Source: Micromonospora sp. NBC_00389 | GTDB lineage: Bacteria > Actinomycetota > Actinomycetes > Mycobacteriales > Micromonosporaceae | Length of the DNA: 64,000 nucleotides | Reading direction: 5' to 3' | Assembly: GCF_036059255.1 (NCBI RefSeq) | Contig: NZ_CP107947.1 | Span: 6,634,001 to 6,698,000 of the forward strand | Shown here: piece after piece, positions 1 to 64,000 of the stretch | Position numbering within the stretch: position 1 is the first letter of the stretch | How the letters are laid out: each line of letters starts with the position of its first letter | Made by a program: the position numbers and the translations under genes | The notes under the pieces: generated by a model | Databases searched by the model: none | What the model saw: the letters and a program-made list of their open reading frames with translations, nothing else | What the model was told of the DNA's origin: nothing

Positions 1-80
1 GTCGTTGCGAGTACGACGGCCACCGCGGCGGCGAGCCACCGCACGGGCCGCGACCGTGGCGCGGAAGGGGAGGTATGCAT
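1..80 (-). CDS. N-terminus of a secreted or membrane protein (runs off the left edge)
   Basis: An ATG at 80 on the minus strand has a GAGGA ribosome site 4 nt upstream and opens a frame that runs off the window after 26 codons. The visible peptide has a basic stretch (MHTSPSAPRSRPVRW) followed by a hydrophobic Ala/Val/Leu run, which is a signal peptide or signal anchor. The body of the protein lies outside the window, so no function can be given. It lies downstream of the M4 protease on the same strand, separated by a strong hairpin, so it is probably its own transcription unit. Confidence 0.55.
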   Translation of the reverse strand, partial: MHTSPSAPRSRPVRWLAAAVAVVLAT

Positions 81-101
81 GGAGTCCTCGTCTGGGCGTG
101 G

Positions 102-135
102 GGCGGTGGCGGGCGCGCGTGCGCCCGCCACCGCC
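102..135 (-). terminator. Strong hairpin terminator after the M4 protease
   Basis: A perfect 15-bp G/C stem (102-116 paired with 121-135) with a GCGT loop starts 10 nt beyond the protease stop codon. There is no T-run, as is usual in actinomycetes. It probably ends the protease transcript. Confidence 0.75.
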
Positions 136-145
136 GGAGAGGGAA

Positions 146-2740
146 TCAGCCGACGTGCGTGTCGAGGTACGACAACGCCTGGTTGGCGGTCAGCCCGGAC
201 AGCGCCGGGAGGTTCGCCTTGCCGAGCTCGGTCTCGATGACCGAGGCCAGCGCGCCACCACCAGCCGCCCGGTCGGCGGCCGCGTAGTCACGTAGCAGCG
301 TCTCCACCTCGGCGAGCATCTCCGCCCTCACCACTGTGGCGTCACCGTCCGGTGTGCCGACGGTCTGCAGCACCGGTTGCAGCGTCTGCATCGCGTGGGC
401 GGTGCGCCGGCGCAGGTCGTCGTCGGCGGCCATCAGCGCGATCGCCCGGTCGCCACCGTCGGCGTAGACGACCTCGTAGTGCCGCAGCGCCGGGGTGCGC
501 CCGTCGGCGAACAGGTCCCGTACGTGCAGCAGCGCGCCGAGCACCGCGTCCACGCCCGGACCCTGCGGCTCCAGGCCCTCCGGGCCCACCCCGGACAGCG
601 ACGTGTCGGCGATGCACAGGCAGTCCTGTCTGGCCTGCTCGTACACGCCATCGACGCCGACCGCCGTCCACGCCGCAGCCGACTCTTTGGCCTCGGCCGA
701 GCCCTTGCCGTAGAGCTTGTTGGCGGACTCGATGAACCCGACCCGGGAGTCGGTGAACCGGGCCCGCGGCGACAGGTAGGTGGTCAGGGTGCGGTAGGCG
801 ATCCGCGCGGCTTTGTCGATGCCGATCTTCTGCGACAGCAGGTAGAACGCCTTGTTCTGGATGCCCGAGTTGGTGTGCACCCCACCCATGTCCAGGCAGC
901 TACGCTCGAAGTCGCGATAGTGGCCGGGATCGCCGTACAACGACGGGTCGGCCATGCTGCGCAGTGCACCGCCGGGAATGCCGGTGCCGACCAGCCAGTC
1001 GTTGCTACCGGTCGCGAACTTCTCCACGGCCTCGGCGAAGACGTCGGAGAAGCTCTCGTTGAGAGCCCCGGACTGGTACATGTACCACAGGTCGGCGGTC
1101 TCGAAGGTGACCCCGTGCGTCATCTCGTGCGCAACCACGTCCAGCTTGGTCATCTCCTCGCCGAAGAGCATCGTGTCGATGACATCCGGCACGAACGCCG
1201 CGTTGCGCATCGGCTCATCCGGGTCCTGGCGGACCCGGACCAGCGCCCGTAGCTGCCCGCCGGAATCGTCGAAGCTGTCGCGGCTGAACGTCTGCTGGTA
1301 GTAGTCGTAGGTGTGGCCGAGGTTGACGTACGCCTCGTCCACGTCCTGGATGCCGCTCGCTCCGTCGCCCTCCTTGCGCTTCGGGAACGCCGGCACCTTG
1401 TCGTCGGAGAGCTTGTTCAGGTCGTAGATGCGCCGGTCCTTGGCGTGCGCGGAGCGCGGCAGCGCATACACCAGCCGCCCGGTCGCCGCGTCGACGAAGT
1501 ACGACGTCGACACGCCCTCACCGGCGTCGGTCAGCCACACGTGCCAGGCCAGCACGGTCGGCGTACGGCGGCCCGGGTCCGCCGCGGCGGGCAGCAGGTA
1601 CAGCTTCGCCGGCTCCACCAGCGAGCCATCCGGCAGCGCGACGCGGGCGTTCGCCGTCGCGGTCTGCGCGCTGACCGAGGCGCTGCGTCCGTCCACGACC
1701 AGGTCCGGCTCCAACGAGTTGGTCAGGAACTCCACCGTGCGCCCGGCGGCGTCCAGGTGCACACCGACCCGGGAGCCGTAGACCGGCACCCCGCCCACGT
1801 ACTGCTCGAACCACACGTGCCGCTCGCCGGTGCGCTCCCGCTGCTCACGTAGCGGCCGTAGCTGGGCACTCGCGTCGGCCACGCCGAACAGGCCCGAGTT
1901 GCGCCGCAGCCAGCCCGGCACATCCCCGCCGAGGCGGCTGGACAGGCTCAGCATCGACGGCGTCCCCCGCCACGGCTCGAACGCGACGACCGGCGCCTGT
2001 CCCTGCTCGGTCCCCACACGTGCGAGGGCGTCCGCGACCCCGGCCCGCTGGTAGCCGCCAGGCGCCGGCGTCGGGTCGCCCGCGAACGGCACTACCCGCT
2101 CGGCCGGGGACCGCGCCGGCTGCGCCGCAGCGGGCTGCCCGACCACCATGCCCGCAGCCACCACCACCAGGGCCAGCACGCCGGCCCGGGCCGGCGTGGC
2201 CAGCCGCCTCGCCGCGCGTGGCGCCAGCGCGGCCGCAGCCAGCTGGGCGAGTGACGCCCAGGCCAGCGCGGCCAGCGCAGCGAGCCAGGCGGGCGACGCG
2301 AGGTGCACCAGCGGATCCGTCGCGGTGGCGGCGCCCGTGGCGGACAGCCCCCCGATCAGGGCCGCATAGCCGCCCGCGACCAGCGCGGCCTGACCGAGTG
2401 ACCGCCGGCGGCGGCCGGCCCGCCAGGCCAGCAGCACCGCCGCCGCCAACGGCCCGGCCACCAGCAGCGCCAGCTGCGAACCGCTCAGCAGCATCGAGAT
2501 CGGGTACAGCCGGCCGCCCGTGGCGCCGATGCTCCAGTCCAGCGGCGCGCCGGTGCTCGCGGCGACGGCGGCGGCAAGCCCGGACAGGTCACCGGCCAGG
2601 TAGGCGCCGACCGGCCCGGCCGCGCCGCCGGCCAACGACCGCAGCACCAGCCAGCAAACGATCACGGTCAGCGCCGTGGCGAGCAGAGCGTCACCGCCGG
2701 CAACCAGCCACGGCCGCAGACGGCGTACGAACACAGGCAC
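146..2740 (-). CDS. Membrane-anchored M4 (thermolysin-family) metallopeptidase
   Basis: 864 aa from a GTG at 2740, chosen because GGGGAGG lies 6 nt upstream. Residues 1 to about 220 carry about five hydrophobic segments and end in a Val/Ala-rich run before AAAQPA. An FTP-like propeptide region follows, then the catalytic domain. The zinc motif HEMTH is near residues 538-542, the third ligand Glu lies in NESFSD near residue 562, and GGVHTNSG matches the M4 catalytic-His region. All key residues are present, so it should be an active neutral endopeptidase. M4 enzymes normally have one cleavable signal peptide; a multi-pass N-terminus is unusual and suggests a membrane-tethered or intramembrane-regulated protease (inference). 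A monocistronic unit is likely. Confidence 0.9.
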   Translation of the reverse strand: MPVFVRRLRPWLVAGGDALLATALTVIVCWLVLRSLAGGAAGPVGAYLAGDLSGLAAAVAASTGAPLDWSIGATGGRLYPISMLLSGSQLALLVAGPLAAAVLLAWRAGRRRRSLGQAALVAGGYAALIGGLSATGAATATDPLVHLASPAWLAALAALAWASLAQLAAAALAPRAARRLATPARAGVLALVVVAAGMVVGQPAAAQPARSPAERVVPFAGDPTPAPGGYQRAGVADALARVGTEQGQAPVVAFEPWRGTPSMLSLSSRLGGDVPGWLRRNSGLFGVADASAQLRPLREQRERTGERHVWFEQYVGGVPVYGSRVGVHLDAAGRTVEFLTNSLEPDLVVDGRSASVSAQTATANARVALPDGSLVEPAKLYLLPAAADPGRRTPTVLAWHVWLTDAGEGVSTSYFVDAATGRLVYALPRSAHAKDRRIYDLNKLSDDKVPAFPKRKEGDGASGIQDVDEAYVNLGHTYDYYQQTFSRDSFDDSGGQLRALVRVRQDPDEPMRNAAFVPDVIDTMLFGEEMTKLDVVAHEMTHGVTFETADLWYMYQSGALNESFSDVFAEAVEKFATGSNDWLVGTGIPGGALRSMADPSLYGDPGHYRDFERSCLDMGGVHTNSGIQNKAFYLLSQKIGIDKAARIAYRTLTTYLSPRARFTDSRVGFIESANKLYGKGSAEAKESAAAWTAVGVDGVYEQARQDCLCIADTSLSGVGPEGLEPQGPGVDAVLGALLHVRDLFADGRTPALRHYEVVYADGGDRAIALMAADDDLRRRTAHAMQTLQPVLQTVGTPDGDATVVRAEMLAEVETLLRDYAAADRAAGGGALASVIETELGKANLPALSGLTANQALSYLDTHVG

Positions 2741-2855
2741 GATGAACCTCCCCAGTGGACACGGTGCCGCGTCAACCCCCGTCAGGGAGAGGGATGACGC
2801 TCCCACCGATGTATCGGCCCTCATGAGTTTCAGGCGTGCGGAGGATCGCGCCATC

Positions 2856-2885
2856 CGCTTGCAGAACGCCTGCAGATCGCTTGCG
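2856..2885. promoter_or_regulatory. Three 8-bp direct repeats at 11-bp period upstream of the M4 protease
   Basis: CGCTTGCA, CGCCTGCA and CGCTTGCG follow each other with 3-nt spacers, giving an exact 11-bp period, about 115-145 bp upstream of the protease start. Direct repeats at helical spacing are typical of SARP/OmpR-type activator sites. No convincing -35/-10 pair was found next to them, so activator dependence is inference. Confidence 0.4.
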
Positions 2886-3005
2886 GTGCGACGGCCATAC
2901 CGAACGGCCGGGGGTGTCCAGGTGGAGCTGTGCTGGCGGCTGGCACTGCACCCGGGCGAGAGCGGCGGCGCTCGCGGGCGTATGTGCCGTTACGCCGGCA
3001 GCAGG

Positions 3006-3556
3006 CTAGAGCGCGAGGTCGTCCAGGTTGACAGCGTCGGCCACGGCCTCGGCACCCTTGTCGTTCAGGTGCATGCCGTCGCCGCTGTCCAGTGCGGGAT
3101 GGATGTAGTCGGGGGCATCAGGGTTCGCGACGGCTCGGGCCACATCGAAGACGGCGTCGAAGGCGTCGGTCGTACGGATCCAATCGTTCACGTCGCGTCG
3201 GGTGGCAAGGCCCTCCGGCGTGCTGATCTCAGGGTCGGCGCCTGCGAAGGGGCCGATGGTGGCGGCGAGGATCTTCAGGCCGGCCCGGTGGGCACGGTCG
3301 GCCAGAGCGGTGAAGCCTTCGATGAGGGCGTCGGCGGTGGCGGGAGGTTCGCCCAGCATGCCGGGCAGACCGAGGTCGTTGATGCCGAAATGCACCAGGA
3401 CGTGGGTCAGGGCCGGTATCGAGAGAACATCGCGGTCGAATCGCGCCAGCGCGTGTTCGCCGACCCCGTGGCGCAGGAGGCGGTTCCCGGCGATGCCCTG
3501 GTTGCCGCCGGCCATGTGCAGCACTTGACGTACGGTTTGGTCGGCGATGCCACGGG
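3006..3556 (-). pseudogene. 5'-truncated SGNH/GDSL hydrolase
   Basis: This frame encodes the C-terminal two-thirds of an SGNH esterase/lipase: GNQGIAGNRLLRHG (block II), HFGINDLG (block III Asn) and GDGMHLNDKG (block V Asp/His). The N-terminal GDS block with the catalytic serine is missing. Homology stops where the tnpB element begins, and no GDS block is found on the far side of that element. The gene was therefore beheaded by the insertion plus a deletion or rearrangement. The open frame continues into the element, but that upstream peptide is tnpB out of frame. Confidence 0.75.
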
Positions 3557-3690
3557 GTTCAGTCAGCTTCTCGACCCTGAGGGGCCGGGCTTGCGGATCG
3601 TGACGGCTCGTGGTGATGAGCACGAGGTCGCGCCGCGTTCGGCAGGCTGACGGCTGCCCAGCCTGTAACACCGCGTGCGGCGATGTTGCG
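3557..3690 (-). ncRNA. Putative omega-RNA and right end of the tnpB element
   Basis: TnpB nucleases use a guide RNA made from the 3' end of tnpB and the adjoining right end. The last ~130 nt of tnpB contain short inverted segments (for example CCTCGTGCTCATCACCACGAG) and end in GAAGCTGACTGAAC next to the SGNH fragment. If this is the scaffold, the guide is the following minus-strand sequence (CCCGTGGCATCGCCGA and on). The limits are inferred from the neighbouring gene boundary, not from a conserved scaffold alignment. Confidence 0.35.
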
Positions 3691-4776
3691 GGCTGCGTTT
3701 CGGTCGGCGTGCTCGGCGAAGCCGCATGACCGGCAGTGGAAGGTGGATTGGTTGGGCCGGTTGGCCTTGGCGACGTGTCCGCAGGCGGAGCATCCCTGCG
3801 AGGTGTACGCCGGGTTGACGTGCACGACCGCCACTGCGGACCGCTTCGCCTTGTAGGCGATGTACTGGCCGAGTTGGTGGAACGCCCACGAGTGCAGCGT
3901 GACCCGCTGGGGCCGTCGGAGCCGTACCCGGTCGCGGATGCCGCCCAGGTCTTCCAGGGCGATTCCGCGGCCGGTGCGTTCGGCCTCGGTCACGATGCTC
4001 TTGGCGATGCGGTGGTTGGTGTCGGCGGCGAACCGGGATTCCTTGCGGCGGCGTTTCTTCAGCAGCCGCTTGGCGGACTTGGTGCCGATGGTCTGGAGTT
4101 TCGCGCGGAGCCGCTGGTTGCGGTGCCGGATGCGGTTTGTGGCTTTGCCGCTGTGGTGGCGGCCGTCGGAGTCGGTGGCGAGGTTGGCGATGCCGAGGTC
4201 GACGCCGAGGAACCCGTCCGGTTCCTTGGTCGCGGTGTCGGGGATGTCGCAGGTGGCGTACAGGAACCACTTGCCGTCGCGGCAGACCAGGTCCGACTCG
4301 CCGCGGCGGTGCGCGGCCAGGGTGGCGTGCTGCTGGTCGGAGCAGCCGAGGCGGATCGGCCCGGATCGGCCAGCGACCGTCCAGATCGACACGGTGCGGG
4401 CAGCCAGTTGCCAGGACAGGCAACGGTCGTCGAACGGCTGCGCCGCGTCGCGACGGAACCGGATCGGTTTGCCCTCGGCGGCCTGGCGCCTCTTCGAGGC
4501 TGGCTTGCCGAGGTTGCCGGCCTGGATGTTGGCCGTCAGGGTGGCGTACGCGCCGGATACCTTCCGGGCGACGTGGATGGCGGGCTGCGCGGACAGACCC
4601 ATGTCCTTCAACTGGCCGTAGGTGAGCCGCTGCAACGACTGCTTGGCGAACACCCGCCGCTGGTACGCCAACCCGGAGGCGACGTTCGCGGCGTCGTTGC
4701 ACAGGCCCACAGTGGCCCGCAACGCCGCCTGCTGAGCGGCGTCCGGGAACAGCCGGACCTGCACGACAATCTTCAC
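3559..4776 (-). CDS. tnpB: TnpB-family RNA-guided nuclease
   Basis: 405 aa from a GTG at 4776 (VKIVVQVRLFPDAAQQ), the usual N-terminus of actinobacterial IS1341-type TnpB. RuvC residues look intact: Asp in FLGVDLGIANLATD, Glu in ALEDLGG, Asp in HADRNAARNI. A CxxC...CxxC zinc ribbon (CSACG and CRSCG) sits between the last two. Characterised TnpB proteins cut DNA under an omega-RNA guide and help retain or re-insert IS200/605 copies, so an active nuclease is plausible. The start overlaps the stop of the preceding 35-codon ORF (TGGTGA), indicating translational coupling. The long plus-strand frame across this gene is its antisense shadow. Confidence 0.92.
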   Translation of the reverse strand: MKIVVQVRLFPDAAQQAALRATVGLCNDAANVASGLAYQRRVFAKQSLQRLTYGQLKDMGLSAQPAIHVARKVSGAYATLTANIQAGNLGKPASKRRQAAEGKPIRFRRDAAQPFDDRCLSWQLAARTVSIWTVAGRSGPIRLGCSDQQHATLAAHRRGESDLVCRDGKWFLYATCDIPDTATKEPDGFLGVDLGIANLATDSDGRHHSGKATNRIRHRNQRLRAKLQTIGTKSAKRLLKKRRRKESRFAADTNHRIAKSIVTEAERTGRGIALEDLGGIRDRVRLRRPQRVTLHSWAFHQLGQYIAYKAKRSAVAVVHVNPAYTSQGCSACGHVAKANRPNQSTFHCRSCGFAEHADRNAARNIAARGVTGWAAVSLPNAARPRAHHHEPSRSASPAPQGREAD

Positions 4777-4880
4777 CAGGCGTCCTCGTCCGCGTAGTCC
4801 TCCTCGGCTGCCATCGACGTCGGCCAGCGGCACCACGCGGCCCGGTCAGCTTCGTCCTCGGAGCAGCGTGTCTCGATCAT
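4773..4880 (-). CDS. Small acidic ORF coupled to tnpB
   Basis: 35 codons from an ATG at 4880 encode an acidic, Trp-containing peptide ending AAEEDYADEDAW. Its codons are rich in G/C at third positions, and its stop overlaps the tnpB start. The open frame extends further upstream to 5030, but that part is antisense to the coding remnant at 4884-5111, so the short form is preferred. No family is recognised. It may be a leader peptide that couples tnpB translation. Confidence 0.4.
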   Translation of the reverse strand: MIETRCSEDEADRAAWCRWPTSMAAEEDYADEDAW

Positions 4881-4883
4881 CAG

Positions 4884-5111
4884 GTGTCGGCCGACAACTT
4901 CGAGCGCAACAGCAACGACTATTTCGGGCCATTCTCGTGGTTCGACATCGGACGCCCTGATTTCGTCGGCGTCTACAAGGGCAGCAATGGTTCCGAGTGG
5001 TACCCGGAGTACGCGCAGATCTACGCGCACGCCACCGGGACCTGGTACCGCTGCCCGATGAACGCCTACTACGGCGATGGCGAGGAGACCCGCTGGTTCG
5101 ACTGCCCGTGA
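4884..5111 (+). pseudogene. 3' remnant of an uncharacterised, probably secreted, Trp/Tyr-rich protein
   Basis: The last 75 codons (end GDGEETRWFDCP) have near-perfect G/C third positions and an unusual aromatic, Asn/Gly-rich composition with two cysteines, unlike a shadow frame. There is no ribosome site or plausible start, and the sequence begins at the inferred left edge of the tnpB element. It is read as the surviving C-terminus of an extracellular protein. The family is not recognised. Confidence 0.5.
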
Positions 5112-5155
5112 CGTCGAATCCGATCTAGTGATCGCGGTGCAACTTCAGCTACGAG

Positions 5156-5188
5156 GGTGTCCCCGGCCGACTGACGGCCGGGGACACC
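5156..5188. terminator. Perfect 14-bp stem terminator
   Basis: GGTGTCCCCGGCCG (5156-5169) pairs fully with CGGCCGGGGACACC (5175-5188) around the loop ACTGA, 45 nt after the 4884-5111 remnant stop. It ends that transcript and insulates the operon that follows. Confidence 0.8.
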
Positions 5189-5220
5189 GCCGTGCTCCTG
5201 CCCGAGATTGATGTAAAGCT

Positions 5221-5277
5221 CTCTAGACACGATGTCAAAGATTCGCTACCTTGCTGGTGTCAAAGATTCTAGACACC
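5221..5277. promoter_or_regulatory. Likely operator for the XRE operon
   Basis: An inverted repeat GGTGTC-N10-GACACC occupies 5256-5277, 13 nt before the first start codon. TGTCAAAGATTC occurs twice (5233 and 5258), and CTAGACAC also occurs twice (5222 and 5269). This A/T-richer stretch stands out locally. It is the natural binding region for the XRE repressor encoded second in the operon (inference). Confidence 0.55.
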
Positions 5278-5290
5278 GAAGGGGCTGATC

Positions 5291-5719
5291 ATGACGCACG
5301 ACGAGAAACGCGCGTGGATCGGGCTGATCGTCGCCGTGCTCGGCTACTCCGCCTACGTGGCCGTCATCGCGAGCCGCGCGGACGGACGCTCGCTGCCTGA
5401 CGTGCCGTACGCGAGCACCCTGTTGTGGACGGTCGGCGCGGCCATCGTCGCGTCGATCGTGGCCGAGATCGGCATGGCCATCGTGAATCCAGGCGCGTCC
5501 CGCACCAGGGACGTGCGGGACCGCGACATCGGGCGGCTCGGCGACCACGTCGGCCAGTCGTTCGTCGTCGTCGGCGCGGTCGCGGCGATGCTCATGGCGA
5601 TGGCGGACTGGGACCGGTTCTGGATCGCCAACGTGATCTACCTCTGCTTCGTGCTGTCGGCGGTCCTCGGCGGCATCACGAAGGTCATCGTGTACCGCAG
5701 GAGCTTCCCCCAGTGGTGA
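5291..5719 (+). CDS. Small polytopic membrane protein, first gene of an XRE operon
   Basis: 142 aa with four hydrophobic segments at roughly residues 9-28, 44-66, 86-105 and 110-132 and short polar loops. No enzyme motif is seen. The stop overlaps the GTG of the XRE regulator by 4 nt (GTGA), so the two are translated together. Small multi-pass proteins paired with a compact XRE repressor are common in Gram-positive bacteria, often of unknown role, and the regulator usually controls the pair. A link to the third gene, an oxidoreductase, would suggest a redox or quinone connection but is unproven. Confidence 0.8.
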   Translation: MTHDEKRAWIGLIVAVLGYSAYVAVIASRADGRSLPDVPYASTLLWTVGAAIVASIVAEIGMAIVNPGASRTRDVRDRDIGRLGDHVGQSFVVVGAVAAMLMAMADWDRFWIANVIYLCFVLSAVLGGITKVIVYRRSFPQW

Positions 5720-5946
5720 AGCCGACGCAGGTCACCAACTGCATCCGCGCGCTGCGCTTCGCGCACGGCGAGATGACCCAGGCCGAACTCGCCGAGCGCA
5801 TCGGCGTCACCCGACAGACCCTCATCGCCATCGAGCAGGGCCGCTACTCGCCTTCGCTGGAGATGGCCTTCCGGATCGCCCGGGTGTTCCGCGTTCCGCT
5901 CGACGACGTGTTCCAGTACCCCGACTCCCCCGAGGAGAAGTCATGA
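5716..5946 (+). CDS. Compact XRE-family regulator
   Basis: 76 aa from a GTG at 5716 that overlaps the previous stop. It is a bare Cro/CI helix-turn-helix: MTQAELAERIGVTRQTLIAIEQ followed by YSPSLEMAFRIARVFRVPLDDVF. It resembles the family of small ~70-aa regulators next to membrane proteins. The next gene begins in its stop codon (ATGA). It probably binds the inverted repeat at 5256-5277 and represses its own operon (inference). Confidence 0.9.
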   Translation: MKPTQVTNCIRALRFAHGEMTQAELAERIGVTRQTLIAIEQGRYSPSLEMAFRIARVFRVPLDDVFQYPDSPEEKS

Positions 5947-6914
5947 AAGCGATCGCCCGCGACCGGTACGGCCCGGCCGACGTGCTCGACCTCCGCGACA
6001 TCGACACGCCCTCGATCGGCGAGGACGAGGTGCTCGTCAAGGTGCGCGCCGCCGGCGTGGACCCGGGCGTGTGGATCCTCATGACCGGCCGACCCATGGC
6101 CGTGCGCCTCGCGGTCGGGCTGCGCCGACCCAAGGTGGCGGTGCTCGGCCGGGACGTCGCCGGTGTGGTGGCGGCGGTCGGCGCCGGCGTGACCCGCCTG
6201 CGTCCCGGCGACGAGGTGTTCGGCACCTGCGGGAGCGGCTCGTTCGCCGAGTACGCGACGGCGCGGCAGCACCGGCTGGCGCCCAAGCCGGCCAACCTCA
6301 CCTTCGTGCAGGCGGCGGCGACGCCCATCTCCGCGGTGACGGCGCTGCAGAGCGTCCGCGACGCCCGGGTGCAGCCCGGGCAGCGGGTGCTGGTCACCGG
6401 CGCGGCCGGAGGGGTCGGGTCGTTCGCCGTCCAGCTTCTCAAGGTGTACGGGGCACGCGTGACCGGCGTCTGCAGCACCTCGAAGATCGAGCTGGTGCGT
6501 TCCATCGGTGCCGAGGACGTCATCGACTACACCCAGCACGAGATCGACCGCGGCGGTGCGCAGTACGACATCATCATCGACACCGCGGGCAGCCGGCCGT
6601 TGCCGTTGCTCCGGCGCGCACTCACGCCGCATGGGACGATCGCCCTCGTCGGCGGCGGACACGCCAAGGGCTGGCTGCTCGGCGGCTTCCAGCGCCAGAT
6701 GGCTGCGCCGTTGCTCTCGCTGTTCGGCGGCCAGCGGGTATGCGGCGTGACCGCTCGGGAGCGCTACGAGGACCTCGAGGAACTGACCCCGCTCATCGAG
6801 TCGGGCTCGGTCACCCCGGTCATCGACCGCACCTACGCTCTCGCCGACGCGCCCGACGCGATCCGTTACCTCGCCCAGGGTCACCCCGCGGGCAAGGTCG
6901 TCGTCACGGTGTAG
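5943..6914 (+). CDS. NAD(P)-dependent MDR-family oxidoreductase (quinone-reductase-like)
   Basis: 323 aa, the full length of a zinc-independent medium-chain reductase. The N-terminal GroES-like domain carries VLVKVRAAGVDPG and LGRDVAGVVAAVGAGV. The Rossmann domain carries LVTGAAGGVGSFAVQLLK, with the nucleotide-binding GxGxxG-type turn. The catalytic zinc cysteines of alcohol dehydrogenases are absent, matching quinone oxidoreductase/enoyl-reductase members. It is third in a coupled operon (4-nt ATGA overlap with the XRE gene), so it is probably a regulated target. The substrate cannot be predicted. Confidence 0.88.
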   Translation: MKAIARDRYGPADVLDLRDIDTPSIGEDEVLVKVRAAGVDPGVWILMTGRPMAVRLAVGLRRPKVAVLGRDVAGVVAAVGAGVTRLRPGDEVFGTCGSGSFAEYATARQHRLAPKPANLTFVQAAATPISAVTALQSVRDARVQPGQRVLVTGAAGGVGSFAVQLLKVYGARVTGVCSTSKIELVRSIGAEDVIDYTQHEIDRGGAQYDIIIDTAGSRPLPLLRRALTPHGTIALVGGGHAKGWLLGGFQRQMAAPLLSLFGGQRVCGVTARERYEDLEELTPLIESGSVTPVIDRTYALADAPDAIRYLAQGHPAGKVVVTV

Positions 6915-6983
6915 CGCGCCGGCCGCCCGCCGATGGTGGATGCTATCGGTGTCCTGCTCTTGAGTGTCCTGTATGGAGATCGT

Positions 6984-7844
6984 GTGAGGACGATGTCGGG
7001 CAAGACCTGCCTGGTGACCGGCGCGACCAGCGGGATCGGCAAGGAGACAGCGCTGCGGTTGGCCATGCTCGGCGCTACCGTGATCATTGTCGCCCGCGAT
7101 GCGGCACGCGGTGAGACGGCCCGCGACGAGATCCGCCGGCACGTACCGCTCGCGCAGATCGAGACCGTGGCCGCGGACCTGTCGAGCCTGGCGCAGGTAC
7201 GCCGGCTGGCCGACGAGGTCATGGCTCGGTACGACCGGCTCGATGTCCTGGTCAACAACGCTGGCGTGATCTCGATGCGCCGGCAGCTGACCGCCGATGG
7301 GTTGGAGACTACGTTCGCGACCAACCATCTGGGGCCGTTCCTGCTCACCAACCTGGTGCGTGGGCTGTTGGAGCGCAGCGCTCCCGCACGGGTGGTCACG
7401 GTCTCGTCCGCCGCCCACAAGCAGGCCCGGACAATCCCGTGGGATGACCTGCCCCGCGGGGCGCAGGCCGGGCATGCGCAGACCTATCCCCTCTCGAAAC
7501 TACTGAACATCCTGTTCACCGTCGAGTTGGCCAAGCGTCTGACCGGCACCGGAGTCACCGCAAACTGTCTGCATCCCGGCTTCGTACGTACCGCCCTCGG
7601 CCGCGACGTCACCGGCGCGCTCGGCGCGGTTGTGCGGCTCGTCCTGCGTATTCAGCCCGGCCCCGCAACTGGTGCCGAGACCTCGGTATACCTTGCCAGT
7701 TCGCCGGAGATCGCCGACGTGACCGGCGGCTACTTCGTCAGGTGCAAGCCTGCCGAGCCAAGCGCTCTGGCCAGAGACGCCCGGGCTGCCGCGAGGTTGT
7801 GGGCGCTCAGCGAAGAACTTGCTGGCCTTGACCCAGGCCGGTAA
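6984..7844 (+). CDS. Short-chain dehydrogenase/reductase (retinol-dehydrogenase-like)
   Basis: 286 aa from GTG 6984, favoured by GGAG about 6 nt upstream; ATG 6993 is an alternative. The SDR signature is complete: TGATSGIG cofactor loop, NNAG, the catalytic Ser in VVTVSSAAH, and YPLSK. The LHPGFVRTALGRD segment and length fit the retinol dehydrogenase/WW-oxidoreductase-like branch. It follows the MDR gene by about 70 nt on the same strand and may be partly cotranscribed. The substrate is unknown. Confidence 0.88.
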   Translation: MRTMSGKTCLVTGATSGIGKETALRLAMLGATVIIVARDAARGETARDEIRRHVPLAQIETVAADLSSLAQVRRLADEVMARYDRLDVLVNNAGVISMRRQLTADGLETTFATNHLGPFLLTNLVRGLLERSAPARVVTVSSAAHKQARTIPWDDLPRGAQAGHAQTYPLSKLLNILFTVELAKRLTGTGVTANCLHPGFVRTALGRDVTGALGAVVRLVLRIQPGPATGAETSVYLASSPEIADVTGGYFVRCKPAEPSALARDARAAARLWALSEELAGLDPGR

Positions 7845-8061
7845 CCAACAAGACGACCGGAAGCCGGACCAAGGGACGGGCCGCGACGTCGTTCCCCGTA
7901 CCGAACTGACTAGAGCGCGAAATCCAGCGCCGAAATACCTTGCGGACGTACCAGACAACTACACGGTGCACGACCGGGTCGGTGCGCCTTGGCTGGCCAG
8001 CCCTTCGATGATCGAGCCGTGGAGCACACCGGCCGTCGCTCGGCGTAGCAAATTCCTCGGG

Positions 8062-8454
8062 TCACGATCCGTCCGGAGGGTTGGCCGGCTGCTGTCCCGG
8101 CCAGAACGGCCACTCCTCGAACGACCGGCAACGTCCGTCGTCGGCGAATCGCATGATCCACAGGTCGCGGTACTCCTGGTCGACCGGGTCGCCGTAGCGG
8201 ACCTCCTGGCGTGACACCGCGGTGTCGCCGTCAACCGCAACGATCTCGCTGGTCATCTGGAACACCTCGTCGGGACCTCTGCGCTGCTTTTCCCACATCC
8301 GGGCGATGGCCGGCAGGCCGACGACGGGCGTCCAGTACGGCCCCTGCTGGTAGCTCGCGTCCTCGGTGAAGATCGTGACCAGCGCGTCCGTGCCCGGCGT
8401 CCGCCAAATCTGCTCGTAGGCGGCGAGCCAATCGGCGACCTGCTTCCTGTCCAT
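8062..8454 (-). CDS. SnoaL-like (NTF2-fold) protein
   Basis: 130 aa from the ATG at 8454, chosen because AAGGTGG lies 6 nt upstream; two in-frame ATGs further upstream lack a site. The pattern is that of NTF2/SnoaL-like proteins: an N-terminal helix, W..AYEQIWRTPGTDAL, FTEDASYQQGPY, then W..EVRYGD and LWIMRFADDGRCRSFEEWPFWPG. Members are small cyclases, isomerases or ligand-binding proteins. It stands alone, convergent with the SDR and divergent from the GH15 gene, so no pathway is suggested. Confidence 0.8.
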   Translation of the reverse strand: MDRKQVADWLAAYEQIWRTPGTDALVTIFTEDASYQQGPYWTPVVGLPAIARMWEKQRRGPDEVFQMTSEIVAVDGDTAVSRQEVRYGDPVDQEYRDLWIMRFADDGRCRSFEEWPFWPGQQPANPPDGS

Positions 8455-8706
8455 GGACATCCACCTTGCCATCGGCGGGGCGGGCAGGCGGCGAGAACCG
8501 GCCAGCTGCGGGCATGCACTCGTCAACCAGCCGCCGGTGTCAGGCGTGACGGCCGCAGAGCGGACCTGCGCGCTGCAGGATCTCAGCACGCCCCGTGGGG
8601 TGATGTGCGGAACGCGCGAGAGGGTGGCTGACCACGAATCGGCCCAAACTTGACAATTCCTCCCTTAGGTTACTGCGCAGGAGGTGTGTCGAGACCTGGG
8701 GGCGAC

Positions 8707-10554
8707 GTGGAGAGCTATCCGGCGATCGAGGATCACGGGCTCATCGGAGACCTGCAGACCGCCGCGCTGGTGACGTGCGACGGGACGATCGACTGGTTCT
8801 GCGCGCCGCGCTTCGACTCGCCGAGCATCTTCGCCGCGCTGCTGGACCACGAGCGGGGTGGCTATTTTCGCATCGCCCCGCACGATGTCCGGTACGTCAC
8901 CAAGCAGCTCTACCTGCCTGGCACTCCGATCCTGATCACCCGGTTCATCAGCGCGGACGGCGTCGCCGAGGTGATGGACTTCATGCCGGTCACCGGCGAT
9001 CAGGCCGTTGACGCGCACCGCCTGGTCCGCATGGTCAACATGGTCCGGGGCAGCATGCGGTTTCGGGTGGAGTGCCGGCCCCGGTTCGACTACGCCCGGG
9101 AGAAGCACCAACTGGAGCGCCACCGCAATGGGTACGTCTTCCGCAGCCGGTCGGCGGTGCTCACCTTCAACCCGGTTGACCCGGTGCGGCAGTTGATGTC
9201 GCAGGGAGGCGACATCCGCCTGGAGGACGACGACCTGGTCGTATACGGCACCCTGAACGAGGGTGACACCGGCGGGGTGGTCCTGGAGACGGCCGGCACG
9301 GAGCCACGGATCATCGCGCCGGCAGAGGTCCAGGGGATGTTCGAGTGGACCCGGGACTACTGGCGGCGCTGGGTCGAGCGCTCCCGCTACACCGGGCGGT
9401 GGCGGGAGATGGTCGAGCGCTCGGCCATCACGCTGAAGCTCATGACGTACGCGCCGACCGGCGCGATGATCGCCGCGCCCACCGCCGCGCTGCCCGAGCT
9501 GGTCGGCGGCACCCGCAACTGGGACTACCGCTACACCTGGGTACGCGACACGTCGTTCTCGGTGCACGCGCTGCTCGGCCTCGGCTTCACCGAAGAGGTC
9601 AGCCGGTACATGAACTGGCTGGACGAGCGGATCCGCGAGGCCGGTGACCACCAGGACCCACTGAAGATCATGTATCGGGTGGATGGCTCCTCCGATCTGC
9701 ACGAGGAGATCCTCGATCACCTGGAGGGCTACCGCGGCTCCCGACCGGTGCGGATCGGCAACGGCGCCGCCGACCAGCTCCAACTCGACATCCACGGCGA
9801 GGCCCTCTACGCCATGCACCTCGCCGACGAGCAGGGCATCCGCGTCTCGCACCAGGTGTGGAAGAGCACCGTCCGGCTCGTCGACTGGCTCTGCCAACAC
9901 TGGGACCAGGCCGACGCCGGCATCTGGGAGAGCCGCCACCACCCCCGCAACTACACCTTCGGCCGGGTGATGTCCTGGGTGGCGCTGGACCGGGCCATCC
10001 GCCTCGCCACCCGCACCGGCCGCCCCGGCGACATCACCGGCTGGGCCGAGCAACGCAACCGGATCTACAACCAGGTCATGGCCCGCGGATACAACCGGGA
10101 ACGCGGCAGCTTCGTGCAGGCGTACGACGAGAACGTGCTGGACGCGGCGCTGCTCTCCATGCCGGCGGTCGGCTTCGTGACGCCGAGCGACCCCCTCTGG
10201 CAGTCCACCTTGAACGCGATCGAGCGCGAGCTGGTCTCCGACAGCCTGGTCCACCGGTACGACCCGGTCCACTCCCCCGACGGCCTTCCCGGCCACGAGG
10301 GCACCTTCAACATGTGCACGTTCTGGTACGTCGAGGCGCTGGCCCGCTCCGGCCGCCTGGACGACGCCCGGCTCACCTTCGAGAAGATGTTCACCTTCAG
10401 CAACCATCTCGGCCTGTACGCCGAGGAGATCGCCGCGACCGGTGAGCAGATCGGCAACTACCCGCAGGCGTTCAGCCATCTCTCCCTGATCAACTCGGCG
10501 CTGGCGCTGAACGACCTGCTCGACGCCAAGGCCGACGCCCGGCGCCGCCAATAG
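8707..10554 (+). CDS. Glycoside hydrolase family 15 (glucoamylase/trehalase type), cytoplasmic
   Basis: 615 aa. The N-terminal beta-sandwich domain has IEDHGLIGDLQTAALV and DGTIDWFCAPRFDSPS, typical of bacterial GH15. The (alpha/alpha)6 barrel has GGTRNWDYRYTWVRD, a likely general-acid Glu in AGIWESRHHPRNYTFG and a likely base Glu in TFWYVEALARSGRLDDA. There is no signal peptide. Several actinobacterial members are trehalases, so trehalose or short alpha-glucans are likely substrates. The start is uncertain: GTG 8707 has a GGGGG stretch upstream, TTG 8650 and GTG 8686 are in frame, and AGGAGG at 8679 suits none of them perfectly. A TTGACA at 8650 could be a -35 box. Confidence 0.9.
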   Translation: MESYPAIEDHGLIGDLQTAALVTCDGTIDWFCAPRFDSPSIFAALLDHERGGYFRIAPHDVRYVTKQLYLPGTPILITRFISADGVAEVMDFMPVTGDQAVDAHRLVRMVNMVRGSMRFRVECRPRFDYAREKHQLERHRNGYVFRSRSAVLTFNPVDPVRQLMSQGGDIRLEDDDLVVYGTLNEGDTGGVVLETAGTEPRIIAPAEVQGMFEWTRDYWRRWVERSRYTGRWREMVERSAITLKLMTYAPTGAMIAAPTAALPELVGGTRNWDYRYTWVRDTSFSVHALLGLGFTEEVSRYMNWLDERIREAGDHQDPLKIMYRVDGSSDLHEEILDHLEGYRGSRPVRIGNGAADQLQLDIHGEALYAMHLADEQGIRVSHQVWKSTVRLVDWLCQHWDQADAGIWESRHHPRNYTFGRVMSWVALDRAIRLATRTGRPGDITGWAEQRNRIYNQVMARGYNRERGSFVQAYDENVLDAALLSMPAVGFVTPSDPLWQSTLNAIERELVSDSLVHRYDPVHSPDGLPGHEGTFNMCTFWYVEALARSGRLDDARLTFEKMFTFSNHLGLYAEEIAATGEQIGNYPQAFSHLSLINSALALNDLLDAKADARRRQ

Positions 10555-10561
10555 AGTGGCC

Positions 10562-10596
10562 TCAGCCCCAGACGCGCTCGCCCCCACGGGGGCTGA
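10562..10596 (+). terminator. Hairpin terminator after the GH15 gene
   Basis: TCAGCCCC (10562-10569) pairs with GGGGCTGA (10589-10596), starting 8 nt after the stop codon. There is no T-run. Confidence 0.55.
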
Positions 10597-10629
10597 TCAG
10601 GGTGGCGGGTGACTTGCGGTTGTGCTGAC

Positions 10630-11120
10630 CTACTTCGGCAGTTCCGGGTCAGGCGCTTGTCGCCGCCGTCTCGCAGTCGGATGGAGTGCCACGCCGCGCG
10701 TACGTGGCTGCGCATGACCGACTCCGCCCAGTCGGGGTCGGGCGCGGCCAGGGCCGCCACCAGTTCGTGGTGGTGAGCCAGGCTACGGCGCAGCGCGTCC
10801 GGGGTGTACCGGGAGAAGGTGCGCGAGACGAGCGGCATCTGGATCACCGAGGAGACGACGCCGGCCAGTCGGCTGTTGTCGGACGCCTCGAGGATCATCC
10901 GGTGGAACCGGTTGTTCAGCTCGGTGAGCTCGTCCACGTCGGTCGGTCGTCTGTCCGGCGCGACCTCGTCCATCCGGTGGGCCAGCGCGTCTAGCGCGTC
11001 CACGTCGATGGTGCCCCTGGTGGCCGCCAGTCGGCAGCCCCACGGCTCGAGCACGGACCGCAGGCTGAAGATCTCGTCGAGATCGTGGATGCTCCATGCC
11101 TGGACCTGCACGCCGCGGAA
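10630..11120 (-). pseudogene. FadR-type GntR regulator, only the FCD ligand domain left
   Basis: Translation shows the FCD domain: SIHDLDEIFSLRSVLEPWGC, the metal/ligand residues in LNNRFHRMILEASDN, HHHELVAALAAPD and MRSHVRAAWHSIR. The N-terminal winged helix is absent: homology stops near RGVQVQAWS, at about 11115, where sequence of an HMG-CoA lyase begins on the other strand. Near the 3' end the frame looks shifted: the +2 frame gives a natural ending APDPELPK and a stop at 10632-10630, while the main frame runs on into the GH15 gene. Without its DNA-binding domain it cannot be a working regulator. Confidence 0.75.
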
Positions 11121-11125
11121 TCCCG

Positions 11126-11426
11126 GACACCGCTGCGGTTGCACCTGCACGACACCCGGCACACCGGCGTGGCCAACGCGGTCGCGGCGCTCCAGGCAGG
11201 CGTCACGACCCTCGACGCCAGCATCGGCGGAGCAGGCGGTTGCCCGTTCGCGCCGGCGGCGACCGGAAACCTCGCCACCGAGGACCTCGTCTACCTCTTC
11301 GACCGGATGGGGCAGCCCACCGGCCTGAAACTGGAGGAGGTCACCTCGGCCGCGTCCTGGCTGGAACGGAGGCTCGGAAATCAACTCCCGGGCGCTCTGC
11401 TCCGGGCGGGCGGTTTTCCCGCCTGA
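11126..11426 (+). pseudogene. 3' remnant of hydroxymethylglutaryl-CoA lyase
   Basis: About 98 codons match the C-terminus of HMG-CoA lyases: LRLHLHDTRHTGVANAVAAL (metal-binding HxH), DASIGGAGGCPFAPAATGN with the active-site Cys loop, then ATEDLVYLFDRMG. The N-terminal two-thirds of the TIM barrel are missing. It directly abuts the truncated regulator on the opposite strand, so one deletion probably removed the 5' ends of both. FadR-type regulators often adjoin leucine or acyl-CoA degradation genes, so they may once have been one divergent locus. Confidence 0.8.
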
Positions 11427-11482
11427 GCCTGCGCCGAGGGCACTTGCCCGACGAGGGTCTGACCGTCCAGCGTCACCTGCGG

Positions 11483-13987
11483 TCAGGCCCGTGGACCAAG
11501 CTGGGCCAGGATCGTCGGGTCGGTGATCTTCTCGTCCTCGTTGAGCAGAAGCACCTTGCTGAGAATGACGCTGGTGATCCGGTCCTCGTCGGCGAACGGC
11601 AGGAACAGGCTGGGATGGGCCGTGCCGCCGAACGAGGCTGGTACCACGCACAGGTAGCCACCGGGCTCGACGTGAATGCTGCCGCTGTTGAGGTGCACTC
11701 GATAGGTGGCCCGGGAGCCACGGACCACGGCCGACGTGCCGTCGACGGTCACCCGGGCCAGCCCGAGATCATCGACCAGGCTGGCCAGCAAATGGGCCCG
11801 GCTCGCCCCGTGTAGCGGCGAGGCGTACCCGGCCGGGTCGATCCCGGCGACCGACACGACGAGGTCCAGATCCCGCATGACCTCGGAGAACGCCACCGGC
11901 GGCACGTCGGCCAGGGGGACGACCGAGCCTGCGGCCAGGAAACGCAACTCGCCGACGACCACCTCTCCCCCACCGAAATAGCCGGGCAGGTCGCAGACCA
12001 GCGCGGCGGTGATCTCGGTGGTGACCGGCCGGGTTGCCTGGTGCTGCTGATACTGGCCATGAGTCGACCAGCCGCGCCCGGACAGCAGCTGACCCGACAC
12101 CTTGCCGTCGACCGTGTGTCCGGCGAACCGTCGCGACACGTCGACAGCGTCGCGTTCGGCCGGAGTCAACAGGTACAGCTCCCGGAAGGCCTGTTTCACG
12201 GGTTGTCGGATCCGTTGCCGGACGACCTCCGCCTGCCAGTGGGCGAGCAGGTCCCGCTCGTACAACAGCGACGGATGCACCACGGTGACCGGACCGTCGA
12301 GGTCGACCTGGTCGAGCAAGCCGATCGTGCCCACCTGGTCCTGCCAGATCAGCGCCGGGAGCATCACCGCGCCGGCTGGCAGGCTCCGCAGGCGGGCGAG
12401 CTCGTCAGGCGCGAGGGTGCCGCCGGTGGCGACGAGTCGCTCGATCAGCCCGGTACGTATGCGGCGAGCCTGGTCGCGTAGCCGTTCCTGGTGTTCGCGG
12501 ACCTCGGGGTACCGCGGGTCGGCGCGTACGGCAGCCGGCACCGACGTCAGCTGCCTGCCTGCCTTGCTGATGGTGATGAGCGGCTCGGCATCGGACAGCC
12601 GCAGCGCGACGGTGTAGTCGCCGATGTGCCACTCGCCGGGCGTCTCAGTGGCGATGCGGGCCTCGCAGTCCCACTCCAGGCGCTCGGCGTCTGGGAAAGC
12701 GGTCACCTGGGCGAGATGGTCGAGGGCGACGGCGACCGCGGCGGCGTGGCTGTGCCTGCGGTTCGGACCCAGCTTCGGACCCCGCTTCGCCACCTCCCGC
12801 AACGCCATGTAGCGGTCGAGCACCGTCTCCCCGTCGGCCAGCGGCAGCAGGCCGAAAGCGGCGATGCCCGCCAGCGCGTTGTGCTTGACGCGCTTGGAGA
12901 CGGCTGCGCGGTTCCAGCCCAGCGCGGCGGAGACGATCTCGCTCGGGCAGATCCGCAGCAGCCGGCGCGCACCGTCGACGCCGGCCTGCCGCACGGCAGC
13001 GAGGATGGCGCTCCTGTCCTGCCGCACAGCCTCCGTTGTGGAGGTCGCCTGCACCAGCCGCAGCAGCGGCTCCGCGCCGGGTAGCCCGAGCAGTGGCAGC
13101 AGCACCCCGGCGTCACCCGCCGGCAGCCGTAGGTCGAAGGCGTACCGCCGCTCCTCTGCCGGCCGATCGCGCAGGTGTTCCACCAGCGCCGTCCGCTCGC
13201 CATCGGTCAGCTCGGCGGCGCCGAGGCGCACGGCCATCCGGCGATCCGTTGGTCGCTCCATGGCCCGGAGCACGAACCGCAGGCCTCGTGGCACCAGCAC
13301 CTCGGGTAGCGCGGTCCACTCGGGCTCGGGTGGCGAGGTCAGGCGCCAGGCCACCTCGTCGAAGTAGTCGCGCACAGCGGGCGTGCAGGCGTGGGGCATC
13401 GACCGTTCGGCGCCGTCCGCCGGGGAGCGTCCGACGATGGCGTTGCCCAGGTACTCGTCGTCGGTGAACGCCTGCTCGATGATCTCGACATCGAGCGCCC
13501 CCACCTCGTGCAGAGCGTCCAGGACCCGCACCACGGTCGCCCGACTCGCGCGGCCCAGCGGAGTGAGGACCAGCAGCCGCAGCAGGTGAACGTCGTTGGC
13601 GGCGATTGCGCGGTCGGCCAGGGGCTCGAGCGGTGGTTTCGGCCAGCCCACGTGGTCCACGATGGAGGCGAGCTGGGCCGTACGGCTGGCGGTCGGCCAC
13701 GGCGTTTCCAGGACGTCTGCCGGATCGTCGGGGTTCTGCACCGGAAACGCCGCATCGTAGATGTCGTCCAGCGACGCGTGGATGTCACCGACGTTCGAGT
13801 CCAGATGTCCACCGGTACGGTCAATGCTGTTGCCGGCTTCCAGCCCACGCCGGATCTCCTTGGCGTGGGCCCGCAGACCTGGCAGGTCATCGGCCTTCGC
13901 CAAGGCCGAGGCCTCGTCGACCATCCCCCACAGGGCGTCTCGCTGGCGACGGACCTCGTCGGCGTACATCTCCGGTACGTCCACCAC
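11483..13987 (-). CDS. DUF4132-family large protein
   Basis: 834 aa from GTG 13987. The N-terminal ~450 residues are helix-rich and repeat-like (several LL..LL..A patterns), with the DUF4132-type core in the C-terminal third: LYLLTPAERDAVDVSRRFAG, RDLDLVVSVAGIDPAG, SRAHLLASLVDDLGL, and a final YRVHLNSGSIHVEPGGYLCVVP strand-rich segment. The ending ITSVILSKVLLLNEDEKITD is typical of the family. DUF4132 also occurs in MolR-like proteins. The biochemical function is unknown. It starts 3 nt after the stop of the 142-aa gene, so the two form an operon. A short hairpin (11459-11486) overlaps its stop. Confidence 0.8.
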   Translation of the reverse strand: MVDVPEMYADEVRRQRDALWGMVDEASALAKADDLPGLRAHAKEIRRGLEAGNSIDRTGGHLDSNVGDIHASLDDIYDAAFPVQNPDDPADVLETPWPTASRTAQLASIVDHVGWPKPPLEPLADRAIAANDVHLLRLLVLTPLGRASRATVVRVLDALHEVGALDVEIIEQAFTDDEYLGNAIVGRSPADGAERSMPHACTPAVRDYFDEVAWRLTSPPEPEWTALPEVLVPRGLRFVLRAMERPTDRRMAVRLGAAELTDGERTALVEHLRDRPAEERRYAFDLRLPAGDAGVLLPLLGLPGAEPLLRLVQATSTTEAVRQDRSAILAAVRQAGVDGARRLLRICPSEIVSAALGWNRAAVSKRVKHNALAGIAAFGLLPLADGETVLDRYMALREVAKRGPKLGPNRRHSHAAAVAVALDHLAQVTAFPDAERLEWDCEARIATETPGEWHIGDYTVALRLSDAEPLITISKAGRQLTSVPAAVRADPRYPEVREHQERLRDQARRIRTGLIERLVATGGTLAPDELARLRSLPAGAVMLPALIWQDQVGTIGLLDQVDLDGPVTVVHPSLLYERDLLAHWQAEVVRQRIRQPVKQAFRELYLLTPAERDAVDVSRRFAGHTVDGKVSGQLLSGRGWSTHGQYQQHQATRPVTTEITAALVCDLPGYFGGGEVVVGELRFLAAGSVVPLADVPPVAFSEVMRDLDLVVSVAGIDPAGYASPLHGASRAHLLASLVDDLGLARVTVDGTSAVVRGSRATYRVHLNSGSIHVEPGGYLCVVPASFGGTAHPSLFLPFADEDRITSVILSKVLLLNEDEKITDPTILAQLGPRA

Positions 13988-13990
13988 GGG

Positions 13991-14419
13991 TCACCCACCG
14001 ACCAGCGCGGTCAGCCGCAGGAACACGACGGGCTCGCCGGGGCGAAGCACGATCTCCTCGTCGAGCCGCTCGACCTGGCGTCCTCCCACGAACAACACGA
14101 ACACGCTCCGCTCGAACGCCCGACACGCCCGAGCCACATGCTCGGCGACGTCCGGCGAATCGAGTTGCGGTGAGGGCATCCGGACCATGCCGGTGGATGC
14201 CTGTGCCCGGATCTCCGCCGCGGAAAGATACTGGCGATCGAGCACGGTCTGGCAACGCGTGGCGTCGACGCCCAACGACCGGATCTGCTCCTCAACCGCC
14301 CTGCGGATCAGCTCCCGCACCGTCGCACGTTCGCTCGCGAGCTCGACCAGAACGTCCGGCATGCCGGACCGATACGCGCCGGACACCACTGCACGCACCT
14401 TCACCTGCAACACCGACAT
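13991..14419 (-). CDS. Small partner of the DUF4132 protein
   Basis: 142 aa. The N-terminal half is helical (DVLVELASERATVRELIRRAVEEQ), and the C-terminal half ends in alternating strands, VFVLFVGGRQVERLDEEIVLRPGEPVVFLRLTALVGG. That pattern, with di-Gly at the extreme C-terminus, loosely recalls a ubiquitin-like beta-grasp fold. The similarity is only in pattern and no family can be named. It is the first gene of a two-gene unit with DUF4132 (3-nt gap), so the products probably act together. Confidence 0.65.
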   Translation of the reverse strand: MSVLQVKVRAVVSGAYRSGMPDVLVELASERATVRELIRRAVEEQIRSLGVDATRCQTVLDRQYLSAAEIRAQASTGMVRMPSPQLDSPDVAEHVARACRAFERSVFVLFVGGRQVERLDEEIVLRPGEPVVFLRLTALVGG

Positions 14420-14574
14420 GTGTCCATCCTGTCAGCCGCAACTCAGCAGTGGCGCATCGTGCCGGCGCTGCTGCCACACCGGTGTCCAGGGACCATCGAC
14501 CGTGAGCGATAACATCCCGTACGTCAAGTCGTAATGTTCGGGGTTCACCAGCCGGTGGCGCACCGCAGCCGACG

Positions 14575-16188
14575 TCAGCGGGCGGGATCGACGAGGACGC
14601 CGGGGTTGAGGATCCAGGACGGGTCGAGGGCGCTCTTGGCGGCGCGCAGTGCGAGCGCGATCGGGTCCGGACGCTGCCGGTCGTACCACGGTCGGTGGTC
14701 GCGGCCGACGGCGTGGTGGTGGGTGATGGTCCCGCCGGCGGCGAGCAGCGCGTCGGAGACGGCATGCTTGACCTGGTCCCACTGTGCGAGGGTGGCGCCC
14801 CAGCGGCCGGTGGCGTACACACCAAAGTAGGGAGCGGGGCCGTCCGGGTATACATGCGTGAAGCGGCAGGTGACCACACCGGTCGCGGCGACGGCGCGCA
14901 GCGCTTCGCCGGCCGCGGCGAGCACGGCAGCGCGCAAGGCGGGGAATCGATCCCAGGTGCAGGCGGTCTCGAACGTCTCCACGATCATCGACCGGGCGGC
15001 GAGCGCGTCGCGCTGGTACGGCATCCGCAGGAACGCTGACCGCCAGGCGTCGGCGGCGGCGGTGCGCTGCCGTGGGCCGGACGAGTCGTCGCTGCGGGAT
15101 GGCTCCGGCAGGGTTCCGCCGTGGTCGCGGCACAGCTCGACGGCGCGGTCCAGCCATGGTGTGACCGGATGGTCTGCGGACTCGAATCCCAGGACGAGCA
15201 CGCCGCCGGTGGTGGCGGCGCCGGCGTTGAGAAGCGCCTCCACCGGGTCGAGCAGCCGGCAGTTGCTCGGGTGCAGACCGGACTGGGCGATGGCCCGGGT
15301 GGCGGTGACCGCCCCGTCGTAGTCGGTGAAGTGCACCGAGGCGCCCGCCCGCCAGCGGGGCCGGTCCTGCAGCCGCATCCACGCCTCGGTGATGACGCCG
15401 AGCGCGCCTTCGGAGCCGAGGAACAGACGGTCCGGGGACGGCCCGGCGCCGGAGCCGGGCAGCCGGCGCGACTGGCTGGTGCCCGCTGGGGTGATCACCC
15501 GCATCGACTCCACCAGGTCGTCGATGTGGGTGAGGACGGTGGCGTAGTGACCGCCGGCGCGGGTGGCTAGCCAGCCGCCCAGGGTGGAGAACTCGAACGA
15601 CTGCGGGAAGTGCCGCAGGGTGAGGTCGTACCGCCGGAGTTGGTCCTCCAGCGCCGGGCCGAACACTCCGGCCTGGATGCGGGCCGCCCGGCTGGTCGGG
15701 TCCACCTCCAGCACCCGGTCGAGGCGCCCAAGGTCGAGACTGACCGCCGCGGGATACGCGTCACCCAGCCGCGGCTCCACACCGCCGACCACTGACGATC
15801 CGCCGCCGTAGGGGATTACCGCGATGTCCCGGCCCGCGCACCAGTCCAGCACGTCGACGACGTCCTGCTCGGTCACCGGCCGGACCACCAGGTCCGGCGG
15901 GTCGTGGACATCCCCGTGCAGGTTGCGGACGACGTCCCGGAACGCCTTGCCATGGGTGTGCGCCGCCCGGTCGGCCGGATCCGTCGAGCACAGCCTGGCG
16001 AGTGACGTCGGCGGATTGACCCGCGGTGGGCGCAGGCCGAGTTCGTCCACCGGCGGCGCAACGTGCTCGGTCAGGTCGACGTCGGGCAGCAGGGTACGCA
16101 CCCGGGTTGCCAACGCCGTGGCCTCCGCGCCGGTCACTGCGTCCTCGACGTTCCCCCAGCCCCACCACGAACGGCCTTTCCCGGCCAT
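14575..16188 (-). CDS. FAD-linked oxidase, alkyl-DHAP-synthase-like
   Basis: 537 aa from ATG 16188 (GGGGAGG 4 nt upstream). It has a PCMH-type FAD domain, VLDWCAGRDIAVIPYGGGSS and FLGSEGALGVITEAWMRL, and a C-terminal FAD-oxidase domain with RFTHVYPDGPAPYFG and the His-rich ITHHHAVGRDH that matches the alkyldihydroxyacetonephosphate synthase active-site loop. Eukaryotic members make ether lipids; many actinobacterial relatives have unknown, possibly hydroxy-acid, substrates. It follows tctA on the same strand after 137 nt. Cotranscription would suggest it oxidises an imported organic acid (inference). Confidence 0.85.
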   Translation of the reverse strand: MAGKGRSWWGWGNVEDAVTGAEATALATRVRTLLPDVDLTEHVAPPVDELGLRPPRVNPPTSLARLCSTDPADRAAHTHGKAFRDVVRNLHGDVHDPPDLVVRPVTEQDVVDVLDWCAGRDIAVIPYGGGSSVVGGVEPRLGDAYPAAVSLDLGRLDRVLEVDPTSRAARIQAGVFGPALEDQLRRYDLTLRHFPQSFEFSTLGGWLATRAGGHYATVLTHIDDLVESMRVITPAGTSQSRRLPGSGAGPSPDRLFLGSEGALGVITEAWMRLQDRPRWRAGASVHFTDYDGAVTATRAIAQSGLHPSNCRLLDPVEALLNAGAATTGGVLVLGFESADHPVTPWLDRAVELCRDHGGTLPEPSRSDDSSGPRQRTAAADAWRSAFLRMPYQRDALAARSMIVETFETACTWDRFPALRAAVLAAAGEALRAVAATGVVTCRFTHVYPDGPAPYFGVYATGRWGATLAQWDQVKHAVSDALLAAGGTITHHHAVGRDHRPWYDRQRPDPIALALRAAKSALDPSWILNPGVLVDPAR

Positions 16189-16325
16189 GCGGCCTCCCCG
16201 CCGTCCACCATCGCCAGATCGACTCGCCGGTAACGTACATCGACGGCCAGCACCGCGTCGATGCTGTCGTGCTGGTCAACGCCGCCTTCCAGCCCCGGAT
16301 CGCCCGGTTGTCACCGCCGCTGCCC

Positions 16326-17831
16326 CTACTCCTCCTCGGCGAACACGACCTCGCGGCGCCTGCGAATCGTCGGGAGGACGGCGACGACGAGCGCTGCCAC
16401 GGCCAGGGCCAGAAGCACTGCGGAGATCGGTCGGGTCAGGAAGACCGACGGGTCGCCGCGGGAGATGATGAGCGCCCGCCGCAGGTTCTCCTCAAGCAAG
16501 GGACCGAGGACGAAGCCGAGCAGCAGTGGCGCCGGCTCGCAGCCGCACTTGATCAGGATGTAGCCCAGGATCCCGAAGAACGCGATGGCGTAGACGTCGT
16601 ACGCGTTGAAGGCCAGGGAGTACGTGCCGATCGCGGCGAACAGGATGATCATCGGGAACAGCACCTGGTACGGGATGCGCAGCATGCGCACCCACAAGCC
16701 GATCAGCGGCAGGTTCAGCAGCAGGAGCAGCACGTTGCCGATCCACATCGACGCGATCAGGCCCCAGAACAGCGCCGGTTCGTCATTGATGACGTTCGGG
16801 CCGGGGGTGATGCCGTGGACGATGAACGCGCCGACCATCAGTGCCATCACCGGGTGGGCGGGCAGACCCAGGGTGAGCAGCGGGATGAACGACGTCTGTG
16901 CGGCGGCGTTGTTCGCCGACTCGGGGCCGGCGACGCCCTCGATCGCACCGCGCCCGAACTCCTGCGGCCGCTTCGAGATCCACTTCTCGACGGCGTACGA
17001 GGTGAACGAGGCCAGCACGTGGCCACCGCCAGGCAGGACGCCGAGCGCGGCGCCGAGACCGGTGCCCCGCAGAATCGGGGCGACGATCCGGCGCCGGTCT
17101 TCGCGGGTCGGCCAGAGGTTCTTCACCTTGCTGACGACCGCCGTTCGGGTCTGCTCGTTCTCCAGGTTGCGCAGGATCTCGGCCACCCCGAACATGCCGA
17201 CGGCGACCGACACGAAGTCGATGCCGCCGTACAGCTCGCGCTGGTCGAACACGAACCGGGGCGTGCCGGTGTAGATGTCCTGGCCGACCGTGCCGAGCAG
17301 CACGCCGAGGGCGATCATCGCCAGCGCCTTGAGCGCCGTGCCACGCGCCAGCGCGATCGACACGATCAGGCCGAACAGCACGAGCGAGAAGTATTCGGCC
17401 GGGCCGAACTTCAACGCGACGCTGGCCAGCGGTGGGGCCGCCACGGCCAGCGCGACGGTGGCCACCGTACCCGCGATGAAGGACCCGACCGCAGCGGTGG
17501 CCAGGGCCGGGCCGGCCCTGCCCTGGCGGGCCATCTCGTGCCCGTCCAGCGCGGTGACCGCCGCCGACGACTCACCGGGCAGGTTGATCAGGATGGCGGT
17601 CGTCGAGCCGCCGTACTGTGCGCCGTAATAGATACCGGCCAGCATGATCAACGCCGTCACCGGCTCGAAGCTGAACGTGATCGGCAGCAGCATCGCCACC
17701 GTCGCCGTTGGCCCGATGCCGGGCAGCACGCCGACCGCGGTCCCGAGCAGCACTCCCACGAAGCAGTAGAGGACGTTCTGGACCAGGAAGGCGGTCGAGA
17801 AGCCCAGCGCGAGGTTGTCGAGAAGTTCCAT
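16326..17831 (-). CDS. tctA: Tripartite tricarboxylate transporter, large permease TctA
   Basis: 501 aa, about 11-12 hydrophobic segments. The family signature is near the N-terminus (VGVLPGIGPTATVAMLLP) and is repeated internally (ALGVLPGGGHVLASF), reflecting the two-fold TctA repeat. LINLPGESSAAVTALDGHEMA is also diagnostic. It is the third gene of tctC-tctB-tctA, 20 nt after tctB. It forms the ion-coupled channel that takes up the organic acid delivered by TctC. Confidence 0.95.
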   Translation of the reverse strand: MELLDNLALGFSTAFLVQNVLYCFVGVLLGTAVGVLPGIGPTATVAMLLPITFSFEPVTALIMLAGIYYGAQYGGSTTAILINLPGESSAAVTALDGHEMARQGRAGPALATAAVGSFIAGTVATVALAVAAPPLASVALKFGPAEYFSLVLFGLIVSIALARGTALKALAMIALGVLLGTVGQDIYTGTPRFVFDQRELYGGIDFVSVAVGMFGVAEILRNLENEQTRTAVVSKVKNLWPTREDRRRIVAPILRGTGLGAALGVLPGGGHVLASFTSYAVEKWISKRPQEFGRGAIEGVAGPESANNAAAQTSFIPLLTLGLPAHPVMALMVGAFIVHGITPGPNVINDEPALFWGLIASMWIGNVLLLLLNLPLIGLWVRMLRIPYQVLFPMIILFAAIGTYSLAFNAYDVYAIAFFGILGYILIKCGCEPAPLLLGFVLGPLLEENLRRALIISRGDPSVFLTRPISAVLLALAVAALVVAVLPTIRRRREVVFAEEE

Positions 17832-17851
17832 GCCTCAATCCGGATGCCGCG

Positions 17852-18313
17852 TCAGAACCCCAGCCAAGGGCCCCATAGCGGGATCCGCAGCTGAAGTCCG
17901 ACGACGAAGATGAGCGTGCTGGCCACGGTCAGCCCGGCGGCCACGGCCAAGGCCGTGAGCAGCCGTACGCGTGAGCTGGCCAGCGTGGTGAGCAGGGCGG
18001 TCACCGCCGACGTCGGTACGAATCCGAGGCGCCGGACGGTGAATCCGAAGAACACAACCGCGAGCACGATGGCGGCGACCGCACGCCACGGGATCGGTCC
18101 GAACGAGATCACCTCGCCGGCGATCAGTCCCTTGATGACAATCGCCAGGCCCAAGACGGCCACCGTCGCGCCGACCAGCAGCGGGAAGGCGCCGGGGCCC
18201 ATCCGCAGTGGGGTGCCCAGCTCATAGCCGAGCGACCCCACCACGAATGCACCACCGATCAGGACGAAGACTCCCCCGGCGAGGACGTCCGGAAACGACC
18301 GACGGCGCTCCAC
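17852..18313 (-). CDS. tctB: Tripartite tricarboxylate transporter, small permease TctB
   Basis: 153 aa from GTG 18313, one base after the tctC stop (TGA-G-GTG), so strongly coupled. Four membrane helices: DVLAGGVFVLIGGAFVVGSL, FPLLVGATVAVLGLAIVIKG, AVAAIVLAVVFFGFTVRRLG and a long C-terminal pair. GPGAFPLLVG is the TctB hallmark. A longer frame reading upstream only overlaps the tctC C-terminus and is not used. Confidence 0.92.
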   Translation of the reverse strand: MERRRSFPDVLAGGVFVLIGGAFVVGSLGYELGTPLRMGPGAFPLLVGATVAVLGLAIVIKGLIAGEVISFGPIPWRAVAAIVLAVVFFGFTVRRLGFVPTSAVTALLTTLASSRVRLLTALAVAAGLTVASTLIFVVGLQLRIPLWGPWLGF

Positions 18314-18314
18314 C

Positions 18315-19337
18315 TCAGGAGACCTTGACCCCGGCGTCCGCGATGATCTTCCCCCAGGTGCCGAGCTGCTCCTCAAGCTTGGCCCGGTGCGCCTGCGGGG
18401 TCGCGTCCTGGGCCGGGACCGGCGCGGTGCCGAGCTTGGCCATCTGGTCGATGACCCCTTGGTCGGCCAGTGCCACCTTCAGCGCCTCGGACAGCTTCTC
18501 GACGATCTCCTGCGGCGTGTCGGCCGGGACGTAGAGACCGTGCCACACGCTGACCTGAAGCTGGGGCAGCCCGGCCTCGACCGTGGTGGGCAGGTCGGGA
18601 AGGCTCTTCACCCGCTCGGGCGTGGTGACCGCGTACGCCTTCACCTTCCCCGCGGCGATCTGGCCGCTGGTGTTGGTCGTCTGGTCACACATGAAGTCGA
18701 CCTGGCCACCGACGAGGTCGGTCAGCGCGGGGCCGGTGCCCTGGTACGGGACCTCTTGGAGCTTCACACCAGTGGCGGTCTGGAACAGTAGGCCGCACAG
18801 GTGGGACGCGGCGCCGATGCCGGCGTTCGCCAGCGTGACCTTGTTGGCGTTCGCCTTCACGTGGGTCACGAGGTCCTGGAGTGTCGTGGGCGCGAAGTCC
18901 TTGCGGGCGACGACCGTCATCGGCACCTCGGTGACGAGCCCGACCATCTCGAAGTCCTCGAGCGGCTTGTAGCCCAGGTCCTTGTACAGGGCGGGTGCCG
19001 TCGACATGCCGATGTGGTGCATGAGCACGGTGTAGCCGTCCGGTTCGGCCCGCGCGACCTCGCCGGCACCGACCGTACCGCCGGCACCCTCGACGTTCTG
19101 GACGACGACCTTGCCACCGAGTTTGGCGGCCATCGGCTCGGCGATCATTCGGGTGACCGTGTCCGTCGGGCCGCCCGCACTGAACGGCACGACGATCGTG
19201 ATGTTCTGATCCGGGTAGCCTGCGGCGTCGCCTCCGCCGTTGGCACCTCCGTTGCCGGAACAGGCGGCTACGAGCGTGACGACGCCGATCGCGGCGATCA
19301 TCCGCGCGGCGGCCCGGTACCTGCTGGTCTCTCTCAC
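18315..19337 (-). CDS. tctC: Tripartite tricarboxylate transporter, binding lipoprotein TctC
   Basis: 340 aa from GTG 19337 with GGAGG 5 nt upstream. A lipobox LVAAC at residues 22-26 anchors it to the membrane. The Bug/TctC fold is clear: ITIVVPFSAGGPTDTVTRMI, GAGGTVGAGEVARAEPDGYT, VPYQGTGPALTDLVGGQVDFMCD and LPDLPTTVEAG. It captures an organic acid and feeds TctAB. First gene of the operon, divergent from the two-component pair with a 145-nt shared control region. The ligand is not predictable. Confidence 0.95.
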   Translation of the reverse strand: MRETSRYRAAARMIAAIGVVTLVAACSGNGGANGGGDAAGYPDQNITIVVPFSAGGPTDTVTRMIAEPMAAKLGGKVVVQNVEGAGGTVGAGEVARAEPDGYTVLMHHIGMSTAPALYKDLGYKPLEDFEMVGLVTEVPMTVVARKDFAPTTLQDLVTHVKANANKVTLANAGIGAASHLCGLLFQTATGVKLQEVPYQGTGPALTDLVGGQVDFMCDQTTNTSGQIAAGKVKAYAVTTPERVKSLPDLPTTVEAGLPQLQVSVWHGLYVPADTPQEIVEKLSEALKVALADQGVIDQMAKLGTAPVPAQDATPQAHRAKLEEQLGTWGKIIADAGVKVS

Positions 19338-19443
19338 AGCGGCCTCCTCATCAGCGCATGCACATACCTCGGTGAGTGAGTGGCCCCCAGTCTCGACTGG
19401 TCGGGACGCGGATGGTGTCAGAGAAATCCCAAGAACTCGCGGG

Positions 19444-19482
19444 CTGACACCAGGGCCGGCCCGGGCCGTAGAATCCGCTGGT
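19444..19482 (+). promoter_or_regulatory. Promoter of the response-regulator gene, probably leaderless
   Basis: CTGACA (19444-19449) and TAGAAT (19469-19474) are separated by 19 nt. The ATG at 19483 lies 8 nt after TAGAAT, where transcription would start, and no ribosome site is present. This fits a leaderless mRNA, common in actinobacteria. It lies in the tctC/tctD intergenic region. Confidence 0.6.
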
Positions 19483-20166
19483 ATGCGGATAACCGTCATC
19501 GAGGATGACGACCGCGTGGCGCTGGGTCTGGTGACCGTCCTGACCCAGGCGGGCTTCGAGGTCCACCGCATCGCCACCGCCGCGGAGGCCGTGCGTGCCG
19601 CACCGGCCGACGTGGTCCTCGTCGACCTGGGTCTGCCCGACGGCGACGGGCTCGACGTGATCCGGAAGCTGCGTGACCACCCGGAGACCGCCGTCATCGC
19701 GGTCACCGCACGGTCCGAGGAGCACGAGCGGGTCCGTGGGCTGCGCGCCGGCGCCGACGACTACATCGTCAAGCCGTTCGGCATCGCCGAGTTGCTCGCC
19801 CGGATCGACGCTGTCCTGCGGCGTACCCGGGCGGCTCGTGCCCTGAGCCAATCGGACGAGCCGCTCCTGCTCGGCCCGATGCGGATCGGCGTCGGCACCC
19901 GCGAGGTCACCGTCGACGGCACGCCCGTGGCGTTGACCCGCAAGGAGTTCGAACTGCTCCTGCTGCTGGCCCGGCGGGCACCCAACGTGGTCAGCCGTGA
20001 CATCATCCTCGACCAGATCTGGGGCGCGACGTGGGAGTCGTCGAGTCGCACCCTGGACACCCACATCGCGGCGTTACGGCACAAGCTCGGGACAGACGTG
20101 GTCATCCGCACGATCCACGGCGTCGGCTATCGGCTCCTGGCCGACCAGCCGGAGCTGATCGGCTGA
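19483..20166 (+). CDS. tctD: OmpR-family response regulator (TctD-like)
   Basis: 227 aa. The receiver domain has acidic EDDD near the start, the phospho-acceptor Asp in VVLVDLGLPDGDG, and Lys in IVKPFG. The C-terminal winged helix has VALTRKEFELLLLLARRAPNVVSR and RTLDTHIAALRHKLG...IRTIHGVGYRL. It is 6 nt ahead of the kinase and divergent from tctCBA, the arrangement of the known tctDE systems that switch on citrate-type uptake. It probably activates tctCBA (family knowledge plus inference). Confidence 0.93.
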   Translation: MRITVIEDDDRVALGLVTVLTQAGFEVHRIATAAEAVRAAPADVVLVDLGLPDGDGLDVIRKLRDHPETAVIAVTARSEEHERVRGLRAGADDYIVKPFGIAELLARIDAVLRRTRAARALSQSDEPLLLGPMRIGVGTREVTVDGTPVALTRKEFELLLLLARRAPNVVSRDIILDQIWGATWESSSRTLDTHIAALRHKLGTDVVIRTIHGVGYRLLADQPELIG

Positions 20167-20172
20167 CGCGCC

Positions 20173-21654
20173 GTGCACCGCCGCCTGCTCGTCGTCCTGG
20201 TTCCCCTCGCGGTGCTGCTCGTCGCGGCGCTCGGGGTGCCGCTCAGCATCACTGTGGCCGAGCGGGAGATGCAGGAGACGTACGTCAACCGGCTCAACGA
20301 CGTCGGGCGGTTCGCCTCGCTGGCCGAGACCGCGCTGGCGACCGGGCGGACCGAGGCGCTGCAACAGGAACTGACGCGCTACCACGAGCTCTACGGCATC
20401 CCGGTCGCGCTGGTCGACACGTCGGGCAATGTGTTGCTCGGACCTGCCGATGCGTACCGGGAGGCGGCGCGGACCGAGCCGACGTTGCCCCGGATCGTGA
20501 CCGCGGCGCTGGCCGGGGCGCGGTCCGAACCGTCCTGGGAATGGGCGCCGTGGGACGACTCCGCACTCGTTGTGGCCGAGCCGGTGGGTCGGGACAGTGA
20601 GGTCGTTGGCGCCGTCGTGACGATCTCCGACCTGTCGAAGACACGCGAGACCATCCTCGTACGCTGGGCCCGGCTCGCCGGGCTCGGGCTGCTGCCGTTG
20701 ATCGCATTGGCGGCCGTCGCCTGGCCGGTATCGGCGTGGGTGCTGCGGCCGGTGCGGAAGCTGGATGCGGCGACCTCGCGGATCTCGGAGGGCGACCTGA
20801 CGATCCGCGCCGACGCCGAGGCCGGCCCGATCGAGCTGCGGCGGCTGGCGGCGTCGTTCAACACCATGATGGACGCCGTCGAGAACGCCGCGCAGCGGCA
20901 GCGGGCGTTTGTGTCCGACGCGTCGCACCAGTTGCGCAACCCGTTGACCAGCCTCCGGCTCGCGGTGGAGAGCCTCGCGCCGCACCTGCGGCCGGAGGGC
21001 AACGGGCGGCAGGTGTACGACGTCGCCGTCGACGAGCTGAAGGCGATGCAGCGGATGCTGAACTCGCTGCAGGCCAGTGCGCGGATGGAGAGCCTGCGGA
21101 CGGCGTCGCCGGTGGATCTCGACGAGGTGCTGGCGACCCGGGTGGACCGGTGGCGGGCGTTGACGGCGACGGCGGGGCAGACACTGGCGGTCGACGTGCC
21201 GCCGGGGCTGCGGCTGCTGGAGCCGCCGGGCGGACTGGGCAGCATCCTGGACGAGCTGATCAGCAACGCGTTACGGCTGTCGGGCGCGCAGGCGGTGGAG
21301 GTGACCGCCCGCGTTGTTCCCGCTGATGTGGGCGAAGGAAACCGCAACAGCTCCGCGACGGGAGGCGTGGTCACCGTCGCTGTCCGCGACGACGGGCAGG
21401 GGATCGACGTTTCCGAGCGGGCCCAGGCGCTACGACGGTTCTGGCGGTCGCCGCGGCACCAGAACGTGTCCGGAACCGGCCTGGGACTGGCGATCTGCGC
21501 CGACCTGGTCGGGGCGGCCGGGGGCGAGCTGCGGCTGGAGGAGGGCCTGCCGCGTCCAGACGGGTCCGGGCACGGGTTCGCCGCGGTGGTCGCGTTGCCG
21601 GTCGTTCCGCAGGTGGCGTCGTCGTCCGGCGCCCCGACTCCGTCGCCGGTCTGA
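20173..21654 (+). CDS. tctE: Membrane histidine kinase (TctE-like)
   Basis: 493 aa from GTG 20173. Two membrane helices (about residues 4-28 and 165-190) enclose a ~130-residue extracytoplasmic sensor. Then come HAMP (WVLRPVRKLDAATSRISEGDL), HisKA with the H-box SDASHQLRNPLTSLR, the N-box LDELISNAL, DDGQGI, and the G-box GTGLGLAIC. It is the partner of the preceding regulator. The binding lipoprotein TctC or the TAXI lipoprotein encoded next to it could present ligand to the sensor domain, as suggested for Bordetella Bug proteins (inference). Confidence 0.92.
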   Translation: MHRRLLVVLVPLAVLLVAALGVPLSITVAEREMQETYVNRLNDVGRFASLAETALATGRTEALQQELTRYHELYGIPVALVDTSGNVLLGPADAYREAARTEPTLPRIVTAALAGARSEPSWEWAPWDDSALVVAEPVGRDSEVVGAVVTISDLSKTRETILVRWARLAGLGLLPLIALAAVAWPVSAWVLRPVRKLDAATSRISEGDLTIRADAEAGPIELRRLAASFNTMMDAVENAAQRQRAFVSDASHQLRNPLTSLRLAVESLAPHLRPEGNGRQVYDVAVDELKAMQRMLNSLQASARMESLRTASPVDLDEVLATRVDRWRALTATAGQTLAVDVPPGLRLLEPPGGLGSILDELISNALRLSGAQAVEVTARVVPADVGEGNRNSSATGGVVTVAVRDDGQGIDVSERAQALRRFWRSPRHQNVSGTGLGLAICADLVGAAGGELRLEEGLPRPDGSGHGFAAVVALPVVPQVASSSGAPTPSPV

Positions 21655-21680
21655 GGACCCGGTCGCGTCGCTGTCTCTGG

Positions 21681-22640
21681 TCAGCGCTTGCGGTCGCGGA
21701 ACCAGGCCGCTGCGCCCGGATGGAGCGGAACCGATGCGGTGGAGATCCCGGTACGTACGTTGATCTGCCACGCTTCGGGAACGGCCGCGGCGTCACCGCG
21801 ACTGGCGGAGGTGATCGTGCCGGTGTGCGTGAAGATCGTGTCGGTGATGGCGTAGACCAGGTCGTCGGGCAGGTCGTTGCGCGCGAGCAGCACGTTCGGC
21901 ACGGCGACGGTGCGGGTGGCCGGGATGCCGGCGTAGGCAGTCGCGTGGATCATGGCGGGAGCGTAGGGACCCGGGTACGCCCCGAAGAGCGCGTCCGCCT
22001 GTGCGTCCAACGGGATCAGCCGGATCGGGTGCCGCTGCGCCAGCTCCGTGATGGCGGGTGTCGGGACGCCGGTCAGGGAGAACATCGCGTCGATCTTGCC
22101 GTCGCGCAGTGCCGCCGCCGATTCCGCCTGGCTGAGGTACCGACCGTCGGCGTTCACCGGGCCCAGCTTCAGAACCCGCAGCGATGTGAACTCGGTGCCC
22201 GAATTGCGGGCACCGAGGGATATGCGCTTGCCCTCAAGGTCCCGGAACTCTTCGATCGCTGAACCGGCCATGACCACGAGATGCAGATGACTGTCGTAGA
22301 GCCGGCATACCGCCGAGAGCCCTTCGGGCGCGCTGCCGTCGGTCGTGATCAGCGCATCCAGGCTCGTCAGCCCGAGGTGCGCCTCGCCGGCCCGCAGCAT
22401 CCGGATGTTGTCGGTGGACGCCCCGCTCGGCACGGTGGTCACCGTGGCACCCGGCACCTGCTCGGAGATGTGTTCGGCCAGCGCACCGCCGATGCGCCGG
22501 TATACCGCACCCGCCGGCCCGGTGGCCAGTCGCAGGTGAACCTCGTCTGCCTCGGGCTGCGGGGAGCAGCCGACGAGCAACCCTCCGGCGGCCAGGAGCA
22601 CCGCCCGTCGGCTGATCCGTGGCTCCAGGTTCAGCACCAT
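21681..22640 (-). CDS. TAXI-family TRAP solute-binding lipoprotein (orphan)
   Basis: 319 aa from ATG 22640. The N-terminus has a twin-arginine-like ISRRAVLLAAGG and a lipobox LLVGC (Cys25). TAXI features: LATGPAGAVYRRIGGALAEHI, TVPSGASTDNIRMLRAGEAHLGL, LGARNSGTEFTSLRVLKLG and FSLTGVPTPAITELA. TAXI proteins normally feed a fused DctQM TRAP permease; none is encoded in this window. It is convergent with the TctE-like kinase (26-nt gap), suggesting a sensing partner rather than a transporter part, or use of a permease elsewhere. Confidence 0.9.
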   Translation of the reverse strand: MVLNLEPRISRRAVLLAAGGLLVGCSPQPEADEVHLRLATGPAGAVYRRIGGALAEHISEQVPGATVTTVPSGASTDNIRMLRAGEAHLGLTSLDALITTDGSAPEGLSAVCRLYDSHLHLVVMAGSAIEEFRDLEGKRISLGARNSGTEFTSLRVLKLGPVNADGRYLSQAESAAALRDGKIDAMFSLTGVPTPAITELAQRHPIRLIPLDAQADALFGAYPGPYAPAMIHATAYAGIPATRTVAVPNVLLARNDLPDDLVYAITDTIFTHTGTITSASRGDAAAVPEAWQINVRTGISTASVPLHPGAAAWFRDRKR

Positions 22641-22831
22641 GCCGAGATGATACGGACGGTGACCGTCGGTCGCCGATGACCTCAGGGCGCCATCAATGCA
22701 TCGCAACCACGTCACCCTGCGCCGCCCTCCGGCAAGGTCTCATCGACGTCAACCCGGCGCGCTGGTGCAGCCCGCCGGGACTCCCCCAGCTCGCCTCCCG
22801 ACGGGCCCTTCCGGCGCGACCGGTTACCGCG

Positions 22832-24865
22832 TCACGGGCAGGGTGTCCGCGCGCAGACGTCGATGACCTTGCCGGTGAGTAGGAACACCGCCTTCTGTTT
22901 CTGGGCTCCGGCCTGGGCGCGCGGGAACTCGTGCGGATCGTCGCCGTACTCCGGCCCGGCCGGGGCGAGGTTGGTCGGCGGTGGCGCGTAGGCCGCACCG
23001 CTGTTCCAGATCACGATCGCCGAGCCGGTGTACGGGTACCTGCGGATCGGCGTGATGCCCCAGTACGGGCGCACGTCCAGTGACCAGCCGTCGGCGAGCG
23101 CGGGGGTGTGCAGGCGGGCACCGATGGTGCGCGCCTGGACCTCCGCCGCGGCGGGCGATACCTGCTGGTCGCCGAAGGCCACGTGCATCAGCACCTGGTG
23201 TGCCGGGGTGCCCGGCAACGGCCGGTCGGTCATGTGCTGGGCGTACCCGTTGGCCTCGGATCGGTCCCACAGCATCTGCAGCAGCGCGAGGATCAGCTGC
23301 TGGTCGACCTTGTCCGGGTAGTAGCCGTCCATGATGGTCTGGAACGGGGCGAAGTCCACGCTGCGTTGCAGCAGCGTGGAGTAGTTCATCGCCGGTACGC
23401 CGAGCACCGACCGGGTCCAGTCCTGGGCGATGGCGGTGAGCGCGCCGCCGTTGATGCCGCCCTGGCTGTTGCCGTCGTAGTGCAGCCCGCCGGCCACGTT
23501 GATCAGCGGCCGTGCGCTGGCGTCCCGGAACGCCGGGTGGGCGGCGAACCCGCCCGGGTGGATCATCGCGCGGCCCAGGAAGAGGAAGTTCAGGTAGCTC
23601 TGCTGCAACCGGTCCGCCACTGCGGGGAAGGCACTGAGGTCGGTGAAGGCGCCTGCCACGTAGGGGACGTCGGCGGCGGCCATGCCGATCCAACTGGTCG
23701 CGCAGTAGGTGAAGTCGTACGTGTTCGACATCGTCTTGACGTTGCCGGCGTTGATCTCGGTCGGCCTGCCGAGCAGGCCGTGGCCGTAGAGCGAGAGGTG
23801 CGCCGGCTTCGCGGCCGAGGCACTGCGCGGGATGTTGCAGACGAAGTCCGCCGCCACCGTCGCACCGGACGGCGTGGGCAGGGCGTTCGGCGTCAGCGGC
23901 GTCCCACCGCCGCCGGCCGGCCCGTAGTGCAGCCGGGAGCCGGGCCCGCCGTCGCCGGTCAGATAGGACGGTACGCCGATGGTGCCGGTCACCTGCCGAG
24001 CGATCAGCGGATCCTGCTCGGGCGAATAGTCGGTCACCTGGGTGACGGTGAACGACGGTGCGGCCCGGCGGAGGGCGGCGAACGCGCCGTCCCGGACCGC
24101 CAGCATCCGCCCGGTCAGACCGTGCCGGCTGGCCACGGTGAAGTCCCAGGCGAGGTAGAGACTGTGCCGCTTGACGCCGGTCCTGGACAGGTCGGCGATG
24201 ATCCGCTTCATCTGCGGGACGCGACTGTCCCGATGGCCGAGGCCGGCACCGGTCACGTACGACGTGAACGCCTTCGGCGCCGGGATCAGCGCCCCGTTGC
24301 CGTCGCGCAGGCCGCGCAGGCCGACGACGTACCGGGTGCCCTCGGTCAGCGCCACCGCCGGCCGGATGATCAGCAGCTGCCGGTCCGGCTGGCCGGCGGC
24401 GTGCGCGTCCAGCTCGGCCCAGTACGGCGTGCGCTTGCCGGTCCGGGCGTCGAGCAGCACGATCGGCGCGTCCGGCGCCAGCGAGCGGCCGATGTCGGTG
24501 ACCGGCGCGATCCCGGTCGCTGCGGCGTCGAGGCCGGGCACGCGCACCAGGATCGGTGAGCCGGGACTGAACCCGTCCTGCCGGTTCCATTCCGTCGGGT
24601 CGATCGGGGTCCCCTGCACGTTGGCGGGCATCGCGGAGGCCGCGAGCCGCACCCGCTTGCCGGTGGGGCTGGTCCGATCCGGCACGGTGAAGTAGTCGTT
24701 CGGGAACGGCAGCAGGCAGGCCGTCGGGTCGATCGGGTCGCAGCTCCGGTGCCCGGCCGATGCGGGAGTCGCGGGCGGTGCCGCGGCGGCGGCCGGGCCG
24801 AGCAGGACGGCGCCTGCGGTCACCAGCACGGACACGGCGAGACGGAACCGTCTGGGTGTGGTCAC
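22832..24865 (-). CDS. Secreted alpha/beta-hydrolase-like protein
   Basis: 677 aa. GTG 24865 is preferred because GGGAG lies 6 nt upstream; ATG 24871 directly touches that site. The signal peptide is VTTPRRFRLAVSVLVTAGAVLLGPAAAAAPP. Early motifs are CDPIDPTACLLPFPNDYFTVPD and SAMPANVQGTPIDPTEWNRQ. A nucleophile-elbow-like GNSQGG lies near residues 465-470, after HLSLYGHGLLG. Two cysteines near the end (VCARTPC) may form a disulfide. It probably is an extracellular esterase or lipase-like enzyme; the substrate is unknown. It seems monocistronic. Confidence 0.8.
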   Translation of the reverse strand: MTTPRRFRLAVSVLVTAGAVLLGPAAAAAPPATPASAGHRSCDPIDPTACLLPFPNDYFTVPDRTSPTGKRVRLAASAMPANVQGTPIDPTEWNRQDGFSPGSPILVRVPGLDAAATGIAPVTDIGRSLAPDAPIVLLDARTGKRTPYWAELDAHAAGQPDRQLLIIRPAVALTEGTRYVVGLRGLRDGNGALIPAPKAFTSYVTGAGLGHRDSRVPQMKRIIADLSRTGVKRHSLYLAWDFTVASRHGLTGRMLAVRDGAFAALRRAAPSFTVTQVTDYSPEQDPLIARQVTGTIGVPSYLTGDGGPGSRLHYGPAGGGGTPLTPNALPTPSGATVAADFVCNIPRSASAAKPAHLSLYGHGLLGRPTEINAGNVKTMSNTYDFTYCATSWIGMAAADVPYVAGAFTDLSAFPAVADRLQQSYLNFLFLGRAMIHPGGFAAHPAFRDASARPLINVAGGLHYDGNSQGGINGGALTAIAQDWTRSVLGVPAMNYSTLLQRSVDFAPFQTIMDGYYPDKVDQQLILALLQMLWDRSEANGYAQHMTDRPLPGTPAHQVLMHVAFGDQQVSPAAAEVQARTIGARLHTPALADGWSLDVRPYWGITPIRRYPYTGSAIVIWNSGAAYAPPPTNLAPAGPEYGDDPHEFPRAQAGAQKQKAVFLLTGKVIDVCARTPCP

Positions 24866-24969
24866 GCGCATCTCCCTCGACACAGGACGGTGATTCGACG
24901 CAGGGGTCGACGGTGGTGGGTGGATCGTCGTGTTCTTCCTACGCTCGTGAAACGATCTCGGCAAGAGGG

Positions 24970-25629
24970 TCACGGAGAGGACCGAGCACCCGCCGCGTTG
25001 AGGTAGGTGAGGACGGCGAGGACGCGGCGGTGGCCGCTGTCGGTCACGACGAGGCCGAGCTTGGCGAAGATGTTGCCGATGTGCTTGTGTACGGCGTTGT
25101 CGGTGATGACAAGCTGCTGAGCGATCGTGTCGTTGTCGTGTCCCTGCGCCATCAACGCGAGTACCTCGCGTTCGCGGGGGGTGAGCGCGGCGATCGGGTC
25201 GCCGGCGCGTTGGACGAGTTGCGCGATGACCTCGGGGTCCATGGCGGTGCCACCGGCGGCGACGCGGCGCAGCGCGTCGACGAACTCGTCGACTCGGCTG
25301 ACGCGGTCCTTGAGGAGGTAGCCGACGCCGCCGCCGGTGGTGGAGAGTAGTTCGGCGGCGTACTGCTGCTCGACGTATTGCGACAGCACCAGGACCGGCA
25401 GGCCGGGGTGCTCTCTACGGGCCTGCAGAGCGGCTCGGATGCCCTCGTCGCGAAATGACGGCGGCAGCCGGACGTCGACGATGGTGACGTCGGGTTGGTG
25501 GTCCCGCACGGCGGTGAGGAAGCCCGCCGCATTGTCAGCGATGGCGGCGATGTGAAAGCCCACGCGGTTGAGCAGCAGCTCCAGCCCGGTGGACAGCAGC
25601 ACGTTGTCTTCGGCGATCACTACCCGCAC
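24970..25629 (-). CDS. NarL/LuxR-family response regulator
   Basis: 219 aa from GTG 25629, overlapping the kinase stop by 10 nt. The receiver has VVIAEDNVLL, the acceptor Asp in VTIVDVRLPPSF, and a Lys in GYLLKDRV. The LuxR helix-turn-helix is at the C-terminus: LTPREREVLALMAQGHDNDTIAQQL and NAVHKHIGNIFAKLG. Together with the preceding kinase it forms a DesKR-like pair that most likely controls the divergent ABC exporter at 26971-30347 (inference). Confidence 0.92.
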   Translation of the reverse strand: MRVVIAEDNVLLSTGLELLLNRVGFHIAAIADNAAGFLTAVRDHQPDVTIVDVRLPPSFRDEGIRAALQARREHPGLPVLVLSQYVEQQYAAELLSTTGGGVGYLLKDRVSRVDEFVDALRRVAAGGTAMDPEVIAQLVQRAGDPIAALTPREREVLALMAQGHDNDTIAQQLVITDNAVHKHIGNIFAKLGLVVTDSGHRRVLAVLTYLNAAGARSSP

Positions 25630-26804
25630 AGCAGCTCCATGGTGATGGTCGTCGGCCCGCCGACCGGGCTGTCGACGTCGACGGTGCCGTCGAGCGCGAG
25701 CACCCGACGACGGATCCCGGCCAGGCCGGTGCCCCGCCGATCGTCGGCGCCGCCGGTGCCGTTGTCAGTGATCATTACCGACAACCGGTCTGCCGTGCGG
25801 CTGACCCCGACGCTGGCCGCGGTCGCATGGCTGTGCCTGACGACGTTGGTCAGTGCCTCGGCGACGGCGAAGTAGACGACAGCCTCCACGGCCGCCGGGA
25901 CCCGTCCCAGGTCGCCGATGTCCAGTCGGGTCGGCACGCCGCAGCGGGCTGTCACGGCGGTCAGAGCGCCGTCGAGGCCCCGGTCGGCGAGAATCGGCGG
26001 ATAGACGGTGCGGATCACCTCGCGTAGCTCTGTCATCGCCTCTTCGGTTCCCTCATGTGCGTCCCGAAGAAGTCCTTCCACGAACTGCTCGTCCCGCGGA
26101 TTGTCGGACAGCGCCTGCCGGGCCACGGCCAGCCGCATCGCGATGGCCACCAGCCGGGCCTGGGTACCGTCGTGCAGGTCGCGCTCGATCCGGCGCAGCT
26201 CCGCTCCGTGTGCGTCGAGCACGTCCGCCCGGGTGCGGGTCAACACGGCGACCCGGTCGGCGAGCTGTTCGACCGTTGAGTGCGACAGCACTCCCAGGCA
26301 GATCCGGGCGTGCGCGCGAGCGATCGGCGGGAAGACCAGGTACGCCAGCGCGGCGAGCAGCAGGATCTGCAGTGGCCCGAGGGTGAGCGCCGTCGCCCAG
26401 CCGGTCACCGGAATATCGATGAACAGCCGTGGCCGGTCCTGCAGCCTGAAAGCCCACCAGAGTGGTGTCGCGATCGTGGCGAGCAGGACGTTGCCCGCGC
26501 ACAGCAGTGCGGGCAGGCCGAGCGCTACCCCGGTCATGGCGTTCACTGGCAGCCAGAGCAGGTCGCGGCGCGTGGTCGGATCGGCCCAGGCTCGGCGTCC
26601 CGTCGCGCGCAGGGCGGGACGCGGTGCCGACGGCGTACCGAGCAGCCGGCCGGCGCGGTCACGGTGCCTTTCCGCCCAACGCCGGGCGAGCCGCGGATGG
26701 CACAGCAGCGGCAGCGCGAGCACCGTGGCGATCCCGGAGGCCAGCGATCCCAGCAGGTAGACCCCGCCGCGCCACACCTGCACCCACCGCCGACCCGACG
26801 TCAC
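25620..26804 (-). CDS. HisKA_3-type sensor histidine kinase
   Basis: 394 aa from GTG 26804 (GAAAGGG 6 nt upstream). Four membrane-spanning segments lie in the first ~190 residues, without a large external domain, as in kinases that sense the membrane or exporter state. The phospho-acceptor box is IERDLHDGTQARLVAIAMRL. The ATPase domain has AEALTNVVRHSHA, ITDNGTGG and GTGLAGIRRRV. It is paired with the overlapping NarL-type regulator. Confidence 0.92.
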   Translation of the reverse strand: MTSGRRWVQVWRGGVYLLGSLASGIATVLALPLLCHPRLARRWAERHRDRAGRLLGTPSAPRPALRATGRRAWADPTTRRDLLWLPVNAMTGVALGLPALLCAGNVLLATIATPLWWAFRLQDRPRLFIDIPVTGWATALTLGPLQILLLAALAYLVFPPIARAHARICLGVLSHSTVEQLADRVAVLTRTRADVLDAHGAELRRIERDLHDGTQARLVAIAMRLAVARQALSDNPRDEQFVEGLLRDAHEGTEEAMTELREVIRTVYPPILADRGLDGALTAVTARCGVPTRLDIGDLGRVPAAVEAVVYFAVAEALTNVVRHSHATAASVGVSRTADRLSVMITDNGTGGADDRRGTGLAGIRRRVLALDGTVDVDSPVGGPTTITMELLCG

Positions 26805-26907
26805 AGGATGCCCTTTCTGCGCACCCACGGAGGCAGCGTCCCTTCGAGTTCCCGACACGGCGTGAAGTCTGCCCTGTGGCTGCCGCCCGCGGCACTACAG
26901 CCAGCTG

Positions 26908-26926
26908 TACCTCAGATCCGGTGGTA
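26908..26926. promoter_or_regulatory. Possible regulator site between kinase and exporter genes
   Basis: An inverted repeat TACC-N11-GGTA sits in the 166-nt divergent intergenic region. Further right, TAGCGT (26957-26962) lies 8 nt before ATG 26971 and could serve a leaderless exporter transcript. Both are weak on sequence alone. Confidence 0.3.
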
Positions 26927-26970
26927 AGGGGTAGTGGTTCGCGCCGACATGACTCGTAGCGTCGGACGGC

Positions 26971-27792
26971 ATGAGGTTGAACAGCAGAAACCCATCGAGG
27001 CGACGCGTGGCACTGGCCGAGGCCACCGCGACCGACTCGCTACAGCCGGGTGCAAGGACGTCGTGTACGTACGCGGTGCAGTTGGATTCGGTGTCCAAAA
27101 CATACGGGTCGGGGAAGAACGAGGTACGCGCTCTCGACGGGGTGACGGTCGGATTCCGGCGCGGTACGTTCACCGCCGTCATGGGCCCGTCCGGCTCCGG
27201 CAAGAGCACGTTTCTGAACTGCGCGGCCGGTCTGGACCAGCCGACGTCGGGCCGGGTCGTGCTGGGTGACACGGAGTTGTCCGGCCGGCCGGAGACAGAG
27301 CTGACCGAGCTGCGCAGGGACCGGATCGGGTTCGTCTTCCAGGCGTACAACCTGCTCGGTGCACTGACCGTGGCGGACAACGTCACGTTGCCCGTCCGGT
27401 TGGCCGAGAAACCGGTCGATCCCGAGCAACTGGCGAGCGTCCTCGCCGCGGTCGGGCTCGCCGAGCATCACGACCGCCGCCCGAGCCAGCTCTCCGGTGG
27501 CCAGCAGCAGCGGGTGGCGATCGCCAGGGCGCTCATCAACCGGCCCGACCTGGTGTGCGCCGACGAGCCGACGGGCGCGCTGGACAGCCGCAGCGGTCGC
27601 CAGGTCCTGGCACTGCTCAGGAAGATCGTCGACGACCTGGGGCAGACCGTGCTGATGGTGACGCACGATCCGGTCGCGGCCGCGCAGGCCGACACCGTGG
27701 TGTTCCTCGCGGACGGCCGGTTGGCCGGCGAGATGCCCCGACCGTCCGCCGAGCAGATCGCCGAGCGGATGACTCACCTGGGGGAGGCGTGA
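26971..27792 (+). CDS. MacB-type ABC transporter ATPase
   Basis: 273 aa. Walker A is MGPSGSGKSTFLNC, signature LSGGQQQRVAIARAL, Walker B LVCADEPTGALD, H-loop MVTHDP. The LolD/MacB class is shown by the family spacing and an FtsX-type partner. The first ~35 residues precede the conserved core, so GTG 27076 is an alternative start; ATG 26971 suits a leaderless transcript. The stop overlaps the permease GTG by 4 nt. With the divergent two-component system it resembles peptide- or antibiotic-responsive export modules. Confidence 0.9.
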   Translation: MRLNSRNPSRRRVALAEATATDSLQPGARTSCTYAVQLDSVSKTYGSGKNEVRALDGVTVGFRRGTFTAVMGPSGSGKSTFLNCAAGLDQPTSGRVVLGDTELSGRPETELTELRRDRIGFVFQAYNLLGALTVADNVTLPVRLAEKPVDPEQLASVLAAVGLAEHHDRRPSQLSGGQQQRVAIARALINRPDLVCADEPTGALDSRSGRQVLALLRKIVDDLGQTVLMVTHDPVAAAQADTVVFLADGRLAGEMPRPSAEQIAERMTHLGEA

Positions 27793-30347
27793 ACCGCCGA
27801 ATGCTGGCGTTGGCCTGGAGCACGATCAAGGGACGGAAGGGCGGGTTCGTCGCGGCGTTCGTCGCGGTGCTGTTCGGGTCGGCGGTGATCACGGCCTGCG
27901 GGATCCTGTTGGAGAGCAGCGAGCGCTCGGGCGTGCCGACCGAGCGCTACCAGGCTGCCGACCTGGTGGTGGGCGCCCCGCAGGCACTGCCGGTGGCCGA
28001 CGACGTGGATCCCAGGTTCGGCGAGCGGGCCACCCTACCGGCCGATCGGGTCGGCGACATCGCGCGAGTGCCTGGCGTCCGGGCGGCGATCGCCGACGTC
28101 AACGTCCCGGTCAGCCTCGTGACGGCGGACGCCGAGGTGCTCGCCGGCACCCCCGCGCTGGGGCATGGCTGGCAGTCGGCCGCGCTCGGCCCGTTCACCA
28201 CGACCGCCGGCCAGGCCCCGACCGGGCCGGACGACGTGGTGCTGGACTCCGCGCTGGCCGAGCGGGCCGGCGTCAGCGTCGGCGCGTCGGTTCGGCTCGC
28301 GGTCGGCTCGAACACGTCGATCTACCGGGTGACCGGCATCGCGGGTCTGCCTGGAGGCAAACTCGCCCGGCAGCCCACACTGTTCTTCACCGAAGATCGG
28401 GCCCGGGAGTTGACCGGCCAACCGGACCGGGTGGACGTGATCGGTGTGCTGGCCGCACCCGGTGTCAGTGCCGACGAGTTGGCAGGCGCCATCGAGGCGG
28501 CGGTCTCGGACGTGGTCGTGTACGCCGGCAGTGACCGCAGCGAGGCCGAGTTCCTCGACATCGGCAGCACGCGTTCGTTCATCAGCGAGCTGTCCCTGGC
28601 GTTCGGCGGCACCATGGTTGTGGTGATCATGATCGTCGTGGCGAGCACACTCGCTTTGTCCGTTCGGCAGCGGCTGCGGGAGCTGGCGCTGTTGAGGGCG
28701 ATCGGCGCGACCCCGAAGCAGATGCTTGGCATGATCGCCGCCGAGACCATGGTGGTGGGCACGCTCGGGGCGGTGCTCGGGGTGATTCCGGGCATCGGGC
28801 TGAGCTTCCTCCTCCGCGAAACCTTCACCCTGGTCGGCGCGATACCGGACGACTTCGAGCTGTCGATCAGTCCGCTGCCGGTACTCGCGGCGGTGGTGCT
28901 GTGCCTGGTCGGCGCCCGTCTGGGCGGTTGGATAGCCGCACGGCGCGCGGCCAGGCTCAGGCCGGTGGACGCGCTCGGCGAGGCCGCGTTGGAGCCGCCC
29001 AAACTCGGATGGCTCCGGTTGACCGTCGGCTTGCTGCTGGTCCCCGCCGGTCTCGCCATGGCGTTCGTGCTGCCGCTGGTGCTGCCCGGTGAAGGGGCCG
29101 CTGAAAGCGCGGCCTTCTCGGCGTTCCTGCTCATCTTCGCCATCGCGCTGCTGGGGCCGCGGTTGCTCAGTGGCGCCGTCACCGTGCTGGGTCCCTGGTT
29201 GAACCGCAGGTCGGGCGTCAGCGGGTTCCTCGCGACCGCGAACGCGCACGCCAACTCCCGGCGGCTCGCCGCGGCGACCACTCCGCTGATCATGGGCATC
29301 ATCCTGGCCGCCGGGCAACTCTTCAGCGGGACGACCGCGAGCGCGGCCGCGCAGGATCAGGCCGAGGACGGCCTGCGGGCGGATTACGTCGTCACGTCCA
29401 CGTCCGCCGGTGTGTCGCCCGAGGTCGCGGACGTGCTCCGGGACGTGCCCGGCGTCTCGGCGGTGACCCCGGTCGTCCGTACGCGGACGCTGGCGACCTT
29501 CGCCTCGGGAGACAGTCCTCAGATCAGGACCTACTCGGCACAGGGGATCATCGGCGACCGGCTCGCCGAGACTTTGGATCTCGCGGTTCTCGAGGGCGAT
29601 GTCGCGGAGGTGCGGGGCAACACGGTGGCGTTGAGCCGGATCGCGGCGGGCACCCTCGGCGCTGCTCTCGGTGACACCGTCGACCTCCGTCTCGGTGACG
29701 GCACGCCGATCAAACCCACGGTGGTGGCGCTCTACGAGAGAGGACTCGGCCTCGGTGACGTCACGCTGCCGCACGACCTCGTACTGGAGCACACCACCGA
29801 CCGCCTGGACTTCGCGGTGCTGATCGCGGCGGCCACGGGAACCGACGTCGGGGCACTCGGCGATGCGTTGCGATCCGCTGTCCAACACCTCCCGACCGTT
29901 CAGGTCAACAACCGCGAGTCGTTCGTCGCCGCGCAGCGCGATGCCGCCGCCGGAGAGTCGGCGGTCGGCCTCATCCTCAACGCGGTCCTGCTCGGCTACC
30001 TCGCGATCGCCGTGGTGAACACCCTGGTGATGGCGACCGCCGCACGCTTTCGCGAGTTCGCCCTGCTCCAACTGGTCGGCGCCACCCGTCGCCAGGTGTT
30101 CGCGATGATGCGCAGCGAGACGAGGATCATCGTCGTCGCCGCCGTTCTCATCGGTACCCTGGCCGCGATCCCGTCGTTGATCGGCACGAGCCTCGGGCTG
30201 ACCAGGACACTGATTCCGTCCATCCCACCGCTCATCTACCTGGGAATCGTCGCGGTCGCCGCGCTGCTCGGCTGGGCCGCCATCATGACCTCGACCCGGA
30301 CCGCCATGCGGTCGCAGCCGGTCGACGCGATTGGCGTTCGCGAGTGA
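27789..30347 (+). CDS. FtsX/MacB-like ABC permease
   Basis: 852 aa from GTG 27789 (GGGGAGG just upstream, overlapping the ATPase stop). The topology is the duplicated FtsX type: one N-terminal helix, a long extracytoplasmic MacB-like domain (about residues 45-260), three helices with LRELALLRAIGATPKQMLGM, a central linker helix pair, a second external domain, and three final helices with REFALLQLVGATRRQVFAMMR. It is probably an exporter or mechanotransmission complex rather than an importer. Confidence 0.92.
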   Translation: MNRRMLALAWSTIKGRKGGFVAAFVAVLFGSAVITACGILLESSERSGVPTERYQAADLVVGAPQALPVADDVDPRFGERATLPADRVGDIARVPGVRAAIADVNVPVSLVTADAEVLAGTPALGHGWQSAALGPFTTTAGQAPTGPDDVVLDSALAERAGVSVGASVRLAVGSNTSIYRVTGIAGLPGGKLARQPTLFFTEDRARELTGQPDRVDVIGVLAAPGVSADELAGAIEAAVSDVVVYAGSDRSEAEFLDIGSTRSFISELSLAFGGTMVVVIMIVVASTLALSVRQRLRELALLRAIGATPKQMLGMIAAETMVVGTLGAVLGVIPGIGLSFLLRETFTLVGAIPDDFELSISPLPVLAAVVLCLVGARLGGWIAARRAARLRPVDALGEAALEPPKLGWLRLTVGLLLVPAGLAMAFVLPLVLPGEGAAESAAFSAFLLIFAIALLGPRLLSGAVTVLGPWLNRRSGVSGFLATANAHANSRRLAAATTPLIMGIILAAGQLFSGTTASAAAQDQAEDGLRADYVVTSTSAGVSPEVADVLRDVPGVSAVTPVVRTRTLATFASGDSPQIRTYSAQGIIGDRLAETLDLAVLEGDVAEVRGNTVALSRIAAGTLGAALGDTVDLRLGDGTPIKPTVVALYERGLGLGDVTLPHDLVLEHTTDRLDFAVLIAAATGTDVGALGDALRSAVQHLPTVQVNNRESFVAAQRDAAAGESAVGLILNAVLLGYLAIAVVNTLVMATAARFREFALLQLVGATRRQVFAMMRSETRIIVVAAVLIGTLAAIPSLIGTSLGLTRTLIPSIPPLIYLGIVAVAALLGWAAIMTSTRTAMRSQPVDAIGVRE

Positions 30348-30387
30348 CGCCGGCGGCATCGGTAACCCCGGATGACGCCCGAAGACC

Positions 30388-30831
30388 TCAGTCTTCGGTG
30401 GATCCGGCAGCCTCGACGACCGAGACGGGAGTGCCAAGTTCGACGGTACGGGAGACGGTGCACAGTCGTTCGTGCGACTGCTGCAGCGACCGGGGCAGCG
30501 CCTCGCGCGCCCGGTCGCCGTCCGCGCCCACCGGGAACGTCACGGTGAACTCGACCTTGAGGTTCTGCATCCGGTTTCCTCCGGCCTCGTCCCGGATTTT
30601 GTCGCCACTGACCTCGACGGAGAACTGGGTCGGCTCGGCGCGGCGGCTGGTGATGTAGTCCACGTCTACCGCAGTGCAGCCGCCGATGGCAGCCAGAAGC
30701 AGTTCCACCGGCGTAAAGCTTGCGTCCTCGCCCGTGCCCATCGACATCGACCCGCCGCGGACATTCCGCGCGACGTAGTTCCCCACGCTGGTGCGCTCGA
30801 TCTCCACCGAGCGGAAGGTGTCCTCACTCAT
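30388..30831 (-). CDS. OsmC/Ohr-family peroxidase
   Basis: 147 aa from ATG 30831. Both redox cysteines are present: Cys52 in LLLAAIGGCTAVDVDYI and Cys124 in HERLCTVSRTV, spaced as in OsmC thiol peroxidases that reduce organic hydroperoxides. No ribosome site is seen; TAGTTT lies 7 nt upstream of ATG, suggesting a leaderless mRNA. It is convergent with the ABC permease. Confidence 0.88.
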   Translation of the reverse strand: MSEDTFRSVEIERTSVGNYVARNVRGGSMSMGTGEDASFTPVELLLAAIGGCTAVDVDYITSRRAEPTQFSVEVSGDKIRDEAGGNRMQNLKVEFTVTFPVGADGDRAREALPRSLQQSHERLCTVSRTVELGTPVSVVEAAGSTED

Positions 30832-31113
30832 GACAGGGAAACTACCCGGGCCTCCTGGTCCCCGAGCCACCGGCCTGCCGGCCGATCGTCATCCCCGACA
30901 GGAATCAGACGTCGGCTTCGAGGGCAAAGGTATTGCCGCGTGGTCAAGGCCTTGCCCGCCCGCGCCTTACCAGCGGCAGATCCGAACACGTGACCTTGGC
31001 AAATCCGCACGGCGGCGGTGGCAACAGCCCTCACGGTGACATTCGGGTCATGGATCAGGCCGGTCAGGCGGCCGGTTCGCCGGAACGTGTCAAGGGATTG
31101 AGGCCAGCGGGAG

Positions 31114-32109
31114 TTAAGCGGCTTGTGGTTCGGGTTCTGGCTTGTTGATCCAGACCTGGTCGGGCAGGTCGAGGATCTTGGGCAGGAGCCGGGTCGTGCT
31201 GAACCGGTGCGGGTGCGCGGCGCGGGCCGCGGTCAGGGTCTGTTCCCGGCCGGCCCGCACGGTGTTATGCCGGCCGTGGTGGACTTCGGCGGGGGTGTGC
31301 AGGCCGATCCCGCTATGCCGGTGGGCGTGGTTGTACCAGGTCACGAAGTCGGTCATGAACGCCCGGGCGTCGGCGAGGGACGCGAACCGGTCCGGGAAGA
31401 CCTGCGCGTACTTCAACGTCTTGAACCAGGCTTCGCTGTACGGATTGTCGTTGGACACCTTCGGCCGTGAGTGCGAGCGGGTCACGGTCAGGTCTTCGAG
31501 CAGGTCAGCAACCGACTTCGAGGTCATCGAGGTGCCTCTGTCGGCGTGGACCACGTGCGGGACACCGTGGACGTCGAACACTTTCCGCATCATGGCCTCG
31601 GCCAACGGTCCGGACTCGCGGGCGTGCACGCGCACCCCGACGATGTACCGCGACCAGATATCGATCATCACGTAGGCGTCGTAGTAGACGCCCTTGGCCG
31701 GGCCGGCGAGTTTCGTGATGTCCCAGCTGTAGACCTGCCGCGGCCCGTCGGCGACCAGCTCGGGACGCTTGCGGGCCGGATGCCGGGCCAGCCTGCGACG
31801 CTCACGCACCTGCCGGTACTCGCGCAGGATCCGGTACATCGTGGCAATCGAGCCCACATACACGCCCTGGTCTAGCAGCGCCGCATAGATCTGCGCCGGA
31901 GCGGCGTCGACGAATTCCGGGCTGTCCAGCACCGCCAAAACCTGCTCCCGCTCGGCGGTGCTGAGCGCGTTCGCCGGCGCCCGCCGCGGCGAGGCCGTCG
32001 GGCTTGGTCGGCGCCGGTCCCGATCCGCGCTGGCCCGGGCGATCCCGGTCACCCGCGCCGCGTCCCGCGTCGTGGTCCCCGCATCGGTCAATGCCTGGTA
32101 GGCGTCCAT
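31114..32109 (-). CDS. IS3-family transposase OrfB (DDE integrase core)
   Basis: 331 aa from ATG 32109, which overlaps the orfA stop (TGATG). An HTH_21-type linker (IYAALLDQGVYVGSIATMYRIL) precedes the rve core: YSWDITKLAGP (first Asp), VHADRGTSMTS (second Asp) and NDNPYSEAWFKTLK (Glu). The catalytic triad is complete. IS3 elements often use -1 frameshifting to fuse OrfAB; here the TGATG overlap suggests reinitiation coupling instead. Confidence 0.92.
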   Translation of the reverse strand: MDAYQALTDAGTTTRDAARVTGIARASADRDRRRPSPTASPRRAPANALSTAEREQVLAVLDSPEFVDAAPAQIYAALLDQGVYVGSIATMYRILREYRQVRERRRLARHPARKRPELVADGPRQVYSWDITKLAGPAKGVYYDAYVMIDIWSRYIVGVRVHARESGPLAEAMMRKVFDVHGVPHVVHADRGTSMTSKSVADLLEDLTVTRSHSRPKVSNDNPYSEAWFKTLKYAQVFPDRFASLADARAFMTDFVTWYNHAHRHSGIGLHTPAEVHHGRHNTVRAGREQTLTAARAAHPHRFSTTRLLPKILDLPDQVWINKPEPEPQAA

Positions 32110-32513
32110 CAACGCCTGCCGAGCCCGAACACGTCCGGACCGTCCGGCTCGCTCCTGGAGATGTCCTCCAAGAGCTCGCGCGCTTTTCCCATGATCTGCA
32201 GCGCCGTCTCCGTCCGCGCCAACCGCGACTGCGTACGCTCCAACTCACGCCGCAACCGGGCGATCTCCGCCTGCTCGGCGCTGGGCCGCCCGACCGTCTC
32301 CCCGGCCGGCTTGCCCTGCAACAACCCGGCGTCCCGCGCCCGGCGCCACTCCGACATCAACGACGAGTACAAACCCTCCCGCCGCAGGAACGCCCCACCC
32401 TCACCCGCCGCCACGGCCTGCTCATACCGGGCCAGCAGGTCCAGCTTCTGACCTGGGGTGAACGACCGACGCGCCCGCGGCCCGTCCGAGCGTGGACCTC
32501 TCTTACGACTCAT
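32109..32513 (-). CDS. IS3-family OrfA (HTH DNA-binding)
   Basis: 134 aa from ATG 32513 (MSRKRGPRSDG). The N-terminal helix-turn-helix is RRSFTPGQKLDLLARYEQAV...FLRREGLYSSLMSEWRRAR. A leucine-zipper-like coiled coil follows (AEIARLRRELERTQSRLARTE). It recognises the element ends. An in-frame upstream start gives 148 aa but is not needed. Confidence 0.88.
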   Translation of the reverse strand: MSRKRGPRSDGPRARRSFTPGQKLDLLARYEQAVAAGEGGAFLRREGLYSSLMSEWRRARDAGLLQGKPAGETVGRPSAEQAEIARLRRELERTQSRLARTETALQIMGKARELLEDISRSEPDGPDVFGLGRR

Positions 32514-32610
32514 GACCCCATCCTGGGCCGCCACCATGTCAACAGCAGTATCCAACGCTTCTCGATCCTGAACTCGCCCCGTCAGACGGACTTGCTACGA
32601 GCCGCTGGCC

Positions 32611-33243
32611 TCAACTCACCCTGACAGACAGGGCGCTGGTGGGCGACCGGCGGCCTCCGTGGCTCGCGACCAACGCGTCTGCCACGATTTCAGCGTCAGC
32701 TTCTGCGACGTCCGCTGGATACTCCGGCAGCAGGTCGTCCCAGACGACCAGCCACGACCCGTACAATTGGGCCTGCCCCTCGGGCCGAGCGAAGAACCAG
32801 ATGTGCAGGTGGGCGCCACCATCTCCGATGCGGTAGACGTGGGCCCGCGAGACGTGCGGCAGCGCCTGCATGTGGCGGACGATGCGAGTGCTCAACAGCC
32901 CCAGTTCGGCGGCCAGTTCGTCAGGTAGATCCGCCATGTCGTAGTGATCGCGCGGATACAGCATGAGCACCAGCGGAACGCCCACTCCCGGAATCCGGAC
33001 CAGCCGCCAGTGATCGTTGAACCAGATCCCCTCGTCCCGATCGCGGCAGGCGTTGCAGTCCGACGGATCCTCGCCGTGCCGCGCGGGCTCCGGGAGCACC
33101 GGCGGGCGCAACGGCGCCACGCGCAGCCCGTCCGGCTCGAACGGGCTGATCTCCCATCCCGTCATGCGTGCCAACGGGAGCCGGCGCTCGCTGTCCGCGA
33201 CGGCGACTGCGTGGTCATAGAACTCGTCCGGTCGCAAGGCCAT
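32611..33243 (-). CDS. HIT-superfamily protein (GalT/Ap4A-hydrolase-like)
   Basis: 210 aa from ATG 33243. The central CxxC (SDCNACRDRDEGIW) resembles the zinc site of GalT-like and some HIT proteins. LVLMLYPRDHYDMADLPDELAAELG and the histidine motif GGAHLHIWFF are the HIT core. Such enzymes hydrolyse or transfer nucleotidyl groups. The stop codon lies inside the IS3 terminal repeat, so the last five codons come from the IS and the native C-terminus is altered; the fold should be intact. It lies 191 nt downstream of two nucleotidyltransferase genes on the same strand. Confidence 0.78.
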   Translation of the reverse strand: MALRPDEFYDHAVAVADSERRLPLARMTGWEISPFEPDGLRVAPLRPPVLPEPARHGEDPSDCNACRDRDEGIWFNDHWRLVRIPGVGVPLVLMLYPRDHYDMADLPDELAAELGLLSTRIVRHMQALPHVSRAHVYRIGDGGAHLHIWFFARPEGQAQLYGSWLVVWDDLLPEYPADVAEADAEIVADALVASHGGRRSPTSALSVRVS

Positions 33244-33434
33244 GCGGCGAAGACTAGTACGACAAGATTCCACGTGATCAAAAGCCCCGTTGTGGCTGCC
33301 AGGCACCGCCCGATGGTCTCGTACTCGATGGTCCGGATCAGGCCGACCGTGGCAACTTCGCCCAGCAACCCCTACACCTCGGACGGACCGGCAACGAGCA
33401 TGCCCGAAGGTTTCAGGGGCGGTGGGTATGACGC

Positions 33435-34409
33435 TCACGCTTCGTACAGCACCTGCACCGCCCGGGCGAGCCTGACCAGCCACGGTTCGGCGTCGGCACC
33501 CAACGGACCGGAACCGTCAATCGCCCAGCTTCGGACCGCGTCCGAGCTGAGAAGGGCCGTGCCGAGCACCAGGCGGCGCAGACGGCGGGATATCCGGATG
33601 CCGTCGAGTTCCGCGAGCAGCACCGCGTCGTACAGGTCCTTCCCCGCAGAAACCCCTCTTTCAGCCTGGTCGGTGCAGAGCCATCGCAGCTTCCAGACCA
33701 GTGACAGCTCCCGGCTCGCTGTCCACAGAGCCGCGGGGGGCCGGCCGTCACGGCGCGGCACGGCGGTAAGCACCGGCGGCTCGGGTAAATATTCGTCGTA
33801 CGCGAAATCGAGCTGAACACTTCCCGTGGAACCGTCCGGCGCGTGCCACGGAACATGCAGCCGGACACCCGCTCCCTCGTAAGAGTTTCCGTACTCGGTG
33901 TATCCCCACATCGCGTCACGGTCTGCGGCTTCAGCGTCGAGCCGAATAGTGTTATCGGCGTAGGGCTTACGCGCCACCACCTCGAGCAACTCGTCGTGCG
34001 GACGATTCGGTTCTTCGACTGCGGACAGCCAGCTGAGCCCTTCCGGCGGCAACCGCGGGTGCTGACCGCCGGTTTCGAACTCCTCGTACGTCCAGATCTC
34101 GTTGCGGGCTGCCCCGTGGGCTGCCTCCGGCCAATGCTGGACAGGGTCCAGCCGGGGCAGGTAGGGATATGGGTCCCGGTCATCGCGCGGGACGAAAGCC
34201 AGTGGCCGGACTACCCAGTCGACGTCCCCTGGGGGCCGAGCTTGCTCACCGAGCCACGCGGGCATCGTCAGGCTCCCGCATAGGACGAGAGTGTCGGCGC
34301 AGTGCGACTCCGCGACCAGACCTAGCAGGTGATCAAGCACGGCCCGCTGTGCAATGTCCACCGGAGCGGTCATCCGCGCGTTGACATGGTGAGGCATGCC
34401 AAGGCCCAT
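33435..34409 (-). CDS. AbiEii-like nucleotidyltransferase 1
   Basis: 324 aa from ATG 34409, within the stop of the upstream gene (TGATG). The nucleotidyltransferase core is VLCGSLTMPAWLGEQARPPG followed by DVDWVV, that is GS followed by a DxD metal site. The AbiEii-type C-terminal motif GKDLYDAVLLAELDG is present. AbiEii/MenT toxins transfer nucleotides to RNA or proteins, but the cognate AbiEi antitoxin is not seen here. It lacks the extra N-terminal region of its larger paralogue and is translationally coupled to it. Confidence 0.75.
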   Translation of the reverse strand: MGLGMPHHVNARMTAPVDIAQRAVLDHLLGLVAESHCADTLVLCGSLTMPAWLGEQARPPGDVDWVVRPLAFVPRDDRDPYPYLPRLDPVQHWPEAAHGAARNEIWTYEEFETGGQHPRLPPEGLSWLSAVEEPNRPHDELLEVVARKPYADNTIRLDAEAADRDAMWGYTEYGNSYEGAGVRLHVPWHAPDGSTGSVQLDFAYDEYLPEPPVLTAVPRRDGRPPAALWTASRELSLVWKLRWLCTDQAERGVSAGKDLYDAVLLAELDGIRISRRLRRLVLGTALLSSDAVRSWAIDGSGPLGADAEPWLVRLARAVQVLYEA

Positions 34410-35980
34410 CAGTTCCAGGCGCGCTCGAGGGCCAGCGCCAGCCGCCTGGTCCACTGCTCGGCCGTGCCCGTGATTCCGGGGTACTCGTCGGTGAAGTTAC
34501 CCCAGTCGACCTGCCAGGACAGGACCGTCTCGGCCGTGAAGGTATCGGCTTCGACGCCGAGTTCCGGTCGCATGAGCTGGCGGACGAGGGCCTGGTCGAC
34601 GGCGGTGTGTTCGGCGAGCAGGACGGCGTCGTAGAGGTCCTTGCCCTGTGGGTACATGTCGGTGGCAAGCCACAGCAGCTTCCACGCCAGTGCCAGCGAG
34701 GCGGGCGCGGCCAGCAACGGCTCGTCGACGTCGGGAAGTATCAGCACCTCCGGTGGGAGGGGCAGTTTCTCACCGAAGACGACATCGATCTGCACATGGC
34801 CGTCCGGTAGCTCCGGTGTGCTGAACGGGATGAGCAGGCGGCGTCCGTCAGCGCGTTCATACGTCCAGATGGCGGACTCGGTGATGCGGTCAGGTTGCAG
34901 GCTGGTACCGGGTGCGGCTCGGACGGCGGTCCTGATGTCATCGAGCATCGCGCGGGCCTCGGCGCTGTCGCTGGTGAGGGTGTGCGGGGTGACCACGAAA
35001 TCGAGGTCGCCCGGTTCTCGGGCGGCGTCGCCGACCCAGGCCGCCATGGTGACGCTGCCGCGCAGGACCAGATGCTGACCCCAGGGTGTCGCAGCGAGGG
35101 CTGCCAAGACCTGGTTCATGGCAGTGCGTCGAGCGTTGGTCCACAGCCGGCCGGTGGCCGCCACGAGGAAGTCGGGTTCACCGGCTCGGTAGGCGTTCGA
35201 GTACTGCTTGAGGGCGGGGTCGAAAGCCGCCCGCTGGCGGACCGTCGGGCTGGCAGGCAGCGGTTGGTAGGTCGGTGGGTAGTGCGGTGAGCCGGCCGGC
35301 GCGGACCTCATCCTGTCCTCGCGCTCCAGTGCCCAACCGCTCGCGCCCGACATGGGCAGGTCCAGCCAGCCCTGGTCATGGTGGACGTCACTGTCGAAGA
35401 CGACGTACTCCTGCTCCACCTTCGTGGGCGCGTGGCCCGCGGCCCGGAGGGTCTCGACAAGCTCCTCGAGCCGCTGCCGGGCAGTGGCCAGCCCAACACC
35501 GTGACAGCGCTGGTTGACGAACCGCTCCTGCACGCCGTCCGCGAACTCGCGGCGGGCGTTGTGTGACAGCCGCGCCCCGTGCGGCGCGACCAGATCGGTG
35601 AGAGCCACCAGATCCGCCACCGCCGTACTGGGTAGCAGCAGTTTGACGTGATGCTCGAAATACCGGCCACCCGGCTCGACTGCAGCCTGCTCATCCGACT
35701 GCGGTACGCCGACGCACCACGGCGCCGCCTCGATCTTTGAGCGGCACGGGTATATCCCCGCCTCGCGCAGTTCGCGTTGCCAACGCTGCACTGCGGCGTG
35801 CTGTTCGGCCAGATTGCCTCGGCCAGTCAGAGTGAGCATCGGTTGAGAGACGTACGCGCCACGATCGAGCACAATGTGGACCAACTTCACGCCATGCCGA
35901 CTGGCGAACGCCGACAGCTCCCCGCCCTGATGAGCGTGAACCGTAATGTGGATCTCGAAGTCCCCCGACACCTCAAGCAC
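34409..35980 (-). CDS. AbiEii-like nucleotidyltransferase 2 with a duplicated N-terminal domain
   Basis: 523 aa. Residues ~1-215 hold two related units of unknown family: the first begins DFEIHITVHA and runs to KIEAAPW, the second begins RYFEHHVKLLLP and runs to VEQEYVVFDSD. Residues ~270-523 are a nucleotidyltransferase of the same kind as the downstream gene: VLRGSVTMAAWVGDAAREPG followed by DLDFVV, and GKDLYDAVLLAEHTA. The fusion may add a substrate- or partner-binding module. First gene of the pair; possibly cotranscribed with the HIT gene. No antitoxin-like gene is adjacent. Confidence 0.7.
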   Translation of the reverse strand: MLEVSGDFEIHITVHAHQGGELSAFASRHGVKLVHIVLDRGAYVSQPMLTLTGRGNLAEQHAAVQRWQRELREAGIYPCRSKIEAAPWCVGVPQSDEQAAVEPGGRYFEHHVKLLLPSTAVADLVALTDLVAPHGARLSHNARREFADGVQERFVNQRCHGVGLATARQRLEELVETLRAAGHAPTKVEQEYVVFDSDVHHDQGWLDLPMSGASGWALEREDRMRSAPAGSPHYPPTYQPLPASPTVRQRAAFDPALKQYSNAYRAGEPDFLVAATGRLWTNARRTAMNQVLAALAATPWGQHLVLRGSVTMAAWVGDAAREPGDLDFVVTPHTLTSDSAEARAMLDDIRTAVRAAPGTSLQPDRITESAIWTYERADGRRLLIPFSTPELPDGHVQIDVVFGEKLPLPPEVLILPDVDEPLLAAPASLALAWKLLWLATDMYPQGKDLYDAVLLAEHTAVDQALVRQLMRPELGVEADTFTAETVLSWQVDWGNFTDEYPGITGTAEQWTRRLALALERAWN

Positions 35981-36164
35981 CGGCGGAGTCTATGGCACGG
36001 CCGTCGGGCCGGGAAACGGATTCCGCACGCCGCAGGCTATGGCTTTTGTCGGACTTCCAGGTCATCGATCGACGCAGCGTGTAGCCCGTGGGTGGTCGGC
36101 GGATAACGCTCTACGGCGCCGTAGCGCTTCTCCAAGCGTCGGTGGATCGAATAGCGCTCAGAGC

Positions 36165-38831
36165 TCATAGCCGATCGAGATCTAGCCTGGCCAGTTCCGT
36201 CCGGGACGAGATGCCCAGCTTCGGAAATGCCTTGTACAGGTGCTGCCCGATAGTGCGCGGGCTGAGCAGGAGGTGCGCGGCGATGTCGCGGTTGGTGACT
36301 CCGGTCGCGGCTAGGCGTACGACCTGCAACTCCTGGGCGGTCAGCGCGGTACCAGGATCGACGCGGCGCCGGTTGAGCGTCGCCTCGCCGGTGGCGCGTA
36401 GTTCGGCGGACGCCCGATCGGCCCACGGGCGCGCGCCGAGGCGGTCGAAGGCCTCGTGGGCCTGGCGGAGGTGGGGGCGGGCTTCCGCCTTGCGGCGCCG
36501 ACGACGCAGCCACTCGCCGTAGGCGAGTTGCGTTCTGGCCTGCTCGTAGGGCTGGGCGGCCAGGTCGTACAGCTTCAGGGCCTGGTTGAAGTGCTCTTCG
36601 GAGTCGCGCAGGAGTGCGTGGCAGCGTGCGACCAGGGCGGCCGCCCACGCTTCGCCGGACAGCGCGGTCCAGCGTTCGAGTTGCGCCACCGACTCCTGGA
36701 CGCGTTCCGGTGTGCCGAGCCGGATCGCGGCCTCGACCTCGTCGACGACGATCCGGCCGCCGAAGTGCGACGAGCCGCGGCGGTACGCCTGGAGGCGGTC
36801 GAGTGCCGCCTGATCGCGTCCCTGGGTCAGGTCGAGCATCGCCAGCGCCCATGTCGGGAGCAGGCCTACGGCCGGGGCATTGTGGGTGAGCGCGAACCTG
36901 ATGCCGTCCTCGGCCAGGGAGCGGCAGCGTTCCTCGTCTCCCTCGACGGCGGCGAGCCAGGCGAGCTGGCCGTGTAGTCCGGCGGCGGGGTGAGGTTGGC
37001 CGGTGTCCAACGCGATCTGGAGCGCCTCCTCGGCGTTGTTGCGCGCGTCCCGGTGGTGCCCGGCCATGATCTGGGTGTACGCGAGATGGTTGAGGGCGAA
37101 GGGGAGCAGCCGGATGCGGCCCTCGGCGCGACAGTGGGCGACCGCGGAGGTGACCAACTCGACAGCTTGGCTGAGGCGGCCGGTAACAAAGGCGGGGTTG
37201 GCCATCATCAGCTCCCCCTCGACGTTGGTCGGCGGTGGCTGCTGGAGGAAGTCGCTCAGTAGTGGGTACCCGGCCTCGAGATCGCCGCCGAAGATGAACC
37301 CGAGTCCGCGGGCGAGGCCGCCGAGACTGTCTTGTGGGGGAAGCTCAAGCCGGTCGAGCAGCCGCGACGCCTCCGCGGCCAGCGCGGGGTCACCGGCGGA
37401 CCAGACGTTGTGCGAGGCGGCCGCGAGCATGCGAGCGGCAGACCGGGGATCGGCCTCGGCGATGCGGGCAGCCCCGTCGATGAGGAACCGAGCCGCTCGC
37501 CGCGGCGACCCCTCGTCGAACGCCACCGCCGCCCTGACCTCGGCGAGCCGGGCCAAGGTCATGGCGTCGCCGGTCAGCTGCGCGGCGCGCTCACTCAGGT
37601 CCGCCGCACGGCTGGACTGGCCCGCCTCCTTGGCCGCCATCGCCGCCGCGGCCAACCGCCGGGCCATGTGATTCTGATCGGCGCTGAGCTGCGCGGAGCG
37701 CTCATAGGCCGTCGCCATGGCCGCGTAGCCGAGGCGGGCACCGGCCCGCTCGGCTGAATGTTCGAGGGTGTCGGCGATCTGCTCGTCCGGCCCGGTCGCC
37801 GCCAGGGCGAGGTGCCAGGCCCGCCGGTCGCCGCTCACGGTTCCGGCCAGTGCCCGATGGATCGCACGACGCTGTGAGGAGGGCACACCCTGGTAGGCGG
37901 CCGAACGCAGCAGCGGATGGCGGAAGCGCACGACACCGCCGGTGACCCTGACGAGCCCGGCCAGCTCGGCCGGCTCCATCGCTTCGGCGGGGATACCCAG
38001 CGCGCCGGCCGCGGGCAGCACGATCCCCAAAGCGCCGGTGTCCTCGGCGGCCGCCACCGCGAGCATCTTCCTGGTGGGTTCCACCAACCGGTGGATCTGG
38101 CCGGCGAAGGCATTCAGGAGCCGGTGTGTGAGCGGGAGCGGCCCGGCGATCTCGAACTCGCCCGCATAAGCGGCCTTGGACAACTCGATGAGAGCCAGCG
38201 GGTTGCCGTCAGCCTCCCTGAGCACCTGCTCTCGCAGATGGGCGGGAAGCCCGTCGTCGAGCAGGCGCTCGGCGTCGTCGCGCGCCAACCCGCCCAGACG
38301 CAGCTCCGGCAGGCCGGTGGTGGGGAAGGCGTCGTGATCGTCGCGCGCGGCGACCAGGAAGGCGACGCCCTCGGACTGCAACCGCCGCGACGCGAACACC
38401 AGCGCGGCGGCCGAGGCCTGGTCGAGCCATTGGGCGTCGTCGACGACAGCGAGCAGTGGTCGTTCCTCGGCCAGCTCCGACAACAGGCTGAGCGTAGCCA
38501 GCCCGACCAGGAACCTGTCGGCTTTCGCTACCGGCGCCAGGCCGAACGCCCCGCGCAAGGCCGCGGCCTGCGGTCCGGGAAGGGCGTCGAGCCGATCGAG
38601 AGCGGGGTGCAGCAGCAGGTGCAGGGCGGCGAAGGGCAGCTCGACGTCGGTCTCCACGCCGGCTCCGCGCAGCACGCTCGCCCCATCGGCGGCCCGCACG
38701 GCGTGGTCCAAGAGCGCGGACTTCCCCACACCGGGCTCGCCCTTGATCACCAGGACACCGCTGACGCCGGATCTCGCGTCGGCAAGGAGAGCCTCGATGG
38801 CTTTGATCTCCTCCGCCCGCCCCTGCAGCAT
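36165..38831 (-). CDS. LAL-type LuxR regulator (large ATP-binding)
   Basis: 888 aa from ATG 38831 (AGGGG 7 nt upstream; ATG 38846 is in frame). The N-terminal AAA domain has Walker A KGEPGVGKSALLDHA and Walker B LLAVVDDAQWLDQAS. A long TPR-like helical middle follows. The C-terminal LuxR helix-turn-helix is LTAQELQVVRLAATGVTNRDIAAHL and RTIGQHLYKAFPKLGISSR. LAL proteins are ATP- and ligand-dependent activators of metabolism or antibiotic genes. It is divergent from an SDR gene 107 nt away, its likely target. Confidence 0.92.
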   Translation of the reverse strand: MLQGRAEEIKAIEALLADARSGVSGVLVIKGEPGVGKSALLDHAVRAADGASVLRGAGVETDVELPFAALHLLLHPALDRLDALPGPQAAALRGAFGLAPVAKADRFLVGLATLSLLSELAEERPLLAVVDDAQWLDQASAAALVFASRRLQSEGVAFLVAARDDHDAFPTTGLPELRLGGLARDDAERLLDDGLPAHLREQVLREADGNPLALIELSKAAYAGEFEIAGPLPLTHRLLNAFAGQIHRLVEPTRKMLAVAAAEDTGALGIVLPAAGALGIPAEAMEPAELAGLVRVTGGVVRFRHPLLRSAAYQGVPSSQRRAIHRALAGTVSGDRRAWHLALAATGPDEQIADTLEHSAERAGARLGYAAMATAYERSAQLSADQNHMARRLAAAAMAAKEAGQSSRAADLSERAAQLTGDAMTLARLAEVRAAVAFDEGSPRRAARFLIDGAARIAEADPRSAARMLAAASHNVWSAGDPALAAEASRLLDRLELPPQDSLGGLARGLGFIFGGDLEAGYPLLSDFLQQPPPTNVEGELMMANPAFVTGRLSQAVELVTSAVAHCRAEGRIRLLPFALNHLAYTQIMAGHHRDARNNAEEALQIALDTGQPHPAAGLHGQLAWLAAVEGDEERCRSLAEDGIRFALTHNAPAVGLLPTWALAMLDLTQGRDQAALDRLQAYRRGSSHFGGRIVVDEVEAAIRLGTPERVQESVAQLERWTALSGEAWAAALVARCHALLRDSEEHFNQALKLYDLAAQPYEQARTQLAYGEWLRRRRRKAEARPHLRQAHEAFDRLGARPWADRASAELRATGEATLNRRRVDPGTALTAQELQVVRLAATGVTNRDIAAHLLLSPRTIGQHLYKAFPKLGISSRTELARLDLDRL

Positions 38832-38938
38832 CCTGTTTCCCCTCATACCTAGGACGAATCGTGAGTCACCTTACTCATTCCTTCGGCCGCGCCCGGACCT
38901 AGCGTTCCGTGCAGTTGATCTGAACCAAGGAGTGCGGC

Positions 38939-39700
38939 ATGACTGCTCTGAACGGCAAGACCGCCCTGGTGACCGGTGCCTCGCGCGGCATCGGCAGGGC
39001 GATCGCACTGCGGCTGGCCGTTGACGGTGCCCTGGTCGCGGTGCACTACGGCAACAACGATGAGGCAGCCAAGCAAACAGTGAGCGAGATCGAGCAAGTC
39101 GGCGGGCGGGCGTTCCCCATCCGCGCCGAGCTGGGCAAGTCAGGTGACGTGGACACCCTCTTCGCGGGACTGAAGTACGGCCTGGCGGGACGGCCGTTGG
39201 ACGTCCTGGTCAACAATGCCGCGCTGAGCTCGGCTGGATCGCTGGCGGAGACCACTGCCGAGACGTACGACCGGCTGTTCGCGGTCAACGTCAAGGCGCC
39301 GTTCTTCATCATCCAACGGGCTCTGCCGATGATGGCCGACGGTGGGCGCATCATCAACCTCTCCTCGGCGGCGACCCGGGTCGCCCAGCCCGAGCTGGCC
39401 TATGCCATGAGCAAGGGCGCGATCAACGCGCTGAGCCGCAGCCTGGCGCAGGCAGTCGGCACGCGCGGCATCACCGTCAACGCCGTGGCTCCCGGGCCGA
39501 CCGTGACCGAGTCGTCAGGCTGGATGGTTTCCACTCCGGAGGTGGAGGCTCGGCTCGGCGCGGCCAACGCCCTCAACCGTGTCGGCCTGCCGGCGGACAT
39601 CGCGGCGGTGATCGCCTTCCTGGCTTCCGACGATGCCCGCTGGGTCACCGGCGACGTGCTGGACGTGACCGGCGGCTGCTTCCTCGGCGCTCGGATCTGA
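38939..39700 (+). CDS. Short-chain dehydrogenase/reductase (FabG-like)
   Basis: 253 aa, ATG 38939 with AGGAG about 7 nt upstream. The classical SDR motifs are complete: TGASRGIG, NNAA in place of NNAG, Ser in INLSSAATR, YAMSK, and the PGPTVTE loop. GDVLDVTGGCFLG at the end is typical of ketoreductase-like members. It is divergent from the LAL regulator and probably controlled by it. The substrate is unknown. Confidence 0.9.
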   Translation: MTALNGKTALVTGASRGIGRAIALRLAVDGALVAVHYGNNDEAAKQTVSEIEQVGGRAFPIRAELGKSGDVDTLFAGLKYGLAGRPLDVLVNNAALSSAGSLAETTAETYDRLFAVNVKAPFFIIQRALPMMADGGRIINLSSAATRVAQPELAYAMSKGAINALSRSLAQAVGTRGITVNAVAPGPTVTESSGWMVSTPEVEARLGAANALNRVGLPADIAAVIAFLASDDARWVTGDVLDVTGGCFLGARI

Positions 39701-40138
39701 GCTGCAGATACAGCGTGGCGATCCAGCTCATCGAGTGATGTCCCCGATCACGGGCTGACTCCGGACTGGCCGACCTGGTCGTGTCGTTCGCCGTCGCGGG
39801 CGTCACCCCCGACTATGCGCTGCCGTGTCAGCGATTGCGGCCGCAAGACTATTAAAGGGAACACAGCACATGACAGACCCGGATATCCGATGCGGATTCG
39901 CGGCGGCTCTTAGACGTCTTCTGGACCCCGATTGGCCACGCAATCGACGGCTGGCACCGAGCCCGTGTCCTGGAGTGCCGTACGCCCGCCCTCCGCCCAC
40001 AACTCCCGACGATCAGTCCCGGCAGCCGAGCCGTTGTCGTTCCTCCCCGAGGATTCGGCCGTGGCCCGTTTACCAGGACCGCATTCCATCATCCGTCCGC
40101 TCATTGGAATTTCGTACCAGATTCAAAGGAGCACGAAC
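39701..40138. other. Intergenic region of 438 nt, no supported gene
   Basis: A short frame from ATG 39870, with AAAGGGAA upstream, starts plausibly (MTDPDIRCGFAAALRRLLDPDW) but degrades into low-quality Pro/Arg-rich sequence after ~30 codons. It may be a frameshifted gene relic. The last 20 nt carry AGGAG for the gene at 40139. No clear terminator was found after the SDR. Confidence 0.4.
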
Positions 40139-40597
40139 GTGTCCGTCACGTTTTCCGATCAGGACAAGCTAACCATGCGGACCGCCGCGTACGGCGCCGT
40201 CACGCTGCTGGCCGCCGCCGGTGCGGCCGGCTCGCCTCACAAGATCGCCACCGCCGGCTCCATCGCCCTGGCCTCCGCGACCGGCCCGATCGGGCACGTA
40301 CTCGCCGAGAAGTCCACCGGCGCCAACCTGAACGGCAAGTCCGTCGCCGACATCGCCGACCACGTGCTGCCAGCCCTGACGGCAGCCATGAGCCTGCTCA
40401 AGATGCAGGCTCCGGCAGAGGCCGACAACTTCCACAGCACCGTCATGATCGCCCTCGAAGCAGCCACCCGGACCCAGCCGGGCGAGCCCAGCCCCACCGT
40501 GGCCGAGATGACTCGCAAGATCATCGGAGCGCTCGACGCCGCTTCGGCCACGACGCCCGAGGTGACCGCCGCCGACAACGGGGGGTCGGTCGCATGA
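40139..40597 (+). CDS. Small protein coupled to a DrrAB-type exporter
   Basis: 152 aa from GTG 40139 (AGGAG 7 nt upstream). It has a hydrophobic Ala/Gly-rich N-terminal half (TAAYGAVTLLAAAGAAGSPH, IALASATGPIGHVLAEKS) and a helical C-terminal half without cysteines. No known domain is recognised. The stop overlaps the ATPase ATG (ATGA), so it is the first gene of the exporter operon. It could be a regulator, tolerance protein or accessory subunit. Confidence 0.7.
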   Translation: MSVTFSDQDKLTMRTAAYGAVTLLAAAGAAGSPHKIATAGSIALASATGPIGHVLAEKSTGANLNGKSVADIADHVLPALTAAMSLLKMQAPAEADNFHSTVMIALEAATRTQPGEPSPTVAEMTRKIIGALDAASATTPEVTAADNGGSVA

Positions 40598-41535
40598 CGA
40601 CGTCAGCGATTGCAGTTTCAGGGCTACGGAAAGCCTTCGGGGACAAGGTGGTGCTCGATGGCATCGATCTGGATGTGCGTGCGGGCACGGTGTTTTCCCT
40701 GCTCGGTCCGAATGGGGCGGGTAAGACCACGACGGTGAACGTGTTGACCACGTTGATGAAGGCCGACGCCGGGACGGTTCGGGTTGCCGGGCATGATGTC
40801 GCGACCGAGACCAAGGCGGTGCGGGCGGCGATCGGGGTCACCGGTCAGTTCGCGGCGGTGGACGAGCTGCTGACGGGGCAGGAAAACCTGCAGCTGATGG
40901 CGGACCTGAAGCGTCTGGGCTCTACCGCCGGCCGGCGGGTCGTCACCGACCTGCTGGAACGCTTCGACCTGGCCGAGTCGGCGCTGAAGCCGGTGTCCAC
41001 CTATTCCGGGGGTATGCGCCGCAAGCTGGACCTGGCGATGACCCTGGTCGGCAAGCCCCGCATCATCTTCCTGGACGAGCCGACGACGGGACTGGACCCG
41101 CGCAGCCGCCGAACGATGTGGGACATCGTCCGCGAACTGGTCACCGACGGCGTCACCATCTTCCTCACCACCCAGTACCTCGAGGAAGCCGACCAGCTCG
41201 CCGACCGGATCGCCGTCCTCGACCAGGGCCGCCTGGTCGCCCAGGGCACCCCCGACGACCTCAAAGCCCAGGTCCCCGGCAGCCACGTCCGACTCCGCTT
41301 CACCACCGCCGGCGAACTCGACGCGGCCGCGCGGGTCCTCACCGACTCCACCCGCGACAACGAAGCACTGACCCTGCGAGTGCCCAGCGACGGCGGAACC
41401 AAGTCACTGCGGGCCCTGCTCGACAGGCTCGACGAAAACACGATCAACGCCGAAGCGTTCTCCGTGCACACCCCAGACCTCGATGACGTTTTCCTCGCCC
41501 TGACCGGCCGCACCACGGAGGTAGCAGCGAAATGA
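40594..41535 (+). CDS. DrrA-like drug-export ABC ATPase
   Basis: 313 aa. Walker A SLLGPNGAGKTTTVNVL, signature STYSGGMRRKLDLAM, Walker B IIFLDEPTTGLDPRSRR, H-loop FLTTQYLEEADQLADR. The C-terminal ~90 residues (HVRLRFTTAGELDAAARVL to FSVHTPDLDDVFLALTG) are the DrrA-specific extension of daunorubicin-resistance exporters. It is coupled to the permease gene by ATGA. Because the permease is interrupted, this ATPase is probably without its partner. Confidence 0.93.
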   Translation: MTTSAIAVSGLRKAFGDKVVLDGIDLDVRAGTVFSLLGPNGAGKTTTVNVLTTLMKADAGTVRVAGHDVATETKAVRAAIGVTGQFAAVDELLTGQENLQLMADLKRLGSTAGRRVVTDLLERFDLAESALKPVSTYSGGMRRKLDLAMTLVGKPRIIFLDEPTTGLDPRSRRTMWDIVRELVTDGVTIFLTTQYLEEADQLADRIAVLDQGRLVAQGTPDDLKAQVPGSHVRLRFTTAGELDAAARVLTDSTRDNEALTLRVPSDGGTKSLRALLDRLDENTINAEAFSVHTPDLDDVFLALTGRTTEVAAK

Positions 41536-41892
41536 GCACCCCATCCCACTCGATGGTCATGTTGCGCCGCAACTTCAAACACATCGCCCGGAACCCCACC
41601 TCAGTCTTCAATGCCGTCCTGATGCCCATCGTGCTCATGTTGATGTTCGTGTACATGTTCGGAGACGCCTTCAACGTCGGCGTCGACTACATCGACTACG
41701 CCACACCCGGGCTGATGCTGCTGGCCGTGTGTTACGGGCTGGGGGCCACCGCCACGGCGGTGAACTCCGACATGACCAAAGGCATCATCAACCGGTTCAA
41801 GGTCATGGACGTCTCCCGCGGTGCGGTACTGACCGGTCACGTCATCGCCAGCCTGCTGACCAACCTGATCGCCATCGGATCCCTCCTCGGGG
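41532..41892 (+). pseudogene. DrrB-like permease, 5' part (split by ISAs1)
   Basis: Encodes the N-terminal ~120 residues of an ABC-2 permease: FKHIARNPTSVFNAVLMPIV, LMLMFVYMFGDAFNVG, GLMLLAVCYGLGATATAV, TKGIINRFKVMDVSRGAVL, ending NLIAIGSLLG. The coding sequence stops matching exactly at the 10-bp target duplication. Joining this part to 43269-43657, counting the duplication once, restores a 750-nt frame of 249 aa. The interruption is therefore clean and probably recent. Confidence 0.93.
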
Positions 41893-43258
41893 CAGGGCTC
41901 CGGCAAGGTAGTCATATGCCGGACTTCAGGTGAGTCCGAGGAGTTGTAGCGGTCGGTAGGGGTTTCGGCTGTTGCGGCGGAGGGCTTGGGCGATGGTGGT
42001 GATGCCGGCGAGGCGGAGCAGGCTGATCGCGGTGTTGCGCAGGGTGGCCATTGCGCGGGGTGCGTTGCGGGTGCGCAGGCGGCTGGCGTCTTCGCCGTAG
42101 GTGGTGTCGCGGATGTGGTGCAGGGTTTCGATGGCCCAGTGTCCGCGTAGCCCGTCGGCCAGGTCGGCGGGGTTGGCCTGGGCGGCGGTCAGGTTGGTGA
42201 TGGCGTAGACGGTGACGGTGGACCAGCGGCCGGTGCTCAGGTTGAGTCGGCGGCGGCGGATCCGCAGGGCTTGGACGGCGTGTGGGAAGTCCAGGGCGAG
42301 CGGCCCGGTGCAGGTGACCGCTTGTAGACGGCGGATGTCGTAGCGGCCGTGGCCGCGTTCGCCGGTCTCGTCTTGGACCGGGACCTTCGTCCAGGGCAGG
42401 GCTTTGAGCTGCCGATACAGACGCGGCTGGTTCTTCTTCACGGTGAACAGGTAGCCGGCGTGCTTGGTCTCGGCGAGCCAGCGGGCATGCTCGCGTTGGG
42501 TGTGTAACGCATCAGCGGTGACGAGCGCCGCGCTCAGGTCGAGGGCGGCCAGCAGCGGCTGGAAGCGGGTGATCTCATTGGTCTTGCCGGCCACGTCGAC
42601 TTGGGCGAGGACCGCCCCGGTGCGTTGGTCCAGCACGGCCAGCAGGTGCACCTGCGCTCCGGCCGGTCCGCTGCCCCGCAGGGTTTTGCCGTCCACGCTG
42701 TACACACGCCGCCCGGTCGGGGTTCCTGCCGCCGGCCCGGAGGCGATGAGCCACCGGCCGACCGCGTCGTCCAGGGCGTCGGCGTCGACGCCAGCCAGGA
42801 TCCGCCGGAATGTGGACTCGTCCGGCGCCCGATACACCCCGGTGAGCGGGTCTCGGAACACGCCCAACTCGGCGAGGACCTGCTGCGGGACGTCGCCGGC
42901 CCATTCGGCGACGGCCGCCGCGGACCGGGCGCCGGTCAACACCGCCGCGACCGCGGCGGCCAGGACCCCGGGCAGCGCATGGACGACACCGCGAGGGTCT
43001 CGCCGGTCCGGCACCTGCCTCAACGCCGTGACCAAGCTCGTCCGGCCGCCTGTCAACGGCTCGTCCAAGCGGTCCGCGTGCACGGCCAACACGTCAATCA
43101 GCGATGATGTTCCCAACGGGCGCGGTCCTCTTTGATCTTCCCAGCTTCGACACCTGGATGATCATCGAAAGGCCGCGCCTGTCCTCATACCGTGATGATC
43201 AGGAGCGTCTGCACTCAAACGGCCAGACCGGTCATATCGCTACCTTGCCGGAGCCCTG
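41893..43258 (-). mobile_element. ISAs1-family insertion sequence inside the drrB-like gene
   Basis: 1366 bp with perfect 19-bp terminal inverted repeats: CAGGGCTCCGGCAAGGTAG at 41893-41911 and its reverse complement at 43240-43258. It is flanked by a perfect 10-bp direct repeat CTCCTCGGGG (41883-41892 and 43259-43268), within the 8-10 bp duplications of this family. One full-length transposase gene is inside. Confidence 0.95.
41926..43116 (-). CDS. ISAs1-family transposase
   Basis: 396 aa from TTG 43116 (AGGA 9 nt upstream). The DDE_Tnp_ISAs1 features are [12 protein letters not shown] (first Asp), [18 protein letters not shown] (second Asp), [16 protein letters not shown] and [23 protein letters not shown] (Glu). 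It ends [14 protein letters not shown], typical of the family. It is complete, so the element is probably active. Confidence 0.93.
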
Positions 43259-43657
43259 CTCCTCGGGGTGGCTTTCCTGCTGGGATTCAACCCGTCGGCG
43301 AGTTCCCTCGACTGGCTCGCCGTGCTCGGCATCATCGTGCTGCTCGGGTTCGCGGCCGGTTGGCTCACCGTCGCCCTCGGACTGTTCGCCAAGTCCCCAG
43401 AAACCGCCGGCCTGGCCGCCGTGCCACTGGTCATGCTGCCGTTCTTCAGCAGCGCGATCGTCCCGGCGGAGAAGATGGGGCCGGGCCTCCGGCAGTTCGC
43501 CGAATACCAGCCCTTCACGTCGATCATCGAAACCCTCCGCGGGTTGCTCAACGGCACACCAACCACCAGCACCACGATCACCGCCATCACCTGGTGCATC
43601 GGCATCGCACTCATCGGATACCTCTGGGCAGGCTCCACCTTCAAGAAGCGCGCGTGA
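43259..43657 (+). pseudogene. DrrB-like permease, 3' part (split by ISAs1)
   Basis: After the second copy of the duplication the frame continues as GVAFLLGFNPSASSLDWLAVL, then three more membrane segments with LGLFAKSPETAGLAAVPLVMLPFFSSA and FQ-type ABC-2 signature residues, ending YLWAGSTFKKRA. It cannot be translated from the original start while the IS is present. Confidence 0.92.
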
Positions 43658-43696
43658 CCGGGACCAACTGACTCCAGCTCGTCTGAGTGCCTTCCA

Positions 43697-43734
43697 GCGC
43701 CGCCTCTGCGAACTTCGTTTCGCCGAGGCGGCGC
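43697..43734 (+). terminator. Hairpin terminator of the exporter operon
   Basis: GCGCCGCCTC (43697-43706) pairs fully with GAGGCGGCGC (43725-43734), 40 nt after the permease stop. Confidence 0.65.
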
Positions 43735-43877
43735 CGAACTGTCTGCTCGATCCGGCCTGCCCAGAACATCCAGCATCGCCACGTGGCGTTCGTCGCCTGC
43801 GCGGCACATCGACCGTCGAGTGGTTGACATGGTCACGACCATGCGGAGGACCGAGGGCGTCAATACTTTGCCCTTGC

Positions 43878-43906
43878 GCTAAGTATCGCGGCAAGCAATG
43901 CTTAGC
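43878..43906 (+). promoter_or_regulatory. Inverted repeat over the ArsR-family start
   Basis: GCTAAG-N17-CTTAGC spans the start codon at 43898. TAAGTA within the left arm resembles a -10 box. It is a plausible autorepression site for the ArsR-family protein. Confidence 0.4.
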
Positions 43907-44248
43907 CGTGTGGCACAGTATTGGGAACAGCTCGACGGCGTGTTCATCGCCCTCGCCGACCCGACGCGGCGCCGTGTCATCCGACGACTCGGCCGCGGTC
44001 CGACGAGCGTCGGCGATCTCGCCCGCGAGTTTCCGATGACCCTTCCGTCGTTCATGAAGCACGTACGGACGCTCGAGTCGAACGGGCTGATCCGCACGGT
44101 CAAGTCCGGCCGGGTGCGCACCTGCGTGCTCAACCGTGAGCGCCTCGCCCTCGTCGAAGGCTGGCTCGCGGAGCAGCGCCAGATCTGGGAAGAGCGCACC
44201 GATCGCCTCGAACGCCTCGTCACCGATCCGAAGGAGAACCAACAGTGA
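43898..44248 (+). CDS. ArsR-family winged-helix regulator
   Basis: 116 aa. IALADPTRRRVIRRLGRGPTSVGDLAREF and LPSFMKHVRTLESNGLI form the winged helix. No cysteine metal site is visible, as in ArsR proteins paired with SRPBCC genes. The stop overlaps the SRPBCC gene GTG by 4 nt. It probably represses its own three-gene operon. GTG 43910 is a possible alternative start. Confidence 0.9.
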   Translation: MLSRVAQYWEQLDGVFIALADPTRRRVIRRLGRGPTSVGDLAREFPMTLPSFMKHVRTLESNGLIRTVKSGRVRTCVLNRERLALVEGWLAEQRQIWEERTDRLERLVTDPKENQQ

Positions 44249-44721
44249 ATCCTGAACTGGATCTGGCCCTGGAGCGGGTCATTCGCGCCCCCCGCGCCGC
44301 CGTGTGGAGCGCGTGGACCGACCCGTCCCGCTTCGAGAAATGGTGGGTGCCGGCTCCGACCCGGTGCCGCGTTGACCGCTTGGACGTCCGGCCCGGCGGT
44401 GCACTCGTGACCCGACTCAGCAACGACGGAGTGCAGTTCGTCCCGCACGTCGACGCAACCTTCCTCGTCGTTGACGAGCTAGAGCGGATCGTGTTCACGA
44501 ACGCGATCGACAGCGCCTGGCGCCCCACTAACCCTGCACCGGTCCCCATGACCGCCGAGATCACCCTGAGCGATCATCCCCACGGCACGGACTACCGGAT
44601 CATCGTCCGACATGGTGATCCCGCCGCACGCGCCCGTCACGAGGAACTCGGCTTCGTCGAAGGCTGGGGCTCGGTCACCAAGCAACTCGCCGGGGTCGCT
44701 GAAGGCCAGGGCGTGCGATGA
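44245..44721 (+). CDS. SRPBCC/AHSA1-domain protein
   Basis: 158 aa from GTG 44245. LERVIRAPRAAVWSAWTDPSRFEKWW is the AHSA1 opening motif, and GWGSVTKQLAGVAEG is the C-terminal helix. It is a hydrophobic-ligand-binding START-like fold. The ArsR/AHSA1 pairing is very common; the ligand is unknown. The stop overlaps the next ATG. Confidence 0.9.
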   Translation: MNPELDLALERVIRAPRAAVWSAWTDPSRFEKWWVPAPTRCRVDRLDVRPGGALVTRLSNDGVQFVPHVDATFLVVDELERIVFTNAIDSAWRPTNPAPVPMTAEITLSDHPHGTDYRIIVRHGDPAARARHEELGFVEGWGSVTKQLAGVAEGQGVR

Positions 44722-45344
44722 AGATCGTCCTCACCGAGTTCGTAACCCTCGACGGGGTCAGCCAGGGTCCCGGATCTCCGACCGAGGATACGAGCGATGG
44801 CTTCACCCAGGGCGGCTGGCTCGTGCCCTACCTGGACGAGCTCTTCGTCCGGCGTACCTCTGAATGGCTGGGTCTCGCCGACGGTCTGCTGCTCGGGCGG
44901 CGGACCTATGAGGCGTTCGCTCGCGACTGGCCGCACATCACCGACCCGGACGACCCATTCACGGAGCGGATGAACTCACTACCGAAGTACGTCGTGACGA
45001 ACACCCTCACGGAGGGTAGTTGGCACCCGGCGACGGTGCTCCGCGGCGACCCGATCCAGACTGTCGGGAAGCTCAAGGCGCAGCCGGGACGGGAACTCCA
45101 GATCCACGGGAGTGCGCGACTCGGCAAGGCCCTGTTGTCGGCCGGCCTCGTCGACAAACTCCGGCTCGTCGTCGCCCCCACTGTGACCGGTTCCGGGCGG
45201 CGGCTGCTCGACCACCCGAGTGCACCCGTCGGCCTCCGGCTCGTTCACCACGAGGTGACGGCGAACGGCCTGCTGTTGCTCGAGTACGAGTGTGTCGGCG
45301 CCGCCCGGGTGGGGGAATACGAGGGCGTCACGGCCTTCGTATAG
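44718..45344 (+). CDS. RibD C-terminal/dihydrofolate-reductase-like protein
   Basis: 208 aa. KIVLTEFVTLDGVSQGPG, LLLGRRTYEAFARDWP and LQIHGSARLGKALLSAGLVD are the RibD_C/YwjB-type signature. Members probably reduce an unidentified substrate with NADPH. It is the third gene of a coupled ArsR-SRPBCC-RibD_C operon (4-nt overlap), a frequently seen trio. Confidence 0.9.
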   Translation: MKIVLTEFVTLDGVSQGPGSPTEDTSDGFTQGGWLVPYLDELFVRRTSEWLGLADGLLLGRRTYEAFARDWPHITDPDDPFTERMNSLPKYVVTNTLTEGSWHPATVLRGDPIQTVGKLKAQPGRELQIHGSARLGKALLSAGLVDKLRLVVAPTVTGSGRRLLDHPSAPVGLRLVHHEVTANGLLLLEYECVGAARVGEYEGVTAFV

Positions 45345-45492
45345 TCACCGCGCTCACAATATGGCCGGCCACCGACTGATCCTCGGCGGCGCTGTCCTCT
45401 CCCCCGGCAACGGGCCGCCCCGGTGCCGGTGATGTGGGCGGCCGACGGCCGACCCGAGCGCCCCCACGACGCGCCTCGATCCAAGTTGGGCG

Positions 45493-46188
45493 CTATCCCT
45501 GAGCGGCGACGAGGAACATCGGCACGACGACGAAGATCCGGTTCGCGCAGGCGCGCTCGGCCTGCTCGGCGAGCCAGCTTTCCTCGTCGGTGATCCGTTG
45601 CAGCAGGGCGTACGCGGTGTCGTCGGTGAACACAGCGGTGTGCACCTCAGCGACCGGGTCGGTGAACCCGGCGTCAAGCAGCAGGTTGCGATACCTACGG
45701 GCAACGCGCGGCGACGGGAGCGAGTCCGCCTTGGCGTGGACCAGCCGACGGGTGGTCTCCGGCTCGTCCGAGTCGATGGCGATCGTGTCCCAGTCCTGGC
45801 CGACCAGCACGGCCCGGCCGCCCGGCGCGAGCACCCGGCGGGCCTCGGCCACGGCTCGCGCCGGGTCGTCGAGCATGTGCAACACCTTGTCCGCGCGATA
45901 GTAGGTAACCGAGCCGGTCTCGAGCGGCAGCTCGTAGGCGTCGCCGACATGGAACTCGCCGGCCGGCCAGCGCTCCCGGGCCACGGCGATCACCTCGGGG
46001 TCGAGGTCGACGCCGACCGCGTGGGCCCCGCGCTCGGCCAGCTCGGCGACGGCGCGGCCACTGCCGCAGCCGGCGTCAACCACGGTTCGGCCGGTGAGGT
46101 CGCCAAGCAACTCGTAGGAACGTGCGCGCAACTCGACGGCCGCGGACTCTCCCTCGACGGCGTCGAGGACAGCAAGAAGACTGGACAT
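45493..46188 (-). CDS. Class I SAM-dependent methyltransferase
   Basis: 231 aa from ATG 46188. The SAM site is TVVDAGCGSGRAVAEL, followed by AVGVDLDPEVIAVAR, FHVGDAYELPLETGSV and VLAPGGRAVLVGQDWDT. It belongs to the UbiE/Methyltransf_11 group. It is divergent from a MerR gene with only 28 nt between starts, so it is almost surely the MerR target. It is convergent with the RibD_C gene. Confidence 0.9.
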   Translation of the reverse strand: MSSLLAVLDAVEGESAAVELRARSYELLGDLTGRTVVDAGCGSGRAVAELAERGAHAVGVDLDPEVIAVARERWPAGEFHVGDAYELPLETGSVTYYRADKVLHMLDDPARAVAEARRVLAPGGRAVLVGQDWDTIAIDSDEPETTRRLVHAKADSLPSPRVARRYRNLLLDAGFTDPVAEVHTAVFTDDTAYALLQRITDEESWLAEQAERACANRIFVVVPMFLVAAQG

Positions 46189-46203
46189 GCCCGCCATCGT
46201 CGG

Positions 46204-46223
46204 ACTTAATGTCGACATGAAGT
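46204..46223. promoter_or_regulatory. MerR operator between methyltransferase and regulator
   Basis: A 20-bp near-perfect palindrome ACTTAATGTCGACATGAAGT, with one mismatched pair, is centred on GTCGAC. It includes the MerR start ATG (46217), so binding should block or remodel both divergent genes. Confidence 0.65.
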
Positions 46224-46648
46224 CAAGACCGATGACGATCGGCGAAGTGGCCGACCATTTCGGCCTACCAGCGCACGTACTGCGGCACTGGGAATCGGTG
46301 GGCCTACTCTCCCCCGCCCGCGTCGAGGGCGGCCGCCGCCGCTACACCCGCGACGACCTGTTCCGAGTGGCGTCGATCGTCCGCGCGAAGCAGGCCGGCC
46401 TGCCGCTGCCGGACATCCGGGCGTTCCTCGCCGCGCGCGACCCGGCCACCCGCAAGGACGTGCTGAGCCGCAACCACCGCGCGCTGCAGGACAGGATGGC
46501 GGCGCTGCGGTCGGCGCTCGATCTGCTTGAGGCCGGGCTGAACTGCTCGCACGAGGACATCGCGACCTGCCCGAACTACCGCGCCCACCTCACGGAGCTG
46601 GTGGACGTCACGGGCGCTGGCCCCCAGGGCACCCTTCCGCAGAGATGA
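46217..46648 (+). CDS. MerR-family regulator
   Basis: 143 aa from ATG 46217; ATG 46232 is possible. MTIGEVADHFGLPAHVLRHWESVGLL and RRRYTRDDLFRVASIVRAKQAGLPL are the MerR winged helix. A coiled coil follows, and a C-terminal cysteine pair lies in LNCSHEDIATCPNYR, which may bind a metal or form a redox switch. It regulates the divergent methyltransferase (inference). Confidence 0.9.
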   Translation: MKSRPMTIGEVADHFGLPAHVLRHWESVGLLSPARVEGGRRRYTRDDLFRVASIVRAKQAGLPLPDIRAFLAARDPATRKDVLSRNHRALQDRMAALRSALDLLEAGLNCSHEDIATCPNYRAHLTELVDVTGAGPQGTLPQR

Positions 46649-46674
46649 GTGCAATCACCTGTCGACGAGGGCTA

Positions 46675-47911
46675 GTGCTCTGACCACAAACGTTGGCCGG
46701 GTTGGTTATGCGGCTCGGGTGGCGGGTTGGCCCCAGCGGCGGTGTCGTTCGCTGCGGATGCGGGCGCGGTGGCGGCGTTGGGCGGCCAGGACGTCGGGGT
46801 GGCGGGCGTTGGCGTTGCGCCAGCGCAGGTAGGCGTGCAGGCCGCGGGCCAGGACGGTGTGGTTGGGGTGGTCGGAGCCGGCGATGACGAAGGTGCGCAG
46901 CGGCCCGAAGTGCGCCTCGATCGGGTTGGCCCAGGATGCGTAGGTCGGGGTGAAACACAACTCGACCTTGTTCCGGGCCGCCCACTGTCGGATCGCGAAG
47001 CCCTTATGGGCGGACAGGTTGTCCAAGATGATGTAGATCGGGGCGCCGTCAGGGCAGGCGGCCCGGATCGACTTGAGTGCGGCGAGGGTGTTCGCCGCCG
47101 ATTTCTGGGTGCGGACCACGCCCCAGAGGGTGTCGTCGCCGATCGAGTAGCAGCCGTGGAACTGCCGCACGCCGTGCAGCTTGTGGTAGTTCGCTGGGAG
47201 CCTGCGTGGGCGGCTCTTGGGCTGCCAGCCGACGCCGCCGTGCGGGCGGATCGTCAGCGGCCCGAACTCATCGAACGCGAAGGCGCGGTGTGGGAAGTGC
47301 TCGATCACGTGCTCGATGCGGGCCAGCTTCTGCTCCCGCTGGGGGTCTGTGGACTCCTTCCACGTCTTCGTGCGTTGGAAGGTGATCTGGTGGCGGCGCA
47401 GCACCTGCCGTAGTCGTTCCCGCCCGATGATCACCTTCCGATCGGGGTTGTCAGCGAGGTATTCGGCGAGCTTGCGCACGCTCCAGCAGGTGAACGGCCG
47501 TCCCAGCTTGGCGGGACGGGTGTTGGCCGTCGCGACGATGAACGCCTCGTCGTCGCTACTGATTCGGCGGGGACGGCCACCCGCCCACTGAGGGTCCAGG
47601 CTGGCCATGCCCATCTCGTTGAACCGGTGGATCACCTGCCGAACGGAGTCTTCGTCGGCCTGCACGAGCCGGGCGATGACCGGCACACTGTTGCCGCCAG
47701 CTGAGGCGAGCACGACCATCGCCCGGCGCAGCCGCACGACCGAGCCGGTGCCTCGACGCACCAGACGTTGCAGCCGTTGACCCTCTTGATCACTTAATCG
47801 ACGTACCCGAACCGGCTCTGCCACCCCGACAGCCTGACGGTCCCACGCCGGCCCAGCCCTTCACTCAGGCCGGCGTGTCACCAACACCGCCAACGTTTGT
47901 GGTCAGAGCAC
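46675..47911 (-). mobile_element. IS630-family insertion sequence
   Basis: 1237 bp. The terminal inverted repeats are perfect over 23 bp, beginning GTGCTCTGACCACAAACG (46675-46697 and 47889-47911). It is flanked on both sides by TA (46673-46674, 47912-47913), the target duplication of this family. It lies between merR and a decayed subtilase gene. Confidence 0.93.
46706..47824 (-). CDS. IS630-family transposase
   Basis: 372 aa. The N-terminal HTH region has VPVIARLVQADEDSVRQVIHRF. The DDE domain has FAFDEFGPLTIRPHGGVGW (first Asp), IYIILDNLSAHKG (second Asp) and SWANPIEAHFGPLRTF (Glu). It ends with a basic RRHRARIRSERHRR. The gene is complete, with no frameshift. Confidence 0.93.
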   Translation of the reverse strand: MAEPVRVRRLSDQEGQRLQRLVRRGTGSVVRLRRAMVVLASAGGNSVPVIARLVQADEDSVRQVIHRFNEMGMASLDPQWAGGRPRRISSDDEAFIVATANTRPAKLGRPFTCWSVRKLAEYLADNPDRKVIIGRERLRQVLRRHQITFQRTKTWKESTDPQREQKLARIEHVIEHFPHRAFAFDEFGPLTIRPHGGVGWQPKSRPRRLPANYHKLHGVRQFHGCYSIGDDTLWGVVRTQKSAANTLAALKSIRAACPDGAPIYIILDNLSAHKGFAIRQWAARNKVELCFTPTYASWANPIEAHFGPLRTFVIAGSDHPNHTVLARGLHAYLRWRNANARHPDVLAAQRRHRARIRSERHRRWGQPATRAA

Positions 47912-47913
47912 TA

Positions 47914-48414
47914 GCGCCGCTTGGGGAAGTACCGCCTCACCTCACAGGACGCCTACAACACCGCGGCGTGGACGTTCACCTCGGCGCCACCGACGGAGTC
48001 CGCGATCCCACCGGGCCACACCTGCCTGCCCGAAGGCTTCAGCCCAGGGCACTGCCGACCGGAACCACTGGCGTACGCCAGCTACGACCTCGGCGCCACC
48101 ATCGACCTGAAGAACACCGTGTCGGCCCGGGGCAAGCACACGTTCCGCGTCAACGCGTTCCACGAGTGGTCCAGCGAGGCGATGCCGGCGATCGCCGGAC
48201 TGAAGCTGTGGACGAGCACCAACGACGGAAAGACCTGGGAAGCCGTGAGCGTCAAGCGGGACCGGGCCGGCAGCTACATCGCCACCACCTCCTACGGCCA
48301 CACCGCCGGCAAAAGGTCAGCTTGAAGGTCGAAGCCTGGGACACCGCAGGTAACCGCCTTGAGCAGACCACCCTGGGGGCGTTCACTCTGCGCACCACCG
48401 GCCACCGCAACTGA
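47914..48414 (+). pseudogene. 3' remnant of a subtilisin-like secreted protease
   Basis: The region encodes the extracytoplasmic C-terminal part found in long actinobacterial S8 peptidases: YRLTSQDAYNTAAWTFTSA, LAYASYDLGATIDLKNTV, HTFRVNAFHEWSSEAMPAIA and GLKLWTSTNDGKTWE. The frame breaks in an A-run near 48312: one frame ends GHTAGKRSA, another continues VSLKVEAWDTAGNRLEQTTLGAF to 48414. The catalytic domain is absent and is not found left of the IS630 element, so a deletion accompanied the insertion. Confidence 0.75.
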
Positions 48415-48525
48415 CCAGGTAACCGACAGGCGGAAGGCGCGTGGCGGGACTCGGACGAGTCCCGCCCCCGCGGCATGTCCGGCACCGTGCGGGTGGGGGC
48501 CGACGCGATCGGCCCCGCCGCGCTC

Positions 48526-49491
48526 TCATAACTGTGTTCGGGCCTGTTCCTCCATCAGGGTGGCGAAACCGTCGAGATGGCGTGCGAGACCGTACTCGAA
48601 CAGTCCAGCCAGGTCCGACGCCGTTTCCGTCGGGATCGTCGCCAGCAGTGGAAATCTTCCACTGTCGAGGAGCTGGTCGGCTCGCTTCTGCTGTGCCAGC
48701 CGCCACCCATCGAGCGTCACACCGGTTTCCTGCTCCGATTCGACCTCGGCCGCCATGGACAGCGCGACGGTGACGACCAGTCCGTGAAGCGTGAGCGCCT
48801 CGCGGATCCGTGTCGTCATGGGCAGCCCGAGCCCGTCGAGCGCGCGCAGGGTCCACTCGGTGTGCGCCATCATGTTGGGCACGAGCGCCGGACGGGTGAA
48901 CGAGACGGCCCTGGGCAGCCAGAGGTGTCGCCGGCACAGTTCCCACTGCTGGCAGGCGATCAGTTCGAGTTTCGCCCGCCAGCCGGGCGGTCCCGGGTCG
49001 GGCAGTTCGGATTCGCCGAAGACCTCGTCGGCCATTTGCGTCACCAGCTCGTCCTTGTTCGCCACGTGCCGGTAAAGCGACATCGGGCCGGCTCCGAGGT
49101 CGGCCGCGAGACGTCGCATCGACACTGCGTCGAGTCCCTCGACGTCGGCGATCGCGATGGCGGCGCGGAGAACATGCTTCCGGCTCAGTGGCTGCTTGCG
49201 GGTGCCAGCCTGCCGCGGCCTCTGCGATTCGGCCGGGCTGACAGGGTGCTTGCGGCGGGTGTGGTTGCTGACCACCGTGCCGGAACCGACCGTCGCTTCG
49301 ACCAGCCCGTTGTCGCGGAGAGTCGCCATCGCTCTGGTCGCGGTCGCGACCGCGACGCCCCATCGCTGGGCGATTTGCCGGACTGAGGGTATCCGGTCCC
49401 CCGGCCGCAGGTCGCCGGTCAGGATTCGGCCACGGATCTCCTCGACGATCCGCCGGTATGGCGGATCCGGGCGCGGCGTCGGCGAAGGCAT
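48526..49491 (-). CDS. GntR-TetR fusion regulator
   Basis: 321 aa with two DNA-binding domains. Residues ~10-75 are a GntR winged helix (LRPGDRIPSVRQIAQRWGVA...GLVEATVGSGTVV). Residues ~100-155 are a TetR helix-turn-helix (VSMRRLAADLGAGPMSLYRHV). A TetR_C tetracycline-repressor-like domain follows (WRAKLELIACQQWELCRRH; LTLHGLVVTVALSMAAEVE). Such fusions are known in actinobacteria. It is divergent from a GNAT gene, and an inverted repeat lies between them. It probably controls the resistance-like genes to its right. Confidence 0.9.
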   Translation of the reverse strand: MPSPTPRPDPPYRRIVEEIRGRILTGDLRPGDRIPSVRQIAQRWGVAVATATRAMATLRDNGLVEATVGSGTVVSNHTRRKHPVSPAESQRPRQAGTRKQPLSRKHVLRAAIAIADVEGLDAVSMRRLAADLGAGPMSLYRHVANKDELVTQMADEVFGESELPDPGPPGWRAKLELIACQQWELCRRHLWLPRAVSFTRPALVPNMMAHTEWTLRALDGLGLPMTTRIREALTLHGLVVTVALSMAAEVESEQETGVTLDGWRLAQQKRADQLLDSGRFPLLATIPTETASDLAGLFEYGLARHLDGFATLMEEQARTQL

Positions 49492-49533
49492 GGGTGCCCC
49501 CGATCTACTGGTGAGGTTGTCACGCGCTTGGAA

Positions 49534-49565
49534 TGTACTAGTTCGATTCTCGTCTGGCTAGTACA
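49534..49565. promoter_or_regulatory. Operator of the GntR-TetR regulator
   Basis: TGTACTAG-N16-CTAGTACA is a perfect 8-bp inverted repeat 43 nt upstream of the regulator start. The wide spacing would suit a protein with two DNA-binding domains per subunit. Confidence 0.6.
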
Positions 49566-49628
49566 CTTCGTCGGCTTGACCAGGCGATATTGACTCAACT
49601 TCGCCCGGTGCGGCGATACGGTGTACGC

Positions 49629-50240
49629 ATGACGAAAGATACACCGTACGCACTCGTGCGGCAGACGGAGGAGGCAGACCGGCAGGCGGTATCGGACATC
49701 CTCACCGAGGCGTTCATGGACGATCCGGTCGCCTGTTGGCTCTTCCCCGCATCGAGCGAACGCGGTCGTCTCCAGTCGCACTTCTACGGCCACCTGCTGG
49801 ATCAGGGCTCCGCCGAGGCATACCTGGTCGGCCGTGGTGAGGGTGCCTCGGTGTGGCTGGCATTGGCCACGGGCCAGGCGCCCGACGAGGAACGCCCGGA
49901 CGCGCCCGACGTGGACCGGAACTCGGTCTTCGGCGAGAACGGCGCGCGGTTGCGGACTCTGGGGCTGGCACTGGCCGAGCGGCATCCCCGTCGTGAAACG
50001 CACCTCTACCTCTCGTGCATGGGGGTGGTGGGCGGGCGGCAGGGCGCCGGACTCGGCTCGGCGATGTTGCGCCACCGGTTGGAGCGAGCAGACGCCGACG
50101 GGCTCGCCGCGTACCTGGAGGCGAGTTCACCCCGGAGCCACGCCCTCTACCTGCGGTACGGCTTCGAGGACCTCGGCGAACCGGTTCGCGTGGCGGACAG
50201 CCCACTCCTTTGGCCGATGTGGCGCCAACCGCGCCCTTGA
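49629..50240 (+). CDS. GNAT-family N-acetyltransferase
   Basis: 203 aa from ATG 49629. YLSCMGVVGGRQGAGLGSAMLRHRL carries the acetyl-CoA loop (RxxGxG type), and ALYLRYGFEDLGEPVRV is the C-terminal motif. The N-terminus DILTEAFMDDPVACWLFP matches the small-molecule acetyltransferase group of puromycin-type enzymes, which often modify amines. It is followed 37 nt later by a hydrolase gene. A drug-modifying role is possible but unproven. Confidence 0.88.
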   Translation: MTKDTPYALVRQTEEADRQAVSDILTEAFMDDPVACWLFPASSERGRLQSHFYGHLLDQGSAEAYLVGRGEGASVWLALATGQAPDEERPDAPDVDRNSVFGENGARLRTLGLALAERHPRRETHLYLSCMGVVGGRQGAGLGSAMLRHRLERADADGLAAYLEASSPRSHALYLRYGFEDLGEPVRVADSPLLWPMWRQPRP

Positions 50241-50277
50241 CCACCCACCAATTCCCCAACCACAAGGGAGAACCTCG

Positions 50278-51156
50278 ATGACGACGAAAGACACCACCGG
50301 CGACCGCCGACCGCCGACCCTGGTCTTCGTACACGGCACCAACTCCTCGTCGCACCTCTGCTCGGGACTGATCACCGAACTCACCTTGCGGGGGCACCGG
50401 TGCGTGGCCGTCGACCTTCCGGGACACGGCACTGAAGGGTTCTTCCCCCGCTCGTACCAGGCCCCGCAGGACCTCAAGGGGCTGGCAACCGAGCCGTCGC
50501 CGCTCGCCAAGATCACCATCGACGACTACGTCGAGCGCGTCGTGGACGTGGTGCGCCGCGCTCGCCGACACGGGCCCGTGATCCTGGCCGGCGCCAGCCA
50601 GGGCGGCGTCACCCTGAACAGGGTCGGCAACGCCATCCCCGAACTGCTCGATCGGGTCGTCTACATGGCGGCGTACTGCTGCGTCGACCTCCCGAACGTG
50701 GCCGCCTACCTTGCCACGCCAGAGAACAGCGACAGCCTGCTCCCCCTGGTGACCCGGACGGTGGTCGCCGATCCGGCTCTGCTCGGAGTGGCCCGGATCA
50801 ACTGGCGCTCGGCCGACCCGTCGGTGTTCGACGGCATCAAGCAGTGCCTCGCCGGCGACTTCACCGACGAGGCGGTGAGCCGGCTGCTCAACATGCTCGA
50901 GCCTGACGAGCCCGTCAGCATCCCGCTGGCCGACGCCCGCGCCGAAGCGGGCACCTGGGGTCGGATTCCCCGGACGTACGTGCGCTTCACCCACGACCGG
51001 CTGATCCCACCTGCGCTACAGGACCGGTTCATCACCGAGGCCGACCGCCTCACCCCGGACAACCCGACCGACGTTCGAAGCGTCGCGGCACCCCACGTCG
51101 GCCCGTTCGACCGACCCGAACTGGTGGAGATCTTCGCCGAACTCGCCGGCCGCTGA
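50278..51156 (+). CDS. Alpha/beta-fold hydrolase
   Basis: 292 aa from ATG 50278 (AAGGGAG 7 nt upstream). The oxyanion region is LVFVHGTNSSSH, the nucleophile elbow GASQGG (Ser), with an acid in THDRLIPPALQDRF and a late His in VAAPHVGPFDRPELV. The catalytic triad appears complete. It fits the esterase/EstA-like branch. It is probably cotranscribed with the GNAT gene. Confidence 0.88.
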   Translation: MTTKDTTGDRRPPTLVFVHGTNSSSHLCSGLITELTLRGHRCVAVDLPGHGTEGFFPRSYQAPQDLKGLATEPSPLAKITIDDYVERVVDVVRRARRHGPVILAGASQGGVTLNRVGNAIPELLDRVVYMAAYCCVDLPNVAAYLATPENSDSLLPLVTRTVVADPALLGVARINWRSADPSVFDGIKQCLAGDFTDEAVSRLLNMLEPDEPVSIPLADARAEAGTWGRIPRTYVRFTHDRLIPPALQDRFITEADRLTPDNPTDVRSVAAPHVGPFDRPELVEIFAELAGR

Positions 51157-51203
51157 CCAGACGCACAACGGCCGACCTTCTCAGCCTCGACCGGCCTCCC
51201 GCG

Positions 51204-51490
51204 CTAGCTGGCTTGGTGGGCGAAGTCCCAGCGGGTGGCGCCGTATGGCTCGGCGGAGGCCACGCCGACCGCCGTGTGCAGCGTGAGCTGGGTACAGGCG
51301 CCAGGGCGAGGGACCCGCACTGGGCGCGCTGTACGGGGCCGTGAGTGCATCGCCTTCCACCGAAGCCGGCCAGACACCAGTTCGGTAAACGGCCGCCGCA
51401 CGCTCCAAAGTGGAAGGGTCGGTGACCCGACGGGCCTTGCCCTCGATGCCGCGCAAGCGCGGCTTGGACTCCAGCGTCGCCACGATCACC
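51204..51490 (-). pseudogene. C-terminal remnant of a PPOX-family (FMN-binding) protein
   Basis: One frame reads VIVATLESKPRLRGIEGKAR, then VTDPSTLERAAAVYRTGVWP and GDALTAPYSAPSAGPSPW. A second frame continues LHTAVGVASAEPYGATRWDFAH to a stop at 51204. Together they match the C-terminus of pyridoxamine-5'-phosphate-oxidase-like proteins (YGATRW ending). The N-terminal half and one or more bases are missing, so the gene is dead. Confidence 0.6.
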
Positions 51491-51544
51491 TGTTCACCCC
51501 GGCGCCGGCCACGGTGCGTGACGGCCTCCCGCTGAGTGCAGCTG

Positions 51545-51573
51545 TTGACCTCAACGGCTGTTCAACTTCTAGC
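51545..51573 (+). promoter_or_regulatory. Possible promoter of the DHA2 pump
   Basis: TTGACC (51545-51550) and TCTAGC (51568-51573) are separated by 17 nt, with the start codon 52 nt further. The -35 is good and the -10 poor. Confidence 0.35.
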
Positions 51574-51624
51574 GTCTACGACAAGCGGGTCAGTCGCCTG
51601 CGGCCCACAAGACAGGGGAAGTTC

Positions 51625-53274
51625 ATGACGACGATCGCCGCACCCCGCGCGGGCCGGAAAGAGTGGATCGGGCTGGCTGTGCTGGCCATGCCCACGCTGC
51701 TCATCGCGATGGACATGACCGTTCTGCACCTGGCGGTTCCTTCGCTGACCGCGGACTTGCGGCCGAGCACCGCGCAACTGCTGTGGATCATGGACATCTA
51801 CGGGTTCCTGGTCGCAGGCCTGCTCATCACCATGGGAACGCTCGGTGACCGGATCGGGCGGCGCAAGCTGCTGTTGACCGGTGCCGCCGCCTTCGGCGTC
51901 GCCTCGGTGCTCGCGGCGTTCTCCACCAGCGCCGAGATGCTGATCGTGACCCGGGCGCTGCTCGGCGTCGCGGGTGCGACGCTGATGCCCTCCACGCTGT
52001 CCCTGATCCGCAACATGTTCCATGACCCGGCCCAGCGCACTGTCGCCATCAGCGTCTGGATGACCTGCTTCGCGGTCGGCGGCGCCCTCGGCCCGCTGCT
52101 CGGCGGATTCCTGCTCAACTACTTCTGGTGGGGCTCGGCGTTCCTGATCGGCGTCCCCGTCATGGTGGTCCTACTCGTGCTCGGCCCTGTGCTGCTGCCC
52201 GAGCACCGTGACGAGCCCGAGCACCGTGACGAGAAGGCGGGCAAGCTGGATCTGGGCAGCGCCGTGCTGTCCCTGGTCGCTGTGCTGTCCGTGGTCTACG
52301 GCCTCAAGCTGATCGCCGAGGATGGCTTCGGGCTGCTGCCGGTCGCCTTCATGGTGCTGGGTCTGGCCGTCGGGGTCGCCTTCGTCCACCGGCAGCGGAC
52401 GCTCGCCGACCCGCTGCTCGACCTCACGCTGTTCCGTGAGCGCACCTTCAGCGCCTCGGTGGCTCTGCTCACTGTCGGCATCCTGGTGATGGCCGGTTCA
52501 CAGATCTTCACACTGCAGTACCTCCAGCTCGTGCACGGACTCTCCCCGCTGGTCGCCGGCCTCTGGTCGCTGCCCAACGCGGCCGGTCTGATGGCCGGCG
52601 CCATGACGGCCCCGGCCCTCGCCGCGAAGATCCGCCCCGGTTTCGTCATCGCGGGCGGCCTGGTCGTCGCGGCCATCGGACTGGGAATGCTCACGCTGGT
52701 CAGCGCGACAGCGGGTCTGGGCATCCTGGTGACGGCGTCCGCCATCATGGGTGCGGGTCTGGGGCCGATGGCGGCTCTCAGCACCGACCTGATCGTCGGG
52801 GCGGCTCCGCCCGAGCGTGCCGGTGCGGCCTCGGCCATCTCCGAGACGGGCACCGAGCTGGGCGCCGGTCTGGGCATCGCAGTCCTCGGCAGCATCGGCT
52901 TCGGTGTCTACCGCAGCCAGATCGCGGACACCATGCCGGCAGGCGTCGACTCCGAGGCGGCGCACGAGTCGCTCGGTGGCGCGGTGGCGGTGGCCCAAGA
53001 TCTCTCCGGGAAGGCCGGTGACGAACTGCTCACCGTCGCCCGTGAGGCGTTCACCCACGGGCTGCATGTCACGGCCCTCGTCGGCGCCGGCGTCGCGCTC
53101 GTCCTGGCACTGCTGGCAACGGTGCTGCTGCGCGGAGTCAAGCCGGGCGTCAGCGGTCACGACGAGGCCACGGAGGGCACCCCGCAGGCCGGAATCCCGG
53201 ACGGCGCGGCCACGACGCAGACCGCGGCGAACGCCGAAGCGGTGAAGACAGAGACCGCGGTCGGAAGCATCTGA
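51625..53274 (+). CDS. DHA2-family (14-TM) MFS efflux pump 1
   Basis: 549 aa from ATG 51625 (GGGGAA 5 nt upstream). MFS motif A is GTLGDRIGRRKLLLTGA. IAMDMTVLHLAVPSLTADL is the DHA2 opening helix, and GALGPLLGGFLL motif C marks an exporter. About 14 helices; the C-terminal tail after KPGVSGHD is polar and Ala/Glu-rich. It is likely to export cationic or hydrophobic drugs (SmvA/QacA-like). The long in-frame upstream extension covers the PPOX remnant and is not coding. Confidence 0.92.
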   Translation: MTTIAAPRAGRKEWIGLAVLAMPTLLIAMDMTVLHLAVPSLTADLRPSTAQLLWIMDIYGFLVAGLLITMGTLGDRIGRRKLLLTGAAAFGVASVLAAFSTSAEMLIVTRALLGVAGATLMPSTLSLIRNMFHDPAQRTVAISVWMTCFAVGGALGPLLGGFLLNYFWWGSAFLIGVPVMVVLLVLGPVLLPEHRDEPEHRDEKAGKLDLGSAVLSLVAVLSVVYGLKLIAEDGFGLLPVAFMVLGLAVGVAFVHRQRTLADPLLDLTLFRERTFSASVALLTVGILVMAGSQIFTLQYLQLVHGLSPLVAGLWSLPNAAGLMAGAMTAPALAAKIRPGFVIAGGLVVAAIGLGMLTLVSATAGLGILVTASAIMGAGLGPMAALSTDLIVGAAPPERAGAASAISETGTELGAGLGIAVLGSIGFGVYRSQIADTMPAGVDSEAAHESLGGAVAVAQDLSGKAGDELLTVAREAFTHGLHVTALVGAGVALVLALLATVLLRGVKPGVSGHDEATEGTPQAGIPDGAATTQTAANAEAVKTETAVGSI

Positions 53275-53458
53275 ACCACCCGGACCGGATGACGGCCCGA
53301 CCGCACGGACCGGAGCACGGAGAGTGCGGTGGTCCGCTTCCGGCACCCTCGGCCGGACCGACCGGCGTCGCGGGAAACACCCACCGCGTCGTCGCCGCAG
53401 GGCACCGGCACAAGATGTTGCGGAGCAGGAGATTGCTGACGCTCCCGGGATAACAAAG

Positions 53459-53487
53459 ATACATGCGTTTCGCATATAGTTGCTGAC
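53459..53487 (+). promoter_or_regulatory. Promoter and operator of the SnoaL-MarR pair
   Basis: ATGCG-TTT-CGCAT (53463-53475) is a perfect inverted repeat flanked by ATA/TAT-like bases. It overlaps TATAGT (53475-53480), 7 nt before ATG 53488, so a leaderless transcript would start at the ATG. A MarR dimer on this palindrome would cover the -10 box. Confidence 0.6.
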
Positions 53488-53868
53488 ATGGAGTCGAGCC
53501 TTGAAGCAGCAATCAACGAGTGGCACGCGAGTGTGAATGACGGGGATCTGCAGCGGTCGGCAAGGGCGGTGGGTGATCCGATGGTCGTCTTGGGGCCGAA
53601 GGGGGCTGGGTCGATCACGCCTGAGCAGTTCGCGGAGTGGGTCGAGCGTTCCGGGATCAAGCTGACCCCGCGGTCATGGCACCCGATCAGCGAGCGACTC
53701 ATGGTGGTCGAGGAGGACGCCACCTGGCCTGAGAGCAAGACACCGACGCGGGTGGCGACGGTTTTCCGTGCTTCCGGTGGCAAGGTGACCGCTTCGCTGC
53801 GGTTGCCCGACCTCAAGTCGGCACTCGAACTGGCCTACATCTGCCGTGAAATGGCGGCATCCGAGTGA
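53488..53868 (+). CDS. Small protein, possibly SnoaL/NTF2-like
   Basis: 126 aa. Opens SSLEAAINEWHASVNDGDLQ, a typical NTF2-like first helix, then DPMVVLGPKGAGSITPEQFAEWVERSGIKL and a strand-rich end. The pairing with the regulator (4-nt overlap, GTGA) suggests a sensor-effector pair or a small enzyme under MarR control. No catalytic residues are assigned. Confidence 0.75.
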   Translation: MESSLEAAINEWHASVNDGDLQRSARAVGDPMVVLGPKGAGSITPEQFAEWVERSGIKLTPRSWHPISERLMVVEEDATWPESKTPTRVATVFRASGGKVTASLRLPDLKSALELAYICREMAASE

Positions 53869-54305
53869 CCAGCCAAGGGCCGGGCCAGGTCTTGTTCGGC
53901 TTCGTCCGGCACTGGTCACGCCGATCGGCGACTGGTGATCCGGGATCGGCCGAGCAAGGGCGACTCGTGCTTGTCAGCGAGGCAGTCCACTGCCTCACTG
54001 AGCGCGGGATCTCCGCAACCGTCAACGCGGTCGCGCACGAGATCGGGATCGACCAGAGCGGAGCCTCACGCCTGATCAAGAGCGCCACCTCGGCCGGCTA
54101 CCTGGTCATGGAGGCTTCCGCGGCTGATGGCCGACGACGCGAAGCGTCACTCACACCCGCGGGCCGATCAATGCTGAACCAGGCTCATCGCTGGCAGGAG
54201 GAGGTCTTCGGCCAGCTGGCCGCAGGTTGGAGTGAGCAGCGGCGCCGCGAATTCCAGCAGGCCATGACCGATCTAGTGGACCGGTCTTATACGACGGAAA
54301 CATGA
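53865..54305 (+). CDS. MarR-family regulator
   Basis: 146 aa from GTG 53865. The winged helix is ATVNAVAHEIGIDQSGASRLIKSATSAGYLVMEASAADGRRREASLTPAG, with the MarR wing DGRRREASLT. It is coupled to the preceding gene and probably autoregulates through the palindrome at 53463-53475. Confidence 0.9.
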   Translation: MTSQGPGQVLFGFVRHWSRRSATGDPGSAEQGRLVLVSEAVHCLTERGISATVNAVAHEIGIDQSGASRLIKSATSAGYLVMEASAADGRRREASLTPAGRSMLNQAHRWQEEVFGQLAAGWSEQRRREFQQAMTDLVDRSYTTET

Positions 54306-54387
54306 CCCACGTGATCGAGACCTGGCGTGGCTGTGGCAATGGCCGCGTGTAATTAGCGGGCGCTGCGGACTGGCGGTCGTTGCGGCC

Positions 54388-55335
54388 TCAGCGGCTCACG
54401 GCGGTCTCCCGCTCCACACGCGACAGCTTTTCGGGATTGCGGACGTGGTAGGCGCCGGTGATGTAGCCGTTCTCGACCCGCACGGCCAGCACGCCGTCGA
54501 TCTCCCCGTTGACTCGGACGAGCAGCCCAGGGCCACCATTGATCTGTGCCACCTCGACCGATCGTTGGGCGTCGCGTTTCCACCAGCCGACGGCCAGCAA
54601 GCGAGCCACGTTGCCGGCCCCCACGACGGGCCGAAGCAGGGCATGTTTGATACCGCCGCCGTCGCTGAGGGCGACGACGTCCGGCGCCAGGATGTCGAGC
54701 AGGCTCTGCAGGTCGCCGTTTTCAACCGCGCGTTGGAAGGCACCGAGTGCGGCGCGGGTCTCGGCCGGGGAGACGACGCCGCGTGGCCGGCGCGCGGCGA
54801 CGTGCGCCCGTGCCCGGTAGGCGATCTGGCGTGTCGCCGCTGAGGTCTTGTCGACGGCGTCAGCGATCTCGTCGTAGTCCAGGTCGAACACCTCGCGCAG
54901 CACGAACACCGCCCGCTCGATCGGCGCGAGCGTCTCCAGCACCAGCAGCATCGCCATCGACATGCTGTCGGCCAGTTCGACGTCCTCGGCCACGTCGGGC
55001 GTGGTCAGCAACGGTTCGGGCAGCCACGGCCCGACGTAGGACTCCTTACGCCGATCGAGCGCACGCAGCCGGTCCAGCGCCTGCCGGGTGACGATCCGCA
55101 CCAGGTAGGCGCGCTTCTCCCGGACGGTGGCCAGATCGACGCCCACCCATCGCAGCCAGGTCTCCTGCAGGACGTCCTCCGCGTCGGCGGCCGAGCCGAG
55201 CATCTCGTAGGCGACGGTGAACAGCAGATTGCGATGGGCAACGAACACCTCGGTCGCCGAATCCATGAAGTCCACGCGGTCGCCACGATCGAGCGGCTCG
55301 GCGGTATCCGTCGTCCGGTCGCTGCGCTGACTCAT
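54388..55335 (-). CDS. ECF41-group sigma factor (SigJ-like)
   Basis: 315 aa from ATG 55335 (AAGGAG 6 nt upstream). Sigma2 (residues ~26-95), the ECF41 linker motif WLPEPL (104-109), and sigma4 (130-182) are followed by a C-terminal SnoaL-like domain with DGGG (225-228) and NPEKL (300-304). These are the hallmark motifs of ECF41, in which the fused C-terminal domain controls activity in place of an anti-sigma factor. ECF41 factors usually act on neighbouring genes. Here the divergent gene is an efflux pump, and ECF41-like promoters face both ways. Confidence 0.93.
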   Translation of the reverse strand: MSQRSDRTTDTAEPLDRGDRVDFMDSATEVFVAHRNLLFTVAYEMLGSAADAEDVLQETWLRWVGVDLATVREKRAYLVRIVTRQALDRLRALDRRKESYVGPWLPEPLLTTPDVAEDVELADSMSMAMLLVLETLAPIERAVFVLREVFDLDYDEIADAVDKTSAATRQIAYRARAHVAARRPRGVVSPAETRAALGAFQRAVENGDLQSLLDILAPDVVALSDGGGIKHALLRPVVGAGNVARLLAVGWWKRDAQRSVEVAQINGGPGLLVRVNGEIDGVLAVRVENGYITGAYHVRNPEKLSRVERETAVSR

Positions 55336-55379
55336 GCCTGACTCCTTCCTGTTCAACCTTCGTCCTGCCACACGCACTA

Positions 55380-55406
55380 GACGTCGCTGCCCACCGCTTC
55401 GTAACA
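55380..55406 (-). promoter_or_regulatory. ECF41-type promoter of the sigma-factor gene
   Basis: On the minus strand TGTTACG is followed after 16 nt by CGTC (55383-55380). This resembles the published ECF41 consensus, TGTCACA with CGTC at about 16 nt. The start codon is 45 nt downstream, consistent with autoregulation. Confidence 0.65.
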
Positions 55407-55416
55407 GCCACCAGCG

Positions 55417-55430
55417 ATGACCCACGTCAT
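55417..55430. promoter_or_regulatory. Central palindrome of the divergent region
   Basis: ATGAC-CCAC-GTCAT is exactly centred between the two outward-facing TGTTAC boxes, with 10 nt on each side. It may bind a second regulator affecting both promoters. Confidence 0.5.
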
Positions 55431-55440
55431 ACACCCACGC

Positions 55441-55466
55441 TGTTACGGAGCTCGGTCGCCGACGTC
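55441..55466 (+). promoter_or_regulatory. ECF41-type promoter of the efflux pump gene
   Basis: TGTTACG (55441-55447) is followed after 15 nt by CGTC (55463-55466), 68 nt before ATG 55534. It mirrors the sigma-factor promoter. Confidence 0.6.
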
Positions 55467-55533
55467 TTGTGATCGTCAGAACGCCGCACGAACGCTCCGC
55501 GCGGCACGCAACACCACGAGTGAGGACGAAGTC

Positions 55534-57042
55534 ATGGCAACCACGAAAGCGCAGGCCCCGACGGCCGATTCGCGCCGCTGGGCCGCGCTGTTCTTCATAG
55601 GGTTGGCCCAGCTCATGATCGTTCTGGATGGGACGGTCGTGAACATAGCGCTGCCGTCGCTCCAGCGGGATCTGGGGATCTCCGACGGCGACCGGCAGTG
55701 GATCATCACCGCGTACACGCTGGCGTTCGGCAGCCTGCTGCTGCTCGGCGGCCGGATCGCCGACTACACCGGCCGCAAGCGGACCTTCCTGATCGGACTG
55801 CTCGGCTTCGCCGGCGCGTCGGCGCTCGGCGGCGCGGCGGACAACTTCGAGATGCTACTGAGCGCCCGTGCCCTGCAGGGCGGGTTCGCCGCGCTGCTCG
55901 GGCCGTCCGCGCTGTCGCTGCTCACCGTGACGTTCACTCAGCCCAAGGAGCGCGCCAAGGCGTTCGGGATCTGGGGCGCCATCACCGCCGTGGGTGGCGC
56001 GATCGGGCTGCTGGCCGGCGGGGCGCTGACCGACTACCTGGACTGGCGCTGGTGCCTGTACGTCAGCGTCCCGATCGCCCTGATCGCGATGGTCGGCGGG
56101 AACGCGATGCTGGCCGAGTCGCGGAGCGGGGGCAGGGCCCAGTTCGACATCCCGGGCGTGCTGCTGGTGACCGGCGGGCTGGTCGCGATCGTGTACGGCA
56201 CGAGCCAGGCGGAGTCCGACGGCTGGGGCTCGGCGAAGGTCATCGGTCTGCTGGCCGGGGGCGCGGTACTGCTCGCCGCGTTCGCCTTCGTCGAGAGCCG
56301 GGTGTCGCAGCCAATGCTGCCGCCCCGCCTGATCGCCAACCGAACCCGCGGCGGCGCCTATCTGAGCGTGGGACTGGCCATGGTCGGAATGTTCGGGGCG
56401 TTCCTCTTCATGACCTACTACCTGCAGGTCGTCAAGGAATACTCGCCGATCAGGACGGGCGTGGCCTTCCTCCCGATGACCGTGGCGGTCCTGATGTCGG
56501 CCGGCGGGCTCGCCACCCGACTGCTGCCCAAGGTCCCGCCGCGGATGCTGATCGTGCCAGGCATGCTGCTCATCGCCTCCGGCATGCTGTGGCTGCGCAC
56601 CATGGAGATCGACACCGCCTACGTCGAGGGCGTGCTGGTCTCGGGACTCCTACTCGGCTTCGGGGCGGGCATGATCATGCCGGTGGCCTTCAACTACGCC
56701 ACCCACGGCGTCGACCAGCGCGACGCGGGCGTCGCCTCGGCCAGCGTCAACACCCCGCAGCAGATCAGCAGCTCGATCGGAACCGCGCTGCTCAACACCA
56801 TCGCCACCAGCGCGACCGCGGACTACTTGGCCTCGCATGCCTCGCAGGGCAGGAGCCCGGCCTTCGCCAAGGAGGCGATGCTGGAAGGTTTCGTGACAGC
56901 CGGCACCTGGGCCGCGGGGATCCTCCTGGCCGGTGCGCTGATCGTCGCTGTCCTGATGAACACCCCGCGCCCCGAACACCAGGCCGTCACCGAGGACGCC
57001 GAGAGCGCGGGGGGCACCGAGCCGATGCTCGCTCACCCCTGA
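55534..57042 (+). CDS. DHA2-family MFS efflux pump 2
   Basis: 502 aa from ATG 55534 (GAGGA 7 nt upstream). It has AQLMIVLDGTVVNIALPSLQ (DHA2 helix 1), motif A GGRIADYTGRKRTFLIG, and motif C GGAIGLLAGGALTDY. About 14 helices; the EmrB/QacA type of proton-drug antiporter. The divergent ECF41 sigma factor and the promoter layout suggest it belongs to that regulon, so its substrate may be a metabolite or toxin tied to the sigma-factor signal. Confidence 0.93.
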   Translation: MATTKAQAPTADSRRWAALFFIGLAQLMIVLDGTVVNIALPSLQRDLGISDGDRQWIITAYTLAFGSLLLLGGRIADYTGRKRTFLIGLLGFAGASALGGAADNFEMLLSARALQGGFAALLGPSALSLLTVTFTQPKERAKAFGIWGAITAVGGAIGLLAGGALTDYLDWRWCLYVSVPIALIAMVGGNAMLAESRSGGRAQFDIPGVLLVTGGLVAIVYGTSQAESDGWGSAKVIGLLAGGAVLLAAFAFVESRVSQPMLPPRLIANRTRGGAYLSVGLAMVGMFGAFLFMTYYLQVVKEYSPIRTGVAFLPMTVAVLMSAGGLATRLLPKVPPRMLIVPGMLLIASGMLWLRTMEIDTAYVEGVLVSGLLLGFGAGMIMPVAFNYATHGVDQRDAGVASASVNTPQQISSSIGTALLNTIATSATADYLASHASQGRSPAFAKEAMLEGFVTAGTWAAGILLAGALIVAVLMNTPRPEHQAVTEDAESAGGTEPMLAHP

Positions 57043-57126
57043 TCCCTCCGGCGGAGGTCCACAGCGGCAGCGCTCAGCCGCGGTTCACGGATCTCGACCG
57101 GGTCGACCTCGCCTGACAGCCACCAA

Positions 57127-57171
57127 CCGACGAGCCCCGCCGATCCCTCAGCGATCGACCGGGCTCGTCGG
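57127..57171 (+). terminator. Hairpin terminator after efflux pump 2
   Basis: CCGACGAGCCC (57127-57137) pairs fully with GGGCTCGTCGG (57161-57171), 85 nt after the stop. Confidence 0.6.
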
Positions 57172-57218
57172 CTTGAACCCGGCCGCGCCGACGGGCGCCG
57201 GCCGGCCCGGGATACTTA

Positions 57219-58206
57219 GACAGACCGTCAAATGGGCGGCGACTGGGCAAGCCAGCGGTTCGGGGTAGCAAACAGGCACGGGCATTGTCGATCATTGGAG
57301 TTCTCTACGCTCTGTGACCGCCAAGGATGCCCGTGCCTGCCGTCCCATCATCGCTGCTGGAGCCCGTCTGGGTCGAGTTCGCCGCGCTGCTGCCTGAGCG
57401 CGGACAGTTTCATCCCGACCACCCGCTGGGCTGCCACCGTCGCCGTATCCCGGACCGGATCGTGGTCGAGCACCTGGTCAACGCCCTGGTGCACGGGTCG
57501 GGCTACGAACGCATCGCCAGTGCCACATGTTCGGACTCCACGATCCGCCGCCGGCTCAAACTATGGTCCGCCGCCGGTGTCGCCGAACAGGTCCACGCCC
57601 TGGCGCTGGCAGCCTACGACCAGATCATCGGCCTGCAGTTGACCGACGTGGCAGCTGATGGATGTATCACGAAGGCGCCGTGCGGCGGGGAGAAAGCCGG
57701 GCCGTCCCCGGTGGACCGGCGCAAAGGCGGCCTGAAACGGTCGGTGGCCACCGATGCCGCTGGCGTGCCGTTAGGCATCGTCTCTGCCGGGGCCAACCGT
57801 CACGACTCGCCGCTACTCGGGCCGACCCTGCATGCGGCTACCGCACAGGTCGGCCCGCACTGGCCCGAGCAGGTCACCGTGCATCTGGACGCCGGCTACG
57901 ACTCCGGCGTGACCCGCTCCCTGCTCGACGGGCTCGGCCTGCACGGCGAGATCGCCCGCAAGGGCGTACCCGCACCGGTGCAGGTCGGCAAGCGGTGGGG
58001 CTGCGAGCGCACCCACTCCTGGATGAACGGCTACGGCAAGCTACGCCGCTGCACCGACCGCGACGGCAAGATCGTCGACTTCTTCCTCTACCTCGCCGCC
58101 GCGTTCGTCACTGTCCGCGCACTGATCCGCGAAGCCCGCACCCGCTACCGGTGGGACACCCGCCCCACCACCCGCCGCCTCAAGTGACGCCTATTGACGG
58201 CCTCTC
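57219..58206 (+). mobile_element. IS5-family insertion sequence
   Basis: 988 bp. Inverted repeats GACAGACCGTCAA and GAGAGGCCGTCAA (2 mismatches in 13) mark the ends, with TTA on both outer sides (57216-57218, 58207-58209) as the target duplication; the identity extends to CTTAGACA, so the exact limits may shift by a few bases. One intact transposase is inside. Its right end is 60 nt upstream of the four-gene operon. Confidence 0.85.
57327..58187 (+). CDS. IS5-family transposase
   Basis: 286 aa. Asp in LTDVAADGCITKAPCGG, Asp in VTVHLDAGYDSG, and Glu in WGCERTHSWMNGYGKLRR form the DDE triad. The N-terminal DUF4096-like region is LLPERGQFHPDHPLGCHRRR. The gene is complete in one frame, so no programmed frameshift is needed. 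Confidence 0.92.
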   Translation: MPVPAVPSSLLEPVWVEFAALLPERGQFHPDHPLGCHRRRIPDRIVVEHLVNALVHGSGYERIASATCSDSTIRRRLKLWSAAGVAEQVHALALAAYDQIIGLQLTDVAADGCITKAPCGGEKAGPSPVDRRKGGLKRSVATDAAGVPLGIVSAGANRHDSPLLGPTLHAATAQVGPHWPEQVTVHLDAGYDSGVTRSLLDGLGLHGEIARKGVPAPVQVGKRWGCERTHSWMNGYGKLRRCTDRDGKIVDFFLYLAAAFVTVRALIREARTRYRWDTRPTTRRLK

Positions 58207-58251
58207 TTAGACACCTGAGTATCCGTCATCAGGCTTCTGGCTCGAAGGTTC

Positions 58252-58265
58252 AATAGTGTGGCCGC
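58252..58265 (+). promoter_or_regulatory. Possible leaderless promoter of the four-gene operon
   Basis: AATAGT (58252-58257) lies 8 nt before GTG 58266, and no ribosome site precedes the gene. The IS5 end lies about 45 nt upstream of this box, so original upstream control sequence may be displaced; no good -35 is seen. Confidence 0.4.
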
Positions 58266-59807
58266 GTGGTGACATTCCTGCGTCGGTGGACCCTACGCTC
58301 CGCGAGCTTCGCCCTGACCTGGCTCTACACGCTCTACCGGATCCATCCGGCGGTGTGGCGGCTCACGGCACGTCAGTACCGTCCGTACATGGGTCGCTTC
58401 GCCCGGCTGCACGCCTGGATGACCTGCCAGTTCGCCGCGATCGACGTGCCCGCGTACGGCGACTTCCTACGCCGCAACCATTGGCGGTTCCGGTGGTTCG
58501 ACCTGTCGTCGTACCCGCAGACGGACAAGCGGTCGTACGTGCAGGCGTACCCGGAGGCGCAGCGTTGTTGGCACGGTGAGATCGAGATCGCCGGCAGCGT
58601 GGTCGATGAGTCGTCGGGCTCGTCCGGTCAGCCGTTCAACTGGATCCGCAGCCGCCGTGAGTTGCGCTCGGTCCACAAGAACCTGGCTGGCTACGCGACC
58701 ATGGTGTTTCCGTCGAAGCGGCGGTTCGTCATCAACGCGTACTCGATGGGCGCCTGGGCCACCGGCACCAACACCGGCATCGCCATGTCCACGATCGCGA
58801 TGGTGAAGAACACCGGGCCGGACCTGCAGAAGATCGTCGACACCCTGTTGTACTTCGGGCCCGGATTCGACTACATCGTCACCGCGTATCCGCCGTTCCT
58901 CAAGCACCTACGCGACAAGCTCGACGCCGAGGACTTCCCATGGGCCGAGTACCGCATCAGCGGTCTGGTCGGTGGTGAGGGGATGACCGAGGCGCTGCGC
59001 GACTACCTGCAGGAGCGCTTCGTCAAGGTGCGCTCCGGCTACGGAGCCAGCGACCTCACCATCGGCATCGCCGGGGAGAGCGACTTCAGTGTCTGGGTCC
59101 GTCGACGACTGCGTACCGACGCCGCACTGCGGACCGCACTGCTCGGCGCCGACGAGCACCGGCTGCCGATGGTCTTTCAGTACAACCCGCTTGAGACGTA
59201 CCTGGAGACCACCCCGGACCATGAGGTGCTCTGCACGATCAACTCGACGGCGGTGCTCAATCCCCGGGTCCGCTACAACATTGGCGACGAGGGCCGGCTG
59301 ATCTCGTACCCGGACGTCCTGGCCGCGATCGCCGACCCCGCGGCGAGGGCCGCCGCGGACCACGCCTGGCAGATCGACCGGATGCGGTTGCCACTGCTCT
59401 TTTTGTACGGCCGCAAGGACAGCACGATCTCGTACATGGGCGCCAACATCTACCCGCAGGACGTCGAATACGGCCTCTACACCGGCAATTCCCAGGCGCA
59501 CCTGCTGCAGAGCTTCTGCCTGCAGTTGACCGAGCGGGCCGACCTGGAGAGCCGGCCGGTCGTCAACCTGCAACTTCGCGAGGGTCTGCCGCTCAGCCCC
59601 GATGAGCGGCGAACCCTCATCCACACCTGCCGCGCGGGGGTTTTGCGTCACCTCGCCGAGGTCAGCCGGGACTTCGCCGAGTCCCTCGCCGAGGACCCGT
59701 CCGCCGCCGATCTGCGGGTGGAGGTCCACGAGTACGGTACCGGCCCATTCGCCGACACCGCCTCCAAGATCAAGAATGTATACCTGGTGAAGGGCGTGAC
59801 GGCGTGA
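58266..59807 (+). CDS. PaaK-like adenylate-forming enzyme
   Basis: 513 aa. The ATP-phosphate loop is ESSGSSGQPF (115-124), the core is GGEGMTE (236-242) and SGYGASD (257-263), the Asp motif NIGDEGRL (339-345), and the hinge LYGRKDSTISYMGANIYP begins near 387. This is the complete set of a phenylacetate-CoA-ligase-type enzyme that activates a carboxylate as an acyl-adenylate. The first ~60 residues are longer and more basic/aromatic than in PaaK. Its stop overlaps the next gene (GTGA). The substrate is unknown. Confidence 0.85.
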   Translation: MVTFLRRWTLRSASFALTWLYTLYRIHPAVWRLTARQYRPYMGRFARLHAWMTCQFAAIDVPAYGDFLRRNHWRFRWFDLSSYPQTDKRSYVQAYPEAQRCWHGEIEIAGSVVDESSGSSGQPFNWIRSRRELRSVHKNLAGYATMVFPSKRRFVINAYSMGAWATGTNTGIAMSTIAMVKNTGPDLQKIVDTLLYFGPGFDYIVTAYPPFLKHLRDKLDAEDFPWAEYRISGLVGGEGMTEALRDYLQERFVKVRSGYGASDLTIGIAGESDFSVWVRRRLRTDAALRTALLGADEHRLPMVFQYNPLETYLETTPDHEVLCTINSTAVLNPRVRYNIGDEGRLISYPDVLAAIADPAARAAADHAWQIDRMRLPLLFLYGRKDSTISYMGANIYPQDVEYGLYTGNSQAHLLQSFCLQLTERADLESRPVVNLQLREGLPLSPDERRTLIHTCRAGVLRHLAEVSRDFAESLAEDPSAADLRVEVHEYGTGPFADTASKIKNVYLVKGVTA

Positions 59808-60250
59808 GGACCACCGACTTCTCCGCCGCGCCTCCGGTGGGCCAGGCGACCGCCATGTTCGTCGGCGCCACCCGCTACCGCGGGCCGCGCTCGATTTTCA
59901 CGCTCACCCGGACGTGGTTCAAGATGGTCCGGCAGATGAGACGGATGGACGGGTACCGGTGGCACACCGTGTATTACCAGTTCCCGTTCACGCTCGGCAC
60001 CATCGCCTTCTTCAGCGACCGCGACGCGCTGCTGAAGTTCGCCCGCAGCCGCCACCACCGCGACCTCATGTGTTGGGTAACCGATCACGGCACGAAGAAC
60101 GCGACCGGTGGCTACATCCGCCTGTACGGTGCCGAGCCCGAGGGTTACAGCAACGGCATCTGGCGCGCTGAGTCGGACGGCATGGCGCACGTACCGACCT
60201 TCACCCCTCTGTCCACCGAGACGTCCGGCCCGCCGGTGCACCGCGCATGA
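59804..60250 (+). CDS. Uncharacterised protein, second gene of the operon
   Basis: 148 aa from GTG 59804. The sequence resembles a dimeric alpha-beta-barrel (ABM-like) protein in pattern: TATMFVGATRYRG, a long basic helix TLTRTWFKMVRQMRRMDGYRWH, then strands VYYQFPFTLGTIAFFSDRDALLKFARSRHHRDLMCWVTDHGTKN. The family cannot be named with certainty. It contains several conserved-looking His/Trp residues. Both ends overlap neighbours by 4 nt, so it must be made with them. Confidence 0.65.
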   Translation: MRTTDFSAAPPVGQATAMFVGATRYRGPRSIFTLTRTWFKMVRQMRRMDGYRWHTVYYQFPFTLGTIAFFSDRDALLKFARSRHHRDLMCWVTDHGTKNATGGYIRLYGAEPEGYSNGIWRAESDGMAHVPTFTPLSTETSGPPVHRA

Positions 60251-61362
60251 GACTGGTTCCCGTGCAGTCGCGGGCCGACCTGCGAGCGTTCGTCGACTTC
60301 CCGCTCCGGCTCCACCCGACAGACCGGTACGTACCCCTGCTGTCATCGGTCATCGCGACCCACCGCCGCACCGCCGAACTGTTCCTGGTCCGCGACCGCA
60401 ACGGCGTCGTCGTGGGGCGCACCAGCATGCACCGCAGCGCGGCCTTCGACACCAAGGTAGGCCCACGGCAGCTGTTCGGGCACACCGAGTTCGTCGATGA
60501 CGACGTCTTCGCCGCCATCATGGACGCCGTCGAGACCAGGACCAACGGCCGACCACTGTTCGGACCGGTGGCACTGCTGCCGAACCAGACCGGCGGGGTG
60601 ATCACCTCCGGCTTCGCCGACCGCGGCTTCGTGGACTCCGCGTGGAACCCCGCCTACTACCCGGACATGTACGAACGGCACGGCTTCCACCGTCGCTTCG
60701 AGGCCGACACCTGGCTGGTCGACCTCAACGGCACGGCCACGGGTACTCCGCTTTCCGCCGGTGCTCCGCTCGCCGCCGACCATGACCACGGGTTCGCCTT
60801 CGACGACGCCCGGATCGCCTCCGAACAGCTCGTCATCCGGCACGGCTCCCGGTGGCACCTGCGCAGCCAACTGCCGATCCTGCGGCGGATGCTCAACGCG
60901 AGCTTCGCGCAACTCGGCTACTACACCGACATCTCCGCCGATCAGCTGGCGGAGCAGACCGACGGCCTCGCGTTCCTGCTCGACGAGGCGCTGCTTCTCT
61001 GGCTGGAGAAGGCCGGCCGACCCGTCGCATTCGTCGTCACCGTGCCGGACATCTCCGAGTACCTCATGAGCGTCGGTGGCCGGCTCGGCGTCATCAATCA
61101 GCTCCGCCTCCTCGCCACCAGCGGCCAGTACCGGAGCGACGCCGTCCTCATCATCAAGGGCACCATGCCCGACGAGCAGGGCAAGGGGTACCTGACGCTG
61201 CTGTCCAGGGAACCGCACCGCAACCTCGCCAGCAACGGGTACCGGACACTGCGCAGCACCTTCGTCGAGCGGACAAACGTCGCCTCGGCCGCTCAGTACC
61301 GGCGCGCCGGCGGGCGCCCACTGCACGGGTACACCTTCTACGAGAGAGGGGCGGCGGCATGA
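60247..61362 (+). CDS. GNAT-like acyltransferase, third gene of the operon
   Basis: 371 aa from ATG 60247. The N-terminal half includes VGRTSMHRS and GFADRGFVDSAWNPAYYPDMYERHGFHRRFEADTW, a GNAT-like segment (YERHGF). The C-terminal half has ALLLWLEKAGRPVAFVVTVPD and a tail with LRSTFVERTNVASAAQYRRAGGRP, also GNAT-like. A tandem or large GNAT fold is likely, as in proteins that transfer acyl groups. The acyl donor could be the product of the ligase (inference). Confidence 0.72.
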   Translation: MRLVPVQSRADLRAFVDFPLRLHPTDRYVPLLSSVIATHRRTAELFLVRDRNGVVVGRTSMHRSAAFDTKVGPRQLFGHTEFVDDDVFAAIMDAVETRTNGRPLFGPVALLPNQTGGVITSGFADRGFVDSAWNPAYYPDMYERHGFHRRFEADTWLVDLNGTATGTPLSAGAPLAADHDHGFAFDDARIASEQLVIRHGSRWHLRSQLPILRRMLNASFAQLGYYTDISADQLAEQTDGLAFLLDEALLLWLEKAGRPVAFVVTVPDISEYLMSVGGRLGVINQLRLLATSGQYRSDAVLIIKGTMPDEQGKGYLTLLSREPHRNLASNGYRTLRSTFVERTNVASAAQYRRAGGRPLHGYTFYERGAAA

Positions 61363-62252
61363 GCTGGGTCGAGCAGTTGCGGGCCAACGAGGCGATCTGC
61401 CGCCGGGCACCGAGCGCGCACAACACGCAGCCGTGGCGACCGGAGTACCACGCAGACAAGATCGTCATCGGCGTCGATCCCGCCCGCCGCCTGCCCGACT
61501 CCGACCCAACCGGGCGTGACCTGGCCCTCGGCATCGGCGCATTCGTCGAGACGTGCCTCATCGTCTCCGCCGAACTTGGCCTCACCATCACCGCGGCACC
61601 CGGTCCGCGACTGATCCCCGCAGCAAATCGGTACGCGACTCCGTTCACGATCGCCGACGTCGAGGCCCGCCGGGTCGCCCGTGGTCCATACGCGCCCGGG
61701 TACGTCGACGCCGCCGTCATCGCCGACCTCGGGCCCGGCATCGCGCACGTTCCGACCCGAGATCTCGCTCCGGATCTGGCGGTCGCCGACCGGTGGCTGT
61801 TCGGTACACCAGCCGTCGCGGTCGAGTTGCGTGACTGGCTGCGCCTCAGCCCACGCCATCCCCGATACCACCTCGACGGGCTCACCGACCGGGCGCTCAC
61901 CCTGTCCCGGTACGAAGCGCGGGTCCTGTCCGCCGCACTTCGCGCGTACCCCGTCACCCGCCGACTGGGCCTTCCGGCGCTGCTGGCCGCCAGCGGCCGC
62001 GACCTGTTGCGCTACGACGGCAGCATCCTGGTTCTACTCGCCGACGGCGACGACCACATCGCCGCAGGCCGGCGTCTTCTGCGTACGTGGCTGACTCTCG
62101 CCCGGCACGGCCTGGCGGTCCATCCACTCAGCCAGCTCATCGACTGCCCGGCGACGGCCAGTCGGCTCGCCGAGCGGGTGGGCGGCGAACCGCTCGCGGT
62201 GTTTCGCCTCGGTCGACCCCTCGCCGAGCCGGTCCGCTCAGCCCGACGCTAG
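61359..62252 (+). CDS. Acg-type nitroreductase-fold protein, fourth gene of the operon
   Basis: 297 aa from ATG 61359. RRAPSAHNTQPWR at residues ~15-27 is the hallmark of Acg/Rv3131-like proteins. RRLPDSDPTGRDLALGIGAFVETCLI and AAGRRLLRTWLTLARHGLAVHPLSQLIDC complete the nitroreductase fold. It probably binds FMN and may reduce a substrate. Its ATG overlaps the GNAT stop (ATGA), completing the operon. Confidence 0.8.
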   Translation: MSWVEQLRANEAICRRAPSAHNTQPWRPEYHADKIVIGVDPARRLPDSDPTGRDLALGIGAFVETCLIVSAELGLTITAAPGPRLIPAANRYATPFTIADVEARRVARGPYAPGYVDAAVIADLGPGIAHVPTRDLAPDLAVADRWLFGTPAVAVELRDWLRLSPRHPRYHLDGLTDRALTLSRYEARVLSAALRAYPVTRRLGLPALLAASGRDLLRYDGSILVLLADGDDHIAAGRRLLRTWLTLARHGLAVHPLSQLIDCPATASRLAERVGGEPLAVFRLGRPLAEPVRSARR

Positions 62253-62371
62253 CGGGCCGTCCCCATCCGACCCCTGTGCTCGGCGATACGACGATTCAGC
62301 GGATGGACCACATCAGCTTGTAGCCGGTGGCACAGGATCGGCCCAGTTCCTGGGACACGGCTCGACTGAGG

Positions 62372-62725
62372 TCAACAGTCGTACTCAATCAGTTCCTCCA
62401 CGGCCTGCCGAAGCCAGTCGTAGAAGCCGCCAACGTCGGCCTGGTGCTCCCAGCCGGGCGACGCGAAGTCGTGCACGATGACGACTCGCCCGCCTCGGTC
62501 GGTCTCCCAGCAGGCCACGTCATCGTTGTCGATGCGGCGCGCGAACGGCACAAGCACCCTGTTCGGATACCGTCCGCGAAGACCACGATGGCGATCGTAA
62601 AGAGCGTCACCATCCAGGATGAGCCACGGTTCGAGGTCCGTGAGTCCAAGCTCAACGACCCGGATGAACTCCTGGGGATAATCAAACCCTGGCGGGAGGT
62701 CGTCAATACCAAGCAGTAGCGCCAT
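62372..62725 (-). CDS. Possible SMI1/KNR4 (SUKH-like) protein
   Basis: 117 aa from ATG 62725 (GGGTGGG 5 nt upstream). The pattern LPPGFDYPQEFIRVVELGLTDLEPW, LVPFARRIDNDDVACWE, GRVVIVHDFASPGWEH and DWLRQAVEELIEYD fits SUKH-family proteins, many of which are immunity proteins of polymorphic toxins. No toxin gene is adjacent. It is convergent with the four-gene operon. Confidence 0.55.
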   Translation of the reverse strand: MALLLGIDDLPPGFDYPQEFIRVVELGLTDLEPWLILDGDALYDRHRGLRGRYPNRVLVPFARRIDNDDVACWETDRGGRVVIVHDFASPGWEHQADVGGFYDWLRQAVEELIEYDC

Positions 62726-63274
62726 GTCAGCCCACCCATCCCGTCCATGGTGATCCGTTCGGCCACGCGTTTCGGTAGCGGGCCGTGGTCGCCGACCCTA
62801 TTCAAGATCGCCTCACCCCTACTAGCGGCTCGGACAACTGGTGACGGCGTACCGGGCGGCCATCCTGCCCCATCACATGCGCTGCAGCCACCACGGGTCC
62901 CCGGGGCCCGCCCAGAGATCAGGCAGGGTTCGGCTCAGGAAGAGCTGATCGGCAGTGTCTACGAGACGATGGAGTTCGCGAGCCGCCCGCGATGCTGGTA
63001 TCGAGCCAGCGACCTCTTCGGTGTGAAACAGGACGCCACACCGACTCTGACCTGCGAAGACTAGAAACTGCTGGTAGGGGTGGGTGCAGTTGGGTGTTGT
63101 TCTGAGCGCCGAAGAGGCCTCCAAGCCGAAGAGCCTGGTCACAGCGTTGCCCGTGGGATCGGCGTCCCAGATGACGGCACGGCCGGCGGGCCCTCGGCAC
63201 GTCCCTCCTGCGGGGGAGCGCCTTCCCCTGTCGGCGGGGGCCACCCACGTCGGGGCGCCGGAAGGATCGGGTGC
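62726..63274. other. Intergenic region of 549 nt with relics
   Basis: No intact gene is supported. It includes a tRNA-like segment and, on the minus strand around 63040-63190, a stretch reading VIWDADPTGNAVTRLFGLEAS that could be a fragment of an unidentified gene. The right part upstream of 63275 is G/C-rich with short inverted segments and a GAAGGA ribosome site. Confidence 0.4.
62987..63028 (-). other. tRNA-like 3'-half remnant
   Basis: On the minus strand an anticodon-loop-like TTTCACAC is followed by CGAAGAGGTC and a T-arm GCTGG-CTCGATA-CCAGC (63010-62994). The spacing matches the 3' half of a tRNA, possibly tRNA-Val(CAC). The D arm, 5' acceptor strand and CCA end are not found. It could be a relic of an integration site. 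Confidence 0.3.
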
Positions 63275-64000
63275 ATGACGACATCGGCATCGATCGTTCG
63301 CAGGACCGGCCACGGGCTGACGTACGCAGTGCTCGGCTGGGCTGTGGCATACGGGGGTGTGCGTCTGGCGTGGACGATCGGCGAGGCTCCGGAGTTCGGG
63401 CAGTTCGGGTCGGACCTGCTCGGTTTCACCGGCTGGCGGTCGGTGGCGTTATGCGTTGCCGCGGGTGCTCTGGCGGTTGCGTTGGACCGGGTGGAGACCT
63501 GGCGGCCGGCGCTCGCAGGTGTCGCCTGGACGGTCGCTGGTGCACTGATCGCGGCAGCCGCGATCCTGCTGCCGGAGTTGGTGGGCCTCCTGCTGTTCAC
63601 GGTCGGCCCGTACTTCGACCCGGTAGCGTTCGCCAGCCGGCTCGGTTGCGTCACCGGAGCGGTCCTGCTCAGTCTGGCCACCGCCCACTATCAGCGACGC
63701 ACCCGGGGCGACTGTCCGGACTGCTGCCGGACAGTCCGACCGGGTCTGCGGCGCTCAACACCCGCGCGGTGGGCACGGTGGGCCGCGTACGCCGCGGTAG
63801 CCGGCCTCGTCACCCGCTTCGCGGCCCAGGTCGTGGTGGGATTCGACAGCCTCACGCAGGACGCCTCCGTGATCGGGTTGGAGATCGGCCTGTTGCTGGC
63901 TGGAGTGCTGTTGCCGCTGGCGCTGGTACACCGCTGGGGCGAGATCTGGCCGGGGTGGGTGCCGCTGCTCGCCGGCCGCACGATCCCTCGCCTGCTGTTA
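63275..64000 (+). CDS. Polytopic membrane protein (cut by the right edge)
   Basis: 242 codons without a stop from ATG 63275 (GAAGGA 8 nt upstream). At least five hydrophobic segments are visible: LTYAVLGWAVAYGGVRLAW, SVALCVAAGALAVALD, ALAGVAWTVAGALIAAAAILL, a helix around VTGAVLLSLATA, and AAYAAVAGLVTRFAAQVV, with a CxxCC cluster (GDCPDCCRTVRP) in a loop. The C-terminus lies outside the window, and no family is recognised. Confidence 0.75.
   Translation, partial: MTTSASIVRRTGHGLTYAVLGWAVAYGGVRLAWTIGEAPEFGQFGSDLLGFTGWRSVALCVAAGALAVALDRVETWRPALAGVAWTVAGALIAAAAILLPELVGLLLFTVGPYFDPVAFASRLGCVTGAVLLSLATAHYQRRTRGDCPDCCRTVRPGLRRSTPARWARWAAYAAVAGLVTRFAAQVVVGFDSLTQDASVIGLEIGLLLAGVLLPLALVHRWGEIWPGWVPLLAGRTIPRLLL

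Follow-up and report, generated by a model that had tools for sequence, protein, structure and literature searches.

The DNA analysed here, a stretch of 64,000 nucleotides from Micromonospora sp. NBC_00389 (hereafter the window), carries four overlapping genes on one strand, and the question they raise is whether they act together and, if so, what they might make. The host genome is one contig of 7.87 Mb. The genes, with the functions predicted for their products, are:

58266-59807, plus strand: gene A, PaaK-like adenylate-forming enzyme (513 aa)
59804-60250, plus strand: gene B, likely ABM-like protein (148 aa)
60247-61362, plus strand: gene C, GNAT-type acyltransferase (371 aa)
61359-62252, plus strand: gene D, Acg-type FMN oxidoreductase (297 aa)

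A first-pass annotation had described positions 58266-62252 as a four-gene overlapping unit, and the three junctions are indeed 4-nt overlaps: GTGA at 59804 (A-B), ATGA at 60247 (B-C) and ATGA at 61359 (C-D). Its description of a single operon, a compact set with neither a carrier protein nor a ketosynthase, likewise holds. Since overlapping genes are by themselves frequent in actinomycetes, conservation was chosen as the test of the A-D unit.

In a set of 41 genomes (the host and 40 relatives), all four genes were adjacent and in order in 10, host included. A ligase at least 60% identical to A was present in 11 of the 41, as were B, C and, at 50% identity or more, D; ligase relatives at 29% and 35% identity in two genomes were excluded from this count, and no genome had more than a single match for B or for C. 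One genome (G037) has A and B only, its contig ending within the cassette, and another (G023) lacks A and B and retains a remnant, in which a C truncated at its 5' end and fragments of D are spread over two contig ends. Two peptide patterns, run against 84,980 species genomes, yielded 226 ligase relatives, of which the best 80, from at least 25 named actinobacterial genera, were examined. By tblastn, A, B, C and D lie in that order in 77 of these 80 loci, while two have A, B and D and one has A, B and C; in a profile search the count of loci with all four rises to 78, the added D being cut at a contig end. That the genes might mostly occur apart, the outcome against which the first-pass annotation had staked its reading, is not what these loci show, and even the two exceptions have C elsewhere in the same genome. 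Ligase identity is at least 57% throughout the best 80 of the 226, so the gene sets of more distant relatives may differ. The genes flanking the cassette vary between families, and chance is therefore not a fair explanation of the linkage.

Both C-less loci among the best 80 belong to Streptacidiphilus. There, C sits at a separate site whose surrounding 18.0 and 14.9 kb contain nothing that matches A, B or D, and the flanks of both C genes are homologous to those of the complete cassette in seven loci from Embleya/Streptomyces; the genes bordering this slot, read by eye, we take to code for ribosomal protein L9 and a MATE-type transporter. Since C is retained in the cassette slot, the operon has been split in Streptacidiphilus with no part lost. 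In 15 of the best 80 loci, single stop-free frames join genes: B-C in seven (Pseudoclavibacter 5, Microbacterium 2), C-D in six (Brevibacterium 5, Nesterenkonia 1) and B-C-D in two, both from Serinicoccus and with part of B. On a tree of the unfused ligase the fusion label changes twice for B-C, four times for C-D (three of them forced by well supported branches) and once for B-C-D; these changes, which may be gains or losses, come to eight with the Streptacidiphilus split. Identity-distance matrices of A, B, C and D from 78 loci correlate pairwise with r between 0.65 and 0.84, and none of 500 permutations was as high for any pair. We conclude that A-D is a genuine, functionally linked unit.

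The ligase tree mostly tracks bacterial families, Microbacteriaceae providing exceptions. In five named Micromonospora species the ligase is 93-95% identical, and other genomes of the host genus have the cassette with a ligase only 60-62% identical; the latter makes transfer of the cassette within the group likely and argues against simple descent. In a phylum-wide sample searched with a profile built from 11 close B sequences, the B family occurred in one of 198 genomes, the host's own, so the cassette is sparse overall, though wide in range. A plasmid-borne cassette was considered and rejected: ligase matches (E ≤1e-20) occurred in two of 72,556 plasmid records, one of them a chromosome-sized 11.85 Mb. 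Membership of a known anti-phage defence system was likewise rejected, with a PADLOC match at E ≤0.01 for none of the four proteins.

Among the best 80 of the 226 loci, no fifth gene accompanies the cassette from one family to the next. An alpha/beta-hydrolase family near 14 of the 80 was rejected as a conserved fifth gene, its orientation being mixed (7 of 14 on the plus strand), and the remaining neighbours are family-specific. This bears on whether the cassette serves to break down or detoxify an aromatic acid or a nitro compound. The PaaK and nitroreductase folds are, from family knowledge, each found in such routes, but a degradation route would be expected to bring transport or ring-cleavage genes with it; moreover, B, C and D fuse, and D falls in the Acg group rather than among the classical nitroreductases. 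We regard a catabolic role as improbable.

The region upstream of gene A was also compared between loci, and contains the following features:

57213-57218, no strand assigned: left-arm remnant TACTTA, separated from the right arm by the insertion element
57219-58206, plus strand: IS5-type element (988 bp), inserted into the upstream repeat
57327-58187, plus strand: transposase ORF of DDE_Tnp_1/DUF4096 type, within the IS5-type element
58215-58221, no strand assigned: right repeat arm CTGAGTA, upstream of gene A
58254-58259, plus strand: -10-like TAGTGT, with the repeat ending 32 nt upstream and the GTG start 6 nt downstream

In some Micromonosporaceae and in Streptacidiphilus, an inverted repeat, TACTCAG-N5/6-CTGAGTA, lies upstream of the ligase gene. 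With at most one mismatch it was found in 15 of 28 Micromonosporaceae/Streptomycetaceae loci (L048-L075), compared with a mean of 0.005 and a largest count of 1 after shuffling, where the consensus derives partly from the counted loci and the shuffles preserve base composition only; at the same stringency it was upstream in none of the remaining 52 of the best 80 loci. In all 12 genomes chosen for having the repeat, it occurs at one place only, with the ligase starting beside it, and the reversed pattern used as a control occurred in none of them. A large regulon was therefore rejected, no second place being present in the 12 genomes; since a rough chance estimate is below one per genome, the single place speaks against a large regulon only. 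The TAGYGT-N6/7-GTG arrangement recurs in Micromonospora, Paractinoplanes and Symbioplanes relatives and is absent from L053, L070 and L071, and the 32-nt spacing from repeat to TAGYGT, counted by eye, is also found in L050, L056 and L060. These positions would fit a possible leaderless promoter with an activator-type site upstream of A, and the repeat, as a cassette-specific element, probably controls A-D in part of Micromonosporaceae and in Streptacidiphilus. The host genome has no intact copy of it. The IS5-type element has terminal repeats of 17 nt (82%) and is flanked by a TTA duplication (57216-57218 and 58207-58209; ends and duplication read by eye), and, because it lies within the repeat, control of the cassette may be altered in this strain.

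In order to ask what the unit might make, each protein was compared with known families. A family profile of A (A7) matched the PaaK structure 2y4o at E 4.9e-7; a nine-row profile (A1) matched no PaaK structure, and A itself matched TIGR02155 weakly (E 4.9e-5, 22 bits, cut-off 646 not reached). Invariant in 44 A sequences are DES.GS.G, GASDL.IG, R336, Y337, G340, D341, E342, GR.D.T.S..GAN.YP.D and K503, which we take to be the ATP-binding and catalytic motifs of the family. With the profile match and the motifs both in place, A belongs, judged by its sequence, to the PaaK (phenylacetate-CoA ligase)-like adenylate-forming enzymes.

B had been listed as an uncharacterised protein, a label that needs qualifying, since it is not wholly featureless. 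Against two ABM-type Pfam models, Monooxy_af470-like (PF13826) and PF03992, the window protein scores 20.8 bits (cut-off 25) and 13.7 bits (cut-off 23.1), the former at E 5e-4 and thus below the curated cut-off. Across the family, at E ≤1, 47 of 50 members match PF13826 (best 9e-5) and 16 of 50 match PF03992, and the residues M1, D5, F6, F19, G21, G50, Y57, P61, G65, F70, A80, H85, W91, G103 and R106 are invariant. B is therefore likely to have an ABM-like, Monooxy_af470-like fold, presumably a dimeric alpha/beta barrel. In several other loci B is internally duplicated.

No Pfam model matched the window C protein, and no solved relative was found for C by sequence below E 0.05. Across the family, at E ≤1, FR47 is matched by 31 of 46 members (best 8e-6) and Acetyltransf_1 by 29 of 46 (best 4e-7); P308, G312 and G314 are invariant and Q311 is kept in at least 90%, residues that we take to form the GNAT acyl-CoA loop. 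C is accordingly assigned as a GNAT-type acyltransferase, recognisable in its C-terminal half and only across the family. A tandem GNAT was rejected, the halves of C not being similar to each other (probability 0.6%). The C-terminal half may resemble the GNATs of the YghO/bacterial ceramide synthase type, which would suit a pathway for a membrane aminolipid or ceramide-like lipid in which C is a long-chain N-acyltransferase and A activates the fatty acid. Actinobacterial Acg-group oxidases are also often near lipid genes, according to one study (PMC10404671). A literature search on the YghO resemblance, however, gave nothing relevant, and no additional gene has been retained beside the cassette across families, and we give a lipid of this kind little credence.

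D matches NF047509 at E 3.7e-40 (138 bits) without reaching the curated cut-off of 199, and is thus a divergent relative rather than a member by the curated rule. A family profile (A8) matched the Acg structure 2ymv at E 3.3e-18. D scores 138 bits against the Acg/Rv3131 model compared with 38 bits against the Rv1355c (TrzS) model, and in a tree the D sequences group in a separate clade (49 rows, support 100/99) that excludes ten TrzS-type domains, Acg and four paralogues from the host's own genome; the deeper placing of this clade is unsure since some branches are long. The partner expected in an acyl-oxazolone pathway is an Acg-group oxidase of type FDO-A, and in the 2023 paper the FDO-B group, including Acg and Rv3131, is held not to be involved in oxazolones (PMC10404671). 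Within the Acg group (flavin-dependent oxidases, a subgroup of the nitroreductase superfamily), the characterised proteins are TyzC and, from OxzB and TrzS, the oxidase domains. As two reports describe, these desaturate N-acyl amino acids or their oxazolones, use O2 to do so in the Tyz and Trz work, and act alongside an N-acyltransferase and a ThiF cyclase that consumes ATP, giving acyl-oxazolones (PMC10404671, PMC12856293). By analogy with TyzC and TrzS in these sources, D probably acts as a flavin oxidase/desaturase that uses O2 rather than as the flavin reductase proposed earlier.

The cassette can also be set beside described pathways. The TyzABC tyrazolone pathway of Mycobacterium tuberculosis has, like the cassette, an N-acyltransferase, ATP-dependent carboxylate activation and an Acg-type flavin oxidase in a small cluster, but TyzB is ThiF-type where A is PaaK-type, and B has no counterpart there (PMC10404671). 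In the TrzAS tryptazolone pathway the same three roles are found, with fused domains and an Acg-type domain that desaturates; it differs in that C is not TrzA-like, D lies in a separate clade and TrzS carries a ThiF-oxidase fusion (PMC12856293). OxzAB of Pseudoalteromonas rubra likewise combines an acyltransferase, an adenylating cyclase and an oxidase, although its cyclase is ThiF and no ABM-like protein is described in what these two papers relay of it (PMC10404671, PMC12856293). The N-acyl dehydrotyrosine clusters (stieleriacines, kyonggic and thalassotalic acids) share with the cassette an N-acyl amino acid synthase, an adenylating protein, a nitroreductase-family gene and short or overlapping junctions, but use ThiF, and the main text names neither a ligase nor a monooxygenase (PMC12479983). 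The OlsH/OlsI ornithine lipid pathway also makes an N-acyl amino acid with an ATP-dependent adenylating enzyme, but this enzyme is GH3-like and is paired with an alpha/beta-hydrolase, and no oxidase is mentioned in the sections available (PMC12493201).

Direct comparisons separate the cassette from the oxazolone systems. Against five TrzA-like proteins, so named by their position upstream of TrzS-like genes, the hhalign probability for C was 0.5% (0.1% and 0.8% for its halves); the oxazolone proteins used in the comparisons were TrzA-like and TrzS-like ones. The A-D operon contains no ThiF, its ligase being PaaK-like instead, and none of 11 cassette genomes searched has a ThiF-oxidase (TrzS-type) fusion above the curated cut-off; in one of the 11, the ThiF part of the TrzS model is matched, though below cut-off (420 bits, positions 34-366). 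Since the cassette is without ThiF and C is not TrzA-like, membership of the acyl-oxazolone (OxzAB/TyzABC/TrzAS) family was rejected. The claim that the set matches no described pathway therefore stands for A-D itself, of which we found no description in the open-access literature (searches were brief and mostly outside subscription papers, so novelty is unproven), but a close functional analogue exists in acyl-oxazolone biosynthesis. The cassette is best called a variant of the acyltransferase/adenylase/Acg-oxidase pathway type, outside the oxazolone family.

Taken together, A-D look like a compact pathway for a small fatty-amide-like compound, resembling the oxazolone lipid pathways with a different activating enzyme. 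The observed linkage, fusions, families and conserved residues stand beside a scheme whose substrates, step order and product we infer. In this scheme C would use acyl-CoA to acylate an amino acid or amine on its nitrogen. A would adenylate a carboxylate, in the simplest case the one on the N-acyl amino acid, leading to oxazolone ring closure as ThiF does in OxzB, TyzB and TrzS; D, with FMN, would take off two hydrogens with O2, and B might perform a further oxidation or aid ring closure. An N-acyl amino acid whose carboxylate is activated tends to close to an oxazolone, so ThiF could be replaced by an adenylating enzyme whatever its fold, and by this analogy the PaaK-type ligase A may stand in for it. 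We hold tentatively, as possible though short of probable, that A-D is a self-contained pathway for a small N-acylated, carboxylate-activated and desaturated product, oxazolone-type in the broad sense. In its favour stand the linkage, the fusions, the correlated distances, the described acyl-oxazolone analogue and the finding of no ThiF-oxidase fusion above cut-off in the 11 cassette genomes. Several observations count against the oxazolone-type reading: the hhalign result for C and the closer score of D to Acg/Rv3131, proteins of the FDO-B group held to play no part in oxazolones, the lack of a counterpart to B in the described oxazolone pathways, the usual production of CoA thioesters by relatives of PaaK (family knowledge), the partial, below-cut-off ThiF match in one of 11 cassette genomes, and the missing C-family match near a ligase relative in Gemmatirosa.

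Gemmatirosa belongs to another phylum, and on a plasmid record an Acg-type gene is directly followed by the gene for a ligase with 35% identity; a divergent ABM gene (above the PF03992 cut-off) lies alongside, and within about 8 kb there is no C-family match. This single locus suggests that ligase, Acg-type oxidase and ABM protein may be the wider core. It also bears on a different order of events, in which A would act first, converting a fatty or aromatic acid to an AMP ester or CoA thioester, C would then use that activated acid to acylate an amine or amino acid, and the amide would be tailored by B and D, A closing no ring. Aryl-CoA ligation is the typical activity of PaaK-like enzymes, the A profile matches PaaK structures, and the GNAT acyl-CoA loop residues are kept in C; a precedent is a bacterial GH3-like adenylating enzyme that turns a free fatty acid into an N-acyl amino acid lipid (PMC12493201). 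The Gemmatirosa pairing, however, fits a ligase with an oxidase, and mainly because of that one locus we prefer A acting with D; we are doubtful that A acts first, while allowing that it may.

The tentative reading of A-D as an acylating, activating and desaturating pathway can be carried further. A-D could represent a second, independently evolved oxazolone (azlactone) synthetase, with a PaaK-type enzyme for ThiF, an unrelated GNAT for TyzA/TrzA and an added ABM-like oxidation, making undescribed lipid-like signals of actinobacteria under a regulator with one dedicated site per genome; we think this unlikely as a whole. At about 4 kb, and with no carrier protein or usual NRPS/PKS markers, the cassette could easily be missed by marker-based genome mining, and, being small and in places naturally fused, it lends itself to direct testing by expression. 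If the analogy is true, the logic of acylating, activating and desaturating would have been built twice in nature, from unrelated activating enzymes.

In Micromonospora sp. NBC_00389, an IS5-type element interrupts the conserved inverted repeat upstream of the cassette (TACTCAG-N5/6-CTGAGTA, 5' of the ligase gene A in relatives), and a 3-bp TTA duplication is present at this element. Upstream of it lie two genes that by eye encode MFS-type transporters, with sigma-factor-like and MarR-like genes, also recognized by eye, between them; none of these genes was found adjoining the cassette at L015, the locus of the nearest relative read.

51235-53274, MFS-type transporter gene
55417-57042, MFS-type transporter gene
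57219-58206, IS5-type element

Four further Acg-type genes are located outside the cassette in the same genome (G000, contig C1: 3390513-3394696, 4569131-4570007 and 6581047-6581952).

Split, partial or related gene sets were observed at the following loci of relatives.

L149, 8551-9717, lone gene C, Streptacidiphilus
L150, 8381-9547, lone gene C, Streptacidiphilus
L151 and L152, contigs C30 (24040-24956) and C311 (1-342) of the congeneric genome G023, 5'-truncated gene C and pieces of gene D
L153, 6225-9302, ABM, Acg-type and ligase genes, Gemmatirosa kalamazoonensis plasmid 1

In Streptacidiphilus, gene C stands apart from the other cassette genes, with A-B-D at another site, and the slot of the lone C corresponds to the full-cassette position in seven Embleya and Streptomyces loci. 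Genes A and B are absent from the G023 remnant, which is probably a decaying cassette or else reflects an assembly gap.

An alpha/beta-hydrolase gene (esterase/lipase-like by eye) occurs near the cassette in mixed orientation (L077, L078, L081-L084, L086, L090-L092, L098, L099, L107, L118). Gene B is internally duplicated, with a divergent first copy, in several Microbacteriaceae, Cellulomonadaceae and Sanguibacter (for example, L089, L092, L094, L106 and L118).

On the Gemmatirosa plasmid, the Acg-type gene, whose product carries a Tat-like leader by eye, is followed by a ligase gene (35% identical), and the ABM gene is divergent from the Acg-type gene. This set possibly represents an ancestral trio, in another phylum.
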